Shown here: piece by piece, positions 1-64,000 of the stretch
Layout of the letters: every line of letters starts with the position of its first letter
Position numbering within the stretch: the stretch's first letter is position 1
Assembly (NCBI GenBank): GCA_019914995.1
Contig: CM034138.1
Span: 7,568,035-7,632,034, forward strand
Source of the DNA: Acanthochlamys bracteata
Lineage: Eukaryota > Streptophyta > Magnoliopsida > Pandanales > Velloziaceae
Length of the DNA: 64,000 nt
Direction of reading: 5' to 3'
The notes under the pieces: model-generated
What the model saw: the letters and a program-made list of their open reading frames with translations, nothing else
Database searches by the model: none
What the model was told of the DNA's origin: nothing
Position numbers and translations under genes: made by a program

Positions 1-724
1 AATTTTTACATGGAAGGTTTTTTGTGTTACTGCAACATAGAGAAAAAAAAGTGATTTTAGTTGACGGCTGGAATCATACACAGAGCCGGAATCATACTCA
101 TCGGTTAAGCTCCACACCCTCCAGCTTAGCTGCCTCCTCAGAGGGAGAAGTCCGGCAGCGAGGCGGCGCGACGCAGGCGAGCAGAGCGAGAGGCGAGACA
201 GTTGCGTGAGCGACGATCGAAGACAAGAGGAGTCGAGTATGAAGTGCAGTAGATTTGTTAAATATAATGTATAATATAGAAATTTAATAATGCTAATGGA
301 CACTAAAATTCTCTTACTCCAGTTTACACTCCACATTGATGTGTAGCTGATTAATTTTCATATAAAATTAATCAAAAATTTTTTTTACTCTCTATTAATC
401 TTATGAAATCATTGCCAAATAAAAGCAATAGAAAGTAATTTATTCACTTATTCTCTATTATTCTCATTTATTCTCAATCCAAACAGACCCTTAATGATTT
501 GATATTCTAATAAAGAGTTGAATCGTATGTGTGGTTTCAAAAACTATATACTGTATTGTAATGTTGAATATCATCATCAATTATATGTAATTCAATATGT
601 GGGTATGTTTCATGTATTTGATTGAATATCAATATACGAAACTCATAGATTAGACCGAAATTTCAATTCAGTGCAATAAAACTTTGAAGAACAAATAATT
701 AACTTAAGCTCAATAGAACGCATG
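1..724. other. Intergenic, no gene seen
   Basis: AT-rich sequence with a small GC-richer patch at about 100-220. The only open frame (24-209) has low-complexity composition and no recognisable domain. No gene can be supported. Confidence 0.5.
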
Positions 725-729
725 AAAAG

Positions 730-1230
730 TGTCACGGCCCTAGAGTTTTTTTTTTTGCTCGTGCGGTATTTAGTCACCATTCTTTGTGGCTAAGTCAGCC
801 TTTCATCCAAACAAGCTATTAAAAATAACTAATGAAATTTGAATGGACTATAGAAAAAATAAAGAATACTTGAAGAGAGAGCTTTTAGAAGAAAAGCTTT
901 ATATTACTTGATTTGAATACAACTCTTAATTGATTTTCTTGATGCCCCAAATAAGAGCTCACCTCTCTTATTTATAGCTTCTCCACCTTCTCAACGGACG
1001 GTAGAAATTGTTTGATCGTACAGTAGAGAATACATAGTCGGAAAAGTTCTTACATAATATCTCTTACAAAAATTTCTACTTTTCTAAAATATTTCCTGAC
1101 CTAGTTTAGATTTATGCCAACTATCTTATATCTAAAATAGTTTACCATACTATAAACTTGGCTTATGTATAAGATATTTTACTAAGATCATTTCGATAGA
1201 AAAAATAGCCAAAATAGCCATACCGTGATA
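730..1230 (-). repeat. 3' LTR of the Ty3/gypsy element
   Basis: About 501 bp, aligning along its length with 3110-3629. It starts TGTCACGG and ends CGTGATA on the plus strand. The adjacent polypurine tract at 1231-1240 marks it as the 3' LTR of a minus-strand element. A few short indels separate it from its partner. Confidence 0.88.
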
Positions 1231-1608
1231 TTTTTTTCCATCTATTTTGCAATGCCCTCATCGCCGTTGTGTGGAGCTGTAGCGAAACTTTTTGTTCCTC
1301 CTCGTTGGGTGGCTTCTTCTGCTTAAATTCTTTATTTTTCTTTGGCAGCTTGTTCCGACAGGTAGGCTGTTTTCAGAGTTGCATAGTAGAAATAGTCATG
1401 ATCTGGACATTCGTTTTAGCGACAAATGTACCATACACATATGCCCTTCATCCAAAATCTATATGGAATTGGCAAAGAGGATAGGCATGACCTTCACACG
1501 ATCCAGGAACTCTACCCTAAGAACTATTGAAAAATCATCCATATTTACAACGAAAAAGTCCACAAGACCAGAACACTCACCTATGCGTGTTTTTACTCCA
1601 CGAGCAAC

Positions 1609-3076
1609 TTATAAAATTGATTTGAATTTGGAATTGACTGCTTTAAGCCATCCTTGTCTCGTTTCGTACTTGATCGCAAGTCTTTTACCTTCCTTCTCCT
1701 CAAGAAAGTTTTGGGTAGCCTCTGTGTCCACCAAGGCGCGTACCTTTTGCCTATTAATCTTAACCATCATGTATGGTAGATCCTTCACTTCACGTCGCGG
1801 CACATCTTCGTTGGCTTTGTCGGAATTAAGGAGTTGTAAAGAACCTATCTTTACTTCTTCAAGTTGCTCTTGCGGCCCATATACTGTTTCTATTAAGGCT
1901 GAAAGCTTGCTCCGTTTTGGGCACTCTCTAACCATATGTGGTCCATCACAAAGGACGCATTTTAATGGATCTTTACTATTTTCTCGATTACTACCATTGC
2001 TTCCTTGGCCTCTATGGAAGCCTCTCTTAGTTTTTTGTGGGTCAAGTGTTGTTTTCTTAACTTGATGGGTACCTCCACCGCCATTGTCTTTAAAGTACTC
2101 TCGAGGCTTATGCTTTTCGGGCCGTTGGAACTCAATAAGGGACTCGGCTGTGGCAATGGCAGAGCTGAGATCTTGAGGTCCTTGACGTTGGATCTCCAAC
2201 CTTGCCCCATGCTTGCAATCCGTCCATTAAAGCAAAAACGGCCTCCCTTTTTGGAAAATCAGAGATCTCTAAGGTCAACTTTGAAATTTTTTTAACATAG
2301 TCCATTATACTGCTCCGATGGGATAAGCGCGAAGCTTTACCCTTGCTTCATCCTCGTCATTTATCGGATAGAATTGCCGTTTAAGTTTTCTCTTGAATTC
2401 TTCCCAAGTTGCAATAGTGTAGGTCCTCTCTCGATCTCGGCACGCCTCCTCCTCTACCATATCATTGCGGTATTCTCAAAATAAAGAGTGGCATGATCGA
2501 TCTTACCTGCATCCTTAGTGATGCCGATACTTTTAAAGAGTTGCTCCAAGCTCCAAAAGAAGTTATCAATCTCTTTCGCGTTCCGCGCACCCTTATACGC
2601 CTTGGATTTAGAACATCCATTTTCGAAGGAGTTGAAGTTGAGAGTAGGGCGGAAACTTCCTCTTGTGTAAGTGTCATCTTGCAAAGTGCCTAATTCTGTC
2701 GGATATCCCTCAATTCATTGGCCAACCTTACGATCTCTTCCCTAAAAATCATAACTTCTCTCATAAGAGCATCCACATCACCTAAGAGAGTTTATAAGGG
2801 CTTACCTTGGTGATATGATGATTCGGCCACCACGTTCAAGGCGCCTTGCATCTCCCTACGAAGTTCTTCTTATCCCTTCTCGAGCTTCTCGATGCTTTGA
2901 TCCAACTATTAGAACTGGTCCACCTTATCGGCCATAACAAGCTCCATCCTATAGAGCCTTGCGTTCATGTCCGCCATTACATTCCTAAACTTGTCTTTGC
3001 GTTGGCGACTACTTTCGGGAGTTTTCTTTTCCCTTTCCCTTCCCTCATGAATGATAACATCGCTTCCGTTTGCCAT
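1609..3076 (-). pseudogene. Degenerate Ty3/gypsy gag-protease
   Basis: This is the structural and protease polyprotein of an LTR retrotransposon, broken into several minus-strand frames. The start is at about 3076 (MANGSDV). A retrotransposon Gag segment lies at 2684-2454, including KEIDNFFWSLEQ and ATLYFENTAMIW. A zinc knuckle follows at about 1950 (C-x2-C-x4-H-x4-C in CVLCDGPHMVRECP), then an aspartic-protease-like motif ALVDTEATQNF at about 1740. The expected protease core is DTGA, so here Gly is replaced by Glu and the protease should be dead. Frame changes between the blocks also prevent a full-length Gag. Nothing of pol is present downstream before the LTR. Confidence 0.8.
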
Positions 3077-3094
3077 TTTTTCTGGGCAGAATTT

Positions 3095-3107
3095 GACTCT
3101 GATACTA
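3095..3107 (-). other. Primer binding site (tRNA-iMet type)
   Basis: The minus-strand reading TAGTATCAGAGTC lies two bases inside the 5' LTR and matches the usual plant iMet primer site TGGTATCAGAGC at most positions. It fixes the orientation of the element. Confidence 0.75.
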
Positions 3108-3109
3108 CT

Positions 3110-3629
3110 TATCACGGGCCTAAAATTTTTATTTGGCTTGTGCAGCACTTAGTCACCCTTCCTTTTGGCTAAGTCAGCCTTTCACCCAAACAAACTATTA
3201 AAGATAACTAAGAAAACATGCATGGATTAGAGAAAAAATAAGTAACATTTGAAGAGAGAGCTTTTGAAAGGAAAGATTTATATTACTTGACTTGAATACA
3301 ACTCTTGATTGATTTATTTGATGCTCCAAATGAGAGCTCACCTCCTCTATTTATAACTTCTCTACTTCCTCAACGGACGATAGAGATTGTTTTGATCGAA
3401 AAGTGGAGAGTACATAATCCAAAAAGTTCTTACATAATATTTCTTACAAAATCTCCACGTTTCTAAAGTATTCCCTAAACTATTTTAGATTTATGCAAAC
3501 TTTCTTATATCTAGAGTATTCTATCATACTTCAGATTTGGCTTATGTATAAGGTATTTTATCTAAGTAGAAAGCATTCTATTAAGGTAATTTCGATGAAG
3601 AAAATAGTCAAAATAGCCATATCGTGACA
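3110..3629 (-). repeat. 5' LTR of the Ty3/gypsy element
   Basis: About 520 bp, the direct-repeat partner of 730-1230. It ends GTGACA at 3629 and is followed by the AAAAG duplication. It would contain the element promoter; a TATTTATAA-like stretch lies at about 3350. Confidence 0.88.
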
Positions 3630-3783
3630 AAAAGTTGCTTAAAATTAATTTTTCAATTTAGTGTAATAATTTATGAAGGACAAACAATTAATTAACTCTA
3701 CTAGCTCTTATTTTCAATCCAACCTTTAAGTTTTAATTAGTAAGCTGATACATATCTTTAGTGAAGAAAATACTCGGAGCATG

Positions 3784-4356
3784 TGTGAGAAATTGTAAAA
3801 CTACTATGTAAATTAATAATTTATTAAAAAATAATAAGTTAAATTTGTATTCATATTAGAATGCCAAAGATCAAGGAAGACGAATCATCATCCAAAAAGT
3901 TGGAAAGACAACGGTCAAGAATTTTGAAATATCTCTTAGAAGATTGAAAGCCAAAAAATTTGTACATTTAATGGGAAGATGAAAGAACAACCGTTTGAAA
4001 GTTTAAAAGTCTTCTTGGGATATTATATATATGAATGAGAGTCATTTGCTTACAACATAGAAAGTAAAAAAGGATCATTCACACATCAAATGTGAGAGAT
4101 AGAAATAAAGCATTCTAATGAGAGTTCCCACTTAAAATGTAACACAAAAATTTGTAATTGTTTTGATTTAGTAATTTTTTTTAAGGCTACTTTGCTTTTT
4201 CATGGGATTTTTCTCATTTTTTCTCGTGTAAATCTTTTGTCTTTATAATTGTCTTACTTTTACCTCAATTCTCGTATTGCTTACACAAGATCTTTTAATA
4301 TATTTTATATTTCTGCTGCGTCTATCGACAATTGAACACACTAGATATTTTCAACA
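3784..4356 (+). repeat. 5' LTR of Copia element
   Basis: Direct repeat of 5323-5895 with the same length and boundaries, ending TCAACA immediately before the primer binding site. Confidence 0.88.
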
Positions 4357-4734
4357 AGTGGCATTAGAGCTATTGGTTTGTTGCAATAACAAGTAAGTAC
4401 GAGATTGAGAAAAAATATAAGACCATGACAAGTAAGGTTGGAGGTGTGGATCTCTCGAAGTCCCTTACTTGTGTAGCGTAATGATAATCGTGAGGCTGTA
4501 GTGGGAGAACGTAGGGCCAATAAATAGAATTCTGTGGATACAGATATGGCGAGATAGATGCAATAGAGAGATTCGGCTGTCTTAGACTAGTTATCTGAGA
4601 AAAGTGTTAGAATGTTTTAACATGTATAATAGTAAACTGATATCTACCCCACTCTCTACTAATCTCAAACTTTTTTCTTTGTTATCCTCTATCCAAGAGT
4701 AAGAGAGGATAGGGATGCCTTAGATAGCATATGC

Positions 4735-5030
4735 ATCAGCAGTGGAAGCTTAATGTATGTCATTATTTACACTCGTCCTGACATTGAACATATAGTGAGA
4801 GTGGTAAGTAGATTCATGTTATGTACTGGAATTGAGCGTGAAAAGGATTTTTAAATATGTGAAAGGAATCTTAAATGCTCGTTGTGTTACAGAAGATCTA
4901 AATTTATTCTCAAAGAGTTTGTTGATATATATATATTATGAAGATAATTTGGATAGGATGTTGTTTTCAGTGGGAGCATTGATATGTTCAAAATTTTTAT
5001 CAAATAGAACCCTACGGTGTATTAACTAAG
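4735..5030 (+). pseudogene. Copia reverse transcriptase / RNase H remnant
   Basis: In more than one frame this stretch encodes the junction of Copia reverse transcriptase and RNase H. First comes a TRPDIEH-type motif with SRFMLCTG (about 4770-4830). Then in the frame of 4832-5029 comes VKRIFKYVKGIL, which matches the family pattern VKRILRYLKGT. IYYEDNLDR and ALICSKFLS follow, corresponding to the RNase H YxDADxAGD block. The aspartates are largely lost and there are frame changes, so this is a relic. Confidence 0.7.
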
Positions 5031-5322
5031 ACGGTAATTCTTGACATATTTTTTATTTTATAGATATATGTATGGAACCAAAATGAGGAACATCATTGGA
5101 TGTGACCGTTGTCACAAGGAAGACAAAATAAAATCACTTTAAAATAACAATAGAACCAGGGAAAGATATGCAACGGTATGAGGTAAGAAGCCAGCTAGCA
5201 TGCGTGCTAACCCTGCTCCTCTCAGTCGTACCTATTTTTCGTGTCATCGAATTTTGACACTTACGTATCAGTTTCTTGTTATTTTTGAATTACAATTTAC
5301 AAAGTGTTTTAAATGGAAGATT

Positions 5323-5895
5323 TGTTATAAATTGTAAAGCCACTATATAAATTAGTGGTTCAATAGAAGGTAACAAGTTAAATGTGCATTCATATTGGAA
5401 TGCCAAAGATCAAGGAAGACGAAAAATCACCAAAAAAATTTAAAAGCCAACGGTCAAGGATTTTGAATCATCTCTTTGAAGATGGAAAAGTTAAAGACTT
5501 GTACAATTAATGGAAAGATAAAAGGACAACCATTTGGAAGTTCAAAAATCTCATTAGGGCATTATATATAAGAACGAGAGGCATTTGTTTGGAATATAGA
5601 GAATGAAAAAGGATTATTCACACACATCAAATGTGAGAGATAGAAATAAACCATTCTAATTAGAATACCCACTTAAAGTGTAACTTAAGAGTTTGTAATT
5701 ACTTTGATTTAAATTTTCTTGAAGGCTAGTTTGCCTTTCCGTAGAGTATTTCTCATTTTTTTCCACGTAAATATTTTATTTTTGTGATTGTTTTGCTTTT
5801 GTCTCAATTCTCGTATTGCTTACGCAAGACCTTTGAGTGTGTTTTATATTTTCGTTGCGTATCTTAACAATCGGACACATTCGGTATTTGTAACA
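5323..5895 (+). repeat. 3' LTR of Copia element
   Basis: Partner of 3784-4356, starting TGTTATAAATTG and ending GTAACA, followed by the GCATG duplication. Confidence 0.88.
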
Positions 5896-6066
5896 GCATG
5901 AAAATAATAAGCTTTACAATTCCTTATCGGTAGACTTTTTTCCAAGTTGAAAATTAGAAAGGTAAGATTATTTTATCATATTATTCATATAGGATGTGTT
6001 GGCACTTGACAGACCCGCTTATATGTTTAATTTTTTAGCTCACAACTTGAAAGAGAAATATCAGTT

Positions 6067-6316
6067 GAACAAATTAGGGCATGTTTGGTAGAGCTTTTCT
6101 CACTCAACTTTTTATTTCACGTTTCCCAATAAAATTTTTAAAATTTTATAAAAATTTTAAAAAAATTTTATAAGTCCGAAAAATTTTACGTCATGAAATT
6201 TTTTATTAGTTATTTTTTTTATAAGTAAAAAAATATGACTTATTTTAAAAAAAATTTTCAAAAATATCTCTTTTTTTGAAAAACTTATTTTTAATAAACA
6301 CTTTCTAAATATCCCC
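6067..6316. mobile_element. AT-rich hAT-type MITE, family copy 1
   Basis: Roughly 250 bp, over 80% AT, beginning GGGCATGTTTGGTAGAGC and ending AAACACTTTCTAAATATCCC. The ends are imperfect inverted repeats of the GGG...TTTGG kind common in hAT MITEs. The core resembles the cores at about 41,330, 46,014 and 63,060. The target duplication is not clear. Confidence 0.45.
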
Positions 6317-6552
6317 AAATGGTCGTTATTACTTGAAAGCAATAGTGACACTCAGAAGATCGGCCGCTATTTCTCTAGTAATAGGGACCAAATACAAAGA
6401 TGGTCCCTTTACTTTAAAAATAAAAATTTTAAATTAATTAATAAAATTATACACTATTAAAATTTTTATATATTATTAAGATTTTTATATAAAAAATTTA
6501 ACTTTATAACAACTTAAAGAGTCAAAACTTTATAAAAATGTCTAAAGTCGGT

Positions 6553-7330
6553 GAAACCTATACGTAGACGACTTTTTTGGCGAGAATGATATATATGATG
6601 CGTGAGTTAGAAGTATTTACGCATTTTAAAATTTTAAATCAATCGAAAACTTAACTCCATAATAACTTAAGGGGTCAAAAGTTAAAGTCGAAAGACTCCG
6701 AAACCTACGCATACATGATTGTCTTGGCGAGAGTAAGTTATAGAAAGAAACATAATTATATTTGGATATAGAATGAGTGAGTTTAGAAGCATTTATATAT
6801 TTTAAAATTTTTTATATCGAACACTTAGCTTCACAACAACTTTAGGTGGTCAAATTTTAAAAAAAGTGTCAAAATGCTACGAAATCTACGTATACACGAC
6901 ATGCTCGCGAAAGTGACTTATAGGATAAAACGAAATCGCATTTAGATATAAGATGAAGTGAGTTAGAAGTATTTATATATTTTAAAAATTTTTATTAAAA
7001 AATTAGCTTTATAGCAACTTAAGGGGTCAAATTTTAAAAAAAAATGTCCAAATGCTTCGAAACTTACGCGTACATGACTGTCTAGATGAGAGTGAATTGT
7101 ATGAAGAAACAAAATCGTCATTTGAAAGTAGGACGAGTGAATTAAAAATATTTACACTATTAAAATTTTTATATCAAAAACTTAAAATATATAACTTAAG
7201 AGATTAAAAACTTAGAAAAAATATTGAAAGGTAACGAAACATAACTATCTCGGCGAGAATAAATAATTTGAGGAAGAAACAGAATTGTATTTAGAGATCA
7301 AACGAATGAACTAGATATGGTATTCTATTT
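6553..7330 (+). repeat. Degenerate ~178-bp tandem repeat, about five units
   Basis: The landmark GAAACCTACGCATACATGA-like motif recurs at 6553, 6700, 6881, 7059 and 7236, giving spacings of 147, 181, 178 and 177 bp. Each unit also contains AACTTAAGGGGTCAAA, GGCGAGAGTGA and GAGTTAGAAGTATTTA blocks in the same order. Divergence between units is substantial. Confidence 0.8.
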
Positions 7331-7761
7331 TTTAATTTTTATTATATATGATTATAGATTTGTTATATATTGTAGCTTTTAATAATATTTGTTCTTTTAT
7401 TTCATGCACATAATTGGTGTCGGTGCTTGTATAAAATTTGCGTTGATGACTATATTTGATATGAAGTTGGTATTAATAACATTATTGATATTATATTATA
7501 AAAATATTTATGTACTTTTTAGTAAATATTTAATTAATATAAAATATTTAAAATATATTTAATTTAGGGAATATTTATAATTTTGTGTTGTGCATTTTGT
7601 TGTATATTTTCATGTTTTTATATAAAAATTCTAAAAAAATTAATTTAAATAAAAAATAGCAATTAGTAGTGTTGGTCGCTATTTAATAGCGACCACGCTT
7701 GTTTCGATCCTCAATTTCTTTTAACAGCAACATGTTTGATTTGATCATTGTTATTTATAGC

Positions 7762-9383
7762 CATAATTTTAAAATTCGGTCCAGATCGGCCGATTTGGAA
7801 GAAAACTAGCGACCCGACACCGATTTCGGGCCGAATCGATGCAAAAACGGACCGTGCGAGCAATCCAGCAAGACCCAGGTCGACCCGGCCGGGTCCCGGA
7901 TCACCCAGTGCTTTTATTTATTAAAAAATTAAAAACTTAAAACAAAAAAGCAAAAATTGGTTCGTGTCTTCCGGTTCACTGGTTCGGTATTTCTGAATCA
8001 AGTTCTTCCTTCTCGCTCATTGTCAATACGTTGCCGAGAATATTCTCCTCCCGCATCGATTGATTTGCTAACCGTCGTCCTTTTCTTCTCAGCGTTCTGA
8101 TTTTTTAGTCCAGTTTATTCCTTATCGGCATTCTCGCTCGATCGTTCAATCCGCTTGTTCGTTCTCGTTGTTCGTTCGAAATTGCATCTCTCGTGGTCTT
8201 CTTGTTGCTATTCCTCTCTACTGCAGCCATCTTTCCTCGGACATGAATTCTGCTCTAACTAAACCTACTAATCCCACTCCCACCGAGCCATCAATTCCAC
8301 AAAATCAGAATATTTCAAGAGGTGGTGGTTTTGATTATTGTCTTCGTACGGCTGTTTATTTTAGTACCACTTTCTTCAAATTCACTAAAAGTAAAATTCT
8401 CATCCTTCCACTTCTAAAGAAGATTGTTTGCTTATAGCTTTTCAGTGTCTTTTAATAGGATGAAAAATCATGAACAATGAGTAGCTAATTTATGGAATAT
8501 TTTTATCGATTAATAACTTTACTATTGTTGAAGTTCTTTGTCATTATAGTGCAATTGAAATCTCTGATGCTCTGGTGCTCTGACAAAATCTCAAAACTCA
8601 ATGGTTAGCAGCCTTTGGTGGTCTGGAAACTGAAAAAGGTTGTTGCTAAGTTGCCTTTGCCCAGATCTCTTACAATCTCAGTGTTGTTGCCTTGCTAGTG
8701 GGTTGCCTCTAGTGCCAAGCCTAGTAAGCCTGTATATGCATACTGCATATATGAAAATTACCGCTAGTGTTGTTGAATTGCCTCCACCCTCCACCTAATT
8801 TTCAGGTTCAGCAGTAAGCCTGCATACATGATCCAGATAGTAAGGCTGTTGAAGGAGTCAACCCACCACTGATAAGCTTGCATACATGAAAGTTTTTTAA
8901 ACAATTAGACTTCACATGCATTCCAAAGTTGATTAATTATTTGAATTATTTATATCAAACAATTTGTGCTTAGAAGATAGTGAGTCTAAGTACTTCTCTT
9001 GGTTCCAAAAGCTCTACAGCGTCCTGCCTGCATAAAAAAATGCTGCTCCTTGTTGTATGTATAAGCAAATAGTGTAGATAGTTTGTTCTTTGTAATACAT
9101 AAAATATAAAAATTTTATTATGTTTTAGGTCTTTTAGCTATTGTTTTAAATATTGTTGCTGAAAAAACATGAAAGATGTAATTTCAAAAACATATTCATA
9201 TTTCTTATATACAATTATTTTTTTAATTATAAATAGTTGCTACAGTCTATATATTTGTATTAACATATTATATTTATTTAATAAATTCGATTTGATCTAG
9301 TGGGTCGATTCGATGATCCATTCGGTTAATCGGTGACTCGGTAATTTTTCGGATCGCGGACTGAGTTGGATTTTAGAACTATG
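7762..9383. mobile_element. Non-autonomous hAT-type element (1.6 kb)
   Basis: The left end is CATAATTTTAAAATTCGG. The right end on the opposite strand is CATAGTTCTAAAATCCAA, an imperfect terminal inverted repeat followed on both sides by CG-rich GGTCCGGATCGGCC-like sequence. Flanks are TTTATAGC (7754-7761) and CTTATAGC (9384-9391), an 8-bp duplication with one mismatch, as expected for hAT. The interior has no transposase. A CT-rich leader-like region at 7980-8250 precedes a short frame (8244-8437) that soon ends, possibly the deleted front of a transposase gene. Confidence 0.65.
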
Positions 9384-9823
9384 CTTATAGCGATATCTGC
9401 TTTTTGGTAGCTATTACGTGTATATTTCGTGACCATTGCTTCATTATGGTTGTCAATACTATCGGCGACCAGCTTTTAGCAACTAGTTTAGCGGTTGGTA
9501 TTTATTGGTCGTAAGTAGTAATAGCGACCGATTTTGTGTAGTTTGGCCCTATTAGTAGATTTTAGTATAGTGAACAACAAAACGAATTAGCATGTCCAAC
9601 TTCAAAATATTTTATTTTCTTTTTATTTCTTTTAAAAATATTTTTTATAACATTTTTATCAAAGAATAAATTCTAAAATTAAGCTGTCAGATTGAATTAA
9701 AATTAGTTTTGAATTTATAGAGAAGATAATTTTTTTAATTGAATGGATAATGTTTTGATAATTTTTAAGTCAAATATAAATTAAAAAATTATTTTGAAAA
9801 AAAAAAGTTCCCACTAAGGGTCT

Positions 9824-10017
9824 ATTTGGAGGTGCGTTGTTTCTGTCAAAAAACTTTTCCATGCTCTAAAATTTATTTTTAATTTAAAAATATAAATAAA
9901 ATTACATGTTATAAAATTATTATATACATAATTGTTATTATTTTAAGTTAAAAAAATAGCAAATTTTATTTTTCAAAAAATTCTGTTTCTTCAAAAATTG
10001 TACGTTTGAAACAACCC
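9824..10017. mobile_element. hAT-like MITE
   Basis: About 194 bp with ends GGGTCTATTTGGAGGTGCG and, on the other strand, GGGTTGTTTCAAACGTAC. The interior is AT-rich and there is no coding capacity. It sits just downstream of the hydrolase gene. Confidence 0.5.
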
Positions 10018-10392
10018 CGAACAACTCCTAATTATTAGCAGTCACTTGAAATTGTAATTTTGTTAAAGCTGTATTTATTACATGCCTTCATCTCCCTGTA
10101 AATGCAATTCGAAGCATCTCAACTCAAATGGCTCGCATACAAATATTTCATTAAAAAACGAAAATTAATGGGGGGAAGAGAAGAAAAGAAAAATTCCCCG
10201 GTGATTTCAAAGAAGCTCTTGAGTGTACCAACAAGATTTTGGCTACATCACACTTAACTGGTGGGAAAAAAAAAATAAATCATTCACTCCACATGCACAA
10301 GACAAACATGATATCGGAAGGCGCTTAAAAGTGGATCAGAGCATTGACACAAATTAACGAACCAATAAATACAACATTCGTACTGAAAATCA

Positions 10393-13300
10393 TCAACGAG
10401 AATGAGAATCCAACCAAGAGATGATATCCTTAATAACGGCAATAATCCGATCATCAGGTTCTCCTTCAAGGATGGAATGGTAACCTTCTTCATATAGCTT
10501 GAGTGTCTTATCTTCACTGTCAGCCTTGTCGTAAAGGAATTGGCTGACATGAGGATCTGTTACCTTGTCTGCTGCTCCATGAAGAATAAGCAATGGGCAT
10601 GAAACCTAGAAGATCTCAAATAGCTTAGACATTCAGTGATTTCTTACACATTTAACAGGTGCATTGACAAATGAGCAGAAGGTCATGATGCATCTAATTG
10701 CAGCAATTGCAAACTTCTACATCCACTTTTTTTCAGAAGCAATGTAGAGAACCTATTTCACATATCCTGAACTAAGAATGCAGAATATTCTCGTTTTCAA
10801 ATACAAAATATGAAGATTCGAGCTGTTGTCCTTCGCATTTAGTTTATGTGATCATAACAAGTTGAACTTAAATAGACAGTCTGAGTTTTGAGGCGGATGC
10901 ATATGCCACCTAAATCAAAGACATGAAACGGTTATGCCCAAGCAGCTGATTACTGCTTTGCATATTCTATGTTCAAGAGTCATCACTTAAGACATGCACA
11001 TGATCTTACCAAATTTACTGAAAATCTCAGACTATTGTAGTCAAATATTCTCTTCCATGCCCAAAAGTAATTGTATAGGATTTAAGTAAATCAAGAACCA
11101 CTTCATCAACCTAAGAAAACCTTCACAAAAGAAAATGTAACTCATGTCCTCTTGCAAGTTCTATTCTTCGGATTCAGGAATAAAGTGTACATGCACCTCA
11201 GGACAACCGGAAAAGATCGCTAACATGGTGAATGGTCTATGATTACAAACTAACATATGCACTAGATGCCTAGGTTCCTCAAGTGGCAACAAGGATGTTG
11301 ATATGGTTTCGAGAACCATCATGCTATCATTTACCATCTGAGCTGCCGCAGAGGGTACATCCAGACAGAAGAATAGGGGAGGCAGTTTCTTACTTTCTTA
11401 CAAGTCTGACTAATTTGGCAATCACATTAACCTGTGTTTGGTTGACAGAATTGAAAGTGGAAATGTCAGTCAAAGTCCAATTTTATCAGAGTTGGAATTG
11501 AAACAAAGTTGCAATTGGTGCTCAGATCATGCGATTGATCACATCTACAGTTGAGCTATAAGGCTGGTGGCAATCAGTTGAAATGTCAACTGAGAGCGAG
11601 AGTTGCAGGAGATTGGCACTTGTGGTGATAGACAGCAAGGACGCATAGAAGAGGATAGCCATTATGACTGAGAAAGAAATGAATTAGGTGGTGATGCTCG
11701 AGCAACATCGGTCAATAGTATCCAACAGCTGAACTTCCTCAAGCTCTAGAGGCTATAAATCTTTAGGTGCAATACCCAGGTCCATGACGTGCTTAGTTAC
11801 ATTATTGGGCCAAGAAAATATGAACAATACCATGTTGTTCCAAGATAGTAAAAAGTTGGGTATTGATAAAACACTGACCTCCTGAAGCTTTGATTCGATT
11901 TCATGTGTAGCTTTTAAGAGTTCCACCGCTGTCTTTAATCGCATTTGATCAGAGTATGAAATCACATTGTAGTGCGCCTGCATAAGTAGAAGAATGCTTA
12001 GATCAAGCAATGGTTAAAGATGCAAGCAATCTACCTTTAAACCAATATATTCATTCTGAGAGAGATGGCCATTTACAAAGACAACCGAAATCAACTTTAG
12101 ATTTGTCCTAAAGGAGTAAGATAAATTTAAATGACTCATCAACAACGCTATATTTAGGAATGAACAAACCATTATAGCCTTCTCAGGAATATTAATGAAA
12201 CATAACAGAGTAGAAGACTGAAAGATAAAGAATTGAATTTCAGACATGTCTAGGGAAAACAATATTAAGGACAAGTCTTCCTTCTAAAAATAATACATTA
12301 TGCTACACAATGCATGTGGATCTCTTTATTTGAAATAACAAGAAAAAAACTTCACAGAGAAACTTCCCAAATACAATCAAAAGAAAATCTCCCATAAGGG
12401 ACAGATACAATATAAATTAGTGTGTAATGTGAAGTTCTTGGACAAAAGATGTACAATATAAAATTCCATTCATGTATACATAGAGGAAGATAGAAGCCTG
12501 TGACACTAACTGACTGTGATTCCAAAGGAGCAAGGGTAACTTACAATCTGCAGCTTCATTGGGTCTCTGAATGCCAGCTCCCCAATATCTTTTTGAGGAA
12601 ACATTTTCGCTTCAGGTAGCACATAAGACATGAGAGTCAAAGCACTTAGTACAGGTGCTGGTGGGGTCACATCTTGTTGGATCTTTGGACCAGAAAATAA
12701 GAAGAGTTATTTTAATGCTGTAGCATATCAGTGATACATCAGATAAAAAATTAATCATATATGGTGAAGAAAAACTTGATATTTTAATAAAGTATGCTTA
12801 TGATTTCTATAATCACCTGGATAAGTAGAAGATAGAAAACTTAGTATGAGCTTGAAAAAGTAGAACTTATGTGATGATAGAGTAACTATACAATTTCTGT
12901 TTCCTTTCTGAGATCCCTGTCTTACTTCCACAATTGAAGCTCATTATGTCAAATGTATAAGAACACTATTTATAAAACTTATGGCTCGGATCCGGAAACA
13001 GTTACATGAGCAGATAGAGCGTGACTTACTTTACACATGGGTGCAACAAGTACGAGTCCGTCCCATTCCTTAGGCTGCTTAAGGAGAGCTTTAAGAGCAA
13101 CTGCACCTCCCATAGACTGGCCCAACAAGAAGTGAGGAAGCTCTCTTACCTCCTCCCTAGCTGCAAATCATAAAGCTATACGTCCTTTGATATCATAACA
13201 AGCATTTAAAATCTAATTTTGCCATCAAGAATAATAGCATAGCTACCTTGAATGCGATTATAATGCTCAATGACATGATCGACCATGTTGTTGAAGTTAT

Positions 13301-16300
13301 AGATGTAGCCATGGAGTCCTGAAGTTAGACCAAAGCCAGGGTAGTCCATCGCATACACTGAATAACCAGCAGCAGCGATCCTTTTGGCAATCCCTGAACA
13401 ACAGAGATTTATTTTTTGTTCTTTTAGAAGGACTCTAAGAGATAGAGAAGGAATTGGTTATAAGAAAGGAATCAATGAACCTTCAAAGAAGAAGGTACAA
13501 GTGTCACCATAGCCATGGCAGAAGAATAGGGCAGCCTTGGCAGCAGCAGTACCACCTGGTGGTAGCCAGCGCTTCCAGAAGATCTCCACCCCCTTCAAGT
13601 TTCTCTCGAACCTCTGTGCATGTTGCAAACAATTTCGACAAATGTTTAGGTAAACAATTTCTCATTGTAGCTAATAAACTTTGTAATATGGTACAAATGT
13701 CAGAAGAGGTTACATTCAACCAACATCTTACTACAATCCACTAAATGAAGTCAGAAAATTTTTAGAAAAACCTTTGAGCTTTAAATTGTGTTGTCTGCCC
13801 CATTTACTCCCTTTATTTCAACAAAAGCTGAACCTTAACCAAAAAAGAGAAAACGAAAAGGAAAGAAAACAACAAGCAGTCAACATACCATATTTTCAGA
13901 TAGCTTGGAGTTTATGTTTGGTTTTTATCAAAATGACATTATATATATATATATATATATAGGGAAGGGATAGGCCTTAAAGGGCACATGCACACCTTTT
14001 CCGACCAAAAGTGGTGTGAGCTTTCAAATCTAATCTTCACGTTTGATAGAAAAACCATGAGTTAAAAAACATGTTGATAGAATCTCAGCTCAATCGAATA
14101 CGAATTCACCTCCATCGGAACTCTTGATCAAAATGACACAAAAACAAAATATATATCTTTTGTCAAATTTAAAAATTTATGTTATTTTGATCAAGAGTTC
14201 CAATGGAGGTCGGTTCGTATTCCGATTGAGCTGAAATTTTATCAACATGTTTTCAACTCATGGTTCTTCATATTCAATAAAAGGTAGGAGGTTAGCCACT
14301 TTTAGGTCAACATGTGTACACATGTACCTTTAAGGCCTACATGTGCCTATATCCTATCTATATATAGATATATATATATATATATATATATATATTTCTA
14401 CCTAAAGGCGACCTTTCATTCACTAGATTCAAAGAATTCTACCAACCAAGAACTCAACAAATGAAAACTAAGGAAAACTCCATCTGTGAAACAGCTAAAT
14501 GCCATTTCTGCAATTTCACCTTATAAGCTTAAACTCACCCTAGGCAGAAGGTTGGGACAGCATAAAAATACAGAAGTTCTCCATGCAAGCTTACCTCTTC
14601 CATTTGCACTCCATCTGGGGCCATCTGCAGCACAACAACTCTTCATCAGAATCAACAAAGTTACAGTGTTATACTATATCGATATATATGACAAGCGTTT
14701 TTGGTAATAGCATCTGTTAACCAATTTGTACAGGATCAGGTGCTTCTTAGTTATCCCCAAGATTAGGCACCTTTAGGGGAAAATAGAGAAAGATGCAAAT
14801 AAGAAAAATTGCAAATTGATGCACCATCTTGTGCAGATTGATGATCATGTCCAAGAGCCTCATGATTATGTTCTGTTATTTTGTGATGGCAAGAATCAAA
14901 TCTTGAAAACATTATCTCTAGGCTCTAGCAACCCTTATTCAGGAAAGAGGACTTATCAGCCTTCCTAATAATTGCAAGATTAACAGTCTAATCAGCAAAT
15001 ATCAGAAGTGCATCAAGCAGAGAAAATGGATGCAGAATGTGAGTAACACGGGAAGGTTGGTTGGCATACAAGCGGATGGCATTATCATGACTCAAAGCAG
15101 ACTGATCTTCTGAAAATGAATTAGAGGAGCCTGATGTTGGCAAAAGAAAAATTGCTATTGGTCTCCCTACATTTATTTTAGAAAGATCAGACTCCTAGCA
15201 GTGCCATGACAACTCTGAGCAAGTGCTCAACTTGTAAGTCTTTTATAAAGTATAAGTCATTGTTCCCACATTAGATTTCATGGTTATTTATGACCAAAGG
15301 AACTCATATTTTCTACTTTATCAACTCTAACAAGATTAAACACCTTTAGCAACAAAATAATGGCAGTGCTCCTAAGCTTGATGAATGTGCAGGTTGCTAT
15401 AAAGTGCTTCAGAAGGAGCGCAATAAGATGGGATCTTGACTATTTCCTCATGATGATGAGTATTGCCCTTTTGGAGCTGATTCACAGTCTTTTAAAGTAA
15501 ACCCCACTAGATTGCAATATTAATCTAACCTTAATAAAATAAGGCATCTTGAACTTAAAACTTCAAAACTATGTGTCCTCAATGCTTTAGCAATGTGATG
15601 GGTTAGAGCTGTAGATTTAATAAGCCAGCTAAGACATCCCTAGACACCATATGCTAATTCATTTTCCATGCATGGTTTTTCACTAGCTATCTTTATCAAC
15701 TCATAAATGTAGCATAAATGATGATGTTAATATGAATGTGTGGATATATTAGAATGGACAAAATACGTAATGAGAATATATGCCAACAAGTAGCTGTCGT
15801 GCAGATCAAGAGCAAGTTAAGGAAAGGTAGGCTTAAGCTGATTCGGACATGTCTTGCATAAACATGAAGATGTTGCAGTGAATAAGAGTGATGCGATTCC
15901 ATTGAACACTGAAGGAGAAAAAAGAGTAGACAAAAATTAATTTGGCATAGGGTGGTGGCGAAGGATTTGAGGAATTGAATTTTTCTTTGGATCTAGTTTA
16001 TAATCGAATAGAATGAAAAAAGGATCTATGTAGCTGATCCCACTCAAGTGCGGTAAAGACTTAATTTATTATTGTTGTTGTATCTTTACCAATTTAGTGG
16101 ACATCTTCAGATCGTGTATCCATCAAACGTTTGCAACTACAATTTTTTGTATTCACTATGCCAACCTATTCAATAATAATAATAATAATAATAATAGCAA
16201 GGCAAACTAAATTGAACTTTTCATACTCAAATTAACATTTCAATACTCAAGATAAACTTTCAAGCTCAACATGAATAATGTTATGAATATGGAAACTAAA

Positions 16301-18080
16301 CTTGAGCATGAAAAGTTCAACTTAATATACCTTGCTAAATTGAACTTAACAATACTCAAGGTGCTATGGTGGAACTTCCTATGTTCCCACACATGTATTG
16401 AGCTGTGCAGTACATATGATAGGACCTATACAGGGGTCCTTTGGGATTGCTTAAAAAAATTTTGGAGAATTTTTTTTTTTTTGAGTTTTTGCATATCAAG
16501 CTTGCCTTTTTTATATTTAGAAAAAAATATATACATATAATGATTCTATGATGTACAATTCACTCATACCTTCAAAAGTTTTTTAAAAAAATCTAAAGTA
16601 CTGAAGAAAGCTTCTTGGGAAACAAAAACTTGATAAAGAGATGAAATAAGTTGTTGAAAACAATACCAAACGACCCCATAATCTTTTCACATATCGCCCA
16701 AATTGTTTATATGAACGGATCCAGGTCTCTCGTATATCTCTACTATATATTTTTAAATTAGCCCTCCATCTAAATAAACATCATGGTTTATCTTATCTTA
16801 TCCCTACCTTATACCCAAGTTTTGAAGTATATTAACAGAGAATACTATGAAACTTCTTTTTGTTCAATATCCATGTTGGCAAGACAAACTCCATGCATGT
16901 ACCTATAGATACCCAATGTCTACATCCATGGCAAGATGGATTCTTTGGGTTTGACGATTCATGATTTAATGAATGGATCGATAAATTGTTAAGCCAAACT
17001 AACATATGCATTGATGTGATGTGTCATTTTTCTGCATTTGTTCACAGTCCAAGCATATATGTCAAAAATACACAATTTTGCATTATCTACAAAATCTTGT
17101 AATCAACATTTATGTGCATCTAATATTTACTAACCGGCTCACCAAAAGTTCACTTTGACATGACAGATTAAGTTGAACTTCCTACTCAAGTGAAGTTTTC
17201 ATAATTAAGTTAAACCTGAACAAGGTTTTCAACTTAATTTGCAAAATTCAATTGAGCGTAAGAAGTTCAACTTAGTATGTCTTGCCGGGCTTAACATCAT
17301 GATGGAGTTAGGAGATGGTGAACTAGGTGCTACAAATCGTACGCTTAACAATTTATATAATTTTCCCACAACTATAGGAGGGGAATCAAAAACAGACTTG
17401 AAACTTGAAATCAATCTTTGGCATCACTAGTGAGGAGGGGAATCTTGTCCATCCAACAAGTGAGGTGGTTCCCTTAAAACAATCGGACTTGATGATCTGA
17501 CTGACGAGTTTGAAGTGGTGTCTAAAGCCACTGTGACATGCAACCTTAAAATTGCTAGGAGAGATGGAATCAAAATTCTTCCTCCTAGAGAGACCTTAAT
17601 TCTTAAAACCGACGCAGTGTATCCCATCCTGCCTTACTACTTATCTCAAACTTTACCCTGATTTTGAAGTGACCAGTAAGTAAGAAGAGAACCATGAATC
17701 ATGCATGATATGGGGTTAGGATAGAAATATCTAAGTTGAGCTCATAAAGATTAAAACTTTAGGCAAAGTAATGTAGAGAGAAGTGACTGACTTTGAAGAG
17801 AATGTGATCGAGCCGAGCCTGGTAATCCTTGAACGTCCCTGACTCTCCTTCTTCCATGGTGCCAGTCCAAGCTCTCCTTCGCCAACACCGCTTTGAGCTT
17901 CTCTCCTTCAGCTCCCAAATCCAGCTGCAACGCTGCTGCCATCTTACCCACAGTTGCCTTTGCCATCACTGATCTACCAACAGCCGACTTCTTTCCTTGC
18001 AAACCAGTCCAGATCAAGCTTTGGCGATGATGGATCCAAGAAGAAGAAGATGATGATGAAGGAGCAATCATCATGCTCAT
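10393..18080 (-). CDS. Alpha/beta-hydrolase, caffeoylshikimate esterase / monoacylglycerol lipase family
   Basis: This is a serine hydrolase of the plant MAGL/CSE family, which cleaves monoacylglycerols or caffeoyl shikimate; the substrate cannot be decided from sequence. Eight exons on the minus strand: 18080-17792, 14624-14595, 13613-13481, 13393-13247, 13160-13030, 12682-12545, 11977-11879 and 10605-10393. All have GT-AG borders and phases fit from exon 2 to the stop. FFCHGYGD is the oxyanion region and GQSMGG carries the nucleophile Ser. LHGAADKVTDP and GYHSILEGEP supply the acid and His. An intact 318-residue frame opens at the ATG at 17857 (MEEGESGTFKDYQARLD). An upstream frame from 18080 (MSMMIAPSS...) encodes family-like EKLKAVLAKESLDWHHGRRR but is out of frame with the rest. 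So there is either a frameshift in exon 1 or use of the internal start. Intron 1 is about 3.2 kb and full of transposon debris. Confidence 0.88.
13939..14396. mobile_element. Foldback MITE inserted in an (AT)n tract (Micron-like)
   Basis: About 395 bp (13962-14356) form two long inverted arms meeting near 14,150. GATCAAAATGACA on the left mirrors TGTTATTTTGATCAAGAGTTCC on the right. ACCATGAGTT and GGCCTTAAAGG blocks pair further out. Both ends abut (AT)n runs (13939-13960 and 14357-14396), which looks like insertion into, or amplification of, a TA microsatellite. It lies in the intron between exons 3 and 2 of the hydrolase gene. Confidence 0.75.
15702..16080 (+). mobile_element. 5'-truncated RTE-type LINE, 3' end
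   Basis: Through several frame breaks the plus strand reads the C-terminal tail of a plant RTE-like LINE polyprotein: MCGYIRMDKIRNEN, then KSKLRKGRLKLIRTC, then FEELNFSLDLVYNRIE, ending in an ATTATTGTTGTTG tail. Near-duplicate flanks TATCTTTATCAACT (15688-15701) and TATCTTTACCAATT (16081-16094) could be the target duplication. It lies in intron 1 of the hydrolase gene, opposite to transcription. Confidence 0.7.
16172..16195. repeat. (AAT)n microsatellite
   Basis: Eight perfect AAT units inside intron 1 of the hydrolase gene. Confidence 0.95.
16198..16340. mobile_element. Small foldback MITE, copy A
   Basis: The left arm GCAAGGCAAACTAAATTGAA and the right arm ending TTCAACTTAATATACCTTGC are inverted copies. 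TTTTCATACTC pairs with GAGCATGAAAAG further in. A related structure lies at 17,150-17,290. Confidence 0.6.
17150..17290. mobile_element. Small foldback MITE, copy B
   Basis: Inverted arms share sequence with copy A. GACAGATTAAGTTGAACTTC on the left mirrors GAAGTTCAACTTAGTATGTC on the right, with AATTAAGTT/AACTTAATT near the centre. Confidence 0.55.
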
Positions 18081-21000
18081 GATCTTCAGCTAGCAGCGTC
18101 AACTCTTGATCTTGGTGCTCTTCTTATGAAATAAATACTGTTGAATCATTGAACCTGCTCAGATTTTCACGTGGAGCGCCACATCTGCCTGCTCCACATG
18201 ACAGTTCAAAATTTTGCTTTGTGAAAGCCCAATAGCAAGTGGTAGTATTAATGGGCTTCTTATTAGTACGCCCAACAGTTCATGGGCTGCTCGGATCACT
18301 CGGTCCTCGCATTCTGATTTGTACATGCAGAGACGGTGAAGCTGAAATTTTTTTTTAACTAATTATAAGAAATTAGAGAAGTCGAAGTTAATGTGATAAT
18401 AAAAAAAAAAGAATTGGGCTTTGATTGTTTTGGGCCTCCTTCTAATTAAAGTGGGCTTCATTGAATTCAATTAAACTTATTGATGGTCATCAATATTTGA
18501 TTGAATCATATTATCATTACGTGGAAACAGCAAAGCAATCGGCACTAAAACTAAATAATTTCATTCAAGAATAGTTAGTTATATACGCGAGTTATTTCTA
18601 GAATACGCAAGCCGTATATTACTCATAATATATACGTAATATTATTATATTTTCTTAATTGATTATTGTATCTAAATTAATCAACAGCAGTAAGAGAATT
18701 AATTGGCTCGCTTAGTTGCGAAAGGGACGGTGATAATCTCATGATGAAAATGGACGGATGGATTAATCGATCAAAATCAATAGTTGACTTGTTATGATAC
18801 TGACGGACCAATTTGAAAATAAAAAAAAGTTTATGGGGAATTAAATTAAAGTGGGTTTGAGTTAGTTAGGGATAAGAATAAATCGTCATTATCTTTTGAG
18901 TAAAGACAAATTAAGAATGTTTTGAATTTGAATTTAGTGGAAGAAAAGTTAGAGAAAAACATTTTACTTTTTAGCCAACAATAAAAATAAATTATGTAAC
19001 AATAAATTTGAGAAGAAGATTTTTTTTTTTTTTTTTTTTTTATGTTGTACTTGTGGCTTACTGCTACCTGTTCCGTATCGAAAGTGCAAACTTAAGAAAG
19101 CGGTGAATAATTTTTATCTAAGCTCAGTAATTTCTTATTGGTAAGGTCGTATTTTTATATTAAAATATTTTAATTAATTGTTTAAATATTATATATATAT
19201 CGAATTGTTAGCCCATATGTCAAATTAGTTAGTTTTTTTTAATTAGATATTATCTTTAAACTTTTTCCTACTAATTAATATTTACATTATTTAACAGTTT
19301 AATTTTTAATCATATTTTATTCAACTTTTCACGCTATTAATTTGAAATATAATATAATTTGAAAGCTTAACACAATTAATCTGGCATAATTAGTTGAATA
19401 TGACAAGAGAATTTATAGAACATGTTTGGTTAATTCAGAAATAAATTTTTTTATAAAAAAAGTCAATTTCGACCGAAGAAACTTTCAGCCAACATAAAAT
19501 TCGTCTGTTTTACTCACTAAAGATAATTAAGAACCGCTTTCTCAAATAAAACTTAACAATCAGAATTGGACTATTAATTTTTTGAGCAACTCATTTTTTA
19601 ATACTTTATCTTTTCAAAGATTTATTTCAGTGCGAGCAAAGGAGCCCATAGCAACTCGCCACTTGGTTTAGATAAATAATAATAATCGCATAAGCTAATT
19701 AAGGTAGTTCAAAGCTTATCAGCAGCTGCAGCTATGGACGGCCATGGAGGAGGACGACTGCCGTCAAACACTTTCCATTGATTGGTTGAGAAGTACATCC
19801 ACTACTTCATCGATCATGCATATCTTCCATTATATATATATTTTTATTAAACATTAACAAGAAGAACAACAACAGCAGCAAAAGGTTTTGCAAAATAATA
19901 ATGCGGGGTTAAACTATTGATACATTGTACGAGTACGTAGTAAACGTTTCAATCAACGCAAAACCATCCATCGTCTTCTATTCTATTATATGTTACGTAT
20001 TACACCAGTTCCTTTGTCTCTGAGTGAGTCAGTGTGTGATTAGCTTGTTTTTTTGCTCTCAAATATTAATGATCAATCAATCATACAAACAAGCAAACTA
20101 ATATAGTTATATATATTGTATAGATATATGCAGTGTAGTTAATTGGTTCATCACGTACTTACTATAAATGAATTTCATAAAACAAATGAAGTACCTAATG
20201 CAGATGCATGCACACTGACCTAGCAAACTGTGTTACTATATATATCCACCAACGGACATTATTGTTATTATAATTGTATATAGTTTACAACATAAAATTA
20301 ATTAAGAGACGATATATGAGACGAACGGGTGCCATCCAATATCTATACTATTAATACAATTAATATTGATTGATTCATGAATATATATATATGCAACGCA
20401 TGTAAGTACGTGTTCATGTAGCTATCTACTTAATTAAGGGGTTACTTATTTCACATCAATGTTGTTGTTATTGCTGTCGTTAATTGTGCATGCGTCGAGT
20501 GACCATTGTCGATGAGAGCAGAGGAGTCATGCATGCGTATGCACCATTTTAATTTTAGCTAGAGAAGATATATATGGTTAGTGCCTAGTGAAGTTAATTT
20601 GTATATTAGATGTATATCTCATTTATTCATGAAATAGGACTAGTATGTTAGATATGTAAAACAACTTTGCTAAATATCAACAAATGGTAATTCCTTGGAA
20701 TAATTTCCAATATACATAATACGTACGTCAGTTTATGCATATATAGAGATCTGTATACATATAGAATGAAGTTTCAAAAACCTCAAGTCTATTGTATGTT
20801 ATATATGTAGCTGCATGCTTGCCTTCATCGATGTCTTCCTATATATAAAAAGAGCTAGCATATATATGTATGCTGCAGTATGTTCAGTAGCAATTGAGTA
20901 GGTTTTGCTTAATAAGATTGATGTAGCTTTAAATATTAATTTAATCATCCTTAGCTTGTCGAAATTCAAATTATCTCTTACGAGACAACCAACAACGACT

Positions 21001-23993
21001 TGATTGATTTAGAAGAACAAGTATAAAAAATGGGCTAGGAGTCTCGGGAAGTAGGGGCCCTGAGTACTAGCTAGCTACAAGCTAAGGATAGTAGCTAGCT
21101 TAATTAATAGCACTTGCTTTCAAATAATTTTATATAACTAAAGTTGTTAATTAATTACGAGGGTTGCGTTGTTAATAAACAAAGAGGAAAGATAATTAGA
21201 AGGGTTTTCAAAGCCAACATTCTTAGCTAATCCCTACAAACGTACAAAACTAATAATAAAAATCTTACTTTCAAGTCTAATCTAACTCTTTAGTCGTTCA
21301 TTTCGTACGTACTATGTTCACGCCACGCTTCCTAGAGTTATATACTTTACATAGAATATGCAACACTATAGACCTAATTAAAAATTAAGCATTTGATTAT
21401 TGTCTTTTGTTTTCATTAATAAATTAGTTACTGTCTGTTTAAGGTTCATCGTGGATTAGTTAAGTTATAGGATAACCATCTGAGCAAGAAACTCTACTAT
21501 AGAGTACTGAGTTTCTGTTAACTTTATTATTATTCTTTTAAATAAGGTTTTTTGGCGTCCAAGTACATGTATTAATTTCTCTTTTAAGGTACGGTATATA
21601 TATATATATATATTATACACGGTGAATCAAATTAAAATTTGTGAGAATCTCAGATTTTTTGTTCAATGAATAATTTCTCCAAAACAATCTTCTCGTTTTT
21701 TATTTGGTTGGTGAGTTTGATCGCAATCTGCCTGAAATCTTTCTCACTGTATTTAGTTCTTCTTCTTTGGATCTTCATTTTAATTTATATAACAATTAGA
21801 TCGTGATGAACATTTTGAAGTGGTAGAGCACTCATCAAATCGTATATACAAATTGAATCGTCATTTAGTAGTCGATGCATGAATGGTTGTGATGCAATTA
21901 ATTAATTGAAGTAGCAGGGTGTGAACGAGGACATGAATGGTTGCATTCCGAGAATTGTTGAAACATCCAAACATTTCATTTTCTACTTTGATTGATTCAT
22001 TTAAAGATAAAAAGAAAAAAATTCTTATAAATGCTCCCAAGTAACTTGCGCCTTCTTCTTTCGGCATCCGATTGAAACCCGTTTTTGGAAAAAGCATTTC
22101 TTCTATTGCTTCCCCTCAGAGAAAGAATTTGATCCCCCAAAAATGAACCCCAGGGGTTGGAGTCGCAATCCAAAATTGAACCTCCTTATGGTTCCAACAC
22201 AAATTAAAAGTGATCAATCATGGAGTTATTTTCTAACCGCAGCAGCAGTAGTCGCGTTCGTTGTGTAGTCGTTTTCCGGGCCAGTAGAGGAGCTATTGAA
22301 TTTCACTTTTACTTCAATCTCGTTTCGGAGATGCGTAAATTGTTTAAAGTTAAAAGTTACCTGCTTGGTTTGCTACTTCAACAACATTCTTTTACTTGCT
22401 TTGTTGGATTTAGGTGAAATGTAATTCAAAAGAAACAGCCAGTGTGTGTGGTACTAGTGTAAGGCACAGACAGGAAGGAGTAGAAAAAGCACCTGAGATA
22501 TTATTTTTGTTGGTACATAAGACCAAAATTAAAAGTTATTGAACGGTTACGAATAAAAAAGCTGCTAACAGAAGGACCACTCTGGTTATACATTACAATG
22601 TTTTGTTGGAAGGTAATTAAAAGTTCCAACAGCAAGAACTTTCTGACAAAAGAAAAAAGTCCTGCCTAGTTGAACTCGAAGCTTCGTCGGAGAGTGAATA
22701 ATATTCTTATTATATATATATTGAACAACAGAATTTGTGTTTTCGATATTAATATATATTACCTAGAAAATTAAGACTGGTTCCATATAAGTAATTTCCC
22801 TGGGTAATGACTTCAAAGTTTCTGCTTTGATTTTCACCTCTTCGGTTCGATGCTGCTAATATTTTACTTTGCCGTGCATTGCAAAAAAGATCGAAGGGCA
22901 AGGAACAAGAACTGCACTCTCGTGCTCTATAAACAAATGCATCCTCTTATAGACAACCCTGACTGTGTTCTGGACCTGAGTCTGCTTAGTTTAATTAGAC
23001 AACACACACACATTGATCGAATTGGTGATATGCAGAGGTTGCTAGTTGAGTTGTCAATGTAAATTATTGTTAAAAAAGAGAGAAAGAGAGAGCATGCGGG
23101 AATTCATTCATTCGTTCAAAGTACATCATTGGTTTTTTATCAGAACAGTTACTTCTCCTCCTCCTCCTAATTAATTAATCTAATCTAATATTTATTCAGT
23201 TTTAAAATTTTTATAATAATAATAATAATAATAAAAGTATATGTAAGCTTTTTTGTCTCCAGCCCCCCAACTCAAAGTTTTGTTATTTATTATAATTGTT
23301 TTTTTGTCTATATATGCTGCTGTTGCTGTTGTTGCATTGTGCACAAGGCGTGTGTAGTGTGCGTATATATATAGGGCTCAAGACCTTCGTCCTTGTTGTG
23401 AACCAGACCATCATCAACAAATAAATGCCCGTTTGATTTGATCACTTTCTCTCTTCTGTTCCATCATCATCTACTGCATATTTGTTTCTGTGATAAAAAC
23501 TGAAGGAACCAAAGCACCTTAATTATTAGGTAGCAGGACGAAGCAAGGGAAGTTAACTGAAGCGAATTTGCTCTTCTGCTGCTCTATCATAAAGACGGCG
23601 GCTGCTGGAATGCTGCTTCTGTTGCTGCTTGCTGCAGAGGGCGCCAGCGTGCATCCCCCCCTTCTTATTTGATTGATTTCTTCATTTGCTTTCCTCTTCC
23701 TCATCTCAATAATATTGTTGTATGTACTTATGCATGCTTTTCATTAATTAATCAAGACCACAACAATCTTTGAAAGCTCTGCTTTGCTCCGATTAATTTA
23801 ATTAATCAGGGCATGCAATCGATCCTCTCCATTTTCTTCTATTGTTCTTCTACTCTTTTTACAGTTCTCCGAAAATCTTCTGCTGCCACCGTTATCATCA
23901 TTGCTGTTAATAAGACACAAGGAAACCCACCTGTTAGCAAATTTACCAGCTTTTGGCTTTTGATTTCGTCCTCGGGGTCTCCGTATCGTCTAC
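18081..23993. other. Intergenic region, upstream of hydrolase and IPT
   Basis: AT-rich with many short TA runs and CTAGCTAG or ATGCATGC motifs, and a poly-T run at 19019-19042. It contains (AAT)n at 23217-23235. No open frame shows a domain. The last 700 bp are the likely IPT promoter and leader; a TATATATATAG box lies at about 23363-23373 followed by a CT-rich stretch. Confidence 0.5.
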
Positions 23994-25136
23994 ATGAGAC
24001 TTCTTTCGCCCAAACCCCTCTGCAACTCTTCTTCTACAACGTCTCTCATCTTCTTTCCCTTTCTCAATCCCCGACGCTGCCGGTTACCTGCCATCTCCGT
24101 CCCCGGCGCTCTCATGGCTTCCACTGCCACTGCTGACCTGCGACACCACCATCGCAGCAGAAACTATCACCATTTCCACTACTGCCATCATCATCAGGAA
24201 ACAAAAAGAACAATCTGGAAAACCATCGTTGAACAACAACAACGAGAAAGAGAGGAACCAGAGAGGGAACGGTTAGTCGTAATCATGGGAGCAACGGGAA
24301 CAGGGAAGACGAAGCTGTCCATCGACCTTGCCGAACTATTCTCCGGCGAGATCATCAACTCCGACAAGATCCAAGTCTATGAGGGCCTCGACATCACCAC
24401 CAACAAGCTTCCCTTCTCCGAACGCCGCAACATTCCCCACCACCTCCTCGGCGCCCTCGATCCTTCCTCGTCCGGTGAACTCTCCCCTTCCGATTTTTCC
24501 TCCCTTGCTACAGCCGCCGTCGCCAATATATCTTCCCGCCGACGACTACCGATTCTCGCCGGCGGTTCCAACTCGTTCATCCAGTCGCTGCTCTCACCTG
24601 TCAACCCGTTCCACTGCTGCTTCCTCTGGGTAGACGTGGAACCGAAGCTTCTAGAAGAATACCTCGACAGACGTGTAGATGAAATGATTGGTGGCGGCAT
24701 GGTGGAGGAGCTGGAGAGATACTTCTCCAGCGGCGGCAGAGGGAAAGAACATGTTGGTATTGAGAAAGCGATCGGAGTGCCGGAGTTCAGGGAGTACTTC
24801 AAGGTGCCGGAGAGGTTGAGAAGGGAAGAAGATTACCAGAGAGCGGTGGAGGAGATAAAGGAGAACACGCGGCGGTTGGCGGAGAAGCAGGTCGGGAAGA
24901 TCAGGAGATTAATGGAGGAGTTTGGGTGGCCGCTGAAAAGAGTAGACGCGACGGAGGTGGTGAAGGCGAAGCTGGCTGGAGCAGGGAAAGAAATAGAGCA
25001 GAGAACGTGGAAGGTCAACGTGTTGAAACCCGCCGCAGATGAAGTGAACAGGTTCTTATCAGCCGACGGCGAACAACGACGCCGGTTACAGCAGTCACCG
25101 CCGGCTGTAGTCGCTGCTGCTGCTGCTTTCAGTTAG
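23994..25136 (+). CDS. IPT: Adenylate isopentenyltransferase (cytokinin synthase)
   Basis: It transfers an isopentenyl group from dimethylallyl diphosphate to ATP/ADP, the first step of cytokinin synthesis, usually in plastids. The gene is intronless with 380 residues, slightly longer than the usual 330-360. Residues 1-90 are Ser/Arg-rich with His/Gln runs and look like a transit peptide. The P-loop GATGTGKTK lies at about 99-107. INSDKIQVYEGLDITTNK follows, then ILAGGSNSFIQSLL, CCFLWVDVEP and IGVPEFREYF. No C-terminal zinc finger of the tRNA-type enzyme is present, so this is the adenylate type. The start at 23994 gives the best plastid leader; Met-41 (MASTATADL) is an alternative. Its GC content is much higher than its surroundings. 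The paralogue number cannot be assigned. Confidence 0.93.
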   Translation: MRLLSPKPLCNSSSTTSLIFFPFLNPRRCRLPAISVPGALMASTATADLRHHHRSRNYHHFHYCHHHQETKRTIWKTIVEQQQREREEPERERLVVIMGATGTGKTKLSIDLAELFSGEIINSDKIQVYEGLDITTNKLPFSERRNIPHHLLGALDPSSSGELSPSDFSSLATAAVANISSRRRLPILAGGSNSFIQSLLSPVNPFHCCFLWVDVEPKLLEEYLDRRVDEMIGGGMVEELERYFSSGGRGKEHVGIEKAIGVPEFREYFKVPERLRREEDYQRAVEEIKENTRRLAEKQVGKIRRLMEEFGWPLKRVDATEVVKAKLAGAGKEIEQRTWKVNVLKPAADEVNRFLSADGEQRRRLQQSPPAVVAAAAAFS

Positions 25137-28100
25137 TGTTGGTGTAATTAATTATTTTTGGTGAAGAGAAGGGAACGTTGGTGATTGACGGTATTATTAC
25201 TATTCAAAAATTTATCTTTTTCTTATTCAAAAAAAATTAGAGTTCTGTTGTTCATGTTATTCAATCTTGGAATTGGAATTGGAATTGCCATTGAAATCGA
25301 AATTGGAAAAACAAATGCAATGGAAGGAAAGAGAAGGCGGCGGTGGGCCGGGAAGAAACAGAGTAGCAGGAGGACGGAGGCAACAGAAACAGAACAGAAG
25401 AACAGAAACCGCAGGAATAGCTCTGCACTTGCTGACATGGGAAATGCAGTTTTTTTTTTCTTTCTTTTTAAGTCTTGGATGAAATTAAAAGAGTGCTGTC
25501 GGGGGATCTGTATTATGGTTATTATATAAAAAATAGGTAATATATCTCTTCTTTTCTCTGTTGAATTTAACTTTTACAATGACAGAGAGGGCAGTGGAAA
25601 GAAGGGGTTAAAGAAAAATGGTTAAAAAAAAAAATAAGAGAAAATTTTAATTATTACTGAAGATTCTTTAAAAAATTTTTGGAAGACAAACGACTTGTTA
25701 TATTCTGTTCCTCTCTTTCTGTTAAAAAAAAAAAAAAAAAAAAAAGAAAATATTCTGAATATGTTATATGGTTGCTTTAAGAGAGTCGGTCACATATATC
25801 GTGTGATGGTTAAGAAAAGAGTTTTTTTTCTTTAGAATTTGGAATAATTTGCAGATAGCACAGTCGGCATGGAAGGCACCGACCACACTGAACAGATGAC
25901 TACAGACCCCTTGGCAGAGTGTTTCCCTTCTCTTTCTTTCTTATCGTTCTTCTTTTGTTTAAACAACCGAAAAAGAAAAGCAAAACATTAATGTAAATTA
26001 AAGAAGGAACTGATTCACTCATGCACTCCTGGCCTAGGTAACAACATGCTAATTAAATTAATTAATGCATTAATTTACTAGTGAAACTCAATGACTCTAA
26101 ATGAAACGAATGTGGAATGCAGTATGTGGATGTAATGAGTAGCAAAACACAACACGAGCCCGAGGCGTTTCGGTTCTCACCCCCACCAAAAACTAAAATT
26201 ATTATTATATTAACAAACAACAGACCAAAGAAAAACACACACACTCGCACAGAGAAGGAGCAGAGCAGAGCAGAGCAGATTTCTGTAAAGAAAAAGAGTT
26301 GCTGATAACGAGTGCAGGCTGTGAAAACTAAAATGAAAATAGAAATGATTTTGATTCTTTCTTCTTTATTTCAAAATTTCGAGGTCATCCAATCAGACAT
26401 AGTGCACACAGCGTACGTTACTTGTCATGCCAGCTCTCCACTGCGACCCGCTCTGTTTCTTATGCTTCTCCAAAAAAATTTCATTCCCTAATTACTTCCT
26501 ATTAATCAATAACTAGTAGTAAGAGTGAAATGGTTAATCTAATAAAATAGCTCCCCAAGTAATTACTTTTTAAGCCAAAAAGAGAACAAGCTTTTTACGA
26601 GTGTTCCTTTTGTCTCTTCTCTATCACACTTTATTTAGACATTTTGAGTGCTTTTTCGTTGTGAATAAGAAGAAGAAGAAGCCTCTACTCTGCTCTCTTT
26701 TCTGATGGAGTATTGTTTCCATCACAAGCTCAAGAGAAGAAGAGAAACTTTTTCTTTTCTTTTCAGTTGCACTGCTTTTCCCCTTTCTACCGAAGGATAA
26801 TAATGTTCTATGATCCATGACTTCACCGCCCCCGGCTTCATTTCTTATTTTCTTATATGACATGACATGAGCAATCTAATCTTAACTAAAGTAAAGAAAT
26901 TAGAACTTATAACTTTTCTTTCTACAATGGCCAAAGCTGGCAAAGTACAAGAATTAAGTTTTCCAAATTAAAAACCCCACTCTCTCCCCTAATCATATGC
27001 AGTCCCTAATCACCAGTCGGGAACTCTTTATGCCAAAGCCATTCGGGGTGCGGTTTTAATGGCCAGTGACACTAACTCGTTCCGTCCTTAAATTAAAAAG
27101 ACACCTTTTAAATTGTACGTAATTTGGATTTGCAGAATATATTCTACGAGACTTTGGCGCACAAAATTAATCCATTTGCACCGAGGAACTCCCTATACAT
27201 GCGACTCTGCGAATCCATTTGAGGCCATTGGCAATTAATGCCGTAATAAATAAACAAATTAAACGGCGACGATCCTCCTCATCGCATCAAAATTAATTGA
27301 TATGATGATCTCTCTCTCTAGTTGTAGTTGGTCAACTTAGTTCAGATTGGATCGATTCTTATATTAATTTTAACATATATTCTCGGCGACATATTTCATC
27401 GCAAGTTGATGGAATAATAAATCAAAAAAGGAGAAACTAAAGTGTTCTTGTATGTACATATCTACGTACTTAAATTGTTCGTGTTCGTCCTTGCCTTGCC
27501 TTCAATTCAAATTTTGTCTTAGATAACAAATTCTTCTTGTACAACTTTACCATGCAAAGCTTGCTTTAATTGATGAAAAGAATAACGCATCTATCTATTT
27601 TTTTTTTTAAGGCACCTTCATCTCCTCCGACCGATCGATCTTACGAGAAAGTTTTAAATTAATAAAATTAATGGTACGACGACCAAGATGCGTAATGCGT
27701 GTTGTTGAGAAGGAAGAAGTAGTAGACAAGCCTTCATGGGTGTTCTTCTCAAATGATTATAGATATTATTCTTATATGCTATGCTCACAAAGTGGCTTTT
27801 TTTGGGTTCATAGTTTATTTCATTCGTTAAGCCGCTAGCTTTTGTTTCACCATTTTATATGTAGATGGATATGGAATCGTTTGAATGAAATGTGGAATCA
27901 TTATCTTCAAAGTCAGAATATTAGTATTTAGTAGTGTATGCAACTTGTGTCTCATACCAATGTCAACAATTAGGGAAGATTAGATATTCGCACAGTAGGG
28001 TCAGAGAATGGGCCAGAGCCGATGAATAATGAAATGTAAATTGGGCTTTAGTTCTTTTGCAATTATGTAGTAATCATTTGATCTTTAGGCAAAGACTCTC

Positions 28101-28927
28101 TATCATAGATTTATATGTTTGACAAATGTAGGCTATGTTCGGCATGACTGTTTTTAGGCGATATAACAAAATTTTCTGAAACTTTAAAAAGATAAAACTC
28201 ACTTAATTAGGCTATGTATATTTATTATTTAGACAGAAAGTATTTAAAGCTTGAACGTTACAATTTGTGTTAAAGCCCATTAAGAACGAATTCTAATTGG
28301 ATTGGACCTTTTCTTGGGCCTAATGTTTATAGCAAAGATGGCCTAGTCAAGGGGGTTGTAGAAGATTGTAACAAAAGCATACATAATATATATGTCCATG
28401 TAAAGCTGTCTGCGTCTGCTTTGTTTTGTTTTGCTTTGCTTTGTTTCCCCGATTCTTCTTCTTCTTCTTCTTCTTCTTCTTAATCAACAATTTCAATTCA
28501 ATTCAAAGACTCCCTCTGTTTTTCTCAAGAAGCAATGTTTGCGTGGCAGTACTGTAGCCATCGCTAGGCAGGCAGACAGGCTTGGTGCACCGTCCATCCA
28601 TATGGAAAAATATATAATGAGTCACTTCTCCCAATAGTGGCTTTGCTTGTCTAAGAAAAGAAAACATTTTCTTTCTTCATCTTTCCTTCTTCTTTGGTGC
28701 GATGCTACCGTGCCATGCCAACACATTTCTTGTCTTCTCTTTTTTTATGCATAGAAGATAAAACAACTAATCTAATCCTATTCAAATTCAAATGATAGAA
28801 GAACTTTAATAATGGGTTGGTTATAAAAAGCAAACAAGCTGTCCTCTTAAATACATATATTGCTCAATATATTTTTAGTATTCTAGTTCAGGTTCAGGCA
28901 GGCAGGCAACGCTCATCACCATATCAT
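25137..28927. other. Intergenic region between IPT and ABA4
   Basis: No supported gene. It holds IPT 3' untranslated sequence, a poly-A run at 25724-25745, (GCAGA)n-like repeats near 26,262-26,279 and a (CTT)n microsatellite at 28455-28481 upstream of ABA4. Open frames here are short and low complexity. Confidence 0.5.
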
Positions 28928-30797
28928 ATGATGATCTCTCCCTCCGTGGCTCTCCTCTGCTCTACTTCTTCATGCTCCCTCACCGCTTCCACTTTCAAGG
29001 TCTCTTTTTTCTCATAAACTGGTACTAGCACAGTTTGTTACTGCTCGAGATCATCAAGATCATGAATTAGAAATGATATTGTTATGTTTGCTTCTGCGGA
29101 CAAAAATGAAAAAAGAGATGCTCAATTGGTTACTTGATATCTCATTTACTTGGATGCTTTCATTTCATTTTTTTTTTTGTTGAGAATTTGCTTTCGTTTC
29201 TTGTTAATTAGCACTTGGAGGATTCTTTTTTCTTTATAAAAGTTCTATAAGAATTCAGCTCTCTAAAACTCTTTGCAGCTTTTGTTTGCTCGAAGTCATG
29301 ATCCAAAAGGGCTTGGAAAGTTTATATGTAGCTTCAAAAAGTTGTTCGATTCAGTTCTGTAAAATTAAAGGAGAAGAAAAATTGTTAAAAGTCAGGACTT
29401 GATCTTTTCTAGTAGCCTTTTGCATAATGTTTCTGGATTGTTCTTTTCTAGTAATAGCATGCTTGCTTTATTCATGATAACACAGGAAGGTTGGTAAATT
29501 TCTAGAGTTGTCATGTATACTTGATGGTTCTTTTCTTTTAGGTTCAAATGTATGGGGATCGAATACAACATTTTCCTTGCGTAAAAATTCAGAATCAGAT
29601 TAGAAACGCTTTCAAATTCCAAAATACCGATCTTTTAGGGCAGGCAGCAGCAGACAGAAGAGGAACAAAAGTTTTGGTTGTCTATCGTAGTTTTGTTAGC
29701 AGATCCAAATACTTGCTGCAACCACAGTTTGGGAGAAATTCCTATCGAAGAAGAGGCTCAAGTATATCCTCTTCTTGTAAGTGCGTCTATTTCATGTTTA
29801 TGTTTCTATAGCATAATTGGAAATATTTTATTGATCACTAGATATGATCAACAACTTGAACTAGATACAGGAACGTTATACACAAAATGTAATGGGTTTC
29901 TGATTTTCTCTTTGTAGGCATTGCATCGCAAATTGCTAGTAGTGCTTTCACTTACGGAACGGCTGCAGTTCTACCCTTCTACACGCTAATGCTCCTAGCT
30001 CCTAATTCAGCACTTGTAAGGCTTTTTTTTTTTTTTTTTGAATTTTTAACGATCTAACTCGATTATTTGAAGCTGTATACGAAGTTTAAGCTTTTGGCAA
30101 TGCTGACTATCTGAAAATTTTATTGCTTTAGACTAAAAAGTCAATGGAAAGCACCATGCCTTACGTTGTACTTGGTATTTTGTACGCGTACCTTCTCTAC
30201 ATTTCTTGGACACCGGAAACCTTGAAGACTATTTTTGCAACCAAATACTTGCTTCCAGAGGTTTGTACTTCTTCTCCTACAACTATTAAGTTAGCATACA
30301 AGTTATATATGTAATCTTTTCGAAAGCAAATTCATGGCCGTTGAAAAACACAGGCTTGAGTAAGTGTTCCAATTATATACGTAAATCCCTTCGACATAAG
30401 TAAGGAGGCAATGGCGTTTGCCGAAGTTGCTCAATTCTCTTATTCAAGAAGCTAATTTCATGCTTCAGTTGCCAGGCATGTTGAGAATGTTTTCGAATGA
30501 GATGACAATGGCTTCTGCCTGGATTCACCTTCTGGCTATCGATCTTTTTGCTGCAAGGTTGAAACTAAATACCGACTGCTACTGTACTCAAAATGTTTTT
30601 TTTGGAGTCTATATATATTCTTTTCTTTCATCTGATGTATTACATTTTGCTCATTCAGGCAAGTATTTCAGGATGGACTGAAGAATAACATCGAGACCCG
30701 GCATTCCGTTTCTCTGTGCCTGCTCTTCTGCCCCATTGGAATTTTGACGCACGTAGTAACCAAAATACTCACAAAGAAGTATGATGCGCATACTTGA
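28928..30797 (+). CDS. ABA4: ABA4-type neoxanthin synthesis protein (DUF4281)
   Basis: ABA4 is a plastid membrane protein required to convert violaxanthin to neoxanthin, a precursor of abscisic acid. Six exons: 28928-28999, 29542-29776, 29918-30015, 30132-30260, 30469-30557 and 30659-30797. All are GT-AG with consistent phases and give 253 residues. Residues 1 to about 100 are Ser/Arg-rich and non-conserved, as a chloroplast leader should be. Residues 104-253 carry the conserved membrane domain: [55 protein letters not shown], then [18 protein letters not shown]. These hydrophobic blocks give about four membrane spans. No frame damage is visible. The first exon encodes only 24 residues, so its exact start is less certain than the rest. 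Confidence 0.92.
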
Positions 30798-31666
30798 TCT
30801 TTATGTAAAAGCTGCAATAATACAACCGATTGCATGATTCCTTTTGCATAAAATCTATAAAGTTGCTTTTGCTAGATTTTACAGGCAACATAGGCACTCC
30901 AACACTATCGATGCTAGAAGTTCTAAGTGTACCAAGCACATGTAGCAAGCAGAAGTTTACCCGTTTTGGCATGAACAACCATCAACATATCCTGAAGCAA
31001 TCTGGTTCATGAACATTCTAGCACAGTCAGCATATTTACAAACGACCTTATTGTCAAACTGCAGCTCTTCAAGCAGAAAATTTATTGGGACCTTCCTCAT
31101 TTATGGTTCCTTTGAAGCAGTGGAGCACCACACTTCTAAACATGGAACACAAATCTTGCTCAAGACCTGCATCGAAATTCATCAGTTCATTCAGTTGCAA
31201 TGGTAGTTCATTGTTTCTTTGGTACTTTGTAGGGAGTTTTCATTGCACACTCATTATGGGCCTAGATCATTAATTCGATGAAATAGTAACAAAATTAATG
31301 AGGCATGTTATACACTGTGTACTATGTCATGTGAAATGCATACCTTTTACAGCACCGGCCAGCATGAGAGATCAGGCATGGAATTTAATCATTGTTAGGG
31401 TTCTACATACATGAAATTTCACCACATGTATATCTAATCCATCAGAGATCGAACAAGGTAACTTTGTTAAACTGGAACTGTTGACAGATAGGAGTCCCAC
31501 CATAAGAAATCTCTAAAAGTAAAGAAAATGACCAGTATAGGCACACCAACTTAGAGTACAAAGCCCTTGAATAATCATTTCAAAACGTGCCAGTTAGTGT
31601 TATGTACATGCGGATCCTCAAAAATTCGTCCTATCTAAGACTAATGCAGAATACAAAAGTTAGGAG

Positions 31667-34600
31667 CTAATCTCGAAGAAAGCTGTTACATTTTTCAAGG
31701 CAAAGCTTACTCAAGGGGAAGCTTCGAGCACTGCTTTGGCGCACTTTCTCTGTCCACTGTCTAAGAAAAGGAACAAAACTGTCAAAACCTTCAAGAGACC
31801 AAATAAAGATACCAAAAGTACCGTGATATAATCTGGAACAGAGAAGAAACATTAGTACTAGTATAACTCAAATATCACAGTAATAGTCAAACCTACATTC
31901 TAAAAGTTTGTCATCCATCTCATTAGAAAAAATAAAAAAACAAATACAAACTAATAAAAGCTATTACCGGCATTTCTATGGGTTAAGATGCTCACTTTAG
32001 TCGACTAAAGCACACCTAGCATATAAGAATGATGCCTCCACAGAAAAAGCAACTCAGAAATAGTTATTGGATTCATCAGCAAGAATGATACTAGTACGGG
32101 AATCAGTGCTTGTATCTAATCAAACTATCTCAAAGTCAACATGAGGGCATTCAAATATGGTACTGTTCTAAGCCAGAAGGCTAACTGATGCTACCGGTGT
32201 ACAACTTTAGCAGTTTAATGGACAAATATATAGCCTTTGGCTGAAATTGTTGTGAGTCTTGAAACAAGCTACTTAAACACTGAAAATAATAATAACAGCG
32301 AGACTTTATTAACATTTAACAATAATGATAGCTCAGTACAACAACTAACAAATAGAAAAATGCACCATACAGGAAACATTACAAAAGACCCTTACAAGCA
32401 TATATAATGATAGCATACATTACCATGCAATAAGTATTATACATGTGTGTGCATAAATGAGTACGCTTTTATGGCTGCATTTAACAAACTATTGGGAAAA
32501 ATACATACAGGAGTGGAGACATGTGGATACTCTCTTTAAATGATTCAAGCTGATTCTTTTGGGTCTATGGAACCTATCTTTTTCCAGCCCAAAGAAGTTG
32601 ACTCATAATACCTTGGATAAAGAAAAGTTTGTAACCAAAGACACAATGCTAGGAAAATAAAATCAGCAAAAGAACAATATACAGCTTTTAAGTATAGAAG
32701 GACAAATATTACAGAAATCTAGAAGAGAATAATTGACTAAGGAGCTAACTTTATCCTAAAGGTATGCGTTTGACATGGAATGTAATAGCATATAGATGTA
32801 GATAGAGCAGTAATTGATGGGACTAAGGTTATTGCTTTTCTTCAGAAAGAATGTTGGATCTGAGGATCCAACTAAATCCAACAGACTCTTTAGATAGTTG
32901 AGTTCCATTCAAGGACAAAATACTGCTTTACTAATTGTACTATATTGCATATATACACATACTTACATGAAAGTCACAGTCGCATTCTCTTTACTGTCTA
33001 CTAGAAATTACTACGTCATCCCTCCACAAAAGAATGCATTTGCTTGGCCTGATACTGACCCTATAGCTTGAATTTATACAAAATCTAAGACCTCTGAATA
33101 AAGGGAAATCACTCTGGCCTTAAAGAGCATAAATTATAGGATGTTTTCATCCAGCAATACTGTCTCTAGCTCCCCATCCAATAAATTTCATAAAGCCAAA
33201 ACCTTTAACTGTGATGATGGCTTATTTGTAAGATGGTACTCATAATTTATCATAATTTGTTCCTATCTTCATGAGTACTTAGTAAGAAGCTCTTGGAGCT
33301 AAAGGTGAAAAACCAGAAAGTTTTCCCGCGAAGGATAGGAAGTTGCAATATTCAATTTCAATATTCATAAAATGGATTAGCATTTTGAATATATATGGAT
33401 ACATTATATGGATAAGTTAACATTTTGAATGTCATTAACATATATACTTCTGTCAATCACTTCCAAAACTCTGATACCTACCCGAAAAACATATTGCGCT
33501 CCAACAAAATTCAATCAGAAAGAAATCCATCTTGTATAAAACCTCCATTGAAATTATGCATCCTCCAGCAGTGCTCAGATGCCTTAGGAAAGAAACAGCA
33601 AGGTGCAACCTGCAGGGAAGTTAAATTTGATAAGAACATATCAAAAGAACTGCTCGATTTTACAAGCAAAAAGAGATGAATGTATAGTTTTTTTCTTTAT
33701 GCAGACTGAATGATAATTGTAAGAAAGAATGGAATAAAGAAAATACCTTTTTCCAGATGTGAACCTTATGTCCATATAGAATGCAGATTATACTTCGAGA
33801 ACACTACCTGCATATTCTGCCAGCAACACACTGAAATTTCAGAAAGAAATAGAGTGAATAGAGAACCTTTGAGTGAAATATTCATACAAATTATCCATCA
33901 TACACATAGCGATCTCAAATTTTGGGGTATTTTAAATATAAATTAAATCATACAATGGTTAAGTTAGATACAAATTGATGCAGACTAGCATGTGCATCTC
34001 CACAAGCAAAGCCTTCACCTCTCTCAAGTGGCCAAGTGAACACCGGGAGTGAACATGCAAACTTATTTTCAACCAGAAGGTGCCCTAGTGTAAGTACCAT
34101 ATGGCACATTGTTCAATTTTACTTCCCTACAAAAGCAAAATGTATGGGTTTTATCCTGCAGTTGGACCATGTAAAATGAATGCATCTTCTGCACTTTCAC
34201 ATTTTGAATTTCACCATACTCTATCATTAGCATCAACCATGTGAAAAGACTTTCCCATTAATCACAATTAAAAGAATAAAACCAATTTGGTCTTGAGCAA
34301 TTAGTTTGATGTATCATCAAACTTGCTGTCAAGGATATCCTTCGTGCCACATGCATCAAAACATGCAATTTTACCAGAACAACCTGCATCAACAAAACAA
34401 CTAAAATTCTTGACAGAGGACACAAGCCAAAATACCTTTCCCCCTAGGACAAAATATAATGCCATAATTCCGCCATTTATAGTTGTAGGCACATCCTGAA
34501 GTAGACTTATAAGATATGTCATTATAAGGATAACTGTGTGTATATTTTTGCATCTATAAACAAAAGCACAAACATCGTAGATAACCTGAGAATTCGGTAG

Positions 34601-35585
34601 AGCTCTCCCTTTCCATGGTTCTTGTAAACTAAAAAAAAAATGATGGAAGCTGGAACCAAACAAATGAAGATAAAAACTACAACAGAATCTGCATGCTCGT
34701 ACAAACAGTATACAGGGATTACATGGACCACACTCTCATGAAATTTTCAATGATGTGTATTACTTGCAACGAGTTTGCCTGCATAAATTACTAAAAAAAG
34801 CACATAGAAATTAATAAATCACTGCAAGAAAGGATTATAGTATTTCTAACAGTCAACAACCGACAATAGTCGAAACATACAAGGACTTAGTATAAATGAG
34901 TTTTCTACAATGAATAAGTTACAAAAGTTATGGCATGACCACATTAGTGTAAAACGAAAACTAAAGAATGAAGCAATAATTACAAAGAAATACAGATAAC
35001 TACCATACTACAAAACCAGTGCTATTCACCCACTAGAAGTGCGTTTTTTTTGCTCCTAGTTTTTGACTTAATTATCATATCTAAGTTTTTTGCATGTTCA
35101 CAAAATATGAAGTAAACCATATGCACTTTAAGGCTTTTAGTTGAAATGATATAGCCCAAAGAATGCATTACTTGAAGTTTTCTTGACAAATGCTATGAAA
35201 TAAAACAGCATCTACAAGCATATAACATGATAGCATCGCGCGCATCTCATATCTGGCTACAGAAGTCATAGGTCCATTCATGTCATTCATCGATTGTGGT
35301 TTCCTATGAACCAAAAACAACTGACACTTTGACATACAGATTTATGAATTAGAGAGATTACGATACGGCTTGTTCGCACAACCCAATCGAGAGACCAAAA
35401 TGTATTTTCAACATTTCAACATTTTGTTTAGATTAGAACATGATTTTTCCGACATTGAAATAAAACGAAACGAAACAAACGAGATATCAATCGATCGGAA
35501 AAACAAAAAGAGAAAAAATAAACCTGATCGGAGTAGAGCGGTAACCGCGGGCATGGCCGGCACTCGCCGACCTCTGAGACGACAT
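31667..35585 (-). CDS. Exon-like pieces of an unrecognised minus-strand gene
   Basis: A possible first exon starts at the ATG at 35585 (MSSQRSASAGHARGYRSTPI) and ends at a GT donor at 35523. Further blocks with splice-like borders lie at 34732-34586 (two hydrophobic stretches, VVHVIPVYCLYEHADS and FIFICLVPASIIFFLVY), 34499-34440 (PTTINGGIMALYFVLGGK) and 34387-34302 (ACFDACGTKDILDSKFDD). Weaker ones lie near 33,800, 33,610 and 31,840-31,670. Phases between the second and third blocks do not join cleanly, so the model is incomplete. If real, it would encode a small membrane protein. I do not recognise the family. Confidence 0.3.
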
Positions 35586-35890
35586 CGATCGCAATCAATC
35601 AAACAAACAAAAATCCAAAGTCAAGAATTTCGACTGGAGGAGGAAGAAGAAGAAAAAGAACTGATTGGAATTCGATTCGATGGAGCTCAACGGCACAGCT
35701 ACTCACTGCTACATCTTCGGACCTGTTTGGAATCGCTAATTCGGGATTCGCACCGGCAATTTCAATTAGATAGGGAAGCGCCAGCTTGTAGTGTGATAAC
35801 GAAGTGTGATAACGAAGTAGAGTACGTTTGGGTAGCTGAAAAAGTAGAACTTCTACAGAAAACTCCAATTTTTTGTCGAGGGGTCCCGAA

Positions 35891-36519
35891 ATGTTAAATC
35901 AGACACTCGTAGCCCTCACTACGGAAACGGAGGAGGAGGAAGAAGAAGGGGGAAATGATGAGGAGGACGATGAAGTGGGGAACGAGTCTCCCGTGCTGAT
36001 GTCGTGGAATTCGAGAGCCCAGCGACGGCGGTGGCGGAAGAAGCGAGGCGCTGGACAAAGTTCTCGGTGGAGATCTCGAAGTACGAGATGGAGGAAGACT
36101 TCCTTATGCTTAGAGGGACTAGGCAGCTGAGGACGCCGAGGAAACGGCTACGGCTTGTCCAGAAGCAACTCGATGTTAAATTTTGTTTCCTTTTTCTAAT
36201 TTTGGGGAATAAAGATTCGGTCTTTCTGTTTTTGGTTGTGCATTGATCGGTTTGTTTGTTACAATCGCGCTTACTTGCTCAGGTCTTGTTTCCTGACTGA
36301 CGTTGTGGGAGGTCACGACGGAATTGTACAGCTGACTGTGTAAGTTTTAACTGGATGATGCATTCATTCTCTTTGGTTCCATTTTCTTTTCTTCTAAAGT
36401 GATTTTGTTGTACTAGGAGGTCTGACGGTAGCGTCTTTGCTGCAGGAATATGACGGTTAGAGGAAGGTTGGAGCATAATGTTGCTGACTGCATCTTTAAC
36501 CTTATACAGTTGGTTAGTT
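35891..36519 (+). pseudogene. DUF1639 family protein, apparently frameshifted
   Basis: DUF1639 proteins are plant-specific and of unknown function. The hallmark is clear at 36046-36173: KFSVEISKYEMEEDFLML followed by RTPRKRLRLVQKQLD, then a GT donor. Upstream, an acidic N-terminus from ATG 35891 (MLNQTLVALTTETE) runs to PVLMSWNSRAQRRR, resembling the conserved WNLRxRR block, but it is one frame away from the hallmark. The next exon starts at about 36283. It should read LFPGLWLTDV but gives LFPD then a stop; LTDVVGGHDGIVQLTV continues in another frame. Two frame problems in 400 bp suggest a decayed copy, or base-call errors. The gene lies head to head with the exons at 35.5 kb. Confidence 0.5.
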
Positions 36520-38611
36520 AGCGGCTCTTAACTAAGTTGCTTGTATGGAAAATTTGGGCATGTTTATAGGTGGGTTTGCCAGACATGTTAATCTGTCCTG
36601 AGTATCTTGTTGCTTAATATAGATTTCTAGTCTTTGTGCCCTAGCATGGTTTATGTGATTGGATGGCTCTTTTATTAAAGCTTTATGTTTATGCCATTTA
36701 GTGAATGAGCTCCATGCTCTGTGTTTTACTTCGATAGAAATTACTCACAGTTTGCATTTTCAAATATATCATTCCGTTAGTGTGACATATAAGTAAAGCT
36801 ATTCGAGGACATTTCTGGTCTGTTACTCGAGACATTGTCGATGCCTCAAGGGGAAAGTGAAGTTGAAAATGACACGCAGATATATAAAAGGTATCTGAAA
36901 TTTCATTAGTGCTATAATAGTTGTCTACCTTGGCATACATAAATGTATTACATTGACATTTTACAAATGCTTAACTTCTGAATGAGACGTGTAAATGGAG
37001 ACTTAAACTTTGGCTTTACTCATCTCTAAAAGGGCAAATTTGGAATGAAATGGTGGATTCTAGAGATAAGAACTGGTACTTAATTCTCTGTACTAGTTTG
37101 ATCTTATATTTCACCGATGGTATGAGAATATAATCTATTGCTGAAGAAAACCGTTATACCTTTCTGCTAGAAGCAAAGGTCGTCTGCCTAGCTTGCTCCA
37201 CATGTTGGAGTCATTAAAACAAGCTCATGAAAATCCATGGCCTTCTTTGTTATTGTTTGTTTTCTACGAAATTTCATTGTACGCATATGCCATAGAAGTT
37301 GCATTGTTGCTTTCCTTTTCCGGAGATGACATTATAAGCTTTCAGCTATGTATTCCTTTTCTTGGTAATTGCATTACTAAGTTTCATGGATTTCGAACTT
37401 TCCTAAACAATGCCGTATCATAAAGGTTTTCCCTAATTGTGCTAGATTTAAAGAAAGAGTGTTGTCATTTGGTGCTTGATAAATAGATGAAACCACTTTT
37501 CTCATTTTTACTGTAATAAATGCACAAGTTGATCGCGAGAGTTACTAGTGCAAGCATGGATCAACAGCACCAAATTTGTATGATGGTATTCATCATCCCT
37601 GCTTTCCTAGAGCACGAGCAAAAGGTGCATACTCTATAATGAACTTTGAATTTCCTACTGTAGGTAGTATGGTCCGTATAGCTATAGTGTTCCACTTTTA
37701 GTGATTGAGTAGCATTTGGAGAGAACTTCCTTAGAAGCTAATTGTTTTGGTATCTCTACTGAGTCTATATACTTGGATATTTTTGTTTATAGAGTTATGC
37801 TGATGCTTAACAGTAAATTGTGCCAAAGTTTTGGCTAAATTTTGTTTCTGAGAAAGAAGCAGTCAGTAAAGTTAAATTAGTTTCCAAAAGTGAGACTGAG
37901 AAGCTGGGTTGCTTCAAACTCAAAGAGGGATAGCTGTCTTCAGTTTTGCTTGTCTACTGCTCCCTTCTTAAGATCTTTGAACTCCTTCATTCAATTAAGG
38001 CCTTTCTTACCTTCTTTTTGGCAGAGGACAGCATCACAAAAATATTTCTGTTAGACATTTTTTTGGTTTGAGCACATTCTTAAATCCTGGACACATTTTA
38101 AAATTGGATTAAGGTTTATTGTTTGGGATAGACTTGATTCTACGTTGCAGTAGAATGTCATGCTCGTCTAGTTCAGGCATTGTAAGTGCAGGAAGCTGAT
38201 TCTTAGAGCAACAAGAAGCACCTTTCCTAAAGGTGTTAGCTGTTGGCCATGAGAACCTGAGAAAGAAGCAGCCATAATGTGTAGAAGTTAGAATGGGGAA
38301 AGTGAGAAGTTGAAAGTTCGGGTTTTGCTACTAGAGATAGCATATTTGTGTTTGTCTTACTGCTTTCCTTTGTCAAGATTTTTTGACCTTTCTGGCATCG
38401 AGTAGTGCTTTCTTTCTTTCTTTCTTTTGTGACAGCAGTTGCCAGCCACAAGGGCATTTCTTCTGAAAATCATTCTTGTTGGAGCATGCAAATCCAACTT
38501 GGACTCAGATTTTCTTCTCTTGAGGCAATTTTGATGCTCTGAGTGTTAGTAGCATGTAAGTTTCCTTTCGCCCAAAATTTAATTTTGGATAACACAGCTT
38601 GATTTTCAGGA

Positions 38612-38681
38612 TTTGTGCTTGTTATATTAAAATTTGTGCTTGTTATAAAGAATTTGTGCTTGTTATATTAAAATTTAGGTT
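38612..38681 (+). repeat. Short tandem repeat, three units
   Basis: The phrase ATTTGTGCTTGTTATA is repeated three times with spacers TTAAA or AAGA between units, about 23 bp each. Confidence 0.85.
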
Positions 38682-38851
38682 GTTTGTTAAATGTTTTATT
38701 TAAAAAAAAAAACCTTTATTGTGGTGTACTGTGGTTTAGTTATTATCTATCCTTTGGATCAATAGATCTTCTTCTCTCACTTGTAAGTTCCACATGCTAC
38801 TTGAGTAAGATTTGAAGTCTTCAATACAGTAGCTCTAGCTGGTCTAGTTAG

Positions 38852-38940
38852 AATGAGCTACTATAATTCTTTTGAGTTATAGGGGGTCATTCTTCAATAC
38901 CCTAGCTGGTTTAGTTAGAATGAGCAACTATATTACTCCA
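38852..38940 (+). repeat. Imperfect tandem duplication
   Basis: CTTCAATAC followed by TAGCT, CTGGT and TAGTTAGAATGAGC occurs twice, about 70-75 bp apart. Confidence 0.7.
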
Positions 38941-41329
38941 AGTTCTAGGGGTTGATAGTGCTTTAGCTGCAGTAAACCCAAACATTTGATGGATATTTGG
39001 TTTCTTAGAATTTAAGCAGACTATTCTTGGTGCAATTTTCCTTGCACCATGCTGACTGAAAATCTCTAAATATCTCACAGTAATTTGTATTTAGCTGGTT
39101 CACACCTTGAAAATATGCATAAAAGGAAGTTCTTTATTTGACATGATAAACAAATAATGGAAAGTAGAGAAAGAAAGGATGGTTTTTTGGAGTTGGCACA
39201 TGTCATACATTGCTTAGTTACTTTTGTTAATCGTAGAGACAATCTTAGTCCCTTAATAATTGGTATGTTGAGGTCTTGGATGTTGCCTGAAAGCTACGGC
39301 CCCTGCCTTTCGACCCCTATCATAGAGGGAACTTTGGTAGGGCTTGTTGTTCTCGTTTTTGAGACACTAATAGGTATTCTTGATGGAACAAGCGAAGCCT
39401 AGTCTGCCTGTCAAAGCTAAATTAAATTAAGTGTCGATGACAATAATAATACCGGAAAATAGTGGGTCATCATAAAGTTGATTCTGTGGAGTCAATACTT
39501 TCTTGTTGTGTCAACTTTGATTTTGTCAAAAAAACTTAGAAGCTTGATCCTTGCAATCAAGATTGAATTTCTAATTCTATTTTTTAGTCTTCGTTTCAAG
39601 TATGCTTCAGCCTTTTGTTTCCAGTCGTTTCCTGATTATTTCTTCCTGCATACCGTATCAACTTGACAAGTTTCAAGGTAGTTTTAACTCTAGGAGGTAT
39701 TATTTCAGCGGTTTCTGTAGTTATTTGCATCATAATTTGCTGTTTTGGACATGACACTTATTTGTAACCTGCACGGCAGTAATGCACTGCTTGCTATTTC
39801 GAAGTACAGCTCCTTTTTCTTCCAATTCACATCTCCTTCCCCTTTTATTTTGTTTTCCTTAGCACTAAATTATGTCTGGGGCCCCTGTGTGCTGGCTACT
39901 TATGTTGTGAAAGTTAACTATATGCCTCGTCAAATGCTTCAGTGCGTTTTCGCTCATAATTTTAAATTTCTCGTGAAAGTTTTTACTCTATGCTGACGGT
40001 CGTTGTTAGTTTCTGAATTTTTGGAAAGTGCTACATTCATTCCAGCATATGTCTCTGAAATTTCTTTATGCTTCTCATTTCTCGAAAGCTGGTAAATGCC
40101 CGTGTTATTCAGTTCCTATGTTTATAAGGGCCTCGAAAAGAGTATCCCATATTTGTGGAGTCAAACTGGGCCATGATGAATTTGTCTTTTCTTGCCTTTT
40201 CTACTCTTTGTTTTTGGAGTTGTTATTTGTTGTTCTTATATATTAGTGAATACTTCAAGTTTTCAGAAGTCTAACCCTGTAGATTCTGTTCGACATTATG
40301 ATAATATTATTGTGATAAGGTTCTAGTAAAAATCTTCAAGGATATACAGGAATGAGGCAAGGGTTTGTGTTCTGCAGGCAAAACGCCTGCCTCACTAGTA
40401 GCTTATTTTCTGGTTCTCAGTTCAAACTCTGACAAGCAGGTCCTGTATTATGGTCATGAGTGATATTTAATACAATGCATATCCTTTACTGGCTGGCATT
40501 ATAACAAAGCGGAGAGTTTCATCTCTGTGGGAACTATGCACTCTATTGTGCTACCTAGCAACTTCTGCGGCTTCCGGTTGTCCAATTGACTGTGTTACTT
40601 TCTTTATAGATGTGGCTATGAGCTTAGGCTATAAGTTTAGAGCTGGCATGCTGAGAAGCAAGAAGGCACAAGGACAGGGAGCTCTGGATTCGCAAACAGT
40701 AGACGCTTAAGTTGTCTTAAATATAGCTGGAGGCGTGGCTAATGCCTACTAGTATTGTCGCTCCTTTTATGGTTTATTGTGTGAATCCTAGGTTCAATTC
40801 CTTTTGTCCATATGTCCATAACCCTATGCATGTGCCCTCCCCTATACGTATGCGAATATCAATTGTCAGTGCAATTTATATACGTCGTCTGTTTCTATGA
40901 GACGAAAATTGCGGAAATTACTGTCCGAGTTTTACTCACTTTCTCGTGAGATTTGCCGTGAAATTTCTGGTGTTTTGATTACCTGAGCTGGTCAGGTAAG
41001 ATAGAATGTATATATACTGATTGATGGTCAGCTGTGTTCTTTTAATTGTAGACCTTCTTCAGCACTGTATAGCAGAATGAAGCGGGAGTCCTAGCTATAG
41101 CTTAACATATACAGATAAAATAGCTGTAGAGCTAGCTGGATATCCTAACTGAGGCATGGCAGGGGAAGTTATTCTTACACAGCGGACGGAAGTAAAGCTG
41201 GAGTTTCTGTTGCTGTTGTTGTACATTGTTAATATTACATAAGCACCAGCAGCAGCAGCAGAAGAAGATGAAAAATCTCTCTGTTGTTGTGGTACATCCT
41301 CTTTCTGAGTTTCTCCATAAAGACTTGTA

Positions 41330-41570
41330 TGAAGGGGGCATTTGCGTTTTCCAAAAACTTTATTTTATTTTGTATTTTTCAATACATTTTTTATGAATAT
41401 TTAGAAAACTTATTTAAAAATTTAAAAAATATAAAAACATTATACATAATAAGAATTTTTTATTATTTATTTTTATTATTTTTTAGATAAAAATAAAGTT
41501 TATTTTAAAAATTTTTTTATTTTGAAAAAGCTTTATTTTTAAAATATTTTAAATGCTTCCTAATTATTCT
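41330..41570. mobile_element. AT-rich MITE, family copy 2
   Basis: About 240 bp starting GGGGGCATTTGCGTTTTCC and ending AAATGCTTCCT. The core shares long AT-rich matches with 46,014-46,240, including CAATACATTTTTTAT and AAATTTAAAAAATATAAAAA. It lies about 550 bp upstream of the Dof gene. Confidence 0.6.
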
Positions 41571-42048
41571 CGTCGGACGGCAGCAGCTCAAATAGTGATA
41601 ATAAATCAGTCGATAGATGGCCCCAACCGCAACCACAATTAATAATTGTGAACATCAATTTTCACGAGCCAAAAATAATCAAGTTGCTTTCTTTTTCTTT
41701 GCCTCTGCCCTCATCATTATATGATCATGATCTCTTCTCATCTCCTTCTCGAAACAAGTCATTCGCATGCATGAGAAACCATTTAATAGCTAGCTGCTCA
41801 TACCATTTGCCCTCTTCCTCAGGACATCTTATTATTATTAGCTTGCGTTGTAGGTAGTGTAGAAGGAACAAAAACAAAACAAGCAACCCAACCCTCCGAT
41901 CTTCTTGTAGATCATCTGATCTCCAGCTATTCAACCCACGGCAATCATCTGAAATCAACTTACTAGCTAGCACGGCAATCATCTGATCTCACTCCAGATT
42001 CAAACTCCGTGTCTCTCTTCTTGCTTAATTATAATATGCCGTTATTGT

Positions 42049-42076
42049 TATATACATAAACAGAGAGAGAGAGAGA
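42049..42076 (+). promoter_or_regulatory. Probable TATA box and GA-rich leader of the Dof gene
   Basis: TATATACATAAA at 42049-42060 is followed by a (GA)n tract at 42062-42076, about 70 bp before the ATG. The spacing suits a TATA box with a short leader, though transcription starts cannot be seen. Confidence 0.4.
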
Positions 42077-42129
42077 CAGAGCTACTTAGTTAGTTCAACA
42101 TTGGAGCTATCTAGCAAATACCTCAGCTG

Positions 42130-43137
42130 ATGGACGGCTGCCAGAGCTCGGGCGGGTGCAAGGCGTTGAGTGCTACTACGACCGTTGCTGCTGCTGCAGT
42201 GTTTTGTCCGCCGGAGCAAGGCCTCAGGTGCCCCCGGTGCGACTCCCCCAATACCAAGTTCTGTTACTTCAACAACTACAGCCTGTCCCAACCCCGTTAC
42301 TTCTGCAAGTCCTGTAGGCGGTACTGGACAAAGGACGGCGCTCTACGAAACGTCCCCGTCGGTGGCGGTTCCCGTAAGACCAAGAAGACGAGAGTACCCT
42401 CGTCTTCATCATTGTCATCATCAGCAAGTTCAACTACTTCTCTTCTCGGAATCGCCGGCGAATATCTTACTGGTCATCATCCGCAATTCTCCTTCGATCA
42501 TTCGTCCGGCCAAATACTGAAGGATTTCAGTGGGGACATCACGGGCTTGTCGAGGCTGTCGTCATCATCTTCTCAACTGGTGCCTTTCAACGGTGGTGAA
42601 TACTCATCATTGTCTCTCTCTGGGTGCAATGGTACCGGTGCTAATACTTCCACGGCGGCGGGATTCCTGATGAACGATTACCCGTTATCGGAAACTGCTG
42701 TCGGAATCTACAATAGCAGTATTGCTACTAGCGATGATTACCCTACTGCTGTCAGTAGTATCGCTTCGTCGATAGAGTCGCTGAGCTCCATCAACCAATA
42801 CCTCCATTGGAAGCTTCAGCAGCAGCGTGTAGCTGCGCTCTTGGGGTCATCGGAGGACAAAGATGATCCAGCAGTGGCACTGCAGCCGCCGGCTGATCCA
42901 GTTGCAGTGGATGCTCATCATGATACTCATCACCACCAACCTTTCCAATTGGCGGAAAATTCCAGTGCAGAGAAGCTGCCCATTAATGTCGTCAGAGAAG
43001 CTGCTGCTGCAACGACGAATATGGCCCCTGCTGCAGCCGGCGGAGGGATTAGTTATTGGAACGGCGGCGGGATGATGACTCAGAAAGCATGGAGCGTCGC
43101 CGACGGTATTCATCACCAGTTCAGTGCACTACCGTAG
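42130..43137 (+). CDS. Dof zinc-finger transcription factor
   Basis: A plant-specific nuclear DNA-binding protein that recognises AAAG cores. Intronless, 335 residues. The Dof finger is complete: C34-x2-C37-x21-C59-x2-C62, with [20 protein letters not shown] then [20 protein letters not shown] and [10 protein letters not shown] basic tail (RKTKKTR) follows and probably serves as the nuclear signal. The C-terminal two thirds are Ser-, Ala- and His-rich with no second domain, usual for the family. The finger has KDGALRNV where many members have RGGTLRNV, a known variation. The start at 42130 is the first ATG downstream of the TATA-like box. The subgroup cannot be assigned, so no symbol is given. 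Confidence 0.95.
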
Positions 43138-44141
43138 CTAGATAGCCTGCTGCTGTTCATAAAATCATTCTGATAAAAAAGGCCTTATTAGTTTAATTTT
43201 ATTTCTGTAGCCATCTTATTAATCTATATATCATATGGTATCTAGTTAATTTTAATGTTAAATTTGTAGATTTCAAATGCTCGTTATTCATGCTATGGAA
43301 TGTTGATCATGCTTTAATTTAAGCTTCTCTCATAGAAAGGAAGAATATCAATCGATGGTAATTAAATTAAAAAATATCCTTAATTAATTAATTAGTACCT
43401 ATTGGTGTTGCTAGCTAGCTAGCTCTAATATATATGAATCACATACCGTACGTGTACGACATGGAAACTACTGGCTCGACCACATGGATGTACGTACGAC
43501 GTGATCATGAAGTAGTGCTACATGCATATCAGGCTAGCTAGCTAACGTACGTACCGTAAGTGCATCGTATAAAAAGGTACGTGTATACATGGGGTAGCTA
43601 CACGTATACATGGATTGGGATCTTCTATGTTTATTTTGGTATTAAAATTATTTTTTAAAAGTGAACTTTAAAAAATAAATTTAGAGTAAATAAAATGTGC
43701 TTTTGTAGTTATTTGTATTCAAAGTGAGTTTAAAAATAAATTTTTAATTTTAAAATTAAAAATTTCACAAGCAGAGTTTTGGCCAAAGAAAAGGTTTAAA
43801 ATTTATATTTGTTTCAATTTAAATATGAGCTAAAAATTAAAATTAAAATTTAAAAAAGTGAGTTTATAGTCTAGATAAACAATCTCTAAATTTGTAAATT
43901 ACTTATGTGAGATTTCGGGCGTATAAGTTGTTAGTTAGTTGATAGCGTTCCCGATTTGCTCACGTCTTTAGTTAGCACGCTTTCCTCTTAACAAATGCCT
44001 CATCCAACTTTTAGGAATCGTTCTAAAATGGTTAGTCGTTTTATCTCAACCGGCGGTGCTGCTTTAATTAAAACGACAAACAAAAAACTCTTTTTCTAAG
44101 AAAACCTAAAATATAATCATAGCTTATGTTAGTTCCGCAAT
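43138..44141. other. Downstream of Dof, no gene
   Basis: 3' flank with TAATTAAT and CTAGCTAG runs, several CGTACG palindromes at 43,440-43,560, and an AT-rich block at 43,630-43,880 that may be another MITE. No coding signal. Confidence 0.45.
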
Positions 44142-44960
44142 CATTATTACAATAAACAGTTTTACCGACTGACAATATCGGTCAACAACTTATTAGTTTC
44201 CATAGGCAAAGTAAATTAGCGATTGAACAAGCGCAGTCTGCAAAACGTAGCCAAATCAATCGTTAAATCGTTTGTCGACTGACTATAATAATTAGCCGGC
44301 AACGCACAGTAAGTTACCGACTGAATATGTTAGATACAATTTGCCACCTAACGTGTTGATCGGAAAAGTTACCGACTCTCATTGAAGTCGGCAATTTTTA
44401 TCGACTATATATTATGTTAGTATTTGCTGACAGCCTATTTAGTCGAAAAATACTGACTATTTATATAGTCAAAAAATACTGATTGTTATTTAGTCAAAAA
44501 ATACTGACTATATATTAGTCAGAAATTATCGACGTAATATTTAGTTGGTAATCAAATCTACGTTATGTAATTATCGACTATCCTTTTTTAGTTAGAGTGT
44601 ACCAATGTTGAGTTAGTTGGTAATTGAGTCCTGAGTCAGTCGATAAGTGCCGATTGAGTGCTTGTGCAGTTGATAATTATGTATGAAACATCACTAATAT
44701 GCTATTTTTTATTTCTTTTGGCATTGATAATCTGGTACTCACATTATTTATATTCCATATGCTATTCATACAAGCACTGATCAATCTAATAAAAATTATT
44801 TATATTCACATCACTCAGTATATACAACTCTACTATTCATTCACCACAAACGTTCAACACACAACTTCGATGAAAAGAAAACTTTAAACAAGCATCACGC
44901 ACTGAAATAGTAACGATGATATACGATGAAAAAACATGTGAAGCAAAAGTGGTAACTTTC
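44142..44960. mobile_element. Degenerate relic of a CACTA element end
   Basis: It starts CATTATTACAATAAACAG, two transitions from the terminus CACTACTACAATAAACAG of the large element at 47,545-62,859. About 500 bp of decayed subterminal repeats follow (ACCGACTGAC, AGTCGGCAA, TAGTCGGTA-like). Then a stretch at about 44,800-44,880 resembles 48,200-48,270 just inside the left subterminal zone of the large element. No second terminus or transposase is attached. Many CpG-type changes suggest great age. Confidence 0.6.
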
Positions 44961-45733
44961 GCTAAACAATTCTGTAAGTAGTATAATATCTCTCATATGA
45001 GAAAGACGTTAACCATTTTCAAGTCACAAAATGTCGTCCATAGCAATGATATACACATAAGAGCATCTTAGAGCATGATAGTATATCCAGTTGAAACGAG
45101 AAGTGATCTCACAACGGCAATACGACATACGTTGCACAGAACAAAAGTAAAAACCAAATATGTAGAAGATAGTTCATCACAATGACCTAACAAGGGAATA
45201 TCAATCGCGGTAAGATTGAGAGCGTGAGTAGTAGTACCCTTGCATTAATGCGAGGACATTTGGTACCAAAAAGTTTTTGAACTCGAGACACAAATTTTAT
45301 CAAAATCATTAGCGGATAGATCCTCGAACTACAGCACGATTGAGAAAGTTCGATGATTGTAGAGATCCTATTGGAGAGAAGTTGCGAACGACAACTGTAG
45401 ATAGATAGAGTTTTAAAAATTATTTTAGTAACCTGGCTCTTGTTAGAAGGTTAGTTCTCTAACCTAAAATTCTAAAACAATAGGGGTTGAGTGCTCATAA
45501 CTAGTAAGTGTTTTAGATTAGACAATACTAAAATTTTCTTAACTCCTACTTTCATTTCAAAATCTTTTGGCTATTGAAACAGTTCTCATCAGGATTTTAG
45601 ACTTTTAGCTCCTCAATATTTAATGTTCGCGATTTAATAGTGCTGCTGATAGTAGAGTGCCCATCGAAGAAAACACAAAAATAATTCTACATACGAAAAT
45701 CTATTAAATTTTTTATTATTTATTTTTTTATTT

Positions 45734-45911
45734 TAGGGTATGCTTTTTTGCTCGGAAGTGATTTTTTAAGGAAGTAAAATTTGAAAAGTGTTGTGAAAAT
45801 TAGGTTGAAAAAAGAGTTTAATTTTTGTGTATCAGTTATATTTAGAAGTAGTTTGAAATTATTTTTATGAGTGAGAAAATAATTTCAAATCTTCGTCATG
45901 CCTAACTACCC
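45734..45911. mobile_element. Small MITE
   Basis: Ends AGGGTATGCTTTTTTGC and, on the other strand, AGGGTAGTTAGGCATGACG form short imperfect inverted repeats around a 178-bp AT-rich body. Confidence 0.4.
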
Positions 45912-46013
45912 TTATAACTTGATCTTCCTAATACAAAATGAACATCTTCTTTCAATCTTTCAGAAAACTAAAAGAAATATACATTTGCGCACACTTTGCT
46001 CATGACTAGGAGG

Positions 46014-46240
46014 GGTTTGATATTAATTTCTTCAAAAAACAGATTTTTAATTTTAATTTTATATTTTACAATACATTTTTTATAAATATTTAAAAGTTAC
46101 TTAAAATTTAAAAAATATAAAAACTTTTACATAATAAAATTTTTATTATTTTTTAAATTAAAAAAATAAAATTATTTTTAAAAATATAAAAATGTTTTAA
46201 AATTTTTTTATTTCAAAGCATTTCCAAAAAGTTCCTAGGA
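46014..46240. mobile_element. AT-rich MITE, family copy 3
   Basis: The core matches copy 2 (41,330-41,570) over about 150 bp in the same orientation. It begins GGGGTTTGATATTAATTTC and ends TTCCAAAAAGTTCCT. Confidence 0.6.
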
Positions 46241-46299
46241 TTTGACCTCTTTAACAAACCAATTCAAACTAGTTCTAGTGGAGGGCAAAATAGAATACC

Positions 46300-47544
46300 A
46301 GCATCAAAGTGAAACTTAGCTATAACTCCTCAATGCCGAAAGGGCTAGGTCATCAAATTGAAGTAAAATCCTATCTACTCCCCAAAAGACTGCAGTTACG
46401 CGTGTTTGTTGTTTGCAAAGCTACCAATATTGTGAACAATAGACACAACGAATCAAATCTAGTGTGCCCACTAACTAACAAAATTTGCAATGCTAGGGCG
46501 ACACTATCTGGATCTTCCATGGTTGCAACTTGATGCGCACTCTCAGTACTACTGGACAGCTTTGATCTTTTCTACCTTCAAATTCCTGGTTGAATTGCCT
46601 ACAGACACATTAAGAAAGAAAAGGAAAGAGCAAATAAACATTCAAAACATAACGAAAATGAAGAAGAACAAAATACTTCTACTGTCAAAGACTAGCGTGC
46701 TATATCTACCTTTAGATTTTGGTTACACATTAGACTTCTCGTTTAGTTGCAAGTGCTGTTTGTGTAATTCTTAGATAAGGAAGAGATGGACTATGCCGCA
46801 GCAACATAGAAGCATCTTCAACATTCTAGATACAGCAAATTCCAATAAAGTAAATAAAGAGAGAGAGAGAGAGAAAAATAAAAGAAAAACAATTTCGTCA
46901 ATGCATTTCAACCACTAGAAACATAACACTCCAGTTGAGTACTCTCTACCGAGTAGTCAAGTCATTCTCGATTGCTCGAAATACTACTACAAATCAAGTG
47001 CTAGCTAAATATATTTCTAAACTTATCCTGATAACAGGATCGAGCTATTACGTCTAGACAGAAAGCAATACGTAGAATCTCTGTTCAGAACGAACTTAAC
47101 ATGGTAGGAAATAGAGCTTGCATAATGATTTTATGAGCACTATATTTTAAAAAGAAAGTATAACCGCAAAGGGTTAGAAAAAATCGTAATGATGCATGCT
47201 TAGGATGGAAAAATCTAATTTCTAAAAGGAAAAAAAAAGAAAGCGTGATTCCGAAATGATTTCAGATGTCATTTACAGAAAAACACTGGATATCAATTCA
47301 CTGATGAAGTTAATTAGCACAAAATAACCAGGTAACCCAAACCAAACAATTGAAAAAATCTCAAATAAAACCTGATCAATTCATCTCAAATCGGAGAGAG
47401 CTTCCAATGTGTTCAAGCTGAGGTTGTCGATTTGGACTTGGAGATTATGTGGACGAATCCAGCCTGCAACAGCAGAGTCGCCGTCAGCGCCGCCTCTGTC
47501 CGCTTGTCTTCTTCTTCCCCTTCTCCTCCTTCACCGGCGGCAAC
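46300..47544 (-). other. Possible minus-strand gene interrupted by the CACTA insertion
   Basis: Minus-strand segments with splice-like edges lie at 47544-47371 (GC-rich, ending GATCAG then GT), about 46,830-46,760 (NVEDASMLLRHSPSLPYLR) and about 46,590-46,500 (KRSKLSSSTESAHQVATMED). The first is GC-rich and abuts the transposon. No family is recognised and phases were not proven, so this is a hint of a gene rather than a model. Confidence 0.25.
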
Positions 47545-47562
47545 CACTACTACAAATAATGG
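47545..47562 (+). repeat. Left terminal inverted repeat of CACTA
   Basis: CACTACTACAAATAATGG; the first 11 bases match the right end exactly on the opposite strand. Preceded by AAC. Confidence 0.92.
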
Positions 47563-47564
47563 AT

Positions 47565-48140
47565 TCACCGACTGAATAAACAAGTCGGTAAATTGAACAA
47601 TTCAGTCGGCAAATATATTTACCGACTGAAAAAATAACAGTCGGTAAATCGTCGACAAATACAGGTCGGTAAATCAATTAACGACCAATCCCAATAATCA
47701 GTCGATAGTGTACAGTAAATTATCGGCTGAAGGAGCAGTCAGGAATTACCGACTATGGAAGTTGTCGGTAGTCAGGAAAGCCTGTCGGTAGATTGTCGAC
47801 AAAAATTTCAGTCAGCATATTCCGACCAACGCAGCAGTCGGTATATTTCGACAGACTCTCTAGTCGGTAATTGCCGACTGCTTTTTCGGTTGGCAAATAC
47901 TGACGGGTTGTTTTAGTTGGTAATTTATCGAAAGTTAGCGACTAACATTTTGGTCGGCAATTGCCGACAGCATTTTTAGTTGGTAATTTACCTACTAGTG
48001 AGGTGGTCGGCAATCCGTCTAGCATGTTGGTCGGTAATTTCCGACTTTCGGCCTGGTCTGCTAGTCGGTAGATTTAGCCACCACTATTTCAGTCGGTATT
48101 TTGTTTTTCTCGTTCGTTTGCCGACTGAGTGATGTGCAGT
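47565..48140. repeat. Left subterminal repeat zone of CACTA
   Basis: More than 20 copies of ACCGACTG / CAGTCGGTAA and close variants in both orientations, often as facing pairs separated by 10-20 bp. In En/Spm such motifs are bound by the TNPA-type protein. Confidence 0.9.
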
Positions 48141-48284
48141 CGATAAATTGTGAATTTTGTTCAGAAGCATTGCTGTTTTTTAGTAATTTATATATAAATA
48201 ATATTTTCATTCACATTATTCAATTTAATTGAACACAACATTCAACACAAATGATTTCAAGAAAAAAAAGTACTTACATTCATT

Positions 48285-48354
48285 GAAAATACATAATAAA
48301 TCAATTATAATTCAGTTTTGAAATGCATCCATACATATTTCATCTTATACATTC
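48285..48354 (+). repeat. 70-bp direct repeat, left copy
   Basis: GAAAATACATAATAAATCAA through ATTTCATCTTATACATTC, the same length as 54591-54660 with only a handful of differences. It brackets the captured gene cargo on the left. Confidence 0.85.
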
Positions 48355-48527
48355 CTGATGGATAGCTATTTGGCATTTGACATCACATCAATTCCATACT
48401 AAGAATATTTATTGCAGTGTAGAACTTCATATTACTATAATTTTTTACAGAATTCAGTTTGTGAAAATGTAGCAAAATTAAGATTCAAACCGCACCATAT
48501 TAGGAAGCTCCTACAGCAGGGAGGCAT

Positions 48528-48640
48528 TCACCGAAGGCCTTCAGCAATGTAGTAACATTCTTCTTCGGGAAAATATCCATTGCTGCACTGTCCTCCTGGC
48601 CCAACTGCTGACCAGCTCTGCAATTTGTTAATGGCCTGAT
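48528..48640 (-). pseudogene. Exon-like fragment of unidentified gene in the cargo
   Basis: On the minus strand an acceptor-like CATATCAG precedes an open stretch. One frame reads AINKLQSWSAVGPGGQCSNG and stops; another reads DIFPKKNVTTLLKAFGECLP, which looks more protein-like. I could not match either to a family. It lies beyond the GS exons at the left edge of the cargo. Confidence 0.3.
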
Positions 48641-49847
48641 ATGGAAAGAAGAATGTTACAATAAAACTTGGCCAGAGTCTCTTAAGCACATCAATATGTA
48701 CATCCAGCAAATACAGATAATTACAATTAATGAAGCATCAAATATATTGTTGACAAGATGGGGGAAAAAATCAGAATCCCTGATGCATTTACTTATGACA
48801 ACTACTTACACCATGGACTGCAAGTAAGAAAAGATCTTAGCAAGGAAGTAAAAAGAAGACACTGCCACCGACTCGACTAGTTAAAAAATTCCTTGAAAAG
48901 CAAATATGGGAATCGAGCAAGTCTTTTTTGGTTCTTCAAGATGAGGTGCCAAAGCATTGATCAAGAAAGATCTCCTTTTGCTATTATATGATCATGGCAT
49001 AATCAGAATAAAAGTCAATATACGCAAGCTATACCATCGTCTTTTAAGTTAATTAAAGAAGGTAACATTGTCAAATGTTGATCAGATAATTTCCAAGTAT
49101 AAAAAAGAGAAAAACGATACTTTGATAGGCATGTCCACATCTTTGAACTAATGATATTGATGACACTGCAAACCAAGCTTCAAATGCACTGTGTGCTATC
49201 CTCTCTACTCAAATGGATTTATATCAAATCACCATGAAAAACTTATCTAACAGTACCATACAAATAACATATTCAATTATTAAACACAAAAATCAGATAC
49301 CCTAAGTAATATGAAAGATGTTATTAAAAGACGAAAATGAAATCAGTTTCTGCTCCACATTAAAATATATATTTGCTCTATACAAAGAACTCCTGCATAA
49401 AATAACTCTAGAAGAGTACATATGTATGGAGCGCGGGAGAAAATTGGTTGCATCTACTTTGTCCAGCAAATCCATTTTCAGACATCATAAAGCAAAATTT
49501 GTAAAGCAAAAAGCTATAAAGGCTCTGTTAGAACTAGGCAACCAGTTTGTGGCATTAAGGGTGAGGTCATAAAAATGATGCTCCCATAACTTGTTCCCAA
49601 GTATGTCCCAAGCCAAGGAGCAAAGCACAATAAAACAGGTAAATTCATATTATCTAAAATCATTAGTTTTTATTATCACTTAAATAAAACGTTTAAATCT
49701 ACATATTAAAGATACCATTTAATTCATCTAGATGCTTAAGTTCATAACACCATGCTAACCAAAAATGTCCTATAACTGTATTACGCAAAGGAAATCTAGA
49801 ATTTCAAGTTAACTGTTTTTTCTGACATGTGATTAAAGATAGCATAC

Positions 49848-51990
49848 CTTGCGAATTGCAATGATGGCAGTCAGAAGGTTGCAACAATTATATCTTTCAA
49901 AACCACATCTTCAGTGAGAGCTTGCACAGACTCTGACAAATCCTTTGGCAGCCGTTTGACCTCCATAACATGAGTACCTGGATCTGTTTCTGTTCAAATA
50001 GAGTATTTATTAGCTAACATTCCAAGCATCAACAAATATTTAAATGAACAAAATGTTAACTTCTCCTTTAATAATGAAAGGGCATCATACGAGTTACTCT
50101 ATCATGTCAGATGTAAAAATCAAGAGTCCGAGTGTCAATGCAAAGTTATATCATTGTAACTTTTGCAGATGTGATTCTAAATTATTTCCTTTCCCCAACG
50201 ATCAACCAAAAAATTCAGAGTACAAAGCTTGATTTGATGCTTATGAGCAGTTTGTTGAAAAAGAAAGAAATAACATCGTAGTGCTGTTTGGCTAGCTAAT
50301 GCTTTTCCAAAAGACATACTTAAAGTTTCTAGAAGGCCCATAGGCAAGTGATGCTCAGCGTTTGATTACCAAGAGACATAAATAAAGATAAATCAGGCAG
50401 TACGTTATTATCCAAATCAAGCTAAGTATTAGTGGTTTATTTAAGTATTAACTTAATAAACACATTTTTCTGTATGCAATAAAAGTATACTCTCAAAATT
50501 TCAGAACTATATTAGAGCAGAAGAAGTGAAGCAGGACCATACCAACAGGCTCAGGCAAACTGAAACCTCTTCTAAGACCATCAATTCCAGCAGCTAAAAT
50601 TGCAGCTAGTCCCAGGTGTGGATTTGCACAGGAGTCAAAAGGCTTGATCTCAAAGTTGCTTACAAGCTCATTAGATATACCAGGTGGGCATGTGGTTCTC
50701 AGAGGGGCTTCCTTATTTTCTTTTCCCCAGCAGTGGAAGGCTCCACTCCACATATTCGGTTGAATGCAGTCGTAACTACATTCGAAATAATCAAATTATC
50801 ACAAACTTAATTAACAATCAACATGAGATAACCAACATACTGTAGCCATTTTAGAATGATGAATAGATAGGTGGAGAGATGCAGTAATTATGGAGCTCTA
50901 TGATTAGAGGCCTTAAGTAACTCGAAATGACTGAAAAGAAATTTGCAGAGATGCTCTTCCCAAGGCACCATCAGTCATATGTCACCATTAGCACTACCAT
51001 TGAGCCATTGATGAATGGAGCTTGATAGTTTATGTAATTGAGCAACAGCATGATGAGTGACTGCCTCTCAATAGAAAATCTCTCCTTAAATAAAGTGTAG
51101 GACACCAATAAGAAAGAACAACAAGACTACTGAGCAACTTGGACGAAAACATCACTTTTTCATGATCATAGAGATCAGTTTTGACACATCCCTATTGCTG
51201 ACTTATAATGTTAAAATTTAAAAGAAGGGTGAACAAGAAAAGCAAAAAATAACTAGGTCACAGAAGCAGAGTTTAAATGAACCAACAGGCATATCCAATC
51301 CATTTGCACTGAAAGTACTAAAGCAAGCAGCTCCACCTAATTGGCATGTGTACAGGGAACGATGTTCGCAGATAAATTAAATAATCAGGGACAGAGGAAA
51401 TAAAGTTCACCTATTTGGAATTGGAGCTATAAAAGCTAGGATTGCAGGAAGATGATTGAAAACTCCAGCCATAAAGTGCTCTCCAATAATCGACATTCCA
51501 TGTTGAGTTTTTGATATCTCAGATTCCATATTGGAAATTAATCATATATGAGCCAAGAGCAAACATGAGTCTATACTAATTTGACCTCTTAAAATCTAAT
51601 TCTGACAACTATTAGCTTCAAAGAGCACAAATGAACAACAGTTTCACTTAGGATATAAAATATAATAAAATGAAATGTATTCATCCAAATTCATTCTTCC
51701 AAGTGCAGTGAAGTAAGTAAAGATGAAGAAAACTAATCCTGAGTAAACTCACTTTGGAACAAAAGTTGCAAGTAAACCATGCTTCCTAGCAATAGCCCTT
51801 ATAACTTCACGAACAAAAACAATGTTATCAGCAGCAATTGTGCAGGCTGTATGCCCAAATGATAATTCAAACTGTCCTTTCCCAGCTTCTGCATGCAGCT
51901 ATAGGATAACAAGAGTTTACTTAGAGAAAATATTTACATGCACAGTATTCAAAAGAATCATAATTTCAGAAAGATATTGAGCTGAACCTC
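49848..51990 (-). pseudogene. Captured fragment of type-I glutamine-synthetase-like gene (NodGS/FluG family)
   Basis: Exons on the minus strand: a stub ending about 51982 (EVQ), 51898-51753 (LHAEAGKGQFELSFGHTAC, ending LLATFVPK), 51519-51411 (FMAGVFNHLPAILAFIAPIP), 50775-50543 (MWSGAFHCWGKENKEAPLR, FDSCANPHLGLAAILAAG) and 49989-49848 (EVKRLPKDLSESVQAL). They follow the order of the GS catalytic domain in NodGS/FluG proteins. The exon that should carry the conserved GSGSHVH motif between FVPK and FMAG was not found. The donor after EVQ reads CT instead of GT. The last exon shifts frame before LLTAIIAIRK. The N-terminal amidohydrolase half is absent. This is a non-functional captured copy. Confidence 0.85.
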
Positions 51991-52273
51991 CAACCCGGTA
52001 CCCTCAAAGGCTGTAATACATGGAACATATTTGCAAAAGCGATCAACACCTGCAAGTGGCAAAGCACAACAATGAATTGAAAAGTCATACAAGAGAACCC
52101 AGAGAAAAACACTAAGACCATACCTGAAAGTTGCTACCATCCAGGAGGGGGGGGGGGACTGTAAGGTCCAAAAGCCAGTTAGCAAACAATCTAAAGTATG
52201 GCCTTGGATTGAAAAATGTTTTCTTTTCCTCTGCATCCTTTATGAGGACTTTCACAGTCACCGAGAGAATCTG
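51991..52273 (-). pseudogene. Captured fragment of CCR4-NOT scaffold gene NOT1
   Basis: NOT1 is the scaffold of the CCR4-NOT mRNA deadenylase complex. The minus-strand exon 52273-52124 encodes KVLIKDAEEKK then FNPRPYFRLFANWLLDLT and ends LLDGSNFQ before GTATGG. It contains a run of 12 or more G (C on the coding strand) where the family has an ordinary coding stretch. The next exon starts at 52049 after TTGCAG and reads VLIAFANMFHVLQPLRVPG, a good match to the family. It then runs without an intron into GS-like sequence at about 51,990. Only two exons of a protein of over 2000 residues are present. Confidence 0.85.
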
Positions 52274-52974
52274 CTAGTTAGAAAAGACAAACACAAAACA
52301 ACTTCATGACATATGTTCTAAACTTCATCAAAGTGTATGTAGCATCAATCCAACCTTGGATAGTAGGGGGACAGCTTTACTTGATCCTTGATCCAGTTGA
52401 CAGTTCTGACAGCAGAAGTGGGTATAAGAATAGATGGGCAGAAGGTGTAGTTCTAACTTGCTGCAGCGGGAATCTAAGTAGGAGTCTGAGAGACCAAACT
52501 TGTGTTACCTTCAAAATTAAAACCACAAGTTTCGCATAAGAGTCAATGCTCACAAAGAATAGATGTGTCTTCATTACTGTAGGAGGGGGATTACAAGCTC
52601 ACTGTTAATATGCGAAAGAAATGTTCTGTTATGTCATCTCCTTTAAGCCAAACACTCTGATGCAATTGTGAGACATAATGAGTATATACCTTGCCCTATC
52701 AGCTGCAACAATCTGTTTCTAAATGCAACAATCCTTCCTAAATTGAGAGGTATAGACTCTCACTTAAAGAGTTGCAGCAGTTCTATGGCTCCAACAATCT
52801 CAATTTCTAAATGCAACCTACTAACACAACCCGTAGAAAAGCACAACTATCAAAATAAAAGAAAAATAATGACAAAGTAAATTTGATGAAGGTTTCACAC
52901 AAAACAACGATTTTCACGTACTCATATTGGGCAAGCATATAAAGATTAACCACCTCTAAGTGAAGAAAACATAC

Positions 52975-54176
52975 TTCATTTCTTAATGTCTTGATGAAAC
53001 AGTCAATAGTGTTCTTATAGGCTGAATCTCCCATCATTCTGGACTTCACCTGAAGCAAATAAAAGCAATTACCAATAAGTTATTAAGAGATTATGATGAA
53101 ACATGCAATCACTTAATAGTTGAAACAATTTTCTTATGCTGAAGCACTTGGAGGCCATTATCTGAGGACTAGCCAGAAAGCTTACCACATCAACGGGCGA
53201 GCCAATGCAAACTGCAAAAAAGCCAGCCCCCAAACCAGCTAAAAGATGTGTGACTACATTATCTGTAAATCCAGGAACTTTCAAGATTGCCTGCATCAAA
53301 CGTACAAGTTCTAGGAGCAAAGTAAGCCAATGAAAGATGAAAACGATCAAGCTGTATTGAATGATGTATACGGTTTACAAAAAAATTACCTCTTTTATTT
53401 GGTCATAGCTAGCCAGTTCAGCAGCATTTATAATTGCATTTTGTGCAACATTAGGACCCAGGCCAGTCCAAAGTGCACCAAGTCCTTCCTATATTCAGAA
53501 AACCAAACTCAGATAGGCATGGAATATGCCTATCAAACATTGTTATCTCAAAGTACGAACCTGTTTGAAAAATTGTTGAATAAGCATTTAGCGCTCCAGA
53601 ATAACGTCTTGGTACACCAGGAGGAAGCTTTCCTTCTGCTTGAAGTCGCACTTTCACCAGATCAGTTGGATTAGCAACTGCAATTGCTAGAGCACCTATC
53701 AATGCAAGAAATCCAATTAGGCAAAGGAAATAGATTGGCCGACACAGATTTATCATATCCAGTACTTAATTCCTACATGCCTGTGGTCAGGCCAGCAAGA
53801 ATTTTCTTAGTCAAAGGAATGTCTCCGACAAAATTGTCACCCACAAAAAAAGATTTTACCTGCAATAAAACATTATAAGAACATGGGGAAAAAAAGCAAC
53901 AATGTGTACAGGACTTTCGTCTGAAGGAAACTGAAACTACCGGATCATACAAGCCAATTCTCAGGCCTCCATATATGCATTGACGATGTAGCCCAGGTAT
54001 GATCCCCTTCCATAGTGCAGCAAGGCCTTCTTCTCTCCCGATAGTTGCAACTGTATCCAACAAGCCCCTGTATTTGGGGCCAGCAATGGATTCTAATCCA
54101 GTTTTCCTCTGTAGCTGAAGTCTAACTTTTGCTGTGTCCAAATGTATAGTGCAAAGCTGCCAGGCATACAGAGCAA
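52975..54176 (-). pseudogene. Captured fragment of mitochondrial uncoupling protein gene (UCP/PUMP)
   Basis: UCPs are inner-membrane carriers that dissipate the proton gradient. Six minus-strand exons: 54176-53941 (DTAKVRLQLQ, YRGLLDTVATI, LWKGIIPGLHRQ), 53859-53781 (DIPLTKKILAGLTTG), 53695-53561 ([27 protein letters not shown]), 53488-53390 ([20 protein letters not shown]), 53290-53186 (PGFTDNVVTHLLAGL, GSPVDV) and 53049-52975 (VKSRMMGDS, IDCFIKTL). The first exon and the final exon or exons are missing. The first carrier signature has His in place of the invariant Pro (HLDTAK). One intron starts GC instead of GT. Exon 3 has one extra base before its donor. It is therefore a truncated, decaying copy with introns retained, so it was captured from genomic DNA rather than mRNA. 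Confidence 0.92.
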
Positions 54177-54590
54177 GTAAGAAACAAATAACTCACTCAA
54201 ACGATCCCAAGCTCAACAGGGCCTCTAAGCATCTCAATGGACAAAGGTGAAAACTCTCGGCTGACAATAGGGTGGCATCCACCGCGACGCCACATATATC
54301 TTCTAAAGAATTTTACGATGTATGATGTAGGGAGATCACAGATGCAACACCACTCATCATAGAGGAGAGAAACCTAGAAGACCAACAACTAATTCAGTGG
54401 TAAGACAATAGAAACCTGCCTCTAGATGATAAGTACGAAATATTAATCCAGAAGGAAAAAAACGAAGAAACACACATTCAACAAAGAATCAAATCTAAGA
54501 CTGCTAGCCTGTGGAATTTCACATATTTAAGCACTTATAACTAGTAAATTTAGCAAAAATTTTTCTACACTCAAATTACCAAAGAAGATT

Positions 54591-54660
54591 GAAAATGCAT
54601 AATAAACCAATTACAATTCAGTTTTGAAATGCATCCATACATATATCAACTCATACATTC
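54591..54660 (+). repeat. 70-bp direct repeat, right copy
   Basis: GAAAATGCATAATAAACCAA through ATATCAACTCATACATTC, partner of 48285-48354. It brackets the captured cargo on the right, next to the transposase genes. Confidence 0.85.
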
Positions 54661-55132
54661 AAATACGATGAGTAAAGGGAAAAACAATAATTTACTTGCA
54701 ACGAAGCACCGTTGCTATATCTGAAAAGCACTCCTGCAACCAATAAAGCAAAAAAATATTTTATCATGCCATATGAAGCAATCCTTCTCTAGAAAAGAAC
54801 AAAATCCTAACATGCATACAATGAGTTCAAGTGGAATGTTCATAGCAGCTTGGATTGAAATCTGCATAAAAAATGAAAAATAAGAAACAGTATATTCCAT
54901 GCCTAGGACAAAAAAATTATTAGAAGCTATAAAATTAAGAAAAATCTTTTCGAATGCTGGAAACGCAATCCATCTAAGCTTAGAAAACATCTAACTTCAA
55001 CAGAATAAAGTTAAAGGCTACTAAAAATTAGAATAACATATAATGCATGATCATTAGAAGCAACATAAAAAACACTCGAAAAAGGGGAACACTAATATAG
55101 ATGAAATAAAGTAAGAAAAGATAATGAACTTA

Positions 55133-56713
55133 CTATATAGGTGGTCCAGTATCGTTTTTTAGCTTTCCGAACATCTCCATTAGAAATGATACCTTTTTTT
55201 CATTTTCACGAAGGCGTTGTCTAGTCTCTTGCAGTTCATTTTGTTGCTTCTCAAATTCAGACTGTTGTTTCTCAAGCTCAGATTGTTGTTTCGCAAGTTC
55301 AGCTTGTTGTCTTTCATTTTTTTCCTCTAGGGTTACAATCTGATCTTTCAAAAAAGAATTCTCATATATATGGGTTGATGAACCAGCAAAACGGGTGCTA
55401 GGCGGCTTAGGTCCACGTCCACGTCCACAAATATATCCACGTGCCTTCCTAAGCACCGATAGACATATGTCTTCGTCATCGACGTCGTTTCCATCCTCTT
55501 AGGACTTGATTTGCATTTCTACCATTTGATTCTGCATTTCACTCAAAACAAAATATCTTAGCAAATTATAAACCTCAACTCTTATGGGTACTTGCTTAAA
55601 AAATTGAATAAAAATGTCATAACTTATATAATTTGATTGTGATTCCTCCGATACCTAACTGCCCTTCTTTTCTTTTGCATTTGAAATATGTGTCTCCTTA
55701 TACAAGTCAATACAATTGGCATTCTGCAAATTTGTTAAGAGAATTAATTTGCTATTAATTAGAATCCTATCGTCTTTGTTATATTAAAACCAAAACTATA
55801 AATAAATACTTTCTCCCGTTGTATAGATGCGAACGTGCGTGATCCTGCTGTATGCTTACTATTATTCTTTGCTCGAGCAGCTTTTGCTTTTTCCGATTTT
55901 TTCTGTATATAACCAAAAAATGATAAGGATAATCTCCAGCAAGTCCACAAAAAAAATTCAAAGAAAAAATTGATCAAAGAAATCTTACGATCCATTCTGG
56001 CGAATCAAACATGTCGCATAGCCAGATCCATTCTTCACGCCGTGCTGCTGTAGAAGTGAAGTCCTTATAAGGGTTTGCTCGAGCTCTGTCTCCACCACCG
56101 ACACTCTTATAGTAGTCATGGCACTCATAACGCCAATCCTTATATCTCTCGGATCCTGTATTATGTAAACAAGCCAAGGTTCCGGGATGGGACAAATCTA
56201 GCTCAAACTTATCCTGTGATAATAAGAAAAAACTTGTTAACAAATGCTAACCCTTAATAATGTATATAAACTAATAATAAAATACTTACAGCCATCATGG
56301 AATAAATCTCGTTTTTAATAGATTTGTCAATATTACTCCAACCGTTAATATTCTTTACTGGAGCATTAGTACGAATCAAATATGCCATCTCTCTTGCGAA
56401 CCAAACAGCATATTCACCGACTGGTCTCTATGCCATCGGGAATTTCGACCTTGACTTTCTTCTTATTTCTCAAAATATACATTTCTTAATCACTACATCT
56501 GTTGCCGGCACGTGGATGTTGTGTTTGTGTATCAACAGACCCTACTTAATTAGAGAACAACTGTTAGGTTCACTAATTAGTATATAATAATTTAATTAAA
56601 AGAAACAAACTTACCACTGCTAGAGCCATTAGGATCTTGAGTCTCCAAATCAACGATATTCTGATTTGGTTGTAGTGATAGTCGTCTTCGACTAGAGGTT
56701 ACCGGCCCCATAA
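55133..56713 (-). pseudogene. Ptta/En/Spm-type (Transposase_24) gene of the CACTA element
   Basis: This is the second CACTA gene, the likely counterpart of the DNA-binding TNPA. The start is at about 56713 (MGPVTSSRRRLSLQPN) with a donor at 56605. Exon 2 has WFAREMAYLIRT and WSNIDKSIKNEIYSMMA, but its beginning is out of frame (stops near VEIPDGIETS). Then come 56220-56000 (CHDYYKSVGG, TAARREEWIWLCDMF), 55895-55800 (KKSEKAKAARAKN, KHTAGSRTF) and 55456-55133. The last has a glutamine-rich coiled coil (QQAELAKQQSELEKQQSE) and RGRGPKP. The HTAGSRTF block is characteristic of the family. The frameshift in exon 2 makes it unlikely to be functional. Confidence 0.8.
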
Positions 56714-56872
56714 AGATAAATTAATAGAAGATACCTGTATACAAAGTTTAAAAAATAAAATTTAGAATTAGAAATGAAATAGATTAAAATAATTAAACAA
56801 GATTGAGTTAAAACTCACATGTGATTAATTCATTCGCAATCATCATCACTACGACTATACTCGTCCGAATTT

Positions 56873-59800
56873 TTATTGCTCGTCCAAAACATCAATCACT
56901 TCATGATCAAGTTCAACTATCTTATTTAGATGATCTATTTCCATATTATCATCTCTGACTCTTACGGTTGAACTTTCCACTTCTTGATAAGCAGTATTCT
57001 CTCCCATTATCACATCATCACCAATATTTGTGTCTTCGTCATCGCAACCCTCTCCAAACAACGAGGGATGAAATAAATATCGATGTTGTGATTGTTGTAC
57101 AACAACCCAATCATTACCATGCTTTGTATCAGGAACATAAAATACTTGAGTCACATTCATAGGAAACACGAATGGATAATTTTGGTACCATTTCTTTGCA
57201 ATGTTGATGCTAGTAAAGTCATCATCAATCCTGATGGGTTTTCTGTGATCTAAGTCAAACCATTCACACTTGAATAAAAAGACTTGATGTCCCCTAGGAT
57301 ATGTCAAAATCAAGACATCATTCAGTACAGCATAGAAATTTAAAATTTGATCTTTATGATATCCTTGCACACAGATTCCACTATTTTGAGTCAACAAGCG
57401 ATGTTCGCATTTGTATGTGAGAAATTTCACTCCATTGACGATGCATCCAGAATACCTAATGGCACGTCTATCTGGACCAAGTGCTAATGAATGTAGATCA
57501 TCTGCATTCTCTTGCGTACTGACATAAATATGTCTCATCTATAATAAAAATATATAAAAAATAAGTATTTTAAAAAAATATTGGCCATAACTAAAATCTC
57601 AAATTCAATATATCTGTATATATTGATATAATATTTCATACTCGACTTTTAAACCACGTAGCAAATCCATCTCTTTGCCTTGTTTCTAAATTAAGTGGAC
57701 TCTCAACTTTGAGAAGCTCCTCATGCTCACTGTAAACATTCTTTAGTAAGTCACTTGCAATCTTATACAGTATTAATGACAAAAGTCCTTAAATTAGAGA
57801 ACATTTTAAAATTGTAAATACTTACTTGAGATATGGAATGACTTCATCGTAGTTATTTAAGACAAACCAATGTGCTAAATTGTATTCCTCTTTTGTGAGG
57901 AGAATTTGGTTTGCCTTACCTAAGGGTCGAACCTTTTGAGAAAATACAGATAATGTTGTATCCACCTGTTTCTCTCCATCTTTATGTCGTTCTTGTCGAT
58001 TAAATCGAGTATCCAATCCTCGCAAGTATCTAGAGCAAAAAATAAGACACTCATTTACTATGTAAGATTCTGCTATGGAGCCTTCTGGACGTGCTCTATT
58101 ACGAACGGACGCCTTAAGCGTACCAAGAGTCCTACAAATATAGATGAAATGCGAATTTTTATATGATTCCAATAGAAAAGTAAATGAGAAATTTGAGATT
58201 CTCATAATAAAATTCACCTCTCTATAGGATACATCCATCTATAATGAACAAGACCTCCCTTGATAGCTTCATCCGGCAAGTGTACAACTAAATGTATCAT
58301 GATATCAAAAAATGCCGGAGGAAATATCATCTCAAGCTTGCAAAGAATAACCACAATGTTATGCTGTAACTCTCTCAATCCATCCAATTTTAGAGTCTTT
58401 GCACATAATTCTCTGAAAAATCTTCCAAGTTCACTAATTACTTCTAACACTTCTTTTTTGAGATACCAACGTAAACCAATAGGCAGTAAGCGCTGCAACA
58501 TTACATGATTATCATGACTCTTCAAACCCGAGATTCTACCATCCACCATATTTACACATCTCAAAATATTTGCAGCATACCCATCAGAAAATCTTACAGA
58601 CATAAGAAATTCACAAAATTTTCTTCTTTCCTGAGATGATAATATGTAGGCCGCAATCGGTTTCTCCCACTTATTGGAATCCAATTTCTTTGTATGCAGC
58701 TCACGTCGTATACCTAGATCTTCTAGGTCCCAACGAGCCTTCAGAGTATCCTTCGTTTTCTTATCTATATTCATCAAAGTTCCCAAGATGTTGTCACAAA
58801 TATTTTTCTCGATATGCATGACATCAAGATTGTGATGAAATAATAGATCCTTCCAATATGGTAGTTCAAAAAGAATACTTCTTTTGGTCCAATTAAGCTC
58901 CTCGGATGTGCGCTTCCTCTTCTTACCACATATAGGCTTTCCAAACTTCACGTCTTTAACAATATTCATCTGTTCTAACAATTCATCAACTGACAATGTA
59001 GGAGGTGGTGATGTTGCTTCTTGCTTTCCATTGAATTTTTTACTCCTTCTATATGGATGGTTGCTCGGCAAATAGCGACGGTGGCCGAGATAACCAATTT
59101 TGTCTCTAAGTTTGACAGAATATGTATATTTGTTACATATGGGACATGCCAAGTAGCCTTTTGTGCTTCACCCGGATAAAACTTCATATGTAGGAAAATC
59201 ATTTACGGTCCATAGAACAGCTGCATGCAATTGAAATATAGTATTGAAGACGGCGTCATATGTTGAAACTCCGTTCTCCCACAGCTCCCTCAAATTCTTC
59301 AATTAGTGGCTGAAGATATACATCAATGTCTCTACCAGGTGATTTTTTTTCTAGAATTAAAAGAGACATAATGAAGTATGGCTCTTTCATGCACATCCAT
59401 GGAGGTCAATTGTACGGCATTAAAATAACAGGCCAGCAGCTATATGCATTGCTCATATCTTCAAAAGGATTGAATCCATCAGTCGCCAAGCCAAGTCGTA
59501 AGTTTCGAGCATCACTAGCAAACCATGGAAACTTCACATCAAAATCCTTCCAAGCCTCAGCATTTGCAGGATGTCTCAAAATCTCAGGGTTATCTACACG
59601 TTTCTCCTTATGCCATCTCATATCTAAAGCCGTCTTTTTTGACATGTAAAATCGTCGCAGTCTAGGCACTATTGGAAAATGACGAAGCACTTTCTTGGAA
59701 ACCTTCTTATCAGTGCCATCATTAACCTTCCACCTTGATGAATTGCATTCTGGGCACTTCTCCTCATTTACTAACTCCTTCCTAAAAAGAACACAATCAT

Positions 59801-60497
59801 TCTCGCATGCAGCAATAGGTTCCCATCCCAAACCTAAATCCCTTAAAATCTTTCTACATTGATAGTAAGACGAAGGAAGCAAATGCCCTTTCGGAAATGC
59901 ATCATTCAAAAGATCAAGCAGCATATTAAAACCTTTGTTGCTCCAACGATTAAGCACCTTAACATGCAGCAATTTTATGAGGAATGATAATTTTGAAATC
60001 GTACATCCCTCATACAATGGCTTCTCGACATCTTCGAGCAACTTATCATATCTATTAATATCATCTGCCGCAACTGAAGACCCTTCACCAACAAGGGGCG
60101 GACCTGTGTCGCCCTCCGTAGCTACTTGAGGGATATTTAAAACCACAACACCACTCATGCGTATATCCTCCAAAATTTCAAACATTTCATCATATTCTTC
60201 GTCTTCAATAGGTCTCATTGGAGTCTCATCTCTACGAGAACCAAGACTTTGGTTATCTTGATGAGTGACTTCTCCATGTAAGTTCCATCTCGTGTAAGAC
60301 GCCATAAAACCATTCACAAGTAAATGCATGTATACCACATCGAGCATGTTTGAATATCTATTCAAACAACGTCGATATGGACAATACATCTCGCTAACAT
60401 TCTACAAATGATCTTTAGCAAATTGCATAAAGGAGCGGACTCCATTTGTATACTCCTCCGACAACTTATCGGGATTATACATCCAACTCTTATCCAT
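56873..60497 (-). pseudogene. TNP2-type CACTA transposase, broken
   Basis: The catalytic transposase of En/Spm elements. The start is at 60497 (MDKSWMYNPDKLSEEYTNG), opening a transposase-associated domain. Transposase_21 blocks follow (LGLGWEPIAACENDC, SNAYSCWPVILMPYN, LPYWKDLLFHHNLDVMHIEK). DUF4218 comes next at 58430-57990 (ELCAKTLKLDGLRELQ, VHYRWMYPIER, then after an intron LGTLKASVRNRARPEGS). An exon near 57,740-57,640 reads LETRQRDGFATWFK. DUF4216 lies at 57538-56873 (WYQNYPFVFPMNVTQVFYV). Defects: TAG at 60402-60404 after FAKDH-L, TGA at about 59,409 after MPYN, a frame change near 59,290, and TGA at about 59,170 before STKGYLACPIC. The protein cannot be made in one piece. Confidence 0.9.
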
Positions 60498-60639
60498 CCT
60501 ATTTCATAATAATCCACATTAGCCGGAGTAGAATATACGTACATTATTACATTCGTTTGAAAATATATTATTTACTTTAATAATTAATACTTACCATATA
60601 CACGTATGTGTACGATATATATATATATATATTTATATC

Positions 60640-61745
60640 ACTACTACAAGTTCTCTTACGGCAGGGTTGATGAATTTTATTGTTAGAGAGCGATAGAGTT
60701 TTGAGGAGAGGCGATAGATAATGTTTTGTTAAAGAAGTGATGAGGGGGAGTTTTACTCAAAGAGGCGGTAGAATTTTTGTTAAGGAGGGGAAGCGGATGA
60801 ATTTTTTTGTTAGGGCGATTAGAATGTTTTTTTTGTTAGAGGCGATAAGGGAGAGTTTTACTATATTAGGAGGACAATAGGGGGGAGTTCTCCTACGGCA
60901 GGGTTGATAATTTTTTTGTTAAGAGGCGAGTAAAGTTTTGTTAAGAGGAGGGGGGGTAGTAGGGGAGTTTTACTTTAGCAAGAGGCGTTAGGGGGGGGAC
61001 TTTTCTGGCGGGGTTGATGAATTTTGTTGTTAAGGGGGTAGTAGAGTTTTGTTAAGAGGCGATAGATAATGTTTTGTTAAGGGGGCGATGGGGAGTTCTC
61101 CTCACCACAGGTTGATAATTTTTTTTATTAAGGGCGAGTAAAGTTTTGTTGGGGGGGGAGGGGGGTAGTAGGGGGGAGTTTTACTATAGCAAGAAGAGGC
61201 GATAGGAGAGGGGGACTTTCCTCTGGCGGTGTTGATGAATTTTTTGTTAAGGGGGTAGTAGAGTTTTTTGTTAGAAGCGATAGAAATGTTTTGTTAAGGA
61301 GGCAGAGTAAAAATGTTTTGTTAAGAGGCGAGGGGGAGTTTTACTACTGAGGAGTGATGGGGAGGAGTTTTTACTGTTGAGGGGGTGAGGGGAGAGTTTC
61401 TACATAGTTCAATAGCAACATATCCTACAGTAGGCTGCTTCAAAAAATTCATAAACAGTTAAAACATTCCACAAAAATTGTTTAACTTTGTCAAAAAAAA
61501 CATGCCACAAAAATTCTTCCTACAGCAGGGTCTACAAACAGCAAGCACATGAGTTTTTTTTTTGGAAGAGGGGAGGGGAAGGTTCATACAGCAGGGGGAG
61601 AGCTAGAGAGAGTTTCCTACAGCAGAAGATGGGGGTGGGGGAGGAGAGCTTCCTACAGTAGGGGGAGAGGGAGGCTTTCCTACAGCAGCTTGTTCCAAAA
61701 AATTCTTCCTACAGGGAGACTTTCCTACAGCAGGCTATCAACACC
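60640..61745 (+). repeat. G-rich degenerate repeat block inside the CACTA element
   Basis: Two linked patterns. At 60,650-61,390 AGTTTTGTTAAGAGGCGATA, GTTGATGAATTTTTTGTTAAG and GGGGGAGTTTTACT recur. GTTGATGAATTT occurs at about 60,667, 61,013 and 61,223, alternating with GTTGATAATTTT at 60,904 and 61,110, a higher-order period near 206-210 bp in the later part. At 61,500-61,740 TTTCCTACAGCAGGG recurs. C is very rare on the plus strand in the first part, an extreme G/T over C bias. Many runs of four to nine G occur. Confidence 0.8.
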
Positions 61746-61989
61746 TTTCAAAAAGCTATGCAAGATTCATACATTTAGATAGAAATAAAAACAAATCACC
61801 AACACATTTCTATGAATAGCATACAACTAACGCAACTGCAGGTTCTGGATCAAAGATCACTTCAATAATCACTCATATCATAAGCTCATAAATTCTAAGC
61901 AGCAAACTAAGCTACAAAGAACAGTGTGACTAAATCATTAACATATTAACAGTGTGAACTGACACTTGCATTTTTACTTTCAAATTAGC

Positions 61990-62245
61990 AGTTGAAGATG
62001 AACACCTAGATGCTTACCTATTTCCGGCGGGATGACAGCGGCGGTTGTGCAATTTCCGGCAAGACAGCGGCTCCAACGAAATCCAGCGAGATGGAGCTCA
62101 ATCTGGCGAGATGGAGACCGAATTAGAACGGCTAGCGTCGGACGGCAGCAATTCCGGCGAGATGGAGTTGGATCTCACCTGCAGACTTCCCAATCACCGG
62201 CAAGAGAAGAGCTCCGGCGAAAACCTAGAAATTTAGGATAGAGAG
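61990..62245 (-). other. GC-rich leader of the transposase transcription unit
   Basis: GC-rich patch between the subterminal repeats and the G-rich block, with repeated TCCGGCGAGATGGAG. CACTA elements commonly have a GC-rich first exon here, and splicing across the G-rich block to TNP2 would fit. The plus-strand open frames in this patch are shadows. Confidence 0.4.
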
Positions 62246-62284
62246 AAAATGACGGGGTAGCTAGTTCGAGTTGGGTTTACTTAG

Positions 62285-62859
62285 ACAAATTACCGACGGA
62301 CAGAAAGTCAGTTGGTAAAATGCCGACACAATATATAACTTAGTCGGTATTCCAACGAAACTACCGACTGAGAAAATCCACAGTCGGTAAAATTGAAAAA
62401 ACTTACCGACTGAGATCGTAAATAGTCGGTAACTATATAAACTTACCGACTGCCATAATAACCAGTCGGTAAAGCACGTACCCTATACCGACTGACAAGA
62501 AAACCCGTCGGTAATTCGCATCCATTATCGACAGTAAGGGTTCGCAGTCAGTAACACGTACACAATCGAAGTAATATATACAGGTCCAAAACTTTGCTTG
62601 CAAACACATTACCGACTGATGTTGTACACAGTCGGTAAAGGATGTCAAATACCGACTCGCATAGAATACCGTCGGTAATATACCGACTAACTCTACCGTA
62701 GTCGGTAATTTGTTTATATTTCCGACTGACTTGTTGCGTAGTCGGTAATGTTATAGAACATACAGACTACTTATTTTTCAGTCGGTATCGAAAGAATTTA
62801 CCCACTGAATGTCGTCAGTCGGTAATATTCAGTCGGTAATTCTGTTTATTGTAGTAGTG
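62285..62859. repeat. Right subterminal repeats and terminal inverted repeat of CACTA
   Basis: About two dozen ACCGACTG / CAGTCGGTAA motifs in facing pairs, ending in TTATTGTAGTAGTG (right terminus, last base 62859), then AAC. Confidence 0.92.
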
Positions 62860-64000
62860 AACATCTCTCTTCAAATATTTATTTTTCCTTTCTCACTATA
62901 CACATCACGCTTGCAACTTAAGCGGCTCTATTTTGCGAATAATCAACCGAATTCTCCTTAATAATCATACTTGTCGTTATTAACTTTGTACCAGAGAGCA
63001 GACAATCTTCTTATTGTGTTTGAAACGGTACAGAAAAGCAACTTCAAGAGTAACTTAGTACCGCGTTCGAAATTACTTATAAATAAAATTTTTTTAAAAA
63101 ATAAGTTTTATTTTTATTTAAAAAATAATAAAAATAAATAAATAATGAAAATTTTTATTATATAAAACTTCTTTATATTTAAAAAAATTCAATAAAATTT
63201 TAATAATTTATAAAAAATATAAAATAAAACAATAAAAATCTTCCTAAACGAATTTTCAAACGCACACTAACTTTGTTGTATATGTGATTCTCGATCTTCT
63301 TGACTTCAGTACTTCGTTTGTCGAGATAGTTGTAGCTTTAAGAACCACTTAGCGTGCCTATAGTATTATGTTTTCATTTTTTTCTCCATGCAGTTGTATT
63401 TATATGCTATGCTAATACTTTTTTGCTACCACATGCTTTAATATGTTCCTATACATGATTTTGATTGGTGAACAGTGAACACCCCCATAGAATTATTTTC
63501 CTCTGTTTTTTCTTTCTAAATGGGTAATTAATCTAAGCTGTAATAGTGATGATACTTAGCACTAGGCACCAGAGCTTAATATATATTTTGTCTTTGAATG
63601 ATTAAAGTGGTGTTAACGTACATATGCCAATTTTCTTCTTTAGTATTAAACCTGCCAACTAATCTCTTCAATCTTTTATTATGCGTGTTTCTTATCGAGC
63701 TATGAATTTGAACACAAAAGCAGCACAAAGGCATCACATGTTCTTATTTGGTACATATATATTTTTTAATTTGATAACTTTTGTTATAGATGCTTATTAA
63801 TTTTCAAGTCTAAGTCATTACAAGGATGAAAAACAAAAGATTAAACAACTAGTTTTGCATTTGCTTTCTTTTTCTGAGTAACTTGGACTCCATATTTACT
63901 TGTTTAGACTGATCCTTAGGTTACCTAGCTGTTTGTTTCTTATGCTATTTGTGACAGCATAAATTAGGAGGGAGATTACCTCTATTATAATGAGTGTGTT
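62860..64000. other. Flank right of the CACTA, no gene
   Basis: AT-rich sequence without a recognisable frame. On the minus strand the first 100 bp would lie immediately upstream of the possible gene at 46.3-47.5 kb before the insertion. Confidence 0.4.
63060..63265. mobile_element. AT-rich MITE, family copy 4 (inverted)
   Basis: The reverse complement begins GTGTGCGTTTGAAAATTCG. Its core (TTATTATTTTTTAAATAAAAA) matches the core of copies 2 and 3. Confidence 0.5.

Follow-up and report, generated by a model that had tools for sequence, protein, structure and literature searches.

Whether transposons with terminal inverted repeats (TIRs) take up genes by tandem fusion or by gap repair is a matter of debate, which usually draws on finished elements. 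Catoni et al. (2019) are reportedly the source of the tandem-insertion model for Pack-CACTA elements, in Arabidopsis and others. In the parts of the sources available to us, this model is described in PMC13317346 and PMC8903248, and the packFinder definition reserves the term Pack-TYPE for elements that have no transposase match (PMC8903248). By similarly partial accounts, the soybean CACTA element Tgm-Express1 packs five gene fragments into 5.7 kb (PMC1947982), a Chenopodium CACTA holds its gene fragment in the 5' region (PMC8978399), and the gap-filling Pack-TIRs of animals favour donors on the same chromosome (59.8%; PMC8277862). Here we describe a CACTA family whose copies, within a single genome, appear to form an ordered series from empty through one gene and then several to patches inside patches. 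Because the series is ordered, the donors are at hand and divergence is specific to each layer, both models become testable layer by layer.

Results

A CACTA element of 15,315 bp spans positions 47545-62859 of the window, i.e., the whole 64,000-nucleotide stretch of DNA analysed. An 11-bp perfect TIR, CACTACTACAA, stands at 47545 and 62859, 28 of the first 34 bp are identical between the two ends, and an AAC target-site duplication (TSD) can be read directly outside both TIRs (47542-47544 and 62860-62862). The intact termini and perfect duplication described in an earlier sequence-only reading are thus real, and, AAC and the perfect repeat being present on both sides, the two termini give no sign of belonging to different elements. 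CCGACT/AGTCGG subterminal repeats number 13 in the left 636 bp and 18 in the right 579 bp, so that the two ends hold 31, against one in the 6,233 bp of cargo; the outer left arm, with its TIR and subterminal repeats, occupies 47545-48354, and the right subterminal repeats and TIR 62280-62859. The CACTA-starting TIR, 3-bp TSD, subterminal arrays and tnp2 domain (PF02992) are features of the CACTA (En/Spm) superfamily.

The transposase region lies on the minus strand, where Pfam matched PF13963, PF02992 in two ORFs, DUF4218 and DUF4216. It comprises a coiled-coil-like transposon ORF of 121 codons with no Pfam family over the cut-off (55133-55498), a DUF4216 ORF (56873-57538), an ORF with the C-terminal part of tnp2 plus DUF4218 (58214-59167), and one with Transpos_assoc and the N-terminal part of tnp2 (59406-60401). 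The reading frame is broken between the last of these and the next, and the tnp2 matches (E=3e-26 and 2e-19) fall in two separate ORFs; at least one relative keeps an uninterrupted tnp2 ORF. The closest relatives of the left arm are elements on contigs C20, C12 and C6, those of the right arm elements on C1 and C7 (81%), and the element itself is therefore recombinant. No empty insertion site in a paralogous region was found; the left flank matched at only 73% and off the insertion point. A genome pattern search with a guessed CACTA end, not the element's own, was uninformative (47 matches vs 42 for the reversed control).

The cargo consists of fragments of five unrelated host genes in the order ATX, SPS, NOT1, GS, NOT1, UCP, NOT1, all on the minus strand. 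Best-matching donor loci for all five were found in the same genome (GS on C1, UCP on C15, NOT1 on C2, SPS on C3, ATX on C14), none of them on the element's own contig, C13. Next to the left arm is a 92-bp ATX-like (PHD-finger) fragment (48350-48441; 90% to donor locus L053), and an extension of the arm up to 48441 was rejected on that account. A 130-bp sucrose-phosphate synthase (SPS) fragment follows (48439-48568; 91% to donor L048), and then NOT1 fragments a (48565-49212; donor C2:2162147-2162854) and b (49211-49697; C2:2160627-2161108), between which 1,038 bp of the donor are absent. A GS-like patch comes next, in two parts (49694-51529, donor C1:14087237-14089073; 51532-51939, C1:14086587-14086995) whose joint lacks 241 bp of the donor and contains a 2-bp filler. 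NOT1 resumes with fragments c (51935-52556; C2:2159814-2160442) and d (52555-52691; C2:2159552-2159689), is interrupted by the UCP patch (part 1, 52692-53373, donor C15:7298905-7299602; part 2, 53366-54326, C15:7300117-7301067), and ends with fragment e (54323-54591; C2:2159282-2159544). CACTA sequence restarts at 54588-55130, and its first 73 bp (54588-54660) repeat arm positions 48282-48354 at 92%; the cargo is therefore bracketed by a direct repeat of the arm.

The identity of the UCP patch is supported by Mito_carr matches in three ORFs of 53069-54192 (one below the Pfam cut-off) and by a best PDB match of its peptide to uncoupling protein 2 (E=9e-26), and that of the GS-like patch by Gln-synt_C in two ORFs inside 50493-51898 (Pfam). 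The NOT1 peptide alone is weak (Pfam E=0.015, below cut-off); the assignment is settled by DNA identity of 88-96% (gaps counted) over five pieces to a single Not1-domain locus from the genome search. That locus, C2:2159282-2162854, was considered as a sister element and rejected, being the NOT1 gene. The UCP, NOT1 and GS-like fragments named in the sequence-only reading are therefore genuine, as are the retained introns, the common strand and the position downstream of the transposase genes, which support a gene-carrying CACTA with capture at the DNA level; the ATX-like and SPS pieces had been missed, and the fragments are nested, not separate blocks.

The GS patch interrupts NOT1 with 184 bp of NOT1 absent, and the UCP patch with 7 bp absent. 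Substitutions relative to the donors number 81/2145 for NOT1 (3.8%), 34/1633 for UCP (2.1%) and 23/2241 for GS (1.0%), and the differences are significant by Fisher tests (NOT1 vs GS, P = 1e-9; NOT1 vs UCP, 0.003; UCP vs GS, 0.0097). Gene conversion or differences in rate could distort divergence as a clock; within NOT1 it is uneven (12/641 in fragment a vs 69/1504 in b-e, P=0.0019), and part of NOT1 may therefore be recaptured or converted. Absent from the element is an insertion of ~506 bp in the UCP donor, which shows terminal inverted repeats as well as an 8-bp duplication. An internal deletion in the element's UCP was accordingly rejected and the UCP capture was itself continuous; the donor's later insertion is an independent sign that this capture is not brand new.

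Microhomology totals 17 bp over seven junctions vs 6.7 expected by chance (P=0.0008), with two values read by hand (4 bp at the last junction, via the C12 arm, and 1 bp at SPS|NOT1) and with arm|ATX, ATX|SPS, NOT1c|d (an ambiguous joint) and the internal joints of GS (filler) and UCP (donor insertion) excluded; the NOT1|UCP junction, one of the seven, has no homology.

The search for other copies yielded related elements, mapped as 18 distinct elements in 20 records, at many genomic places and with TSDs. Both ends were read in three other copies (TSDs TTT, CAT and ATA), and the left end only in two more; the right end of one further copy was sought and not found. The arm is joined straight to the following CACTA sequence in seven family elements. 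The junction between arm (810) and ATX (2277) is common to four elements, this one included, and the inner junction between ATX (~857) and arm (~627) to five; ATX also ends at 857 in a sixth, the start of the inner arm is inexact in some copies, and one family element has no ATX. Relatives share the ATX, NOT1 and SPS layers variously and carry pieces of aconitase, NAC-alpha and pseudouridine synthase, so that different host genes occupy the same slot between left arm and transposase in sister elements.

Elements at C12:4645000 and C15:7217697 have exactly the same NOT1 breakpoint (C2:2158407). Four substitutions are common to the C13 and C12 elements and absent from C15 and the donor, and one of 128 sites groups C13 with C15 against C12; the tree does not separate the three. 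That tree (15 rows) puts the NOT1 carriers on one side of a branch (99/97), the empty elements on another (83/89) and the ATX-only elements between, and so places the elements in the series empty, ATX only, NOT1 carriers; it is unrooted and displayed midpoint-rooted, cargo gain rather than loss being the assumed direction. In C17:4875878 only the outer of the two arms clusters with the empty elements, which is what a fusion of two elements would predict.

Whether cargo travels with the element depends on the layer. ATX, NOT1 and SPS occur in elements at other places, so these older layers have moved. For GS and UCP, the 40 candidates scored (of 77) gave matches only to the donors, to weaker paralogs and to this copy, so these two patches may have come in after the insertion of the element. 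No sister spanning the GS or UCP site was found in the relatives examined, so that it is only divergence that excludes loss in the sisters as against late gain in this copy.

Discussion

These data make it likely that a CACTA lineage gained host-gene DNA in layers, always in the one slot that separates left arm from transposase. In a first event, a left arm, an ATX-like stretch and a 5'-truncated second element would have fused, by tandem insertion followed by aberrant excision or recombination, a route that yields cargo bracketed by duplicated arm. Breaks inside this non-essential cargo may then have been repaired by SDSA-like gap filling, in which short homologies allowed unrelated templates in the chromosomes to be copied. 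Various copies would thus have received NOT1, SPS, aconitase, NAC-alpha and a pseudouridine synthase, and the NOT1 of this copy UCP and then GS. Internal deletions would have gone on eroding the older layers, and helper transposase, if needed, would be supplied by relatives. Because the newest pieces lie inside older ones, the sequence of gene collection can be read from the body of the element.

A strand could be assigned to eight captured genes, and in all eight it is that of the transposase (one-sided P=0.004); the count omits a ninth donor, gene X (C14:6703300-6706800), with no name or strand assigned. Tentatively, and with some chance of being right, the slot may be a self-dating record in which non-essential cargo is preferred for later patches and patches persist only or mainly in the transposase sense, because antisense housekeeping cargo would silence essential donors. 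If so, the strand of captured genes in TIR elements would be under selection, and gene-capturing transposons would be filtered assemblers of sense-strand exons; were the agreement kept in larger samples, selection on orientation would be measurable.

The same agreement could mean that the cargo is functional, its sense housekeeping fragments putatively acting as camouflage against silencing or giving rise to chimeric or small RNAs by which the donors are tuned. There is precedent in partial descriptions, camouflage having been proposed for CACTA elements (PMC8978399) and Tgm-Express1 fragments being spliced into host transcripts (PMC1947982). We nevertheless consider function unlikely and the fragments probably untranslated passengers: the 241 bp missing from the GS patch reach into a conserved exon, NOT1 lacks the stretch bearing two of four Not1-domain matches, and the gene fragment of grapevine Cactavine-5 is, in the part of its description available, oppositely oriented (PMC2528002). 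C-to-T changes are not in significant excess (40 vs 29, P=0.23), which neither marks nor denies methylation, and the bias was dropped as a methylation sign.

Layered gain as set out above combines two mechanisms. A simpler scheme, in which two CACTA copies flanking host DNA fused repeatedly and thereby made every capture (the Catoni model), would account for the arm sequence bracketing the whole cargo and for the ATX layer, where arm remnants bracket the cargo as tandem-insertion fusion predicts. As the source of every capture it is improbable, since GS and UCP sit inside NOT1 at the cost of 184 and 7 bp, with NOT1 on both sides and without the arm remnants that fusion would leave beside every captured gene. 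The edges of the later patches mostly show short microhomologies, above chance, and are free of CACTA sequence, as gap-filling repair would predict. A preference for same-chromosome donors, seen with gap filling in animals, is absent (0/5 on C13), and the site where capture happened may differ from the present one.

Layering could also be only apparent, had everything been captured at once, say from a locus that was already chimeric, and had the sisters lost parts by deletion. Sisters do have many internal deletions, and no sister spans the GS or UCP site; the significantly different divergences from the three donors, the other host genes held by sisters in the same slot, and the failure to find a second GS-NOT1-UCP mosaic in the 40 candidates scored (of 77) make a single event very improbable. 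An assembly artefact, suggested by the coincidence of the window end with the end of contig C13, is scarcely credible given the intact TSD and TIR, the 1-4% substitutions separating the three large fragments (UCP, NOT1, GS) from their donors, and the recurrence of junctions and older layers in elements on other contigs.

Stepwise gain in one slot therefore stands as our preferred reading, and elements of its kind are already known: Tgm-Express1, Pack-CACTA and the stepwise Helitrons. A search by title and start of abstract, largely outside the subscription journals, found no CACTA family for which capture is described as nested or ordered. Like this element, Tgm-Express1 is described in part as having CACTA ends round intron-bearing fragments of five unrelated genes (PMC1947982), and the splicing of its exons in one transcript would imply one strand. 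At 15.3 kb with a transposase region, the present element is larger (5.7 kb for Tgm-Express1), and, judged against that partial description, nesting, capture order and relatives with partial cargo are what is seen here.

The sequence-only reading spoke of a Pack-CACTA. Host coding DNA, from five donors, does lie between the TIRs, but the tnp2 match exceeds 250 bp, so the term does not apply in its strict sense; formally this is a gene-carrying CACTA, though working like a Pack-CACTA. As far as PMC8903248 and PMC13317346 are available, Pack-CACTAs of Arabidopsis and others likewise have host gene DNA between CACTA TIRs, and our first layer fits tandem insertion; they differ in having by definition no transposase, and here later captures sit within earlier cargo. 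The animal Pack-TIRs of PMC8277862, again from a partial account, share single-copy captures, edge microhomology and an internal position in the transposon, and differ in favouring same-chromosome donors. In the available part of PMC3288121, maize Helitrons resemble this family in that relatives have some fragments in common but not the rest, which is read as sequential capture; they are not TIR elements, and their capture mechanism is there called unknown. Chenopodium CACTAs and Cactavine-5 likewise combine a transposase with host gene sequence, and are unlike ours in holding one gene or its pieces per element and, for Cactavine-5, in orientation, according to the partial descriptions (PMC8978399, PMC2528002). 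What is new against these systems is the resolved layering, in which a single CACTA lineage shows two signatures of capture.

Results

A whole-genome search of the kind that the sequence-only reading had proposed, with window 48140-55130 as query, listed 86 matches (40 of 77 candidates were scored), among which the cargo divided cleanly by donor contig. The glutamine-synthetase-like (GS) piece (49694-51939) has its donor on C1 (99% identity), at a locus with a glutamine synthetase catalytic domain; the uncoupling protein (UCP) piece (52692-54326), whose best match was mitochondrial uncoupling protein 2, derives from C15 (96-97%), and the NOT1 pieces (48565-49697, 51935-52691 and 54323-54591) from C2 (88-96%, gaps counted). 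All four NOT1-type domain matches in the genome fall at the C2 locus and one of its exons matches human CNOT1 structures (E=8e-15), which identifies this locus as the NOT1 gene. Thus the three fragments originally recognized (UCP, NOT1, GS-like) all have donors in the same genome, but their count was too low: fragments of sucrose-phosphate synthase (SPS; donor on C3, TIGR02468 E=2e-95) and of a PHD-finger gene (donor on C14, PF13831 E=6e-11, zf-HC5HC2H_2 E=3e-8) had been overlooked. The latter is presumed here to be ATX-like. This donor has 300 bp (L053:1201-1500) that are absent from captured copies, with no clear duplication seen there; they may be an insertion in the donor or a deletion in the captured copies.

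By donor coordinates and junction letters, NOT1 resumes beyond the GS patch with a loss of just 184 bp and beyond the UCP patch with a loss of 7 bp, so that both patches sit within NOT1. The GS patch lacks 241 bp of its donor and has a 2-bp filler at the joint; between the first two NOT1 pieces, 1,038 bp of donor is absent, the site of two of the four Not1-domain matches. An apparent 514-bp UCP gap (C15:7299603-7300116, L011:987-1500) corresponds to a ~506-bp insertion in a donor intron. This insertion, which has terminal inverted repeats that are imperfect and a duplication of 8 bp, entered the donor after capture, and the element preserves the older, empty-site state of UCP.

All pairs of these layers differed in divergence from their donors (substitutions: NOT1 81/2145, UCP 34/1633, GS 23/2241), with P = 1e-9 for NOT1 versus GS, 0.003 for NOT1 versus UCP and 0.0097 for UCP versus GS. 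Divergence within NOT1 was uneven (12/641 in 48565-49212 vs 69/1504 in the other pieces, P=0.0019), so part of NOT1 may reflect later recapture or gene conversion.

The element (47545 to 62859) has 11-bp perfect CACTA termini and AAC on both sides, in agreement with the intact ends and perfect target-site duplication first reported. The window end is also the end of contig C13. In the transposase region, profile search placed PF13963, PF02992 (two ORFs), DUF4218 and DUF4216 on the minus strand. The tnp2 frame is interrupted (ORFs of 331 and 317 codons, neither covering profile positions 61-140); a family member on C9 (C9:5988421-5993918; L022, L043) keeps an uninterrupted 761-codon tnp2 ORF and is a candidate source of transposase. 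The right part holds degenerate G-rich repeats of ~25-60 bp (60642-61669). Nearby, 61735-61916 is 98-99% identical to C1 and C7 elements, the remaining right arm being only 81% alike; this perhaps reflects recent exchange or another patch. The left flank (46651-46955) matches at 73-79% a stretch close to the start of C14 (38708-38976), possibly a paralogous region.

Other family copies, which the sequence-only reading had suggested seeking, were found: 20 records, representing 18 distinct elements, were mapped against CACTA arms, transposase and donors. The left arm runs straight into the following CACTA sequence in seven of the 18. Four elements, including that on C13 studied here, have arm position 810 joined to ATX position 2277, and five share the inner junction ATX ~857 to arm ~627; in a sixth, ATX ends at 857 and the arm resumes at 719, and another has no ATX. 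The cargo of the C15 element (18,194 bp) comprises ATX, NOT1, pseudouridine synthase, NAC-alpha and aconitase, and that of the C12 element (11,334 bp) SPS, aconitase, NOT1 and ATX; the exact NOT1 breakpoint C2:2158407 is common to C12:4645000 and C15:7217697. The C15, C12 and C17:4875878 elements have separate 3-bp duplications of their own. The C9 element shows a tiling of SPS, NAC-alpha, aconitase, an unnamed gene, a pseudouridine-synthase gene, NOT1 and ATX. An unnamed gene (L063, C14:6703300-6706800) contributed a ninth stretch, present in C9, C16 and C17 elements. A 197-codon open frame in the C9 element (L042:512-1102, minus strand) joins NAC-alpha (PF01849 E=1e-5) in frame with SPS (TIGR02468 E=7e-36), possibly a chimeric protein created by capture; L042:841-2367, starting within it, recurs at 99% identity in the C16 element.

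Across 128 aligned NOT1 columns, C13 and C12 share four substitutions absent from the donor and C15; one site instead unites C13 with C15. A 15-row tree (midpoint root only) split off NOT1 carriers by one branch (99/97) and empty elements by another (83/89), with ATX-only elements intermediate, and gave no resolution among C13, C12 and C15. C17:4875878 grouped with empty elements by its outer arm and not by its inner arm (moderate support, 93/88 and 83/89), which is compatible with fusion of two elements.

Discussion

Tandem-insertion fusion has been proposed for Pack-CACTA (PMC13317346, PMC8903248). The ATX layer has its signature: a full outer arm is followed by host DNA and then a 5'-truncated inner arm. 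This signature is missing at GS and UCP, as both are bordered by NOT1. Microhomology over seven junctions (two values read by hand) totalled 17 bp versus 6.7 expected (P=0.0008), being nil at one junction; this is in keeping with gap filling of the kind reported for Pack-TIRs in animals (PMC8277862). Counting against gap filling, 59.8% of those animal cases are intrachromosomal, whereas none of the five donors lies on the contig of the C13 element.

Cargo had been read as lying all on one strand, and the five fragments of the C13 element are indeed on the transposase strand (5/5, P=0.031). Adding aconitase, NAC-alpha and pseudouridine synthase from sister elements to ATX, SPS, NOT1, GS and UCP gives 8/8 genes with an assignable coding strand (one-sided P=0.0039, two-sided 0.0078); the ninth donor, whose strand is not assignable, was left out. 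The fragments of soybean Tgm-Express1 are spliced together (PMC1947982), from which we take them to lie on a single strand. Unlike the C13 family, grapevine Cactavine-5 has a fragment in opposite orientation (PMC2528002), and strand agreement is therefore a hint and no general rule.

Precedents exist for multi-gene CACTAs, Pack-CACTAs, stepwise capture in Helitrons and gap filling. A search of titles and abstract beginnings, mostly outside subscription journals, found no CACTA lineage in which the nesting of layers could be read together with their donors, their relative ages and two signatures of capture, as it can be here.
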